Shown in pieces: positions 1 to 36,437 of a stretch of DNA of 36,437 bases (positions within the stretch are counted from its first letter, which is position 1; each line of letters starts with the position of its first letter). The notes beneath the pieces are model-generated. The model saw only the letters and a list, made by a program, of their open reading frames with translations. It did no database searches and was not told the origin of the DNA. The stretch covers positions 1-36,437 of the forward strand of contig CALGKJ010000121.1 in assembly GCA_937930535.1 (NCBI GenBank). The letters are read 5' to 3'. Made by a program: the position numbers and the translations under genes. This stretch comes from an uncultured Clostridia bacterium. GTDB lineage: Bacteria > Bacillota > Clostridia > Lutisporales > Lutisporaceae.

Positions 1-56
1 GAATGGAAGCAAACGTAAGTGTTTGTGTAATATATATTATTTATTGTAAATTATGT

Positions 57-85
57 TTGACGTTTAATTAAATTAATGATATCAT
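57..85 (+). promoter_or_regulatory. SigA-type promoter for the candidate sRNA
   Basis: The -35 box TTGACG (57-62) and the -10 box TATCAT (80-85) are separated by exactly 17 bp. No open reading frame with a ribosome binding site follows, and a strong terminator starts about 40 bp downstream, so the promoter would drive only a short RNA. Confidence 0.55.
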
Positions 86-91
86 TAATAT

Positions 92-174
92 ACAGAGACC
101 CCCACACATCCCTCCCTCGTAGAAAAGAAAGTGTCGCAATGTATCCCCCATACACTCGACACTTTCTTTTTTTA
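92..174 (+). ncRNA. Candidate C-rich small regulatory RNA
   Basis: The predicted transcript is about 80 nt: it starts near 92, just after the promoter at 57-85, and ends in the T-run at 167-173. Its 5' part (97-118) is unpaired and rich in C, with the motifs ACCCCCAC and ATCCCTCCCTC. The terminator loop shows UCCCCC again. Such C-rich single-stranded motifs are typical of Firmicute sRNAs (for example the RsaE/RoxS type) that pair with Shine-Dalgarno sequences of target mRNAs. Promoter, C-rich motifs and terminator are seen in the sequence; a regulatory role is inferred. Because the terminator works in both directions, it could instead simply end a minus-strand transcript. Confidence 0.45.
123..170. 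terminator. Bidirectional intrinsic terminator
   Basis: Perfect 14-bp arms (123-136 and 157-170, AAAAGAAAGTGTCG and its complement) are extended by an inner imperfect stem, and there is a T-run on the plus-strand side. It ends the candidate sRNA and would also stop minus-strand transcription. Confidence 0.85.
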
Positions 175-235
175 TTTGTCCTGATATATTGCCCCTTATT
201 TCCACTATACTGGTAGAAATAAATTAATTGCAAAT

Positions 236-259
236 AAAAACCCCTTATCGGGGGTTTTT
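236..259 (-). terminator. Terminator of the SLH protein gene
   Basis: AAAAACCCC (236-244) pairs with GGGGTTTTT (251-259). The hairpin overlaps the TAA stop codon of the minus-strand SLH gene. Confidence 0.8.
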
Positions 260-1985
260 ATAGCTTATCCTGTATTTTAAGCAGATTATATAGCATCTCT
301 GCACCTTCTGCCCTTGCAGCATATTGCTGTGGTCTTAGTTGTCCTGTGGGATCTATTATTCCGACACTGCTTGCTTTTGCAACGTAATCATAGGCCCAGG
401 TACTTATGTCTTTCTGATCACTATAGTTTATACTTCCCGGATTGCTAATATATTTATCCCTTTCATAAATCCTTACAAGAGTTGTAACCATTTCCTGTCT
501 TGTAATTAGATTTTCAGGAGCAAAATTACCGTTTCCGATTCCAGCCACAATATTATAGTGATATGCTAGTGCAACTTCTCTTGCATACCATTTTTCATTT
601 TTCACATCAAAGAAAGGGTTTTCAACCTCTCCTTTTAACCCTAAAGCTCTTACCAGTAATGCCACAAATTCCGCTCTGGTCATTTTGCCATCAGGGTTAA
701 ATTTGTTATTGCCTACACCATCAATTATGTGTTTAGCTGCTAGTATTTTTATTTTATTGTTATAAGAAATATGTGATATATCATCAAACTTAATACTATT
801 TTCCATTACAGTATACTTGGAGAAGGTATTTGTAACAAAATATGCTTTGTTTCCTTTTACTTGAGTTCTTCTATTTTCCCACTCTTTAGATGTTTCATTA
901 TATCGATAAACATTCAGGCAGAATACTGAATTTTTTACCTTCTTAAGCTCTTGGTTAGCAAGAGGTATCTCTCCTCTTACAGTACGATTGCCGAAGTCCT
1001 CAATTTTTAGTATTTTTCCATTAGCAGCCACTGCCTCCAAATTAAATTCGTACACCTTGGTTACTGGTATTGTTGTACCTTTCGACTTTGATAGTACTGA
1101 ATCTGCTTCTTTTGAAGTCAGCTCCTTTATAGAAACTCTAAGTGATACATCCTTGGTACTAGCAGTCAGCTTTTTTGTTAGTGCATTAATATTAATCATA
1201 TCAGATGGGATTGATAAAGCTATATTCTCTGCCTTTAGCGTCAGCTCTACATAGTTATCTGCCATTACCTGCACTGCATCCGCCTTGATAACCAGAGCTT
1301 TTTCTGGGGTTGTACCTCCAAGTGCTACAGTGATTTCCTTAATATAGCTGTCATTTAGGGATTTAACTTTATCCTCAATAATGGATTTGTCTATAGTTGT
1401 TTCTGTAGAAGTAGTTCCGTCAGGATTAGTTTTTGTAGTTATGGTTGTCTGGTTTGCTGCTATTGCTGCAATATTGTTTCCATAAATCATATTATAAGGT
1501 GGAGGGCTATTGTTTACAACACTTGTATCCTGCTGATAATAGTAATTAGAGTGAAAGTTTGACCAGTTTATGCCCTCACCATTGCTCTCTGTTGTGTCTC
1601 CTTTAGTTCCATTGGGTATTATATACATAAAATTTTGAGCTTGAGTAATTGCTCCTGCAAATTCTAACCTATACATATCTCCCATGGTTTTAATGCTGGG
1701 CATAAAGGAAAAGGATATATTTCCATCATTACCTACAAGAGTCTGATTAATATATATTAATTCATTTTTACTTGTAAGCACTCTAACTATAAGGTTCATG
1801 CCCTTATAGGACAGCCCTACTCCTCCATATACATCTATTCTTCCAGTGGTGGAAACACTTATATTCAAATCTGATATAACAGGGTTTGCAGCATACGATG
1901 CTGCTGGAAGTAAAGAAGCAATAAAAGCAAAGATCAGTAGAACTGATAGCATTTTGTTTATGTCTGCAAGCTTATTCTTTTTCAA
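258..1985 (-). CDS. S-layer-homology (SLH) surface protein
   Basis: This 575-residue secreted protein is probably held on the cell wall by non-covalent SLH binding to secondary cell-wall polymer. A Sec signal peptide (about residues 1-32, hydrophobic core LSVLLIFAFIASLLPAASYA) is followed by an unrecognised extracellular region of about 360 residues. Three SLH repeats lie at about 398-450, 457-510 and 520-571; the first contains the typical GVGNNKFNPDGKMTRAEF. The start is TTG, chosen because AAAGGAGGT lies 7 nt upstream. The gene is on its own: a terminator overlaps its stop, and a hairpin leader (2017-2043) precedes it. The SLH assignment is firm; the function of the N-terminal part is unknown. 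Its neighbour is the large Ig-repeat protein, so the two may form a surface layer together, but that is inference. Confidence 0.9.
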   Translation of the reverse strand: MKKNKLADINKMLSVLLIFAFIASLLPAASYAANPVISDLNISVSTTGRIDVYGGVGLSYKGMNLIVRVLTSKNELIYINQTLVGNDGNISFSFMPSIKTMGDMYRLEFAGAITQAQNFMYIIPNGTKGDTTESNGEGINWSNFHSNYYYQQDTSVVNNSPPPYNMIYGNNIAAIAANQTTITTKTNPDGTTSTETTIDKSIIEDKVKSLNDSYIKEITVALGGTTPEKALVIKADAVQVMADNYVELTLKAENIALSIPSDMININALTKKLTASTKDVSLRVSIKELTSKEADSVLSKSKGTTIPVTKVYEFNLEAVAANGKILKIEDFGNRTVRGEIPLANQELKKVKNSVFCLNVYRYNETSKEWENRRTQVKGNKAYFVTNTFSKYTVMENSIKFDDISHISYNNKIKILAAKHIIDGVGNNKFNPDGKMTRAEFVALLVRALGLKGEVENPFFDVKNEKWYAREVALAYHYNIVAGIGNGNFAPENLITRQEMVTTLVRIYERDKYISNPGSINYSDQKDISTWAYDYVAKASSVGIIDPTGQLRPQQYAARAEGAEMLYNLLKIQDKL

Positions 1986-2016
1986 TTGACTTACCTCCTT
2001 TAACTAAGCTGACAGC

Positions 2017-2043
2017 TCCTCTGGGGATATAATCTCCAGAGGA
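2017..2043 (-). promoter_or_regulatory. Hairpin in the leader of the SLH gene
   Basis: Twelve-bp arms with one mismatch (2017-2028 and 2032-2043, TCCTCTGGGGAT and ATCTCCAGAGGA) are separated by three bases, just upstream of the SLH gene's ribosome binding site. There is no U-run on the minus strand, so it is not a plain terminator. It could stabilise the leader or act as an operator; this is not determinable here. Confidence 0.4.
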
Positions 2044-2049
2044 ATTATT

Positions 2050-2272
2050 TATATAACGTGAGTTCGATACAAAGAAAGAAAGTATAAATATTGTGTAACG
2101 AACCTTGTGTAGAGACTTAGAAATTCTTAACGCAGTGGAGGAATAATTGCGTCAAGTGTTTGAGCATAGCGAGTTTTGATGCAATCCGTAGCAAGTTTAG
2201 AATTTCTTTGTCTTGAAACATTCAGTGAGTGAAATAATATTTATGCTTTCTTTATCGAACTCACGTTATATA
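2050..2272. mobile_element. MITE-like 223-bp inverted-repeat element
   Basis: The ends are perfect 20-bp inverted repeats (TATATAACGTGAGTTCGATA at 2050-2069, its complement at 2253-2272). Pairing continues inward in blocks: AAAGAAAG and TATAAATATT against 2235-2252, AGAAATTCTTAAC (2119-2131) against 2195-2207, and ATTGCGTCAA (2146-2155) against 2176-2185. The whole element can therefore fold as one long hairpin. It has no open reading frame. TATA at both outer edges could be a target duplication, although this motif is itself palindromic. The right end overlaps the last codons of the large Ig-repeat gene. It could also be a structured RNA rather than a transposable element. Confidence 0.55.
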
Positions 2273-5200
2273 GAAAGCTCAACTACATTTGATAGAATTC
2301 TGGTAGCATTTTGAATATTGCTTCCCTCCCAAATAAATGCCTTGACTTTGCAGTTTGTAACGTTGTCCGGCAATTTAAATCCTGCTGAAAGAGTATCAAA
2401 CTGAGCAGCCTTTATAACCTTGCTTTGCAAAGTAAAGCTTTTTACCTGATTATCCTCGTCATATAAAACTACAACCAGCAATACTGATGTATCTGCATTT
2501 GAGTTATTCTTTACAGTACTGGTTGCAGTTAGTGTCTGATCCGCTGTCAGCTTGGTTTGGTTAAAGCCTGTTGTTATTACAAACTGATTGGTGCTGCTGC
2601 TGTTGTCCACATCAAGTAATACTGTAAGCTCGTAGGTTATTGAAGCACTTATAGCAGAAACAGCAAGCAGAACAACCACAGTATCTGTTGTTATTCCAGT
2701 TGCAACCAGATTATATTCATTGGCAGTTGCAGTCTTAACCAATGATACTCCAGGAACATTTTGCTTCAAAATAATACTTCCTAGGTTAACACCAGATATT
2801 TCAGTTTGACCTGCATAAGCTTTAATTACAAAGGAAGTAGATAAGTTACCGCTAGCTCCAATAGGTATAACCGCAGCGTTATTACTATGTGTTCCACCCC
2901 CTGCAATACCAATTCTTGTGACTGACATTATGGTTATAGTTTTTATTGCAGTAATAGCCGTATTGTTTGTGGATCTTGCAACTATCGTTACTGTACCCGG
3001 TGTTGCAGTACTTGAAATTGTTAATGCCCCGCTGGCGGAGTTTATTGATACTCCTGCCTTTGCTGCCTGCAAGCTCCAACTGACTGTTTGACCTGTCATT
3101 TCACTATTATTCTGATCCTTAACTAGAGCATAATATGCCGTCATGGAATTAATCGTAACACTATTTTCTCCTATTATAACAATTGACGATATCGCCGAAG
3201 CCTGTGTACCTACAGAAATTGTTTTAGCAGCCACTACAGCACTATTGGCTGTGGAGGTGGCTATTATGGTCACACTGCCGGCTGTAGCAGTATTTGATAC
3301 CGTCAATACTCCTGTTGTAGAGTTGATAGTTACTCCTGCCTTAGAAGCTTGCAAGCTCCAAGTAACTGTCTGACCTGTCATATCATTGTTGTTTTGATCC
3401 TTTACAACTGCTGTATAAGTAGAGCTTGTATTTATATTAGCTGTATTTTGACCTGTTATGACAATGGAAGTAACCACTGGGGTCTGAGTACTTATAGTAA
3501 CTGCCTTTACAGACGTAACAGCAGTATTGGCTGTGGAAGTAGCTATTATAGTTACACTACCAGCAGTAGCAGTATTTGATACAGTCAATACTCCTGTTGT
3601 GGGGTTAATCGTTACTCCTGCCTTGGAAGCTTGCAAGCTCCAAGTAACTGTCTGACCTGTCATGTCATTGTTGCTTTGATCCTTTACTGTAGCTGTATAG
3701 GTAGAACTTGTATTTATATTTACAGTGTTTTGACCTGTTATGACAATTGAGTTTACTGTGGAAGGTCCTGTTATATTTACTGTTTTGGTTGCAGTAACAG
3801 CACTATTAGCTGCTGAAGTTGCAACAATATTTACTTGTCCAGTTGTTGCAGTATTATTAACAATCAGTTGTCCAGTTGTTGCATTTATTGAGACTCCTGC
3901 CTTGGGAGCTTGCAAGCTCCATATAACAGCCTGTGTATTCATAACATTGTTATATTGGTCCTTTACTGCGGCTGTAAATGTATATGAACTATTGATATTT
4001 ATACTATTGTTGCCAAATATGGATATTGAAGTTACTGTCGGAGTTGCCTCAGCTATAGTTACTATTTTGGTAGAAGACACTGCATTGTCCGAATTTGGAG
4101 TAACAACAATGGTTACTGATCCGGCAGCAGCGTTATTTGCTACAGATAGCAGACCAGTTGCTGAATTTATGGCAACTCCAGCTTTAGGACTTTGAAGTCT
4201 CCAGGTAAATGTCTCATTGCTCAACACTGCATTAAAAACATTTCTTGCTGTTGCAGTATAAGCTGATGTATTACCAACAATTACACTGTCCTGACCTGCA
4301 ATAGAAACAGAAACTGCAACATTATTTGCTACAGCCTCAGTAGTGATAGTAACAGTCTTTACTTCAAAAACACTTGGGTTTGAGACTGATGTTGCAATTA
4401 TATTCACAGTTCCAGCAGAGGCACTAGAAGTTACTGTCAATAAGCCTGAGGATGCATTAATAGTGACTCCGTTCTTTGGGGTCTGCAAGCTCCAGCTTAC
4501 AGCTTCCCCACCCATTACACTATTATACTGATCCTTTACAGCAGCCACATAAAAGGAGGTATTATTTGCCTGAATGGTTCCTTGACCAGTTATATTTATG
4601 GATGAAGCTACAGGCGACATATTTGCAAGCAGTGTTACTGTCTTGGTTATAGAGGCAGCAGCATCATTTGCCATAGCTGCTGTTATTGTTATTGTACCTG
4701 GAGTTGCTGCACTATCTACCGTTAGCTGTCCCGTAGACGAGTTTATGGTGACTCCTGACTTTGATGATACAAGACTCCATATTATGGGCTGGTTTATGTT
4801 TGCTTGCTGCTGATCACTTACTGTCGCAGAGTAATCTATTATGGTAGAGCTGCTTAAGGGAATAGTAATATTACTTGTTCCAGATACTGTTATATTAAAG
4901 TTCTGCTTTACTATATCAAATAGCACAGAGGTTTTAATAAGTGGAGCATATTGGGAAGAGGCTGTAACCTTAATGCGTGGTATAACAGTATCTCTTCTTA
5001 CTGTCAGCAGCCCCGAGGCATTTATACTAAATCCCTCTGCATCGTCCAGAATATTATCTGACTCATCTCTGATATCCCAATCTATAAGCTCTGCTTCCAT
5101 TACCTCCCCTGCCTGATTTAAAACACCAGCATCCAAATCAATAGAAAAGTCTGTTAGCTTTGGCAGGAATATATACTCTACTGGTTTTACAAATCTGATT

Positions 5201-6828
5201 GAGCTCATCATTTCTAATACCAGTGGAAGCTCCAGCTTATCGTTCAAGCCATTATAGGATGCAGCTATCTTAAAGGATCTTGCTGTAGTAGATGGGGCTA
5301 TGGAAATTTTCTTAGTAATATTATTGAATGTTATCCCAGTATGATTAGATTCTCCCGTTCCATTTTCTATTGACCATATTACGTTCGGGTTAGGTAAAGG
5401 AGTTCCGAAGATGTCCAGCACCACAGCGGATACAGGTACTTCATTAATCTTGTTGGAATAATGGAATATAGTTCCCGGATTTTGTATAGTAATTAATCCT
5501 AATTGACCAGAGCTGACTATAGTAACTGTTTTTGATCCTGTCACAGTTCCCTCTGTTGTCTCTCTTGAAGCCAATATTATAATGCTTCCCGGACTTGCCT
5601 GATGTGTAAGACTCAAAATTCCGGTAGTGGGGTGTATGGATACACCAGTAGGAGCACCACCCTGAATACTGTAGGTATATATGAGATCTGTCAATACAGT
5701 ACCCTCCTGATCAATAGAGGAAGCACTAAAGCTGCTATATACAGGATTGCCGCCTGTGGGGATAGTAATGCTGTCAGCACCTGATACTGTGGTGCTCTGG
5801 GCTTCCTGAAACTCCAATGTTACAGCCTTTACCATCACAATCAGCGGATTAGTGATTGAATTAGCTCTCAGAGATGCAATACCCTCCATGGCATCACTTG
5901 TTATTGTCATAACTCCCGTTGTGCTGTCATTAACATATACACCAGCAGAAGGGGTCGACCATGTTACTGCTTCATCCAGCATTAACTGGTCAAGCTGATT
6001 ATATATTTTTGCAGTATACTCATTGGTATTATATGGATATTCCTTTATCAAATAATTATCTGACACATCCCCTGCAGTATTCTCTATTTCTATTCGTGAG
6101 GGGGCTTCATATTGTAATGGAACTGCCCTAGTATCACTCATAGAAATACCATCGGTAACGAATATATTGAAGGTACCCTCTGTCATTGTTGGCTGTGATA
6201 CTCTGGAGGATATAGTAACGATACCCCTGCTTGAGTCGGATATAGTAACTCCAGCCTTTGCCGGACTTATACTCCATGTAAGATCAGGTAAAGGTGATGT
6301 CTGTAAAATGCCTTTTTGATCATATCTTTCTACCACAAATTCATTAAGTACATTGATAGCGCTTGCTTTAGCCAACGCAAGTGTAACTCCATTATCTTGA
6401 ATCCTGATATTATATAAAGGCTCTTCTACGGTTATGACTGCATCCCAAAAAACCGATCCTGTGGTGCTTGAAGTTGCTATAAGATTGAATACGCAGGGTT
6501 CAGCAGTATTCTCAATTGAAACCACCCCTGTAACAGGATTTACACTTATTCCTGTCATTATGTCGCCTAAAGCACTCCAGACAACACCATTGTGAGGAGC
6601 ACTTGTTATTTTATTATCCAAGCTGTCAAATACATCTGCAGTAAAATGAAAAATATTAGGTTCTGTACCAGCAGGAATGGAAACAACAAATTCCCCTCCA
6701 ATAGTATTCAAACCGCTGATTTCTATATAGCTGGGTACTCCAGCATTAGCGAATACTATTGGTGTCTGAATAAACAGCATTAGAAATACCATTACAATTG
6801 ACAGCCTAGCCTTATTTGCATGTCTCAT
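2266..6828 (-). CDS. Large secreted Ig-like repeat protein
   Basis: This is a 1520-residue extracellular protein. It has a signal peptide (about 1-28, ending VFANA) and about 13 bacterial Ig-like (BIg/Big_2-type) modules, each with a W-S or equivalent strand, then x-G-V-x-I-N-x-x-T-G-x-L-x-V. The first six modules (about 30-670) have diverged; the last seven (about 670-1300) are close copies with a period of about 94 residues. A different C-terminal beta-rich region (about 1300-1520) follows. No SLH, LPXTG or membrane anchor is visible. The start is ATG with AAAGGAGAG upstream. The last codon and the stop lie inside the inverted repeat of the 2050-2272 element, so the natural C terminus may have been altered. 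Such repeat proteins usually act as adhesins or surface scaffolds; the exact role is unknown. Confidence 0.85.
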   Translation of the reverse strand: MRHANKARLSIVMVFLMLFIQTPIVFANAGVPSYIEISGLNTIGGEFVVSIPAGTEPNIFHFTADVFDSLDNKITSAPHNGVVWSALGDIMTGISVNPVTGVVSIENTAEPCVFNLIATSSTTGSVFWDAVITVEEPLYNIRIQDNGVTLALAKASAINVLNEFVVERYDQKGILQTSPLPDLTWSISPAKAGVTISDSSRGIVTISSRVSQPTMTEGTFNIFVTDGISMSDTRAVPLQYEAPSRIEIENTAGDVSDNYLIKEYPYNTNEYTAKIYNQLDQLMLDEAVTWSTPSAGVYVNDSTTGVMTITSDAMEGIASLRANSITNPLIVMVKAVTLEFQEAQSTTVSGADSITIPTGGNPVYSSFSASSIDQEGTVLTDLIYTYSIQGGAPTGVSIHPTTGILSLTHQASPGSIIILASRETTEGTVTGSKTVTIVSSGQLGLITIQNPGTIFHYSNKINEVPVSAVVLDIFGTPLPNPNVIWSIENGTGESNHTGITFNNITKKISIAPSTTARSFKIAASYNGLNDKLELPLVLEMMSSIRFVKPVEYIFLPKLTDFSIDLDAGVLNQAGEVMEAELIDWDIRDESDNILDDAEGFSINASGLLTVRRDTVIPRIKVTASSQYAPLIKTSVLFDIVKQNFNITVSGTSNITIPLSSSTIIDYSATVSDQQQANINQPIIWSLVSSKSGVTINSSTGQLTVDSAATPGTITITAAMANDAAASITKTVTLLANMSPVASSINITGQGTIQANNTSFYVAAVKDQYNSVMGGEAVSWSLQTPKNGVTINASSGLLTVTSSASAGTVNIIATSVSNPSVFEVKTVTITTEAVANNVAVSVSIAGQDSVIVGNTSAYTATARNVFNAVLSNETFTWRLQSPKAGVAINSATGLLSVANNAAAGSVTIVVTPNSDNAVSSTKIVTIAEATPTVTSISIFGNNSININSSYTFTAAVKDQYNNVMNTQAVIWSLQAPKAGVSINATTGQLIVNNTATTGQVNIVATSAANSAVTATKTVNITGPSTVNSIVITGQNTVNINTSSTYTATVKDQSNNDMTGQTVTWSLQASKAGVTINPTTGVLTVSNTATAGSVTIIATSTANTAVTSVKAVTISTQTPVVTSIVITGQNTANINTSSTYTAVVKDQNNNDMTGQTVTWSLQASKAGVTINSTTGVLTVSNTATAGSVTIIATSTANSAVVAAKTISVGTQASAISSIVIIGENSVTINSMTAYYALVKDQNNSEMTGQTVSWSLQAAKAGVSINSASGALTISSTATPGTVTIVARSTNNTAITAIKTITIMSVTRIGIAGGGTHSNNAAVIPIGASGNLSTSFVIKAYAGQTEISGVNLGSIILKQNVPGVSLVKTATANEYNLVATGITTDTVVVLLAVSAISASITYELTVLLDVDNSSSTNQFVITTGFNQTKLTADQTLTATSTVKNNSNADTSVLLVVVLYDEDNQVKSFTLQSKVIKAAQFDTLSAGFKLPDNVTNCKVKAFIWEGSNIQNATRILSNVVELSI
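2900..4815 (-). repeat. Tandem repeats of about 282 bp coding for Ig modules
   Basis: Seven coding repeats lie head to tail. A landmark string around GCTTGCAAGCTCC recurs at about 3065 (variant), 3347, 3629 and 3908, giving spacings of 282, 282 and 279 bp. The copies between 3290 and 3770 are the most alike, with long stretches identical in DNA, which suggests recent duplication or gene conversion. Confidence 0.8.
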
Positions 6829-7088
6829 TTAGTTCTCTCCTTTCATTAATTATTTAACCCAAGCTTTATGCTTCTATAGAGAAACATGATTATATATTAT
6901 ATAAATAAAGTATTTTTTTATAATTATTAATAACCCGATAATATTATAAATCGTGCATTGGATTTTAATTAATACAAACAAGGGCTATATCATAATATTT
7001 ATATGTACGACATAACATAGAACACTATTATTGTCATTTTTATTTTACTTTATAATATATTTAATTTATTATATTTATATATACTATA
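6829..7088. other. AT-rich divergent intergenic region
   Basis: This stretch separates the divergent genes at 6828 (minus) and 7189 (plus). It must hold both promoters, but I see no box pair with good spacing: TTGTCA (7031-7036) and TATAAT (7051-7056) are only 14 bp apart. No open reading frame or hairpin stands out. Confidence 0.4.
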
Positions 7089-7163
7089 AGGTTTTTAGCT
7101 AAAAACCTAGAAAGGAAGCAATAGCTTGCCCATGAATAAATTAAGTTTTATGGTTGCTTCCTT
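7089..7163 (+). repeat. Palindromic repeat family, copy A
   Basis: A perfect 20-bp palindrome, AGGTTTTTAGCTAAAAACCT (7089-7108), is followed by an inverted repeat with arms AAGGAAGCAA (7112-7121) and TTGCTTCCTT (7154-7163) around an AT-rich loop. The loop text (ATGAATAAATTAAGTTTTATGG) is nearly the same as in the copies at 31051-31207. The ribosome binding site of the next gene comes right after it. Confidence 0.75.
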
Positions 7164-7188
7164 AATAATGCTTTATTGGAGGTTTATT

Positions 7189-7488
7189 ATGAAAGGACAA
7201 GTATGTTTGTATGATGCTGATATGAAACAGATAGGTATAGAACCCATAAATAAGCTGAACTACAATAAAAGAAAAATAATCGAAAAAAGTATTGAGCTTT
7301 TCAATGACAGCGATCCTTGCATTATACATCTTACCTTCTGCATAAACACTATTTCAGAGGGTCTTTATGAGGAGCTTAGTAATAATGAAAAGCTGATAGA
7401 AAGGGTAACATCTGTAGAAGCTCTGCCCATCAGTATAGCACAGGTGCTGGAGCTTGATGCTGATATCAAATATGTTCGTTTTATATAA
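7189..7488 (+). CDS. Small protein of unknown function
   Basis: This 99-residue protein has no signal peptide or membrane segment and I do not recognise a family. Its middle is charged and probably helical (residues 20-40), and the C-terminal half reads like a small alpha/beta domain. I chose the ATG at 7189 because GGAGG lies 7 nt upstream; a start at 7126 would make codons out of the palindromic repeat. The gene ends 15 bp before the next one, so the two are probably co-transcribed, and it may serve the membrane redox protein that follows. That link rests only on position. Confidence 0.7.
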   Translation: MKGQVCLYDADMKQIGIEPINKLNYNKRKIIEKSIELFNDSDPCIIHLTFCINTISEGLYEELSNNEKLIERVTSVEALPISIAQVLELDADIKYVRFI

Positions 7489-7503
7489 AGGGGAGGTGCT
7501 GTT

Positions 7504-8688
7504 TTGTTTAAAAAAATTTTAATAGCTTTAGTTACTTTTCTGCTCATATGCAATGCTTCTTTTGTGTTTTCAGATTCAAAAAAAATAGATATTCATTTCT
7601 TTGGTACAAAAACATGCTTTAGTTGTAATGATGCTGAAGCATTTATAAGACAAACTATAAAGCACATAGGTAAAAATAATAACATAAAGATTAACTTTTA
7701 CTATCATAGTATTATGAACACTCATGAAAAACAGCTTCAACTAGAATATGCTAAAGCCTACAAGGTGGAAGAAAGAATATCTAGAATTGTCCCGGCTGTA
7801 TATATTTCCAGCTACAGCCTTATAGGAAAGGATGAAATAAACAATAAATTGGAGACAACACTAACATCAATTATTAAAGAACCCAAGGAAAGCCCTTATA
7901 TCAATGAAATATCAGAAAACATAGAGAGCTCTACAACGCAAGCCTCTGAAAATCAAATAAGGAGCTTTACTCCTTTGGCTGTGTTTTTGGCTGGATTAAT
8001 TGATGGAGTTAATCCCTGTTCTATTGCAATGCTGCTTTTCTTTTTTTCATTATTAATAATGGCAAAGGAAACAAGCAAAGCTATACTATTGATAGGCGCA
8101 GCCTTTATTACAGGTATTTTTTCAGCATATTTGGGGATTGGATTAGGTCTGTTTAAATTTATGGATTTTTTAGGCAAAAGCAAAGGACTTATAGTAGGAG
8201 CTTACTCAGTTACTTTTATTATGACCTTTGGTTTATCTATTGTATATATTACCGATTACTATAAGGTTAGAAATAATAGATATAATCAAATTAAAAGTCA
8301 GCTGCCTAAAAGCATTAAGCATAAAATACATAACTATATAAGAAAAAAAGCAGCACAGAAAGTTTTTTTCATCACTGCTTTTGCTACAGGTTTTGCCATT
8401 TCCTTTCTTGAATTTTTTTGTACAGGTCAGATATATCTTCCGACTATAACCTTTGTTATTAGTACTGGATCTACATCAGCACTGGCCATAATATATCTAA
8501 TTCTATATAACTTAGCTTTTATTATTCCACTAATCATTATCTGTATAGCTATCGTCTGCGGAAAAAAGGTAATAGAAATATCCTCGTTGCTGGTACTGCA
8601 TATGCGTCAGATAAAGCTTGCAGGAGCCTTATTCTTTGTTACAATGGCTGTTTATACGGGTGCTAAGATAATCATATTATTGAAATAA
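7504..8688 (+). CDS. Thioredoxin-like/CcdA (DsbD-type) membrane redox protein
   Basis: This 394-residue protein probably moves reducing equivalents across the membrane to extracytoplasmic thiols. A signal or anchor segment (about 5-23) is followed by a thioredoxin-like domain with C-F-S-C (Cys38, Cys41). From about residue 155 there is a polytopic CcdA/DsbD transmembrane domain with its two expected membrane cysteines: Cys172 in the NPC motif of the first helix and Cys306 in EFFCTGQ of the fourth. The start is TTG with GGGGAGGTG upstream. Domain order (thioredoxin first, then CcdA) differs from E. coli DsbD, which ends in thioredoxin. No cytochrome c gene is present here, so repair or assembly of exported thiol proteins is the more likely role. 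Confidence 0.8.
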   Translation: MFKKILIALVTFLLICNASFVFSDSKKIDIHFFGTKTCFSCNDAEAFIRQTIKHIGKNNNIKINFYYHSIMNTHEKQLQLEYAKAYKVEERISRIVPAVYISSYSLIGKDEINNKLETTLTSIIKEPKESPYINEISENIESSTTQASENQIRSFTPLAVFLAGLIDGVNPCSIAMLLFFFSLLIMAKETSKAILLIGAAFITGIFSAYLGIGLGLFKFMDFLGKSKGLIVGAYSVTFIMTFGLSIVYITDYYKVRNNRYNQIKSQLPKSIKHKIHNYIRKKAAQKVFFITAFATGFAISFLEFFCTGQIYLPTITFVISTGSTSALAIIYLILYNLAFIIPLIIICIAIVCGKKVIEISSLLVLHMRQIKLAGALFFVTMAVYTGAKIIILLK

Positions 8689-8754
8689 AAAACTGCTTAC
8701 TGTATCCTATGGCTTATCCTCAAGATTCATTTATATGCTTGTATAAAGCTCAAA

Positions 8755-8796
8755 AAAAGAGAGCCGCTGTCTCATTAAGAGAGTCAGCGCTCTTTT
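8755..8796. terminator. Bidirectional terminator between convergent genes
   Basis: AAAAGAGAGCCGCTG pairs with CAGCGCTCTTTT, with an inner TCTC/GAGA stem. A-rich and T-rich flanks on the two sides suit termination of both the plus-strand redox operon and the minus-strand gene at 8812. Confidence 0.8.
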
Positions 8797-8811
8797 GCAT
8801 TGCAGGTATTT

Positions 8812-9564
8812 CTATTCCGTCTTTACTTCTTCCAGCACTTCCGCAGCAGCTTCTGTTTCTGTGGAAGCAGCTTCTGTCTTTGGTGTATCTATACCAGCTT
8901 CCTCTGTATTTGCATTCTTTTTCTTTCCAAAAGCAGGCAGTTTTCCTGCAAGCTTAGGAAGCTTGATATTTATTTCATTACATGGCTCTTCATCTGTTTC
9001 CTGTTGTTCACCGTTAGCATAAGTTGTAAGGTAACAATAAAGATTCCAGAAAAATACAAAGTCAACTACAGCACCAACCTTCAGACCAGAGCCTATGGAA
9101 AGCAGAACTGTCACAATCTTAGTAACTGAATAAAGTAATAAGCCTGTAGCTGACTGCTTGTACTTTTTTTCTGCAACAAGCTTAATAAGTGATAATACTA
9201 TAAGGAATAAAGTAACAGATAAAATAATTGCTGTTAAGGTTGATGGTATTGCAGAGAGAAATCTACCAAGAACAGTAAATGCAAGGGCAAGACCAACCCA
9301 TACCATATAAAATCCACTAATCTTATTTAATAATGTACTCTTCTCAACAAAAGCTTTTAAATCATCTGAGAACTTATTCAAGGATTCGTAGTTTGCCTGT
9401 CTATACTTAAAGTTTGACTTCTTGAAAACAAGGAACAAACCTCCAGCTAAAGCCAAGCCGAAAATCATGTCAACAAATCCTCCCTTAAAGACCATAAAAA
9501 GCGATGCCAGTGCTGCTACTCCAGCCATTACCAGAAATCCCAATGACTTATTCTTTTCCAACAT
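8812..9564 (-). CDS. Polytopic membrane protein with acidic tail
   Basis: This 250-residue protein of unknown function has about five to six membrane segments in the first 180 residues (for example about 8-27, 30-47, 82-104, 106-130 and 145-175). A hydrophilic C-terminal tail (about 180-250) is rich in K, then in E, A and T. The ATG start has AAGGAGG 8 nt upstream. The gene stands alone between its own leader and the terminator at 8755-8796. The general form recalls small clostridial membrane proteins of unknown role; I cannot assign a family. Confidence 0.75.
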   Translation of the reverse strand: MLEKNKSLGFLVMAGVAALASLFMVFKGGFVDMIFGLALAGGLFLVFKKSNFKYRQANYESLNKFSDDLKAFVEKSTLLNKISGFYMVWVGLALAFTVLGRFLSAIPSTLTAIILSVTLFLIVLSLIKLVAEKKYKQSATGLLLYSVTKIVTVLLSIGSGLKVGAVVDFVFFWNLYCYLTTYANGEQQETDEEPCNEINIKLPKLAGKLPAFGKKKNANTEEAGIDTPKTEAASTETEAAAEVLEEVKTE

Positions 9565-9771
9565 GAATTTTGCCTCCTTAATTAAAATTATTTTCTATTT
9601 TAGATACTTTAGCACAATATATTCAAAAACACTGCACTATAAGGTTTAACTATTTAATTAAGAGGCGTATGAAAAGCTTATATATATAGAAATGACGTTA
9701 TAGAATCTCCAAAGTCTTATAAACATGTATTATATTCTGCCCTGTTTTGTTTCTCAATGAGATTACAAGCG

Positions 9772-10161
9772 TTAATTGCTGATATTGATATAGCTGTTAA
9801 ACTGCTGTATTTCAATCTCAAAAAGAATATCTGTATTTATCCCATCAAGTATTTCATTTAAATAATCCCAAATGTTTTCATAGTAATTTGTCTTAGCACT
9901 AATTATACTGTTATATTTACTGGTTATCTGATTCCATGTTTTATAAATACCATCAAGTGTTATAAACAATCCCTTAAGGCTTTCCCCATCAATTTGATAT
10001 GTGGCTTCAAAGCCTTGTTTTATAGTATCTGCTGTAATAAGCTTCTTCATCTCAGAAATCAGCATAAACTCCATTTCATCCTTTTTAATAGACATTATTT
10101 TCTCAAGTACTTCTTTATTTTCCCCCATAATAAGATTTGTGTTATACAAGCTATTACTCAT
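9772..10161 (-). CDS. Small helical protein of unknown function
   Basis: This 129-residue, probably all-helical cytoplasmic protein has no recognisable motif. I chose the ATG at 10161 because GGTGAGG lies just upstream; an in-frame start at 10266 would place the coding region across a consensus promoter (10235-10263), which argues against it. It is a single-gene unit with a strong promoter. Confidence 0.65.
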   Translation of the reverse strand: MSNSLYNTNLIMGENKEVLEKIMSIKKDEMEFMLISEMKKLITADTIKQGFEATYQIDGESLKGLFITLDGIYKTWNQITSKYNSIISAKTNYYENIWDYLNEILDGINTDILFEIEIQQFNSYINISN

Positions 10162-10506
10162 TTGCGCTACCTCACCTTCACAAAATCTATTCATATATGC
10201 CATTTTTATTATGTACAAGCTGTTATTTATATACATTATAAATTTCAATTCGCCTATTGTCAACATGTATTTAAGTATATATAGACCTTATAAAAATCCG
10301 ACGCCTAACGTGATATTCTGATATAATCTTTTCGTAATTAAGCTTTTGGTAGGATTTAGGAATAAGTATTCTCCCAGATCTGATAGCTGATACCATATTC
10401 AAAGAGCCTGTTTATCCTTTATTATAGCAACTAAAATCATAGGTATCCAGTCTAATACTTTATATGTTATAGCATTTTATAGTTCAGGCTTAAATTTACT
10501 GCATTT
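10162..10506. other. Intergenic region with one clear promoter
   Basis: Apart from the promoter at 10235-10263 I see no gene, repeat copy or hairpin between the start of the 129-residue gene and the terminator at 10507-10534. Confidence 0.4.
10235..10263 (-). promoter_or_regulatory. Consensus SigA promoter
   Basis: On the minus strand a perfect TTGACA (10258-10263) and a perfect TATAAT (10235-10240) are separated by 17 bp. It would start the transcript of the gene at 9772-10161, leaving a leader of about 65 nt. Confidence 0.85.
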
Positions 10507-10534
10507 AAAAAGGACACTCTTTTGAAGTGTCCTT
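10507..10534 (-). terminator. Intrinsic terminator
   Basis: AAGGACACT (10510-10518) pairs with AGTGTCCTT (10526-10534), with a run of T on the minus strand. It lies downstream of the 78-residue gene at 10579. Confidence 0.8.
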
Positions 10535-10578
10535 ATGGAAGGGGGGTATATAGAAAATTAAATTTATTTAAAACGATG

Positions 10579-10815
10579 CTACCTCATTTTCATAGGTCTA
10601 AGCCTTGAGCCATCATCCTCTACGATATCCATTAGATTATCCTCTGTCTTACTTCTGTTCAAACAAATTGAAATAATATATGAGCCACCAGTAGTTATTT
10701 CCTTTACGCTTCCTGGAACTGTCTCTTTCTTGCTGTACTGGTACAGCACAAAATCTCCAACCTTAAAATCTCTTTTCAAATTATTTCTCGCTAAATTAAT
10801 ATTAGTTCCTGACAC
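10579..10815 (-). CDS. Small basic protein, possible SH3/KOW-like fold
   Basis: This is a 78-residue protein of unknown function. The central part (residues 16-52, KVGDFVLYQYSKKETVPGSV then GGSYIISI) has the feel of a short beta-barrel such as an SH3-like or KOW domain, but I cannot confirm a family. The start is GTG with AAAGGAGG 6 nt upstream. It has its own promoter (10885-10913) and terminator, so it is monocistronic. Confidence 0.65.
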   Translation of the reverse strand: MSGTNINLARNNLKRDFKVGDFVLYQYSKKETVPGSVKEITTGGSYIISICLNRSKTEDNLMDIVEDDGSRLRPMKMR

Positions 10816-10884
10816 ACCAGCAACCTCCTTTTACACAAATATTAAATATATAATGTGTTTTGTAAATTATGTTTTACATTATAT

Positions 10885-10913
10885 ATAATATCATGTGCGT
10901 TGTCTATAGTCAA
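10885..10913 (-). promoter_or_regulatory. SigA promoter of the 78-residue gene
   Basis: On the minus strand TTGACT (10908-10913) and TATTAT (10885-10890) are 17 bp apart, about 70 bp upstream of the GTG start. Confidence 0.7.
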
Positions 10914-10919
10914 CATATT

Positions 10920-11507
10920 TTATTTTATGTCCATCTTATATTCAAGGAAGTCTGTTTCATATTGTTCCTTTATGATCTTTAAGAATATCTGACAGTAATA
11001 CTCGTCAAATTGCGTTCCCATTCCATTTTCCATTTGTTTAATAACCTGTTCCATAGTCAGTGGTGTTTTATAGCATCGAGAATTCAGCATAGCATCAAAG
11101 GAGTCCAAAATAGATATAATTTTGGCATATTTATTTATCCTATCTCCAAAAACACCATAGGGATAACCCATACCGTCTATCCTTTCATGATGCTGAAGTA
11201 TTATACATAATACATTTTGGTTTGATACAAAATCTTTTAACCGCTCATAGCCTATAATTGGATGCTTCTTTATTTTCTCAAATTCTCCTTCCGTAAGTCT
11301 GCTTGGTTTATATAGTATATCCCTATCTATAGAAAATTTGCCATAGTCATGCAAATAAGCTCCTTCTCTCAGAGTTTGCTTCTCATACCTAGCTAGATTT
11401 AAAATATCCGAAAGCTTATTTGCCAATTGCATTACCCTATAGGAATGAAATAAGGATTCATCATTTTCCCTTGGTAAAGTTAAAAGAGTTGCAGCTTTAT
11501 TTATCAT
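10920..11507 (-). CDS. Stand-alone HD-GYP phosphodiesterase
   Basis: This 195-residue protein consists of a single HD-GYP domain, a family that hydrolyses cyclic di-GMP. The motifs are H21, HDYGK (His53-Asp54), H82-P, HHERIDGMGYP (106-116) and the D-S-F-D-A-M helix (135-140), so the metal and catalytic ligands appear intact. There is no REC, GAF, PAS or membrane domain; most HD-GYP proteins carry one, so input signals would have to come from partners. The ATG has GAGGAGAG upstream. Its neighbour upstream across an intergenic palindrome cluster is the coiled-coil membrane protein at 11810; a functional tie is not shown. The family call is secure; substrate (c-di-GMP or another cyclic dinucleotide) is inferred. 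Confidence 0.88.
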   Translation of the reverse strand: MINKAATLLTLPRENDESLFHSYRVMQLANKLSDILNLARYEKQTLREGAYLHDYGKFSIDRDILYKPSRLTEGEFEKIKKHPIIGYERLKDFVSNQNVLCIILQHHERIDGMGYPYGVFGDRINKYAKIISILDSFDAMLNSRCYKTPLTMEQVIKQMENGMGTQFDEYYCQIFLKIIKEQYETDFLEYKMDIK

Positions 11508-11569
11508 GCTTTCTCTCCTCGACGACTATTACAATAACGCTCACCAGTTCTATTTTTCTTTATAATATA

Positions 11570-11619
11570 GGTAAGCAACCATAAATCTTAACTTGTTCAT
11601 ATGCTTGTTATTGCTTCCC
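11570..11619 (-). repeat. Palindromic repeat family, copy B
   Basis: Read on the minus strand this is GGGAAGCAATAAC...GGTTGCTTACC with the family loop (TATGAACAAGTTAAGATTTATGG). It is inverted relative to copies A, D and E and lies in the leader region of the HD-GYP gene. Confidence 0.7.
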
Positions 11620-11624
11620 TTCTA

Positions 11625-11790
11625 TATAGAAAGCAATAAATAATTTACATTGCTCAAATGCTTTCGTTTGCTTTCTATCAAATATAAATCGCACATCACA
11701 CTTGAGAAGCTGTAATTTATTTATTGCGATTTATATAGGTTATAACTTGGATTATAATTTATATTTTATGCTAAAAACCCTATAGTAAAT
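11625..11790. repeat. Cluster of further inverted repeats
   Basis: The gene-free region holds an imperfect palindrome TATAGAAAGCAA...TTTGCTTTCTAT (about 11625-11678), a perfect 11-bp pair ATATAAATCGC (11682-11692) and GCGATTTATAT (11726-11736), and a half copy of the GCTAAAAACCCTATAG palindrome (about 11770-11785). Together with copy B almost all of this 300-bp gap is palindromic. Confidence 0.6.
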
Positions 11791-11809
11791 TTATATACAT
11801 TCTATTTAA

Positions 11810-13750
11810 CTAATTATCTGACTCTGATATGCTTGGTGTTTCAATAGAATTGGTTGCAGGAAGCTTTTCAGAGGTTATCACTGCATTATTTTTTTCCAAA
11901 TCTTTTTCTAGCTGCTCTACTGTGCCAATTGCTTCAAAGATGTCTGCTGAAGCTGCTTTGGGTGTCTTCGGTCTAGGATTAACGCCAGAAAAATCTATAT
12001 TGTTATTAGAAAATGTAGTACGCTCAATCTTGAAATCCTCGTTTATTTCACTTCTGTTCATAGAAATACATAAATCAAAATCATAGCTTTGTTTCGCATT
12101 TGTACTTGTATAAGTAATATTAAATTTAGCTTCAATGCTTTCGATAAATTTTTTATTATTAATATTTATATAAATGGTTGAATTATTAACCTTTATTTTT
12201 TTAACTGCTTCCATAGACAAGTCTGATAGGAGGCCGATATTTATCTTATTGGGAACCTTCAGCTTATTCCTGATAGCTTCTTCTTCCTTAAGAAAGCTTT
12301 GGAAATTACTGCTGTTAAGATTATTTAGCCACAGCTTTGACAGTGCCTGATTTGAAATCTCGTCATTTATATTTAACTCAAAATAATATTTATTTCCCTC
12401 ATGGCTTCTCAATTGTGCTTTAGAAATAAACTTACGAGGCAGGTACTTTATAAACTCTGTAAAAAAATTGGCATTTATATGTTTATTTTCACTTTTATTG
12501 AATGTAAATCCCATAGAATTGTAATCTTCTACTGAAATATATGTAGATACATAGGGAGTTTTTAATATCATATTTTCGTCCTTATAATATCTCTCCCATG
12601 CTAATTCCTGTACTGAAGAAGAAAGAATATATTTATTATATACCTCGCCTTTTGCAGTATTAATTTCTGAATCAAGGGTTAGTGTAGCATCTAAGTTTTT
12701 ATCTTTAGGATATTCTTTATCAAACAAGGGATAAACTATTATTCTTTCCTTAGCAGACCTTATATCAGCTTCATTACTTAATGCAGTTACTATAAACTGC
12801 TGTGGACTTAACCAATATTGAAATACTTTATAAGTAAATAAACACATTATTAAAGTAATAGCTGATAATGAAAGAATAACTTTTTTATAATTATTCCGAT
12901 CTTTTATAAGCTTGTTTTTGATCAGATTTTCCTCTATACTCTTTCCTTTTATTAATTTGCTCAAAAAAGCGTTAAGCTTACTGTAAAAGCCGTATTCACT
13001 CTTTTCCTGCTGATACATCTGCATACTTAATGATGTATTCACTTCCATTTCCTCTTTACAGGAAGCTTCCTCTTCTTTATCAATATTATCTGCAATAGCT
13101 TCATTACTGTTAGTGTCGGCTGTATCAGCACTATATAAGCTAGAAGCATCCTCCTCAAATTCTTTCAGTGGCATTTCCGATTTACCCTTAACACTAATAA
13201 AAGGAATCACCGGCATTTCCTCTACAAAAGGTACCTCCGCCTTATCTATCTTTTTCCTTTGTAAATTAGTATGAAATAGTTTTTGTTCAATTTCTCTAAG
13301 TCTATTTTCTACCCTTTCTTCCCTTTCTAACAGCAATAATAGCTTTTCACTAATTTCGGACTCCTTGTTAAACAGTTCAAGCTCCTTTGCCTTATTATCA
13401 GCCTTGCTTTTATTAATCAAATCCCACTCAGCTATCATGTGTGCCTCAAATTGCTGCTTCTCCAGCTCAAGGTTAGCTTCTTTCTCCGATACTATGGCTT
13501 CCCTTTTAATAGTCTTTCTTAGCAGCTCTTCTTCCTGATGCCCATAATATTCATTAAGCATCTCCTCTTTTTCTTTCAGGCTTAAAGAAACTTCGTCCAT
13601 TTTATTTTTAACCAATAGCTCTAAAGCATTGAATAGTGTAAGCTCTTTTTCCTGGAAATCCTTTTCTAATAAAACCTTTTTATTTTCATATTCCTGCTTA
13701 AGCTCTTGAAGTCTTTGCTCCTGCTTCCTTTTGATAGCCCTCTTATCCAA
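11810..13750 (-). CDS. Coiled-coil, single-pass membrane protein of unknown function
   Basis: This is a 646-residue protein. Residues 1-170 are a long, highly charged coiled coil (K/E/L-rich), 170-290 are an acidic, low-complexity linker, one membrane helix lies at about 293-315 (ILSLSAITLIMCLFTYKVF), and the rest (320-646) is probably extracytoplasmic. It has no signal peptide, so the coiled coil is probably inside the cell and the C-terminal half outside. Start TTG, with GGGAGGGG upstream. This layout suits a protein that links a cytoplasmic assembly to the envelope, but no family is recognised. No terminator or partner gene is directly attached. Confidence 0.75.
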   Translation of the reverse strand: MDKRAIKRKQEQRLQELKQEYENKKVLLEKDFQEKELTLFNALELLVKNKMDEVSLSLKEKEEMLNEYYGHQEEELLRKTIKREAIVSEKEANLELEKQQFEAHMIAEWDLINKSKADNKAKELELFNKESEISEKLLLLLEREERVENRLREIEQKLFHTNLQRKKIDKAEVPFVEEMPVIPFISVKGKSEMPLKEFEEDASSLYSADTADTNSNEAIADNIDKEEEASCKEEMEVNTSLSMQMYQQEKSEYGFYSKLNAFLSKLIKGKSIEENLIKNKLIKDRNNYKKVILSLSAITLIMCLFTYKVFQYWLSPQQFIVTALSNEADIRSAKERIIVYPLFDKEYPKDKNLDATLTLDSEINTAKGEVYNKYILSSSVQELAWERYYKDENMILKTPYVSTYISVEDYNSMGFTFNKSENKHINANFFTEFIKYLPRKFISKAQLRSHEGNKYYFELNINDEISNQALSKLWLNNLNSSNFQSFLKEEEAIRNKLKVPNKINIGLLSDLSMEAVKKIKVNNSTIYININNKKFIESIEAKFNITYTSTNAKQSYDFDLCISMNRSEINEDFKIERTTFSNNNIDFSGVNPRPKTPKAASADIFEAIGTVEQLEKDLEKNNAVITSEKLPATNSIETPSISESDN

Positions 13751-13817
13751 GTCCTAATCCCCTCCCATATCTCTACAGTGGTGTACTATTGCGGCATACT
13801 ATCATTTGTAATAAACA

Positions 13818-13867
13818 AATAGGCGAGATAATTGTATATATGCAATATATCAATTATCTCGCCTATT
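13818..13867 (-). terminator. Long hairpin, probable terminator
   Basis: Perfect 17-bp arms (AATAGGCGAGATAATTG at 13818-13834; complement at 13851-13867) lie just after the SIMPL gene's stop. The T-run on the minus strand is interrupted (TTTGTTTATT). Confidence 0.65.
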
Positions 13868-13895
13868 GTCTATATTTCTTATGTCTTATAGCTTT

Positions 13896-14666
13896 CTAGT
13901 AGCCAAAGGTTATGTTTACATTAGCCTGAATTTCTATAACCCCTACACTTACTGGGACAGCAGAATCCTTTGTAGTCTCTGCCCTATATACTCCTGTAGA
14001 ATAATTGGGGGTGTAATTGTTATAGCTATAATCCCCAACCTCATTTATTGTAATTAGATATAATGCTTTTCCACCAAAAGCTTTACTCATAACCTCTGCT
14101 TTTCTTTTGGCATTTGTTACTGCTTGTGACAGTGCCTCCTCATAAAGCTCCTGTCTCTTTGAGCAGTCATACCTCAAGCTGCGCGTAATATTGGCATTTT
14201 TCTTTGATACCGCATCTAATACCTTACCGATGTTGTCTATATTAGTTATTTTTACATCTATAATATTAGATACTGTATAACCGTCAATAGTGTTTTTTCT
14301 TGTTATATCGTTCCATACATAGTTAGGATATACGGTATAATTTATTGTTTTTATATCTGTTTCTGATATACCAAGTCCACGAAGGACTGCCATCATTTCT
14401 GTCATTATTTCCTTATTTTCCTGCTGAGCAGCAGCTGAATCAGTCTTTCTTGTTTCCACACCAAAGCTAATATATACTATATCTGGGGCTGTAGTAATAA
14501 TACCTTTACCGTTTACATTTATAGTTGCCTTTGATTCCTGTTCTGGTAAAGCAGTGGTTTTTGTAGTATCCTTGCTTGATGCTGAGACTACCGCTGAAAA
14601 GGACATTACGGCAATTAATATTAGCATCACTATAAGATTTACTTTTTTTCCTTTAGATAATTTCAT
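13896..14666 (-). CDS. SIMPL-domain (DUF541) exported protein
   Basis: This 256-residue protein has a signal peptide (about 1-29) and one SIMPL/DUF541 domain over residues 47-254, the family of BP26-like and YggE-like proteins. Family features are the opening I-x-V-x-G-x-G-x-x-x-x-x-P-D-x-x-x-x-x-x-G-V, the helix rich in A and Q (about 75-95), the P-x-Y segment and the A-x-x-x-A-x-x-K-A-E-x-x-A-like stretch (about 175-195). The biochemical role of the family is poorly defined. It is the last gene of a likely operon with the unknown gene at 14710 (43 bp gap) and the lipoprotein at 15576. The ATG has GGAGG upstream. Confidence 0.85.
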   Translation of the reverse strand: MKLSKGKKVNLIVMLILIAVMSFSAVVSASSKDTTKTTALPEQESKATINVNGKGIITTAPDIVYISFGVETRKTDSAAAQQENKEIMTEMMAVLRGLGISETDIKTINYTVYPNYVWNDITRKNTIDGYTVSNIIDVKITNIDNIGKVLDAVSKKNANITRSLRYDCSKRQELYEEALSQAVTNAKRKAEVMSKAFGGKALYLITINEVGDYSYNNYTPNYSTGVYRAETTKDSAVPVSVGVIEIQANVNITFGY

Positions 14667-14709
14667 TATACTTGTTCCTCCTTTTACATTATAATTTGTA
14701 ATTGCTTTG

Positions 14710-15564
14710 TTATTGTATTAGGTGCTGATTTTGAGCTTTACTATAAAATTCAATCACCTCTCTGCTTAAAAGTTCAGCCAGTCCTAATGATATCCTTTGA
14801 AGCTGACTTACAGTAGGAATAGTGGTGAAGGTTACTAAAAAGTTCATTATTATTTTCCTAAAATGATTGTAAAGTTCATTATCAATTAAAAAATCATTTT
14901 TCCAGTCATAATTTAATGATGTAAAATATCCTACAAATATTTCAAAAAAACTATCCCAGAAGGTAGTATATTTCATAGTTATCCTTCTGTCACAGGGCAG
15001 TGCAGCCTTATATGCTTCCTGTCTGATATCCTTCTGATGCAAGTGCTTCTTGAATAACTTGATAAGGCTCACCTTATTATCAAGCAGTATTCTTAACATT
15101 TCCTCTGTGTCTGTAATGACTGCTCCAAGCTTCTCAGCTTCTAGCGGTCTGATACTGAGACATTCGTTTGTTCCATTCAAAAGTGCAAGATTAATATCAT
15201 TGGCATAGTCTTGCAGCTCTTGGATACTCAATTGGTTTATTTCGGCAATTATATTATTGATTACGCCTTCGGCATAATATGCTGTATTTGCTGCCGAAAT
15301 TTTCTTTAGCATCACAAAACCTAACAACCACCAGTATCTGCATAAACACTTTATATTAAGATTATATTTTCTTATAACGCCTTCAACCTCATTGCAAAGA
15401 AATTTCTTTATGTTTCTTACCTCTCTGAATGTATCAACAGTCAGTGAAAGCTCATAAATATATAAAAAATAATTTAGCAAGTCATCCTTAAAGCCCTCCC
15501 CACTTGATTTCAACACCAGATGAGGAGTACTACCCATCATTAATATTTTTTTATATGGCTGCAT
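14710..15564 (-). CDS. Protein of unknown function
   Basis: This 284-residue protein is mostly helical, with a Cys/Trp-rich stretch CLCRYWWLLGFVML (about 74-88) that may be a buried helix. There is no signal peptide and I do not recognise a family. It begins 11 bp after the lipoprotein gene; its ribosome binding site (GGGAGA) directly follows that gene's stop codon, so the two are almost certainly co-transcribed. The SIMPL gene follows after 43 bp. Confidence 0.75.
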   Translation of the reverse strand: MQPYKKILMMGSTPHLVLKSSGEGFKDDLLNYFLYIYELSLTVDTFREVRNIKKFLCNEVEGVIRKYNLNIKCLCRYWWLLGFVMLKKISAANTAYYAEGVINNIIAEINQLSIQELQDYANDINLALLNGTNECLSIRPLEAEKLGAVITDTEEMLRILLDNKVSLIKLFKKHLHQKDIRQEAYKAALPCDRRITMKYTTFWDSFFEIFVGYFTSLNYDWKNDFLIDNELYNHFRKIIMNFLVTFTTIPTVSQLQRISLGLAELLSREVIEFYSKAQNQHLIQ

Positions 15565-15575
15565 TTTTGTTCTCC

Positions 15576-16874
15576 CTAATTTTGAGCTTTGGGTTCTATG
15601 AATTTTCCATTCTCATCATAGTAGCCTTTGATAGAAGGCTTTTCCTCATTTGTTGCTTGGGGCTTTTCTGTCTTTGGATAAAGATCCTCTACGGACTTTT
15701 TAACTTCAAGCTCCTCCTTTGGCTCTGGATACAAATTTACCAGTAGAATATCACTGGCTTCGCCTTTGTCTACTGATGCCCCTTGCTTACTGCCGTAGGA
15801 TGCAATATAAAACGTGCTTTCATGTGGGTTAAAAAGATATATCCTATCGTTATGCACTCTTATTTTAGTTGGCACATAAGATAAAGGCATATCCGAAACA
15901 ATCTTCTTGGTTTTGTAGTCCAGTGTAACAACATTGGAATGAAAGTTTTCACCTTCATTAAGTCTTCTATATACAATAAATAAAGACTTTGTTTTATCCA
16001 CTCCTAATGCAAGTGGATTTGGCTTGTCAAGTACATAGATATTTTCTACAAACAAACTGTCTTTTGTACTTAGCTGCACCAGCATAGACTTATGCATACC
16101 ACTTCCAAAATCACTAAGCACAAAAAGCTTCTCATTAATACCGCTGTAGAAAAATATATCAACTGCGCTTCCGCCCATTTCATAAATGCCTATTTCCCTT
16201 TTCTTAATGTCATATTCCCCGCAATATACAGAGTAGAAAAAATAAACTTTATCCTTTCTGACAGTCCATTTATCCAGCTCAGCAGGTATTTCATAAAGCC
16301 TTGTCTCATTTTTTGACAAATTTACATATCGTATATATGTAGAGTGCTGCCTTTGATTATCAAGGGGTATGACCTTTTCCTGTACGCCTAACTCTCCATT
16401 CATCTGCTGCTTTTTTTCCTTTACTACGGTATATTTTTCAGCTCCAAAAGCATTTTTATTAGATTTATATGAATAGTAAAGCTTGTCACCTTCAACTTCA
16501 AAATAGGTTATTTCTTCTTTTTCATTTATCTGCTTCACATTTTGCATCTGTAAAGCTCTCTCATTTGCTTCAACCTTGTATAAGTTATTGCCTCGTTTGT
16601 TTATGGCATAAAATGTATTACCCAATACATCCTTGGTATAAATAAAATTATCCTTTTTGTTTTCTTTTTTCAGTTCAATAGCACTAAGCTCTTTACCTTC
16701 AACATCATACAGCTTCATAGAGCCTAAAGCAGAAGTTAGGATATAGTCAGATACTCCAGATTTATAGCTTGTATCTGAGGGCGCATATACTTCCTCACTG
16801 CTTGGTGAGCACCCATATAGAACAATGGAAATAAGCATTATAAAAATCAATGTAAAAACTATTCTCTTATTCAA
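15576..16874 (-). CDS. Lipoprotein, possible beta-propeller
   Basis: This 432-residue exported lipoprotein has a signal peptide with lipobox L-Y-G-C, so Cys22 is lipidated. The long central part (60-370) consists of repeated short beta-strand segments with Y/F-x-V and K-x-Y patterns, such as KVYFFYSVYCGEYDI and RIYLFNPHESTFYIAS. This suits a beta-propeller (like DUF5050 or TolB-like sensors), but no family is certain. The tail (about 380-432) is proline- and glutamate-rich. The start is TTG with AGGAGG 7 nt upstream. It is the first gene of the operon that continues to 13896. Confidence 0.75.
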   Translation of the reverse strand: MNKRIVFTLIFIMLISIVLYGCSPSSEEVYAPSDTSYKSGVSDYILTSALGSMKLYDVEGKELSAIELKKENKKDNFIYTKDVLGNTFYAINKRGNNLYKVEANERALQMQNVKQINEKEEITYFEVEGDKLYYSYKSNKNAFGAEKYTVVKEKKQQMNGELGVQEKVIPLDNQRQHSTYIRYVNLSKNETRLYEIPAELDKWTVRKDKVYFFYSVYCGEYDIKKREIGIYEMGGSAVDIFFYSGINEKLFVLSDFGSGMHKSMLVQLSTKDSLFVENIYVLDKPNPLALGVDKTKSLFIVYRRLNEGENFHSNVVTLDYKTKKIVSDMPLSYVPTKIRVHNDRIYLFNPHESTFYIASYGSKQGASVDKGEASDILLVNLYPEPKEELEVKKSVEDLYPKTEKPQATNEEKPSIKGYYDENGKFIEPKAQN

Positions 16875-16912
16875 TATAAAACCTCCTATTCTTGCTTGCT
16901 ATATAACCTGAA

Positions 16913-17005
16913 TGAAAAGACGGTCTACCCGGCTTTTCATCAGCAATCAACGAAAATAAAGCAAGTCTAGGGAAGTAACCTAGGACAGACGCAGCTTTAT
17001 TTTCG
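16913..17005 (-). terminator. Terminator and second hairpin after the 283-residue gene
   Basis: CGAAAATAAAGC (16951-16962) pairs perfectly with GCTTTATTTTCG (16994-17005). An inner stem made of the blocks around AGTCTAGG and CCTAGGACAGACG extends it. A second small hairpin, TGAAAAG (16913-16919) with CTTTTCA (16933-16939), follows on the minus strand. They separate the gene at 17036 from the lipoprotein operon. Confidence 0.7.
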
Positions 17006-17035
17006 TATTAAATTGGTTAGCAGCTCTATTATTTT

Positions 17036-17887
17036 TTAATGTATGCATTCCGGGCAGCCGTAGCAAAACTTCAGCTTTATTGGCAATCCAGCTTTGATGC
17101 AATTATTCAGGCTCGATTTTAAGTGTTTTACTATATTTAAAGGCATGTTGCTTGTATGAACTCTCAATAACTCAACATCATATATTTCTATTATTATTAT
17201 TAGAAATGAGATATCTCCCATATAGAAAGCTTGTTTTGTATCGTCCTCATTAAAGGTTAATATAATTCCTATATTGTTGAATACATACTGCTGATCTATT
17301 AGGTTCTTGTTATCATCTACAAATCTCATTTTTCCATTTACATAAAATACATCTATGCTCTTAAAGGGCTTTCCATTATTTTTTGAGTAGACCAAATCTG
17401 CAAGAAGCTCTTTTGTTTCCACTGAACGCAAGTCTTCACCTTTATAACTCTCTTTAACTCCATTAATACTGGAAAAGTCTAAATCCTCTTGTACTATAAC
17501 TTCTGCTTCTTTTTTTACTTCATTCATATTAAATAACAGGAAAGCTTCAATATTCAAAGTTGTATTATTTTTAAAATATTCAACAAGCCTTATTCTTGTT
17601 AATAGATAATAATACAGATTGTCTTCAAATCCATATAATATATCAGACATAACTATCTTAGTTTTTTTTAAGTCCTTACAGTGTCTGCTTAAATAGCTTT
17701 CTACACTTCTGGAAAATTTTGAGTAGCATAGAAACAGTGACATGGTATCTAAAAATAAATTATTTTGCTGTTCCTTCTCCACAACTACAAGATATATTCC
17801 ATCTCCACATTCTTTAACCTCAGCATATTCCCTTAATACTTTCAGCAAGTCTGTTATTTTATGTTTCGATTGAAGCTTGTATTCCAA
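17036..17887 (-). CDS. Possible YtxC-like protein with C-terminal Cys motif
   Basis: This 283-residue cytoplasmic protein ends in C-Y-G-C-P-E-C (Cys275, Cys278, Cys281). The middle has a helical stretch, then N-I-E-A-F-L-L-F-N-M-N-E-V-K-K-E-A-E (about 115-132), a hydrophobic strand region (IISFLIIIIEIYDVELLRVHTS) and a terminal cysteine cluster. This order resembles the YtxC sporulation-associated family, whose members have a G-F-I-x-F-R-L helix and end in a Cys motif. The similarity is from memory and distant. The start is TTG with GGGAGG upstream; there is a consensus promoter at 17933-17961 and a terminator at 16951-17005, so it is monocistronic. The cysteines could bind a metal. Confidence 0.6.
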   Translation of the reverse strand: MEYKLQSKHKITDLLKVLREYAEVKECGDGIYLVVVEKEQQNNLFLDTMSLFLCYSKFSRSVESYLSRHCKDLKKTKIVMSDILYGFEDNLYYYLLTRIRLVEYFKNNTTLNIEAFLLFNMNEVKKEAEVIVQEDLDFSSINGVKESYKGEDLRSVETKELLADLVYSKNNGKPFKSIDVFYVNGKMRFVDDNKNLIDQQYVFNNIGIILTFNEDDTKQAFYMGDISFLIIIIEIYDVELLRVHTSNMPLNIVKHLKSSLNNCIKAGLPIKLKFCYGCPECIH

Positions 17888-17932
17888 TAGGCTTCCTCCC
17901 TTGCATGGAAAATACTTGTTTTCATTATATTA

Positions 17933-17961
17933 ATTATATGCCCCACATTGCCCATAGTCAA
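17933..17961 (-). promoter_or_regulatory. SigA promoter of the 283-residue gene
   Basis: On the minus strand TTGACT (17956-17961) and TATAAT (17933-17938) are 17 bp apart, about 45 bp upstream of the TTG start. Confidence 0.8.
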
Positions 17962-18023
17962 CAAAAAACAATCTTTATATAGATTATATCGCCTTTGCAG
18001 CTATGTAAAATCTTCATCACCCT

Positions 18024-18112
18024 ATCTAGGCTTTTAGCTTGGAATAATCTTAGTTTTAACTAAAAACCCTATCTATGGAAGCAACCATAGAACTAACTTA
18101 TTTATACGCTGA
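18024..18112 (-). repeat. Palindromic repeat family, copy C
   Basis: The stretch 18026-18075 is nearly the reverse complement of 31107-31154 (TAGGTTTTTAGCTTGGAATAAT... with TAAAAACCCTA at its other end). It runs on into GGAAGCAACCATAGAACT (18077 onward), matching copy D on the opposite strand. It sits in a 315-bp gap together with the promoter at 17933 and the terminator at 18122. Confidence 0.7.
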
Positions 18113-18121
18113 CTATAAAAA

Positions 18122-18157
18122 AAAATAGACTACAACTTATTTATTATAGTCTATTTT
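18122..18157 (-). terminator. Terminator of the topoisomerase A-subunit gene
   Basis: Perfect 11-bp arms AAAATAGACTA (18122-18132) and TAGTCTATTTT (18147-18157), with a run of T on the minus strand made by the A9 tract at 18117-18125. Confidence 0.85.
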
Positions 18158-18202
18158 AAGAATCTAATTATTTATGGAATTTTCAAGAAAGCCATTTTAC
18201 GG

Positions 18203-20539
18203 CTATTTAATTATTACACCTTTACATTTAGGAATAACCTGCCTGCCTGTGCTGTTTTTGTCCACAGGTCTTAGGGTTTTCAGGTTAATTTCCTTATCAA
18301 TTTTTCCATTGCTTAGTATTAGCTTGGTTTCCTCCCCCAAAATAAATGCCTTAGCTATTTTGTCCTTTTCATTAAGCTTGATTATGTTTGCACCCTTGCT
18401 TGTTTTCTTCAGCTCAGGCACTTGATTTATGGGTATCTTGGCAACATAGGAGTTCTCAGTTATAATAATCAGATATTTGTTCTTATCAAACTCACAATCA
18501 TAATCTAAAATACAGGATATAATATCATCCTTTTCGAGATTTGTAGATGCTATTGTTACCCTATTTGTTGCAAGCTCTGAAACCGAAATCATTTTAGAAT
18601 ATCCACTTCTTGTAATAAATATTAAGTGCTTGACTTCTGATGGCAGTATCATTGACTTTAATACTTCTTCTTCCTCTATCTTGCATAGTGTAGATAAGGG
18701 CACTCCCTTTTCCTTTATTTTTACTTTTGGCAGTAGAAGTGTTTTTATAGAATGTAAATTTCCTTCCTTGGTAAAGAAGCATATTTTATCTGTATTCTTG
18801 GCTTTTAGAATAGCTCTGAACTCTGCCAGAGACTCTTCACTGCATCGGCTGTAATTGGCAGCATCAATAGCTTTAATATATTGAAACCTGTCAATCAGTA
18901 TGTACAGCTCCTCCTCTTTAAATTCCTCCTTGTATTCTTCTTCTATTACATCCTCAACTACCGTTCTTCTTTCATTTCCATACTTTGCTGCAATTTCCTT
19001 AAGATATTTCTTTACAGCACTTTTTAATCCCTTATCGCTGTTTATTATAGAAATGCAAAGGTCTATTTCCTTTTCTATTTGACCTAGCTCCTTATTCAGT
19101 TTTTCAAGCTCCAGTCCAATCAGACTTGATAGCCTCATACCAAGGATAGCCTCAGCTTGCCTTTCTGTAAAAGTAAATTTTTTGGCGATTTTTTCAAAAG
19201 ATTTGATTTTAAAGGTTATATTGCTTGTATCACCAGTTATTAAGCATTCCTTGGCTGTGGCTATGTTTTTGCTTCCTCTGATTACAGCAATAATAGCATC
19301 TATAAGATCATAGGCCTTTATTAGACCATCTAATACTTCCTTTCTGTTTTGGGATTTTTCCAGTATGTATTTATATTTTTTAAAGGTAAGCTCCTTTTGA
19401 AAGTCAATAAAGTAACTGATGATCTGCTTAATATTCAAAACCCTTGGAGCTTTGTTTACTAGGGCAAGGAATATACAGTGCATTTCGTCCTGCAAGGGTG
19501 TTTTTTTATAAAGCTTGCTTATAAGTCTTGGGATATCTTCATTTCTTTTAGCAGTAAGAACTATTCTCATGCCTTCTCTGTTGGACTCATCCCTTATATC
19601 AGAGATTTCCTCCAGCTTCCTGTCTTTTATAAGCTCTGCTATTTTTTCAATAACAGCGGACTTTCTGCCAGCCTGAGTATGTGGTATCTCTGTTACAACA
19701 ATAGCTGTTACTCCGTACCCCATATCTTCGGTATGAAGCTTTGCCCTTATCTTAAGCTTGCCCTTGCCCTCAGTATACATTTTCAACAATTCTCTTTTAT
19801 TTATAATAATGCCGCCGGAGGGAAAGTCAGGTCCTTTTATTTCCTTAAGCAGTTCTTCGATGCTTATATCGGGATTATCTATATACTTAACACAGGCATT
19901 TACTACCTCCAGCAGATTATGCTGAGGTATTTCGGTAGCCATGCCCACAGCTATTCCAGAAGAGCCATTTACCAGCAAATTAGGAAACCTTGCAGGCAAA
20001 ACCTCTGGTTCCTTTAAGCTTTCATCATAATTGGGAGTAAATGCTACTACTCCTTTTTCTAAATCAGACAAAAGCTCTAATGCAATAGGTGAGAGCCTTG
20101 CCTCTGTATAGCGCATATGTGCTGAGGAATCTCCGTCTATGCTGCCAAAGTTTCCGTGTCCATCCACTAATATATGTCTCAAGCTAAAATCCTGTGCCAT
20201 TCTTACCATAGCATCATAAACCGAGGCATCTCCATGGGGATGATATTTTCCAAGTACCTCTCCCACTGTTGTTGCGGATTTCTTATGAGGCTTATCCGGC
20301 GTAAAGCCCAGCTCGTTCATAGCATACATTATTCTTCTATGTACTGGCTTAAGCCCATCTCTTATATCTGGCAAGGCTCTTTGTATAATAACACTCATAG
20401 CGTAATCTATAAAATCCTGCTTCATTTCTGATTCATAATCAGCTCTGATAATTCTATTTTCTATTGCAGTGCTGCCTTCAATGCTAAATGCAGCTTTTTC
20501 TTGCAGTTTTTTTTGATCCTTAGATTTTTTTCCAGACAT
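18203..20539 (-). CDS. parC: DNA topoisomerase IV subunit A (GyrA/ParC family)
   Basis: This is the 778-residue breakage-reunion subunit of a type IIA topoisomerase. The N-terminal domain has [24 protein letters not shown] (46-69), the quinolone-determining stretch [17 protein letters not shown] (100-116) and the catalytic Tyr144 in [10 protein letters not shown]. The C-terminal beta-pinwheel (about 520-778) lacks the GyrA box: where gyrases have QRRGGKG, this protein has [10 protein letters not shown]. That makes it ParC-like, able to relax and decatenate DNA but not expected to add negative supercoils. At the position of E. coli GyrA Ser83 it has Ala105, a change often linked with lower quinolone sensitivity. 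It lies 76 bp after parE, with a terminator between them. The ATG has AAAGGAG upstream. Confidence 0.9.
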
Positions 20540-20584
20540 TTTGAATCTCCTTTCTAAGATAACTGAAACTATATAAAAAAATCA

Positions 20585-20604
20585 GAAGATGCTTTATCAT
20601 CTTC
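20585..20604 (-). terminator. Hairpin terminator between parE and parC
   Basis: GAAGATG (20585-20591) pairs with CATCTTC (20598-20604), followed on the minus strand by TGATTTTTTT. It lies after the parE stop and before the parC ribosome binding site, so it may reduce read-through and adjust the subunit ratio. Confidence 0.65.
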
Positions 20605-20615
20605 CGCGTTCATTG

Positions 20616-22640
20616 TTAAAAATCAAGATTTGCGTTTTGTGCTTCGTTATAAATAAATTCCTTTCTGGGAGGAACATTATCACCCATTAGAATAGTTGTT
20701 ATTTCATCGGCCTGTGCAGCATCTTCAATAAAGACCTCCTTTAGATATCTGACTTCGGGGTTTAAGGTTGTTTCCCAAAGCTGTTCAGGGTTCATCTCTC
20801 CCAGCCCCTTGTACCTTTGAAGTCCATAGTCTTTGCTGATTTTTTTGTTATACAGCTCAAGCTCTCTATCGTTATATAGATATATAAAGCTGCGGTTTTT
20901 TTCCTTGCTGCCGTCCTTTTGGAGTGCTTTTCTTCCCAACAGCTTTTCCAGCTCTTGAGCTTCCTTATCTGTAAAGGACCTGTTATCCTTCTTGGTCAGC
21001 TTGTATAGTGGGGGCATACCTATAAATACATAGCCTCCATGTATCAGCTCTGGCATATACCTATAGAAAAAGGTCAATATTAATGTTCTAATATGTGAGC
21101 CATCCACGTCTGCATCTGTTAATATAATGATTTTTCCGTATCTCATTTTTGATATGTCAAAATCGTCTCCGTAGCCCTCACCAAAACCGCATCCAAAGGC
21201 TGTTATCATAAACCTTATTTGTTCACTTGATAAAATCTTATCAAGCCTTGCCTTTTCTACATTAAGCACCTTGCCTTTGAGTGGCAGCACCGCCTGATAT
21301 TTTCTGTTTCTTCCCTGCTTAGCAGAGCCGCCGGCAGAATCGCCCTCCACAAGATATATTTCAGTCAATTGGGGGTTTTTTTCCTGACAGTCCGCCAGCT
21401 TGCTGTTTAACGTTAGTCTATTGCTTTTATTAAAAAAATCTGTTCGTGCTTTTTCTTCTATCTGCTTTAACCTGTATGCTTTTAGTGCATTATCTATTAT
21501 GATTTTTAATACTTCCAGATTTTTATCAAAGTATACTTGTCCTTGTATATTGAACACCTCGTCAACAACTGATCTTAAATCGGGATTGCCCAGCTTTGTT
21601 TTAGTCTGCCCCTCAAACTGGGGCTCTGGATGCTTTACAAGGATTATGGCTGTAAGTCCACTTCTTATATCATTTCCTTCAAAGTTTTTGTCTTTTTCCT
21701 TTAGAATGCTTAGCTCTCTGGCATATTGATTTATTACTCTGGTCAATGCGTTTTTGAAGCCGCTGACATGGTTTCCGCCTTCTGTTGTGCTTATATTATT
21801 ACAGAAGGATAAAATAGTTTCATTAAAATCCCTTGTGTATTGAAAAGCTATTTCTACCTCTATATCCCCATTACTGCCAGATAGGTATATTACATCATCA
21901 TGTATAGGGCTCTTAAGCTTATTTAGCTCCTTTATAAAGCCGACAATACCTTCTTCTTCATAAAATACGATATTCTCATTTTCAATTTCATCAATATATT
22001 TAATTGTTAGTCCTTTACATAGATAAGCAAATTCCTGAAGCTTCTTTTTGATTATGTCGGATCTGAATTTGGTTGTTTCAAATATTGAGTCATCTGGTAC
22101 AAAGGTTACTCGTGTTCCTCTCTTGCTTGTTTTCTTTATAGGTACCAGCTCACCATTTACCAGCTTGGTAACGGGATTGCCTCCATCCTTATATTCATCT
22201 GCAAAATACAAGCCGTCTCTAAATATCTCTACCTTTAAATATTTGGATAAAGCATTTACAACTGAAGCCCCTACACCATGGAGCCCTCCTGCAACCTTGT
22301 AAGCCTTGTTATCAAACTTACTTCCAGCATGCAGTACTGTAAAAATCAGCCTTTCAGCACTTATATTTTTTTTAGTTTGTTTTTTATAGGGCATTCCCCT
22401 TCCGTCATCCTCCACACTAAAGGACCAATCCTTATGTAAGGTTACGATAATATTCTGGCATACTCCTGCCAGCCATTCGTCAATGGAGTTGTTTAGTATT
22501 TCCCAGGCGCAGTGATGCAGCCCTCTTATTCCTGTATTTCCTATATACATCCCTGGTCTTTTTCTCACTGGCTCTAGTCCCTCAAGAACCTGAATATCAT
22601 CCTCTGAATAATCAAATATATCCACTTCTTTTTTGCTCAA
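20616..22640 (-). CDS. parE: DNA topoisomerase IV subunit B (GyrB/ParE family)
   Basis: This is the 674-residue ATPase subunit that pairs with the downstream A subunit. The GHKL ATPase has EILNNSIDE (Glu47 catalytic base, Asn51 Mg ligand; the usual D in DNS is N50), DDGRGMP (78-84) and GGLHGVGAS (118-126). The transducer has EGQTKTKLG (343-351, Lys347 contacts ATP). The TOPRIM domain has EGDSAGGSAKQGR (432-444) with catalytic Glu432, then TDADVDGSHIRTL (508-520) and QRYKGLGEMNPEQLWETT (608-625). Its length is normal and no key residue is missing. PLKGKVLNVEKAR (453-465) is gyrase-like, so B-subunit sequence alone does not decide GyrB or ParE; the partner's missing GyrA box supports ParE. The start is TTG with AGGGGTG upstream. 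Confidence 0.9.
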   Translation of the reverse strand: MSKKEVDIFDYSEDDIQVLEGLEPVRKRPGMYIGNTGIRGLHHCAWEILNNSIDEWLAGVCQNIIVTLHKDWSFSVEDDGRGMPYKKQTKKNISAERLIFTVLHAGSKFDNKAYKVAGGLHGVGASVVNALSKYLKVEIFRDGLYFADEYKDGGNPVTKLVNGELVPIKKTSKRGTRVTFVPDDSIFETTKFRSDIIKKKLQEFAYLCKGLTIKYIDEIENENIVFYEEEGIVGFIKELNKLKSPIHDDVIYLSGSNGDIEVEIAFQYTRDFNETILSFCNNISTTEGGNHVSGFKNALTRVINQYARELSILKEKDKNFEGNDIRSGLTAIILVKHPEPQFEGQTKTKLGNPDLRSVVDEVFNIQGQVYFDKNLEVLKIIIDNALKAYRLKQIEEKARTDFFNKSNRLTLNSKLADCQEKNPQLTEIYLVEGDSAGGSAKQGRNRKYQAVLPLKGKVLNVEKARLDKILSSEQIRFMITAFGCGFGEGYGDDFDISKMRYGKIIILTDADVDGSHIRTLILTFFYRYMPELIHGGYVFIGMPPLYKLTKKDNRSFTDKEAQELEKLLGRKALQKDGSKEKNRSFIYLYNDRELELYNKKISKDYGLQRYKGLGEMNPEQLWETTLNPEVRYLKEVFIEDAAQADEITTILMGDNVPPRKEFIYNEAQNANLDF

Positions 22641-22816
22641 AGCATGTCACCCCTTGTAAATGAAATCTATATATATTCAAAAGCTTGCAGTTTACTTTTT
22701 ATATCTTTCCTTATAAGCTTTATAAATCACTGTTAATCAGTATACGACACATTTTTAATTATTAATATACTCCTTCAGTACTATAATCAATAAAAAATAT
22801 TAACAAAGGAGGACTG

Positions 22817-23308
22817 ATGATGTACATATTTATAAACGCTGTTTTGGTATTAATGTCCATAGGGTGCTCGGTTATGTCACTTATAACTCTTAAGAACCGC
22901 AGAAAGCACTTGGAAATTTTCCCGGAACAGTTCAAAAAAAAATATCTTAGCTCAGTTAAACTTTATACTAAATTCAATTTCGTTGCAATAGGATTAATTC
23001 CCATTAGCTTATTTATGTTTATGAAGCAGCTTTGCGCCTTGACTTCAATTGCTTCTATTCTATTAAGCTCTGGTATTCTTTATTTTACCTATGAAGAATT
23101 TGAAGAATTCGATATGTCTGAAGAGGATGTAGCACAGCTTAGAGAATTTGAAATGAGCAAAAAAAAGGAGTTCCAAAAGGAAACCACAGCTAGAAAACAA
23201 AACCAGATGAAATTGAATTTAACTGATGAGTCCAATACAGAAAGCATCCCAGGCAACGATGCCATTTTAGCAGATAGCAGAAATAGTTTGAAACAAACTG
23301 AAAAATAG
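22817..23308 (+). CDS. Two-helix membrane protein coupled to a MazF-type toxin
   Basis: This 163-residue protein of unknown function has two or three membrane segments (about 3-25, 52-70 and 72-90) and a cytoplasmic, highly charged C-terminal tail of about 70 residues (acidic EEFEEFDMSEEDVAQL, then a K/E/Q-rich helix). The ATG-ATG start follows AAAGGAGG. The stop codon directly abuts the first possible start codon of the MazF-like gene, so the two are one translation unit. The place just upstream is where a MazE/EndoAI antitoxin normally sits; this protein does not resemble any antitoxin I know, yet its tail could act as one. That is inference from position only. Confidence 0.7.
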   Translation: MMYIFINAVLVLMSIGCSVMSLITLKNRRKHLEIFPEQFKKKYLSSVKLYTKFNFVAIGLIPISLFMFMKQLCALTSIASILLSSGILYFTYEEFEEFDMSEEDVAQLREFEMSKKKEFQKETTARKQNQMKLNLTDESNTESIPGNDAILADSRNSLKQTEK

Positions 23309-23677
23309 TTGTCAATGAAGATTAATAATAGCAGAATAGCAAGAGGCGAAATCTATTTCGCAGATTTGGGAGAGGGTATTGGCTCAGAGCAGGATGGGGA
23401 AAGACCTGTTCTTATTATACAAAACAATATTGGAAACCACTTTAGCTCCACAACAATAGTTGCACTTATTACTAAACGAAATAAAAAAAAGGACTTTCCA
23501 GTTCACCATGAAATATCCAAGGATATTTCATATCTTCCTCATGATTCAATTATTATGCTGGAACAATTAAAAACCATTGATAAGGCACGTCTGACAACAA
23601 AGGTATCCAAGCTTGATAAGGAAACCATGAAGCAAATAAATAGAAAAATCTATACAAGTCTTGGATTGGATGAGTAA
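23309..23677 (+). CDS. MazF/PemK-family endoribonuclease (toxin)
   Basis: This 122-residue protein belongs to the MazF/PemK/EndoA family, which cleaves mRNA at short specific sequences. It shows RGEIYFADLG (12-21), GSEQDGERPVLIIQN (25-39) and TIVALIT (49-55). Arg32 and Thr55 match the catalytic Arg25 and Thr48 of B. subtilis EndoA, with the same 23-residue spacing, so it should be active. The start is TTG at 23309, or ATG at 23315; neither has a clear ribosome binding site, which suits translational coupling to the preceding membrane protein. No small MazE/EndoAI-like antitoxin gene lies beside it. A terminator follows. Confidence 0.88.
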   Translation: MSMKINNSRIARGEIYFADLGEGIGSEQDGERPVLIIQNNIGNHFSSTTIVALITKRNKKKDFPVHHEISKDISYLPHDSIIMLEQLKTIDKARLTTKVSKLDKETMKQINRKIYTSLGLDE

Positions 23678-23712
23678 TTTTTATTATTTATTGCTTTCTA
23701 TAATACATAGAA

Positions 23713-23752
23713 AAATTCTCCCATATGAAGTTTAATCCATACGGGAGAATTT
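23713..23752. terminator. Bidirectional terminator
   Basis: AAATTCTCCC (23713-23722) pairs with GGGAGAATTT (23743-23752), with a T8 run after it on the plus strand and A5 before it. It ends the mazF-like gene and the convergent lipoprotein gene. Confidence 0.85.
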
Positions 23753-23760
23753 TTTTTATT

Positions 23761-24225
23761 CTAATATCTATTAATTTCTATTTTAGTTAGCTGCCACGCC
23801 TTCCCAACCTTCTCAACATACATTAAATAATATCTGTTTTTTATCCAGCCATTTTTTAATACTTCGCCGTTCTCGGCTATATAAGCTTCTGATTTGGGCA
23901 GCACATCAAATTTCACAGAAAATGTAAAACAATTATCATATGCGTCTTGGACAGTTACCTTCCTAATCTTATAATTGCGAAGCTGCTGGCTTTCTATAGA
24001 TGCAGGAGTAGTTGTTTTCTTGAAATATGCATTTGCCAGCTCTTTAGCAAGTAATTCAGGAGTATATCCTCCACCTTCCGTATTAATTTTAGGCTGATAA
24101 GCTGTAAATGGCTCCGAAAAATCCATTCCCATTTTGTAATTTGGAGGCTCCTTCCCACAACCAGTCAAGAAAATAGATAAACTTAAAATTAAAATAATTA
24201 ATATTGCTAGTTTTAAGGCTTTCAT
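23761..24225 (-). CDS. Small lipoprotein of unknown function
   Basis: This 154-residue protein has a lipoprotein signal peptide with lipobox F-L-T-G-C (Cys23). The mature part has a helix (about 58-70, TPELLAKELANAYF) followed by alternating beta strands, ending in W-Q-L-T-K-I-E-I-N-R-Y; this may be an NTF2-like fold, though I cannot confirm it. The ATG has AGAGGGGG upstream. It is convergent with the mazF-like gene and divergent from the replication initiator gene. Confidence 0.7.
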   Translation of the reverse strand: MKALKLAILIILILSLSIFLTGCGKEPPNYKMGMDFSEPFTAYQPKINTEGGGYTPELLAKELANAYFKKTTTPASIESQQLRNYKIRKVTVQDAYDNCFTFSVKFDVLPKSEAYIAENGEVLKNGWIKNRYYLMYVEKVGKAWQLTKIEINRY

Positions 24226-24403
24226 AGTATCCCCCTCTATATTTTATAAATTTGTATATTCTACAATAGACTAGCAAAAATATTCAAGATTACGTGATTA
24301 ATAAAAAAAGCTTTCAATCTTTTATCAAACACATTCGGTTCTATTAAAATCAAAATTGCAATTGATATTATGAGAGTATTTATGATAGACTAAAAGTTGA
24401 TAA
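24226..24403. other. Divergent intergenic region
   Basis: This AT-rich region lies between the lipoprotein gene (minus) and the initiator gene (plus). No hairpin or iteron copy is visible upstream of the initiator promoter. Confidence 0.4.
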
Positions 24404-24432
24404 TTGATACAAAATATAGTAAGAATTATTAT
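24404..24432 (+). promoter_or_regulatory. Promoter of the replication initiator gene
   Basis: TTGATA (24404-24409) and TATTAT (24427-24432) are 17 bp apart. The leader of about 110 nt holds a small hairpin (AAGAG at 24477-24481 with CTCTT at 24490-24494). No iteron lies at this promoter, so Rep autorepression through iterons is not obvious. Confidence 0.6.
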
Positions 24433-24548
24433 AGAGAAATAACTTCAAAATTAGATTTATATAGTTGTTTCTCACAAAGAGATTAGCAGCTCTTAACGAA
24501 AAGTATTTTGAGTTTTAGAGTTGGCTATCTATAAGAAAGGTTGAGTAT

Positions 24549-26075
24549 ATGATATTTTTAGAAAATTTTTTGTTACAATTGTATAAGTCTATTTATAATA
24601 CTCCTTACTATTCTTTACTTGACTTGATGTGGGAAAAGTGTCCTCAGGAAAATATAGGTGAAGCATATGAAAGATTCAAAAACGAATGGTTTAATAACTT
24701 ATCTATCGAATACAACGAGAACAAAAAAAGAACTGAAATTTTTAATCTTGTATTATATATAGAAAAAAATATTATTCCTGAGATACTTAAAAGTTTTAGT
24801 TGGAATCAGGATTCAGATGCAGCTTTATCTCAAAATCAAAGGTATTTGGAGAAAAGGGAAAAGGAACTTTTTGATAAAATAAAAAAATATAAGTCTACAT
24901 GGATTTCCATGATTGAAAAATATTTTAAAGAAAGCAAAGATGATAAGTATATATTAAATGATTGCAAGAAAAACGGTATAAAGGACATCAAACGCTATTA
25001 TAAAGAGGTTATGGATATGGTAGCAAATTGGGTAAAAGACGATAATTTACTTTTATCTGATTTTCACTATTTAGATGACCTGCAACCGAATCAAATAAAA
25101 GTTATTTTGGAAACCGAGCCTGCTTATGTATTTTTACAGCTTTTAAAAGCAGATGAAAAGCTGGCGGAGCACTTTGATATATATAAAACTACTGTATATA
25201 AGCAGTACTCAGCAAAAAATGGCGGCTTGATTCCTTATATTTTATTGCAGCCTGATGCTATATTCAGGGCCTCACCGATTAAAATTCTAAACTCAGATAT
25301 AATTGAAGGAACTAACATAATAGATCTGGAATATACAGATTCAATAAGAGATATAAATACAATCATTTCCGTACCTTTGGAACAAAAAAACGAAGCACTA
25401 AAAACCGATTTTAGAGCAGATAGAGATATGATTGAGCATGGTAAATATGAGTTGGCTATGCTGGTATCTATCTTTCAGATATGCCGGGAGCAGTTGGAAA
25501 CCTCTGGACTAATTACCTTTAATCTAAGACAAATATCTGATTTATGGGGACAAGTACCAAATACTTCGTCTTATCAGCGTATGCATCAGGCTCTTTGGTT
25601 TTTGCATTTGAATAGTTATACTGTTACAATTAAAAATACACAATACTCTTTCCACATTATAAACAACATAGCTGAACCCTTGAGAAACTCAAATAAGGAA
25701 AAGGAATACACTATAGAAATAGACAGGGTACTGCGCCAGCAGATATTAGGTGGCAGCTATATCGAACTGACTTCAGCAGATATAACAAATTTCAAATACG
25801 AATTAACTCCTATTCTCTATAAGCTATTAGTAATCGATCGTTCTGAAAGACTAACTCTGATAAAATCCAAGCATCCGAATATTCAGGAATTAAGTAATAA
25901 ATATGTTAAAGAATATACCTACAATATTTTATCTCAAAGAACCTTTTTGGATGGAAAACCCTATATCCGAAAAAATAAAATAAAAAATGCACTAGATGAA
26001 ATTAAACAAAAAAATGATATTATAGATAGCTATATCGAGGTTAATGATAGAATATTTATTACCTTCAAAAGGTAA
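24549..26075 (+). CDS. Probable iteron-binding replication initiator (Rep)
   Basis: This is a 508-residue cytoplasmic protein. The C-terminal half (about 290-508) looks like two winged-helix domains as in Rep_3-type plasmid initiators: helices and strands from Y-E-L-A-M-L-V-S-I-F-Q-I-C-R-E, then F-N-L-R-Q-I-S-D-L-W-G, then F-K-Y-E-L-T-P-I-L-Y-K-L-L-V-I. A helical N-terminal region (1-270) is extra and not recognised. The family call is uncertain by sequence alone, but 14 iterons follow directly after the terminator, as in iteron-controlled replicons. If right, it would bind the iterons and melt the origin. The ATG has AAAGGT upstream. It is longer than most Rep_3 proteins (about 230-400 residues). 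Confidence 0.65.
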   Translation: MIFLENFLLQLYKSIYNTPYYSLLDLMWEKCPQENIGEAYERFKNEWFNNLSIEYNENKKRTEIFNLVLYIEKNIIPEILKSFSWNQDSDAALSQNQRYLEKREKELFDKIKKYKSTWISMIEKYFKESKDDKYILNDCKKNGIKDIKRYYKEVMDMVANWVKDDNLLLSDFHYLDDLQPNQIKVILETEPAYVFLQLLKADEKLAEHFDIYKTTVYKQYSAKNGGLIPYILLQPDAIFRASPIKILNSDIIEGTNIIDLEYTDSIRDINTIISVPLEQKNEALKTDFRADRDMIEHGKYELAMLVSIFQICREQLETSGLITFNLRQISDLWGQVPNTSSYQRMHQALWFLHLNSYTVTIKNTQYSFHIINNIAEPLRNSNKEKEYTIEIDRVLRQQILGGSYIELTSADITNFKYELTPILYKLLVIDRSERLTLIKSKHPNIQELSNKYVKEYTYNILSQRTFLDGKPYIRKNKIKNALDEIKQKNDIIDSYIEVNDRIFITFKR

Positions 26076-26115
26076 GAGGATGCGTCCTTAATGGATGTAT
26101 TCTCTTATTTTTTTT
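26073..26115 (+). terminator. Terminator of the initiator gene
   Basis: TAAGAGGATGCGTCC (26073-26087) pairs with GGATGTATTCTCTTA (26093-26107), with G-U wobbles at the differing sites, followed by a T8 run. It overlaps the stop codon and shields the iterons from transcription. Confidence 0.85.
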
Positions 26116-26128
26116 ATACAATTTTAAA

Positions 26129-26550
26129 ATTGCCATAACGATTCTAAAATTGCGTTTTCAAACCTGATTCCTATAGCGAGCTTAAAATTGCTATAACGAT
26201 TCTGAAATTGCTACAACAATTCCAAAATCGCTATAACGATTCTAAAATTGCTACAATGACTTTAAAATTGCCATAACGATTCTAAAATCGTATGCCTATT
26301 TTTAGTAATAAGTTATATATCATTAAATTTGAGTAATAAAACTATTTATTTTCAAGGAATTTTTTTTTATATTGCTATAGTGAGCTTAAAATTGCTATAA
26401 CGATTCTGAAATTGCTATAACGATTTTAAAATTGCCATAACGATTCTAAAATTGTTTTTTATTTTGAAAACCATATTTATGCCTATTGCTATAGTGAGCT
26501 TAAAATTGCTATAACGATTCTGAAATTGCTATAACGATTTTGAAATTGCC
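26129..26550 (+). repeat. Iteron arrays (14 copies of a 20-bp repeat), likely oriV
   Basis: The unit consensus is ATTGCTATAACGATTCTAAA, contiguous with an exact 20-bp period. Copies are: one at 26129-26148; six at 26167-26286; four at 26371-26450; three at 26485-26544. Each of the three larger arrays opens with the same variant unit (ATTGCTATAGTGAGCTTAAA or close) and then ATTGCTATAACGATTCTGAA, so whole arrays were copied. The spacers share TATGCCTAT. A 20-bp spacing puts all sites on one face of the helix, typical of Rep binding. The repeats have no spacers, so they are not CRISPR. The origin role is inferred from position after the Rep gene. Confidence 0.85.
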
Positions 26551-26624
26551 TTCTACAAACAGCGTACTATTTGTTATATACATTTACTTTAAGACGACTT
26601 ATGGATATAATAGTGATAAAAGAA

Positions 26625-26661
26625 AAAGATGTAACAGTTCTGCGAAAACTATTACACCTTT
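26625..26661 (+). terminator. Hairpin between the iterons and the second gene
   Basis: Fifteen-bp arms with two mismatches (26625-26639 and 26647-26661) are followed by TTTCTTAAT. It could end any transcript arising in the iteron region. Confidence 0.55.
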
Positions 26662-26737
26662 CTTAATACAAGTTAGCTTTGAAATTCAACCATTTTAAAA
26701 TCTGCTGTCTGCGAAACACAGATTATTTAGGTTATAC

Positions 26738-26768
26738 TTGACATCCGTAAAAATATGGTGATTACGGA
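26738..26768 (+). promoter_or_regulatory. Possible promoter and operator of the second replication gene
   Basis: A perfect -35 box TTGACA (26738-26743) is directly followed by a 7-bp inverted repeat, TCCGTAA (26744-26750) and TTACGGA (26762-26768), with 11 bp between. A good -10 box is not visible at the expected distance (ATTACG). The inverted repeat would suit a dimeric repressor. Confidence 0.4.
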
Positions 26769-26861
26769 GGTCAGCTTTGCTATTGCCTTTAAGTATATCA
26801 TAAAACCTATTAAACCTCAATATCCCCACACAGAATAATTTTATACAAAGGATGATTTTAT

Positions 26862-27869
26862 ATGGCCACAAAAGCATGTATGCATCATGTTAATGATATA
26901 CTTATCAATACAACTCATCATAAGCTATTAGATGTTTATTTTGTTTTGTGTAATATGAGTACACAGGATTCCAACAATCAGTTTTTTATACACACTGCCT
27001 CCAAATCTATATATAGTGTTTGTAAGGCAATAATGAAGGAAGCTCCTTATATGAAAAGCAGAAATACTATTCACGAATGCTGTAAGGAGCTTATGTCTAT
27101 TGGTATCCTTAAATATAATCGGGAAGCTTATGCTTGGGAATTACATCTTATGAAGTATATGTTTAAGTCTGACAACGGACTATCAGGCTTTATTCATCTG
27201 CGTAAAATCTTTTTTACAGAGCTCTTCTATAATTTATCAGTTTCTGAAAAAAAGATTTTATGCAAGGTTTTATCTATTATGAGTTCTAAAGGCTATAGAA
27301 GTTATAGGGATATCGAAATCAGCTTAGAAAATGATAAAGACAAAGTTAATATGAATTTTTGGAAAAAAGGCTTAAACAGCAATGATAAGTATTATATCAG
27401 AAAAATTATAGCAGGTGTTTTGTCTAATAAGGAGCTGTTTATAGATAATTCTGATACTGAAAGGCAAAAACAATTGATTAAGCATCAGTTTAACAGCACA
27501 ATGTATAAAAAGCAAAAAAAGCTATTTCAATATAGGTTCTGGTTTTCTCCTGCTCCTAAGCTAAGGGATCTTTTATATAAAAATAAAAAATCTTTAGAAG
27601 AGCGTTTTAATGATCTGAAACAAAAATATAAGGATTTATATGATTATCTAAGTATTAGATTACTCTCCTGCCAAGACTATATCCAGAAGAAGTTTAGCAT
27701 GGAAATATGGGTTGCCATACTTTCCTCCTGCCGAAACGTAAGCTGGATAATACGAAAGGAAGTTGTTGAAGGAGTAATAACAAAATTGTATCACCATGTA
27801 GAAATCGCTTCTCCCGAAAAATTTATTGGCAGCTTAACTCGAAGTCGAATCCAATTAAGATTGAGTTAG
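26862..27869 (+). CDS. Unrecognised protein, possibly replication-associated (winged-helix-like)
   Basis: This is a 335-residue cytoplasmic protein. The N-terminal 100 residues look like a helix-turn-helix or winged-helix domain (helical block around 30-80, then a turn and strand, GILKYNREAYAWEL). The rest is helical and basic. I do not recognise its family. Its place between the iterons and the DnaA boxes suggests a role in origin function, for example as a second initiator, a helicase loader or a DnaD-like factor. The ATG has AAAGGATG upstream. A compact terminator follows. Confidence 0.6.
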   Translation: MATKACMHHVNDILINTTHHKLLDVYFVLCNMSTQDSNNQFFIHTASKSIYSVCKAIMKEAPYMKSRNTIHECCKELMSIGILKYNREAYAWELHLMKYMFKSDNGLSGFIHLRKIFFTELFYNLSVSEKKILCKVLSIMSSKGYRSYRDIEISLENDKDKVNMNFWKKGLNSNDKYYIRKIIAGVLSNKELFIDNSDTERQKQLIKHQFNSTMYKKQKKLFQYRFWFSPAPKLRDLLYKNKKSLEERFNDLKQKYKDLYDYLSIRLLSCQDYIQKKFSMEIWVAILSSCRNVSWIIRKEVVEGVITKLYHHVEIASPEKFIGSLTRSRIQLRLS

Positions 27870-27910
27870 GCTTTTTGTCTTGCTTTTATTTTTTTATATT
27901 TTTTACTTAT

Positions 27911-27934
27911 AGGCATATCCTGCCTGTTTTTTTT
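27911..27934 (+). terminator. Terminator of the second replication gene
   Basis: AGGCA (27911-27915) pairs with TGCCT (27921-27925), followed by GTTTTTTTTATT. The stem is short but the T-run is strong. Confidence 0.6.
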
Positions 27935-27961
27935 ATTTCTAACCTAATTAAAGTATTTTCT

Positions 27962-28004
27962 TGTGTATAACTGTGTGGAAAATCTGTGGATAAAAAGTGG
28001 ATAA
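27962..28004 (+). promoter_or_regulatory. Cluster of four DnaA boxes
   Basis: Four 9-mers in the same orientation match TGTGGATAA (the complement of TTATCCACA): TGTGTATAA (27962-27970), TGTGGAAAA (27974-27982), TGTGGATAA, perfect (27985-27993), and AGTGGATAA (27996-28004). The spacing is 12, 11 and 11 bp, about one helix turn. The following 80 bp are AT-rich and may serve as the unwinding element. This suggests that host DnaA is recruited to the origin. Confidence 0.75.
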
Positions 28005-28241
28005 ATCCAAACTCGTCCAATAATTTTTAAATGTTAATAACTTTTGTCCCTTCTTTTCCAAATTCTTTGTATCGGCTGTCTTTTTTATTAATGAGCAAAT
28101 GCTGTATATCCATAGCAGCGCAATACTTACAGCAGGCTATTAATAGTTAGTTAATTATAATAATAGTCTGCATAATTAATAATGAAATTTCATGTAATAT
28201 ATATTCTTTTATTAGGTCAATTATTACTATTAAATAAAAAA
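28005..28241. other. AT-rich region after the DnaA boxes
   Basis: I see no gene or large hairpin here, only a small palindrome around AATGAAATTTCAT at about 28180. It may contain the DNA unwinding element; this is inference from base composition. Confidence 0.35.
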
Positions 28242-28260
28242 CACCCGATATAATCGAGTG
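28242..28260 (-). terminator. Terminator of the NAGPA-domain gene
   Basis: On the minus strand CACTCGAT-TAT-ATCGGGTG has one G-U pair and is followed by a T6 run. Confidence 0.75.
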
Positions 28261-28287
28261 ATTCAGATGAGTAGTATAGTTATATAA

Positions 28288-29391
28288 TTATTTTTTTCTA
28301 ACTAAAAAGGCTGTAGGAATCTTTCTTCCTCCATACTTGCTGTAGGTTCTATTTATCAGTTTACCGTCTTTATACATAGATGTAGAGGTACCTCCATCAA
28401 GATTAAAGGCGTTATATGCACCATATTCCACCATTATATCTCTGACATCCTTTATACTTGCACCGATAGAATAACCTGGCTGTCTGCCATCTATTACTAG
28501 GAATATTATAGTACCGTCCTTACGCTGTCCTATGGCTGTTCTGGGGTCAATTCCCCAGCCTCCATTTCCCTGCATTGGTACTGTCTCACCATTTAAAATC
28601 AGAATGGGTGTAAAGAACACTGCATCTCGTACCTTCATACTAACGATATCTTCAAGCTTATAATTACCCATAATCAGCTTATGATCCTCTGTTAAACCTA
28701 CTATGTGATATATATGATCAGGGCTGCCTTTTATCAGCTTGCCTTTTGAGATTACTATTCCATCTGGTATTCCGCCAGAGCCATTTCCCTGAGGATCGTA
28801 GAAGCCGCCTCCGTTAATGCCTGCTTCGGCATCATACCTTTTAGCCATATCAACCAGCCTTTCGCCAGCTATATCCATTTTATCACTAATACCAACATAT
28901 ACCCTTGAGGGGTCGTATATTAAAAGAATTTTACCCTTATATGTTGGTGTAGATATATCAAATTCTTGTATAGGGAGAGTTTCCTTGGTATTGGAGTCAG
29001 GATTTTCGCCATTGATGCTTAAGGAAATCTCATCAGACTCGAACTCATCAGAAATAACTCCACTTACTCTATTGATATCTATTAAAGCATTGCTGGCATC
29101 GCAGTATTTAGAATCTGTTGTTTTTGCTGAGATTGAAATATCATTGAGTCTTATACTTTCAGTTGGCTTTAATACTTTATTTCTGGTCATTATTTCATCT
29201 ATTTCCTGTTGAGTAAAAAACAGTTTTGCAAGGTACTGGTGTTCTATAGTATTCATTGCTGTTGTCACCCATAAATCTTTAAAATATAAAATAGGACTAT
29301 GAAAGGTTATTATAAAGATAATAATAGTCAGTATCATTAGGTAGAAAATAAAATCTATTATTATTTGAGTTAATATCCCCAGCCATTTCAC
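28288..29391 (-). CDS. NAGPA/DUF2233 phosphodiester glycosidase-like protein
   Basis: This is a 367-residue protein with an N-terminal membrane anchor (about 8-32) and an extracytoplasmic NAGPA domain, the family of human GlcNAc-1-phosphodiester alpha-N-acetylglucosaminidase and bacterial exopolysaccharide-associated proteins. Family motifs are A-G-I-N-G-G-G-F-Y (about 193-201), D-P-R-T-A-I-G (about 285-291), V-I-D-G-R-Q (about 301-306) and N-L-D-G-G-T-S-T-S-M-Y near residue 337. The probable role is trimming of sugar phosphodiesters in cell-wall polymers or exopolysaccharide. The start is GTG with AAGGAGGG upstream. A 7-bp inverted repeat, GGTATGA/TCATACC (29412-29432), lies just upstream and may be an operator. 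Confidence 0.85.
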   Translation of the reverse strand: MKWLGILTQIIIDFIFYLMILTIIIFIITFHSPILYFKDLWVTTAMNTIEHQYLAKLFFTQQEIDEIMTRNKVLKPTESIRLNDISISAKTTDSKYCDASNALIDINRVSGVISDEFESDEISLSINGENPDSNTKETLPIQEFDISTPTYKGKILLIYDPSRVYVGISDKMDIAGERLVDMAKRYDAEAGINGGGFYDPQGNGSGGIPDGIVISKGKLIKGSPDHIYHIVGLTEDHKLIMGNYKLEDIVSMKVRDAVFFTPILILNGETVPMQGNGGWGIDPRTAIGQRKDGTIIFLVIDGRQPGYSIGASIKDVRDIMVEYGAYNAFNLDGGTSTSMYKDGKLINRTYSKYGGRKIPTAFLVRKK

Positions 29392-29411
29392 TTTTTTACA
29401 TCCCTCCTTAT

Positions 29412-29432
29412 GGTATGAGTATAAATCATACC
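29412..29432 (-). promoter_or_regulatory. Inverted repeat upstream of the NAGPA gene
   Basis: GGTATGA (29412-29418) and TCATACC (29426-29432) are separated by 7 bp and lie 20 bp upstream of the GTG start. It could be an operator or a leader hairpin. Confidence 0.4.
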
Positions 29433-29578
29433 TATCTGTATATCCCTGAGTATGTAATAGTATTCTGGTGAATAAACGCAGCTTGCTTCATAGGTGTATG
29501 TCCAGTGCTCTTAGTCAATACTAATATGTTGGGTATGCTTCTATAGAAAAGAGTTATAGTTTCGTGTATTACAAAAAA

Positions 29579-29605
29579 CAGAATTCCTAATTAATAGGAA
29601 TCCTG
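29579..29605 (-). terminator. Terminator of the membrane-anchored protein gene
   Basis: CAGAATTCCTA (29579-29589) pairs with TAGGAATCCTG (29595-29605), one mismatch, followed on the minus strand by a T6 run. Confidence 0.8.
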
Positions 29606-29649
29606 TATACTGGGATGATTGCTGCAATAGCAAAGTATGCTGCAAAGAT

Positions 29650-30999
29650 TTAGTCTATTTTAACTTCAATATCCTGAGAGGCTCTTACGCCGTGACTTTC
29701 TTGTACTTGCAGAGTAAATTTGTATGTTCCCGGCTCTAAATTTGATGGAATAAAGAGATCCTTATCAGACAAGGTGGATTCCTTTGCAAGTGCTATAAAG
29801 GGCTGCTCTTTTTCATATGCTGGGTCTGTATTTTTGCCAAGAATTCTTATATTAACCATGGTATCTTTTGTTCCTTTGATTTCCCATACAAAATAAACCT
29901 TGCCATTAGTATATAAGCCCTTAAGCATATTTATCTTCAATATGTCGCCAATATTTTCTGCTCTAACTTCAACTTTGCCGGCTTTGATATCCTGTGGCTT
30001 AACAACTCTAAAATTCCAGTTTCCAGGCTTAGCATTAGGTATAATATATTGAATTCTTTTATTCTCCTCATAGTAATGACCATATTTAGAGATATTATCT
30101 TTAGTTATTTCTACACCAGATGGATTAACCAGACTGATTTTGATATCAGGACAATCATTTTCCCATGTAGCCATAAATGCCCAGGTTCCACCTACTTTTA
30201 ATGGGGTTGAAATATCCTTGGTTTCAAATACTGGCTTGTCATTTGCGGTTTTAATAGGCTCCCCAGTCTTTAATGAATTGAAAATAGCATCATCGTTAAC
30301 TTGACCTTGAAGCTGGGCAAATACATCTTCATCAGTTTTAGGGGTACTAACTTGATCATTGGAGGAGGAATTAATAAAAATATCCTCAGATGCAGCTTCT
30401 GCTATAGTGTTTTCTTCCTGATTATCATTAGATGAAGGCCCATTATTATCAGAATTTTCATCAGCTTCTGCAATTTGAGCAAGCTCCGAGTCTGCATCCT
30501 CATCAGATTCAGCTTCTGGAGTAGGATCTGCTTCTGGTGCAGCAGTAGGTACCTCTTTTCCTAGGTTTAGCTTGTGTAAGAAGGGTATGCTGAAAGGAAG
30601 GCTTATTATGCCTGTTAAGTCAGCATAAGCTATACCTATAAATCCAAAGAATAATAGAATAAATGTAAGTTTTAGCAGAGTATTGATTTTTTTCTTTGGT
30701 TTCTTTTGCTTTTTTTCTATTTTTGCTTTCTTTTTATCCTTAATATCAGCTTTTTTAGATTGTTGGGTTGTTATGCTAGGCACGGTTTCTATAGCAGCTT
30801 CGTAAACCCAATTGTTTTCATCCATTACTTCTTTAATGTCTTTTTGAATTTGTTCTTCATTAATAATTGGCTTTGTTACATGATCTTCTACTGTTTTACT
30901 GGAATTTTCTAATAACAAAGGGGATTCTTCTTTCGCAGCTTCAGAGACTGAGGTGTTTTCTGAAGTTGCTTTCTTTTGATTATTTTCCGACTCATTCAT
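29650..30999 (-). CDS. Single-pass membrane protein with acidic linker and extracellular domain
   Basis: This is a 449-residue protein. Residues 1-106 are cytoplasmic, acidic and then strongly basic (KKKAKIEKKQKKPKKK at about 89-104); a membrane helix lies at about 107-127; residues 145-215 form a low-complexity acidic linker (E, D, A, S, N); and 230-449 form a beta-rich extracytoplasmic region with two Ig-like halves (about 255-345 and 350-449). The layout (type II topology) recalls that of the protein at 11810. No family is recognised. The ATG has AGGAGG upstream and the gene has its own terminator. Confidence 0.75.
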   Translation of the reverse strand: MNESENNQKKATSENTSVSEAAKEESPLLLENSSKTVEDHVTKPIINEEQIQKDIKEVMDENNWVYEAAIETVPSITTQQSKKADIKDKKKAKIEKKQKKPKKKINTLLKLTFILLFFGFIGIAYADLTGIISLPFSIPFLHKLNLGKEVPTAAPEADPTPEAESDEDADSELAQIAEADENSDNNGPSSNDNQEENTIAEAASEDIFINSSSNDQVSTPKTDEDVFAQLQGQVNDDAIFNSLKTGEPIKTANDKPVFETKDISTPLKVGGTWAFMATWENDCPDIKISLVNPSGVEITKDNISKYGHYYEENKRIQYIIPNAKPGNWNFRVVKPQDIKAGKVEVRAENIGDILKINMLKGLYTNGKVYFVWEIKGTKDTMVNIRILGKNTDPAYEKEQPFIALAKESTLSDKDLFIPSNLEPGTYKFTLQVQESHGVRASQDIEVKID

Positions 31000-31050
31000 T
31001 AATTGTACCTCCTATTATTGGTTAGTAAAATTTTAATACTTACGCATACT

Positions 31051-31207
31051 CTAGGAAAGCAATAACCAGCTTATGAATAAATTAAGTTTTATGGTTGCTT
31101 CCCTAGATAGGGTTTTTAGCTTAAAACTTAGATTATTCCAAGCTAAAAACCTAGAAGGGAAGCAATAACTAGCTTATGAACAATTAAGTTTTATGGTTGC
31201 TTCCCTA
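31051..31207 (+). repeat. Palindromic repeat family, copies D and E
   Basis: Copy D (31051-31106) has arms CTAGGAAAGCAA and TTGCTTCCCTAG. A linking palindrome TAGGGTTTTTAGCTT...AAGCTAAAAACCTAG (31108-31154) joins it to copy E (31153-31207), with arms AGGGAAGCAA and TTGCTTCCCT. The shared loop is ...CTTATGAA(TA)AATTAAGTTTTATGG. This 157-bp double copy is upstream of the gene at 31000 and downstream of the gene at 31260. Confidence 0.8.
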
Positions 31208-31259
31208 TACACCGCAATTGATTAATGTGATTTTTTATGTGTTCTATATAGTTTCAGTT

Positions 31260-31766
31260 TTAGAGGCTTAGTACTTCCTGTGCATATACGTCATAGTAGT
31301 AGTTCATTGCATCAATCATTTTTTCAGCTAGCTGCTCAGGGGAATAAGGAAGTGGCTGTTCAAAAACTATTTCTTCACCTACAGGACTATTTAGAAGGTC
31401 GACACATTCAAATTCAAACCAGTTTTTGCTTTCTACATCTATGCAATATTGTTTAAGGCTCTCTCCTGCTTTCAACAAAGCCATTATATCTCCGGGTATA
31501 TCATCATTTTGATAAATACGTGGCATATCTGAATTAATTCTTAAATCCATAAGCCTAAGATCTCCTGCAGAACTTAGCGTTATTCTCAGTGGATATGCAT
31601 GATTTAAGGATTCGATAACAGCTATTGTTTCACTTAGGGGATAAGCTAAGCTGTCGGCACATGGTATAAATTTTTCCATGTTAACTGAAATCTTAAAGCA
31701 GCCGCTATTTGTTGTTACTAAGTACTCTTTTTTTATTTCTTTTATCTTACTTATTGCAAAGCTCAT
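31260..31766 (-). CDS. Protein of unknown function
   Basis: This 168-residue cytoplasmic protein has beta strands at about 12-75 and a helical, acidic C terminus (about 135-165). I do not recognise a family. I chose the ATG at 31766 because AAAGGTGG lies 6 nt upstream; a longer reading from 31784 would overlap that ribosome binding site. It is monocistronic. Confidence 0.65.
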   Translation of the reverse strand: MSFAISKIKEIKKEYLVTTNSGCFKISVNMEKFIPCADSLAYPLSETIAVIESLNHAYPLRITLSSAGDLRLMDLRINSDMPRIYQNDDIPGDIMALLKAGESLKQYCIDVESKNWFEFECVDLLNSPVGEEIVFEQPLPYSPEQLAEKMIDAMNYYYDVYAQEVLSL

Positions 31767-31944
31767 ATAGTCCCACCTTTCCAATTATTCTGTAAACAAG
31801 GATTTTATAAAACCAATATATTATACAAAATAATTAGAAATCTATAATGAAATTTATTGCTATCAAAGTATAAAGTATGCAGTAGGCTTGATGTTTACAA
31901 TACTTAGATTACTGCAAAATAGAGGAAGTACGACTTGTAAAAAA
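31767..31944. other. Intergenic region without a visible gene
   Basis: This is the upstream region of the 168-residue gene. TATAAT lies at about 31817 on the minus strand, without a good -35 box. Nothing else stands out before the hairpin at 31945. Confidence 0.35.
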
Positions 31945-31978
31945 GGAACTGCGTTACGTAAAAATGTAACGCAGTTCC
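31945..31978 (-). terminator. Strong hairpin, probable terminator
   Basis: Perfect 13-bp arms GGAACTGCGTTAC (31945-31957) and GTAACGCAGTTCC (31966-31978) are followed on the minus strand by a T6 run. It is about 215 bp beyond the end of the gene at 32195 and beyond a first terminator there, so it may end an additional, shorter minus-strand transcript. Confidence 0.7.
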
Positions 31979-32001
31979 TCCATTTATTGTATATGAAACG
32001 G

Positions 32002-32048
32002 AATACTGATAAATAAACATTTAATTAATGCAAGCACTTATCAGTATT
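32002..32048. repeat. Inverted repeat in intergenic region
   Basis: AATACTGATAA (32002-32012) and TTATCAGTATT (32038-32048) form perfect 11-bp arms around 25 bp. The string TTATCAGTATTT returns at about 32931, upstream of the polytopic membrane protein gene, so it could be a shared binding site. Confidence 0.45.
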
Positions 32049-32149
32049 TGCCCGTAGTTTATATTATATATAAATCAATAATTTTTATAACACTTAAAGC
32101 TGATTTCAAATAAATTCTATATAAATCTAATATATCCTAAAAGATATAA

Positions 32150-32177
32150 AGAAGAACAGCAATTTTGCTATTCTTCT
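32150..32177 (-). terminator. Terminator of the 135-residue gene
   Basis: The arms AGAAGAA-C-AGCAA and TTGCT-A-TTCTTCT contain one internal mismatch. It lies 18 bp after the stop codon on the minus strand. Confidence 0.6.
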
Positions 32178-32194
32178 CTTATGTACATAAACAG

Positions 32195-32602
32195 CTATAT
32201 TTTTTTAATATATGAGCCTTTGTATAGTACTTCTGAATCTGTACTCTTGATATCACATAGCTTAGCAAAGGCATCTTCATCATATTCACAGAATGCAAGG
32301 TATTCAATGGGTGTTCCTTCGAAATCAAGTGCTGAAAAATCCTCTTTTAGAGACACAACAATTTTGGTTTCGCCCCAGAAGCTGTCGTCTACTAGGTAAT
32401 TGTATTCTAAGCCAGTCAGAAATTCCTTGATATCTTTTATTACCTGGAAAGCAGATTCTTCCTCCAAAAAAGAAATAAATCTTCCTACACTCAATATATC
32501 TGGTTGGTTTTTTATCATAACCATTACCATTTCCATATTGTGTAATAGCTGCGTGAAAAATGGTTTTGCTTCAGTAATTGTTTTTTCGTTTAATTTCTTC
32601 AT
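32195..32602 (-). CDS. Small protein of unknown function
   Basis: This is a 135-residue cytoplasmic protein: helical in residues 5-65, then a beta-rich, acidic part. I do not recognise a family. The ATG has AAAGGAG 11 nt upstream, a consensus promoter lies at 32729-32757 and a terminator follows, so it is a complete single-gene unit. Confidence 0.65.
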   Translation of the reverse strand: MKKLNEKTITEAKPFFTQLLHNMEMVMVMIKNQPDILSVGRFISFLEEESAFQVIKDIKEFLTGLEYNYLVDDSFWGETKIVVSLKEDFSALDFEGTPIEYLAFCEYDEDAFAKLCDIKSTDSEVLYKGSYIKKI

Positions 32603-32728
32603 ACAAAATTTATCTCCTTTACTTCACTTGATTTATAGTTATATTTAATTCGATATAAGTTTTGGGTGCATATCTTTATGTGCTCACTCCTATTGATAAA
32701 TTAATTATTTATTTGTTACTTGCAATTA

Positions 32729-32757
32729 ATTATATCATACGTATACTAAATAGTCAA
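32729..32757 (-). promoter_or_regulatory. SigA promoter of the 135-residue gene
   Basis: On the minus strand TTGACT (32752-32757) and TATAAT (32729-32734) are 17 bp apart. The leader would be about 120 nt. Confidence 0.8.
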
Positions 32758-33007
32758 ATAAAAATTACAAAATAATTTATTATATGTAATTATAGCTGTC
32801 TTTATACTGAGATAGTTATAAAGATATTTTAAGCTGCAATAAAGCATGTTAAAGAGATTGCATCAACAAACCTCTATATATGCGTTATATCTAACAAAAT
32901 ACTGGTTCTTACTTTGATTTATGTCGAATCGTTATCAGTATTTATATAGAACATAAAAAATTTATAAATACTGTTGAAAGAAGTAAGATATTTCATCTAC
33001 AGTTATG
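32758..33007. other. AT-rich divergent intergenic region
   Basis: This region precedes the polytopic membrane protein gene on the plus strand. I see the TTATCAGTATTT string at about 32931 but no convincing -35/-10 pair. Confidence 0.35.
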
Positions 33008-33018
33008 GGAGGTTACTT

Positions 33019-34488
33019 ATGAGTAAGAGGTTTTATTGCTTGATTTTAGTAATAGTACTTATATTTACGTTATTGATTACAGGCATATCTGATGGGGGAA
33101 ATCAGATATCTAAGAATGACGGTTCAGTATATTTATCAGCCATTAAACAAGGAACTAAGGGGAGTTTATATTGGACTAATTTATACAATGGGGAGGAAAG
33201 GCAAAGGATACCATTATATTTCTTTTATATGCTGGGAGGATTAATATTTGGTTCACTAGGCATGACAATAAATCATATATTCTATTTGCTTGGAGTAATA
33301 GGTGCTGTTTTATTTGTTATTGCCATATATAAATTTATAGATCAGATGGAATTAACAGCAAGGGCAAAACTATTTGTCCTAATAATAGCATTTACGTTAA
33401 ATCAGGGGGGGATTAGTGAACTTGCATATCCAGAGGTATATCCTTTTAACACACTTTTGTCATATCCTCATTTAACCCTTTCATCAGCATTGTATTTATT
33501 TATAGTTACAGAACTGCTAAATTTATATAAACACAAGGACAGGTTGGTTTCCACTAAGCTGCTAGCACTAAATGTTTTATTAGGCATAATACACCCCTTT
33601 ATGTTATTTCCAAGCAACTTTATACATCTAGTCTTTATGTTAAGAAAATTAAAAGTGAATCAGGATTTATCACTATATGATAAAATAAAAGCTATTATAG
33701 TAAACTTGACATTTTCAAACCTGTTGATTGCTCCCTACTGCATCTATATTTTTTTATTCTATACTATAACTTCATACTCAAATGAAGTATCACAAGGGGG
33801 ATTATTGCTTGATGTTATGTTTTTTAAGGCAAATATAACAACTATTTTTTTACTGATTATCGGAGTTATATTATCAGTAAAATTCAAACTATTTAGATTA
33901 AGCAGAACACAGTTTATGGACGTTTTTATTATAATGGTTTCAATAGTTATATGCATGCTATGCCCTCTTCCTTTTCAAAGAAGAATTTCTGAAATGTTAG
34001 GATTTTTTATAGCTGTTTTTTTAGCAACAATAATAATTGAAAAAAAGCTGAAAATATTAGCAATTATTTTGGTTTTGATAAATTTGATAAATGCAGTATC
34101 ATTCTTACATACTCAAGAAAATTATGATGTTTATGTTTACAGCCTGCCAAAGGAAGTAGTTGAGCTTCAAAAATATATAGATAATAGAAATATAGAGGGG
34201 TACTTTTTAGCGGATATTTACACTGCCCAGTTTATACCATATATATCACAGAATCCAGTCTATGTAGGGCATTATGCGCTGACCTTGCACTGCAAAGAGA
34301 AGCTTGATAGGTTGTATTCTGATAAAACTGAAGCAGAGTGGATAAATTTTATTGAGGATAATAAATTCGACTTCATATGTTTAAATAAAAAGGACAAGCT
34401 GACCGCATTTATTTTGCCAGCAATAAGACATTTGTATACTCTGTTGTATGAGAATGAAATGTATATTTTGTATGGAGTTGGGATATAA
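33019..34488 (+). CDS. Polytopic membrane protein, possible GT-C-type glycosyltransferase
   Basis: This is a 489-residue protein with about ten membrane helices (first at about 6-22, the last near 370) and a soluble C-terminal domain of about 110 residues. The first outer loop holds acidic residues (S-D-G and N-D-G-S-V-Y near 25-40) and the C-terminal part is globular. This is the form of GT-C-fold enzymes that transfer sugars from polyprenyl carriers on the outer face of the membrane, but no specific motif proves it. I chose the ATG at 33019 because GGGAGG lies 6 nt upstream; an upstream in-frame ATG at 32974 has no such site. It may act with the nearby NAGPA-type enzyme on surface polymers. 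Confidence 0.65.
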   Translation: MSKRFYCLILVIVLIFTLLITGISDGGNQISKNDGSVYLSAIKQGTKGSLYWTNLYNGEERQRIPLYFFYMLGGLIFGSLGMTINHIFYLLGVIGAVLFVIAIYKFIDQMELTARAKLFVLIIAFTLNQGGISELAYPEVYPFNTLLSYPHLTLSSALYLFIVTELLNLYKHKDRLVSTKLLALNVLLGIIHPFMLFPSNFIHLVFMLRKLKVNQDLSLYDKIKAIIVNLTFSNLLIAPYCIYIFLFYTITSYSNEVSQGGLLLDVMFFKANITTIFLLIIGVILSVKFKLFRLSRTQFMDVFIIMVSIVICMLCPLPFQRRISEMLGFFIAVFLATIIIEKKLKILAIILVLINLINAVSFLHTQENYDVYVYSLPKEVVELQKYIDNRNIEGYFLADIYTAQFIPYISQNPVYVGHYALTLHCKEKLDRLYSDKTEAEWINFIEDNKFDFICLNKKDKLTAFILPAIRHLYTLLYENEMYILYGVGI

Positions 34489-34514
34489 GTTATGTTGCCT
34501 GAAGAAAAAAGAAG

Positions 34515-34545
34515 TTGGGGTGTGATTTTTCAGGCTCCACCCCAA
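34515..34545 (-). terminator. Terminator with an overlapping alternative hairpin
   Basis: TTGGGGTG (34515-34522) pairs with CACCCCAA (34538-34545), followed on the minus strand by CTTCTTTTTTCTTC, so it ends the gene at 34604. A competing stem, GCCTGAA (34497-34503) with TTCAGGC (34529-34535), would exclude it. Confidence 0.65.
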
Positions 34546-34603
34546 TACTGTTATCTATGCGGTAGTAAATTAGCTTTGTTAAAAATTCCAATTTACAATA
34601 CTA

Positions 34604-35503
34604 TTATAAGCCTTTTATATAAAAGTAGTTTTCAATACGAGTTAGCATTTTATCATATTCTAATAGCATTTCATCTAGCATATGCTCCTTTTCCTTGATT
34701 TTTTCAATAAGCTTTTGTATTATTAGCTTTTCTTCAAAGTCTAATTCTAAGGCAGTATTATTATAAGCCTTTAGCTCAAGCTTTTTTTCTTTAAGTTTTT
34801 GATTACAGCTGGCTATCTCTGCTATTACCTTTGACTTTGCTTTTTCGCAAACTATATCAACAGAGGCTGTGGGATAAAAAGTATTCAAGGTATTAAGCAT
34901 AAGGTTTTTGTATCTAGTATATATTTCTTCATGCTGCTCAAGCATCGCTTCTGTCAGGTTTTCAAACAAGAACTCAGCAAAGTGTTCAATAATATCATGC
35001 TTATATTCACTCATATTGTGAGGTGTACGATAATTGTTTTGAGTAAAAACAATCCATTTTTCATTAAAGCTGAGATTTCTTACAAACTGCTTGTATCTAA
35101 GCACGTTTTGTGACATTAAAAGTGTGCCTTTCATAATATCATTATTTAGCTTAGGATTATTCCAGATTTCATTTATCATGTCTTTAGTCAGGATACTTCT
35201 AAAAGCAATTTCTTTTATAAGGGAAGCATAAATTAAAAACTGTTTTAAGAAAATCATGTTTACAGAATCATTACTTTTTGTAAAGTCAAATTTAATCTTT
35301 GAAACATATTCTCTTGTTATTTCGCTATTGCCGTGAACAAGTCTGGTTTCGTAGCTGTCAGCCTTTAGCACAGCACTGATTTCTCTTGCTCTCTTGCTTG
35401 GATTGAATTTAAAAGCATTGATAAGACGATACTCATTGTTTTCTGTATCATATAAGATGCCGATATCTATATCCTTGCTGTTGTTTTTAGGGAGACCAAA
35501 CAT
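34604..35503 (-). CDS. Protein of unknown function with C-terminal coiled coil
   Basis: This 299-residue cytoplasmic protein has a mixed N-terminal domain (1-150), a helical middle and a coiled coil at about 230-295 (rich in K, E and L). I do not recognise a family. The start is uncertain: ATG at 35503 has GGAGG at 9 nt, while ATG at 35509 overlaps the preceding gene's stop (ATGA), with the ribosome binding site only 3 nt away. The preceding 53-residue membrane peptide is thus translated in tandem with it. Confidence 0.7.
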   Translation of the reverse strand: MFGLPKNNSKDIDIGILYDTENNEYRLINAFKFNPSKRAREISAVLKADSYETRLVHGNSEITREYVSKIKFDFTKSNDSVNMIFLKQFLIYASLIKEIAFRSILTKDMINEIWNNPKLNNDIMKGTLLMSQNVLRYKQFVRNLSFNEKWIVFTQNNYRTPHNMSEYKHDIIEHFAEFLFENLTEAMLEQHEEIYTRYKNLMLNTLNTFYPTASVDIVCEKAKSKVIAEIASCNQKLKEKKLELKAYNNTALELDFEEKLIIQKLIEKIKEKEHMLDEMLLEYDKMLTRIENYFYIKGL

Positions 35504-35505
35504 AT

Positions 35506-35667
35506 TCATATACCTCCACCATATGATAATATAGAAATTCCTATCAGGCAAAGTCCAAAGGTGTACATTACAGCACTAAGAGTAATAAGCTTCCTTTGTA
35601 TAATTGTAATTATTAATGCTGTTCCGGTTGATACGATGCCTAAAATCAGTGGGACAATTGCATTCAT
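35506..35667 (-). CDS. 53-residue membrane peptide
   Basis: This small gene is below usual length limits. It encodes two hydrophobic helices (about residues 4-23 and 32-48) joined by Q-R-K, with the tail SYGGGI. AGAGGTG lies 6 nt before the ATG at 35667. Its TGA stop overlaps an ATG of the next gene (ATGA). Two-helix form, a good ribosome binding site and the overlap with its neighbour make it likely to be real. The function is unknown; it may be a membrane partner of the coiled-coil protein. Confidence 0.6.
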   Translation of the reverse strand: MNAIVPLILGIVSTGTALIITIIQRKLITLSAVMYTFGLCLIGISILSYGGGI

Positions 35668-35783
35668 TTATTTCACCTCTTCAAAAGGATATTATATACA
35701 TGTCTATATGTAACAATATTATAATGAATGTCTAATAGCAATGACATAAATGCTCTATCCTTGCTTAGCAGTAAGGACATATA

Positions 35784-35819
35784 AAAAAGAAGACCAGTTC
35801 ATTATATGGTCTCCTTTTT
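35784..35819 (-). terminator. Terminator of the 184-residue gene
   Basis: AAAAAGAAGACCA (35784-35796) pairs with TGGTCTCCTTTTT (35807-35819), with one G-U pair on the minus strand and a following T-run. Confidence 0.85.
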
Positions 35820-35821
35820 GC

Positions 35822-36376
35822 TTAGTTATTTGAATTATCATTACTCTTCTGAAGTAATATAGGCAGATTTTTAAATTCTCCGTTATTTTGGCTTAGTTCC
35901 TTTAGTACATTAGTGATTTCTTTTGACATCAGGCTAATTCCTTCCTTGCTCATGCCGCCGAGCAGTTGAACTAAATCTTGCTGTAACTGTTCTTCATTGA
36001 TATTTTTAACTCCGCCTTCGTATAGCTTTTTACTAATGTCTATTATAAGCTGTTCTTTTTCTCTGTTATTTAGTTTATCAAAAGCTATATTTTTTAAATA
36101 ATTAAAGGAAGTAAGCAGCTTTTCTGTATCTACTATTCCTAATTCAGCGTTTTTATTTCTGAAACCATATATCAAGCTAACAATTTTATGTGATATTCCA
36201 GGTGTTAAAAGCTTATCCAGGTATTTACTCATGCTTTCACCTGACCAGAAAAACAAGCTGCAAACTATTGCAATTACTACAATTATAGTGACTGCTACCT
36301 TGGCTGTTTTTTTCATCAACCATATAACTAAAGCAAAAACTAATACAAATCCTATGACTACCTTTAATAGCTCCAT
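35822..36376 (-). CDS. Membrane protein of unknown function
   Basis: This 184-residue protein has two membrane helices close together (about 4-20 and 26-45), then a cytoplasmic or external helical domain of about 140 residues with several E/K/Q-rich helices. I do not recognise a family. The ATG has AGGAGGAG upstream. A -10 box TATAAT on the minus strand lies at 36416-36421; its -35 box would lie beyond the end of the window. It is followed by a strong terminator. Confidence 0.7.
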   Translation of the reverse strand: MELLKVVIGFVLVFALVIWLMKKTAKVAVTIIVVIAIVCSLFFWSGESMSKYLDKLLTPGISHKIVSLIYGFRNKNAELGIVDTEKLLTSFNYLKNIAFDKLNNREKEQLIIDISKKLYEGGVKNINEEQLQQDLVQLLGGMSKEGISLMSKEITNVLKELSQNNGEFKNLPILLQKSNDNSNN

Positions 36377-36437
36377 GGCTTTCTCCTCCTATAACAAGAT
36401 TACTATATTTTCTATATTATAGTAGGAATAGTTAATT

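Follow-up and report, generated by a model that had tools for sequence, protein, structure and literature searches.

The window analysed here is an entire contig (C121, G000:C121) of 36,437 bases, so that window position 1 is contig position 1. Its left end carries, in order, a diverged half copy of a 114-bp double-hairpin intergenic repeat (1-57, + strand), a promoter-like site (57-85, + strand), a predicted small RNA (sRNA) of about 80 nt (92-174, + strand) that ends in an intrinsic terminator (123-170, + strand), a second hairpin with the appearance of a bidirectional terminator (AAAAACCCC..GGGGGTTTTT, 238-256), and, beyond that hairpin, a convergent gene for an SLH-domain (S-layer) protein (258-1985, - strand; Pfam SLH, E=9.5e-27). 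Because the window begins at a contig break, the left neighbour of the candidate sRNA lies out of sight. There is no + strand gene close downstream, and the candidate RNA is therefore not a leader.

The half repeat at the contig end lies outside the sRNA and sets its left context. Bases 7-46 are 85% identical (E=6e-6) to a copy of the repeat on contig C91, a match that probably makes the contig edge non-coding and puts any upstream stop further to the left; + frame 3 is open from base 3 until a stop at 69-71. The genome contains at least 41 matches to the repeat family, including two that stand at contig starts (C54 and C181), and a full copy is present in the window at 11623-11736 (- strand). 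The repeat consists of two adjacent AT-rich hairpins, ATATAAATCGC..GCGATTTATAT and ATAGAAAGCAA..TTGCTTTCTAT, which are related halves in inverted order, and it resembles MITE, ERIC or REPIN elements. Elsewhere in the window, positions 7504-8688 (+ strand) encode a predicted membrane protein of 394 aa, which matches no Pfam family at 0.001 and carries, close to its N-terminus, the CxxC motif CFSC.

The promoter-like site consists of TTGACG (57-62) and TATCAT (80-85) with a 17-bp spacer, agrees with the consensus at 10 of 12 positions and possesses an extended -10 (TG); a transcript starting 7 nt past the -10 would begin at position 92. A gap of 37 nt (86-122) leads from the promoter to the terminator, which is apparent both in the sequence and on folding, and in which a perfect 14-bp outer stem (123-136 with 157-170) encloses an inner stem of 5 bp (140-144 with 150-154) and is followed by a T run. 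This arrangement, reported in the first-pass annotation, is present exactly as described there. A simple automatic scan for terminators missed the hairpin, the loop of which exceeds 8 nt. The predicted RNA (92-176) folds with a minimum free energy of -22.4 kcal/mol (z = -8.0 relative to dinucleotide shuffles, none of 200 of which folds as well).

Three C-rich motifs are found in the + strand transcript: motif 1, CCCCC (99-103, predicted unpaired probability about 1), motif 2, TCCCTCCCTC (109-118, mostly unpaired, predicted probability 0.5 to 1; CCCTCCC at 110-116), and motif 3, CCCCC in the loop of the terminator hairpin (145-149, predicted unpaired probability 1). The predicted probabilities bear out the earlier description of two unpaired motifs and a third in a loop. 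Motif 2 includes CCTCC (CCUCC in RNA), the complement of GGAGG, and modelled pairing makes it the likely main seed of the candidate sRNA.

Comparison with a genome sample of 347 kb (20 stretches in addition to the window; 35% G+C) indicates that the unit is unusual for its genome. Non-coding DNA in the sample contains 110 promoters that score at least 10/12, of which only four are followed within 200 nt by a strong terminator with no intervening ORF. Two of these four pairs are both strands of one terminator, and the sRNA locus is the sole pair with a TG extension and a C-rich transcript (32% C, 12% G). Non-coding 28-mers with at least 13 C form about eight islands in the 347 kb; the C-rich tract of the sRNA is one, and three others share a single GC-rich contig.

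The 5' tail of the predicted RNA favours pairing with ribosome-binding sites. Calculated at 175 translation starts and set against coding sequence, its duplex energy comes to -4.1 kcal/mol, compared with a mean of -2.2 (sd 0.8) kcal/mol for 400 shuffles of the tail, nine of which reach the real value; an earlier comparison with 60 shuffles agreed. Most of this preference stems from motif 2, which by itself shows a preference of -4.9 kcal/mol for ribosome-binding sites, the strongest of the parts tested. Genome-wide, GAGGGAGGGATGTG, the extended complement, shows no enrichment when up to 3 mismatches are allowed (70+58 sites, or 128, versus 69+57, or 126, for a backwards control that is strict because it is itself purine-rich and Shine-Dalgarno (SD)-like). 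For the proposal in the first-pass annotation that GGAGG sites are potential targets, the presence of such sites is a weak argument alone because most genes possess one. Target prediction covered the 347-kb sample. The C tract has a base order well suited to pairing with SD sites, yet no dedicated target stands out. The best predicted site in the window belongs to a gene at 29391 (- strand) encoding a predicted 367-aa protein, the ribosome-binding site of which (GGAGGGAUGU) shares an uninterrupted ten-base complementarity with the sRNA tail (ACAUCCCUCC).

Searches for homologues of the sRNA were empty. No family in Rfam matches any part of the window at the gathering threshold, and bases 1-400 yield chance matches only, with RsaE absent, at E values up to 10. 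BLASTN against 60 relatives recovered just AT-rich pieces of its promoter region, terminator T runs and similar short matches, and a DNA-pattern scan of the genome collection proved too loose, returning 118 stretches, of which none with a T run shows the sRNA hairpin. A covariance model was built from the sRNA sequence alone, and such a one-sequence model detects close homologues only. It found a single copy in the genome of origin (a second match is the same hairpin on the opposite strand) and no paralogues there, no homologue among the family's 21 other genomes, and none in 391 genomes drawn from the class; the search at the level of the order covered the same 22 genomes as that of the family. 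Two weak matches were rejected as homologues, one (in genome G004) being a terminator between genes, beside a upp-like gene, and the other (in G018) a tRNA followed by its own terminator. The hairpin core has no match in viral contigs.

Nor can a syntenic site be compared, because the SLH gene lacks a clear orthologue even in a same-genus genome, where its best match is 26% identical. These results imply that the sRNA is either lineage-restricted or fast evolving, and are neutral as to its function. With no homologue in the 21 family genomes or the 391 class genomes, there is no sign of selection on the C motifs; a close relative with compensatory changes in the stem but an unchanged UCCCUCCCU would speak for sRNA function.

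The explanation that we favour, with confidence a little above even, is that the locus encodes a lineage-restricted, independently transcribed, trans-acting sRNA of about 80 nt that blocks SD sites. The promoter-like site would drive independent transcription of the RNA, which would end at the intrinsic terminator; the C-rich, G-poor 5' tail (CCUCC) would pair with the SD sites (GGAGG) of mRNAs and block them, and the three C motifs may provide alternative contacts, as in LhrC and IsrR. A perfect 18-bp palindrome (ATTAATGATATCATTAAT, 72-89) covers the -10 and is a possible operator at which a repressor might switch transcription of the sRNA, a suggestion that is weak. As read from its sequence, the locus is rare, well formed and of a known functional kind, the C-rich SD-pairing sRNAs, for which it is a plausible candidate: it has a predicted promoter and intrinsic terminator of its own, and C-rich motifs that are single-stranded in the predicted structure.

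The chief alternative is that the hairpin is simply a terminator, perhaps bidirectional, between an off-contig gene on the + strand and the SLH gene, the promoter-like site then being fortuitous or minor. Such an arrangement is possible but unlikely. The stem is perfect and lies between an A tract and a T tract, a layout typical of bidirectional terminators, the neighbouring SLH gene is convergent, the second hairpin at 238-256 is also bidirectional-looking, and + frame 3 is open up to 69-71 at the contig edge. However, the match of bases 7-46 to the intergenic repeat makes that edge probably non-coding, and the SLH gene already has a terminator-like hairpin of its own. Furthermore, neither a G-poor, C-rich tail nor an extended -10 promoter that agrees with the consensus at 10 of 12 positions is required of a simple terminator, and their co-occurrence here is unique in the 347 kb.

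Less probable is the processing of an sRNA with the same C-rich tail out of the 3' untranslated region of an off-contig mRNA. The tail and terminator would work equally well in a processed RNA of this type, and the left context does lie off the contig, but a good promoter-like site is present at the right distance, and the repeat at 1-57 would need to sit within the mRNA; this origin appears doubtful.

An independently transcribed, SD-blocking sRNA remains the preferred reading, and a special case of it, quite improbable in itself, would be an sRNA responsive to redox conditions or peroxide, under the control of a palindrome-binding repressor that also controls a peroxiredoxin gene. The nearest other intergenic copy of the palindrome (15 of 16 bases, or 1 mismatch, with 92% identity over the surrounding 25; L150, 1501-1516) starts 85 nt upstream of the ATG of a 2-Cys peroxiredoxin gene on contig C92 of the same genome, and of the 25 palindrome-like sites found when up to 2 mismatches are allowed, 22 fall within ORFs, this one being the only close intergenic copy. 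Against this, the total of 25 sites is near the 18 of the control, and the motif is absent from the same-genus peroxiredoxin orthologue (79% identity). No intergenic copy apart from that over the -10 of the sRNA was seen ahead of a gene, and none of these copies, the one at the peroxiredoxin gene included, is ahead of a recognised iron gene. The known Fur and PerR boxes have odd symmetry (7-1-7 in the Fur box), which the even palindrome does not fit. A redox repressor common to the sRNA and the peroxiredoxin gene is a lead only. Finally, a small coding gene can be read in the open frame from an ATG at 139 (MYPPYTRHFLFLFVLIYCPLFPLYW, a hydrophobic peptide, with a stop at about 216), but this is hardly credible, since the ATG is part of the terminator hairpin and lacks a Shine-Dalgarno site, and since the frame extends beyond the terminator.

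The SD-blocking sRNA would be a familiar kind of regulator for which no relative is detectable in any other genome searched. C-rich SD-pairing sRNAs have been described from Bacillus, Staphylococcus and Listeria (PMC4132741, PMC9410917, PMC5419742, PMC4409812). If the candidate is real in this lineage, the design would seem to evolve repeatedly in AT-rich genomes, in which SD sites account for most G-rich stretches; modest weight attaches to this, as it comes from a single candidate that is known from sequence and has no homologue in the genomes searched. A bolder version, which we consider a long shot, is that a lineage-specific C-rich sRNA originated independently of RsaE, LhrC and IsrR, shares its palindrome repressor with the peroxiredoxin gene, and represents a convergent redox-sparing sRNA, none being known from this lineage.

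The published C-rich sRNAs of low-GC Gram-positive bacteria that pair with SD sites include LhrC (PMC4132741), IsrR (PMC9410917) and RoxS (PMC5419742, PMC4409812), all of which carry redundant C motifs, both in loops and in single-stranded stretches (PMC4132741, PMC9410917, PMC5419742, PMC4409812). The ability of C-rich motifs to discriminate SD sites when the genome is AT-rich is stated in PMC9410917. The first-pass annotation had likened the candidate to SD-pairing sRNAs such as RsaE/RoxS, and a C-rich sRNA of SD-pairing build does accord with the anatomy of the locus, with how rare it is in the genome and with its bias towards ribosome-binding sites. RsaE/RoxS of Staphylococcus and Bacillus similarly have several C-rich regions able to pair with SD sites, four in RoxS (PMC5419742) versus three in the candidate (99-103, 109-118 and 145-149). 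The candidate differs in having no match to the RsaE covariance model, and membership of that family was rejected on the grounds that no Rfam match reaches the gathering level and RsaE is missing even at E values up to 10. FsrA of Bacillus subtilis also has a C-rich motif that pairs with SD sequences (cited in PMC9410917), but it has no sequence match with the candidate, for which no link to iron was seen.

The layout of the candidate is nearest to those of LhrC and IsrR. IsrR of Staphylococcus differs in its length of 174 nt, its three stem-loops before the terminator and its proven Fur boxes (PMC9410917), whereas the candidate is about 80 nt long with one hairpin, and its palindrome is not a 7-1-7 Fur box. 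LhrC1-5 of Listeria monocytogenes differ in possessing an extra 5' stem-loop A, in being multicopy and in their control by LisRK (PMC4132741), whereas the candidate has one copy and no sequence match with them. The plan of LhrC, in which stem-loop A, the single-stranded linker and the terminator loop each carry UCCC, is not fully reproduced here, stem-loop A being absent from the candidate and no Rfam match being found. LhrC pairs with an SD region through three redundant CU-rich motifs, of which one is single-stranded and another occupies the terminator loop (PMC4132741); the candidate likewise has a motif in its terminator loop, together with two that are single-stranded.
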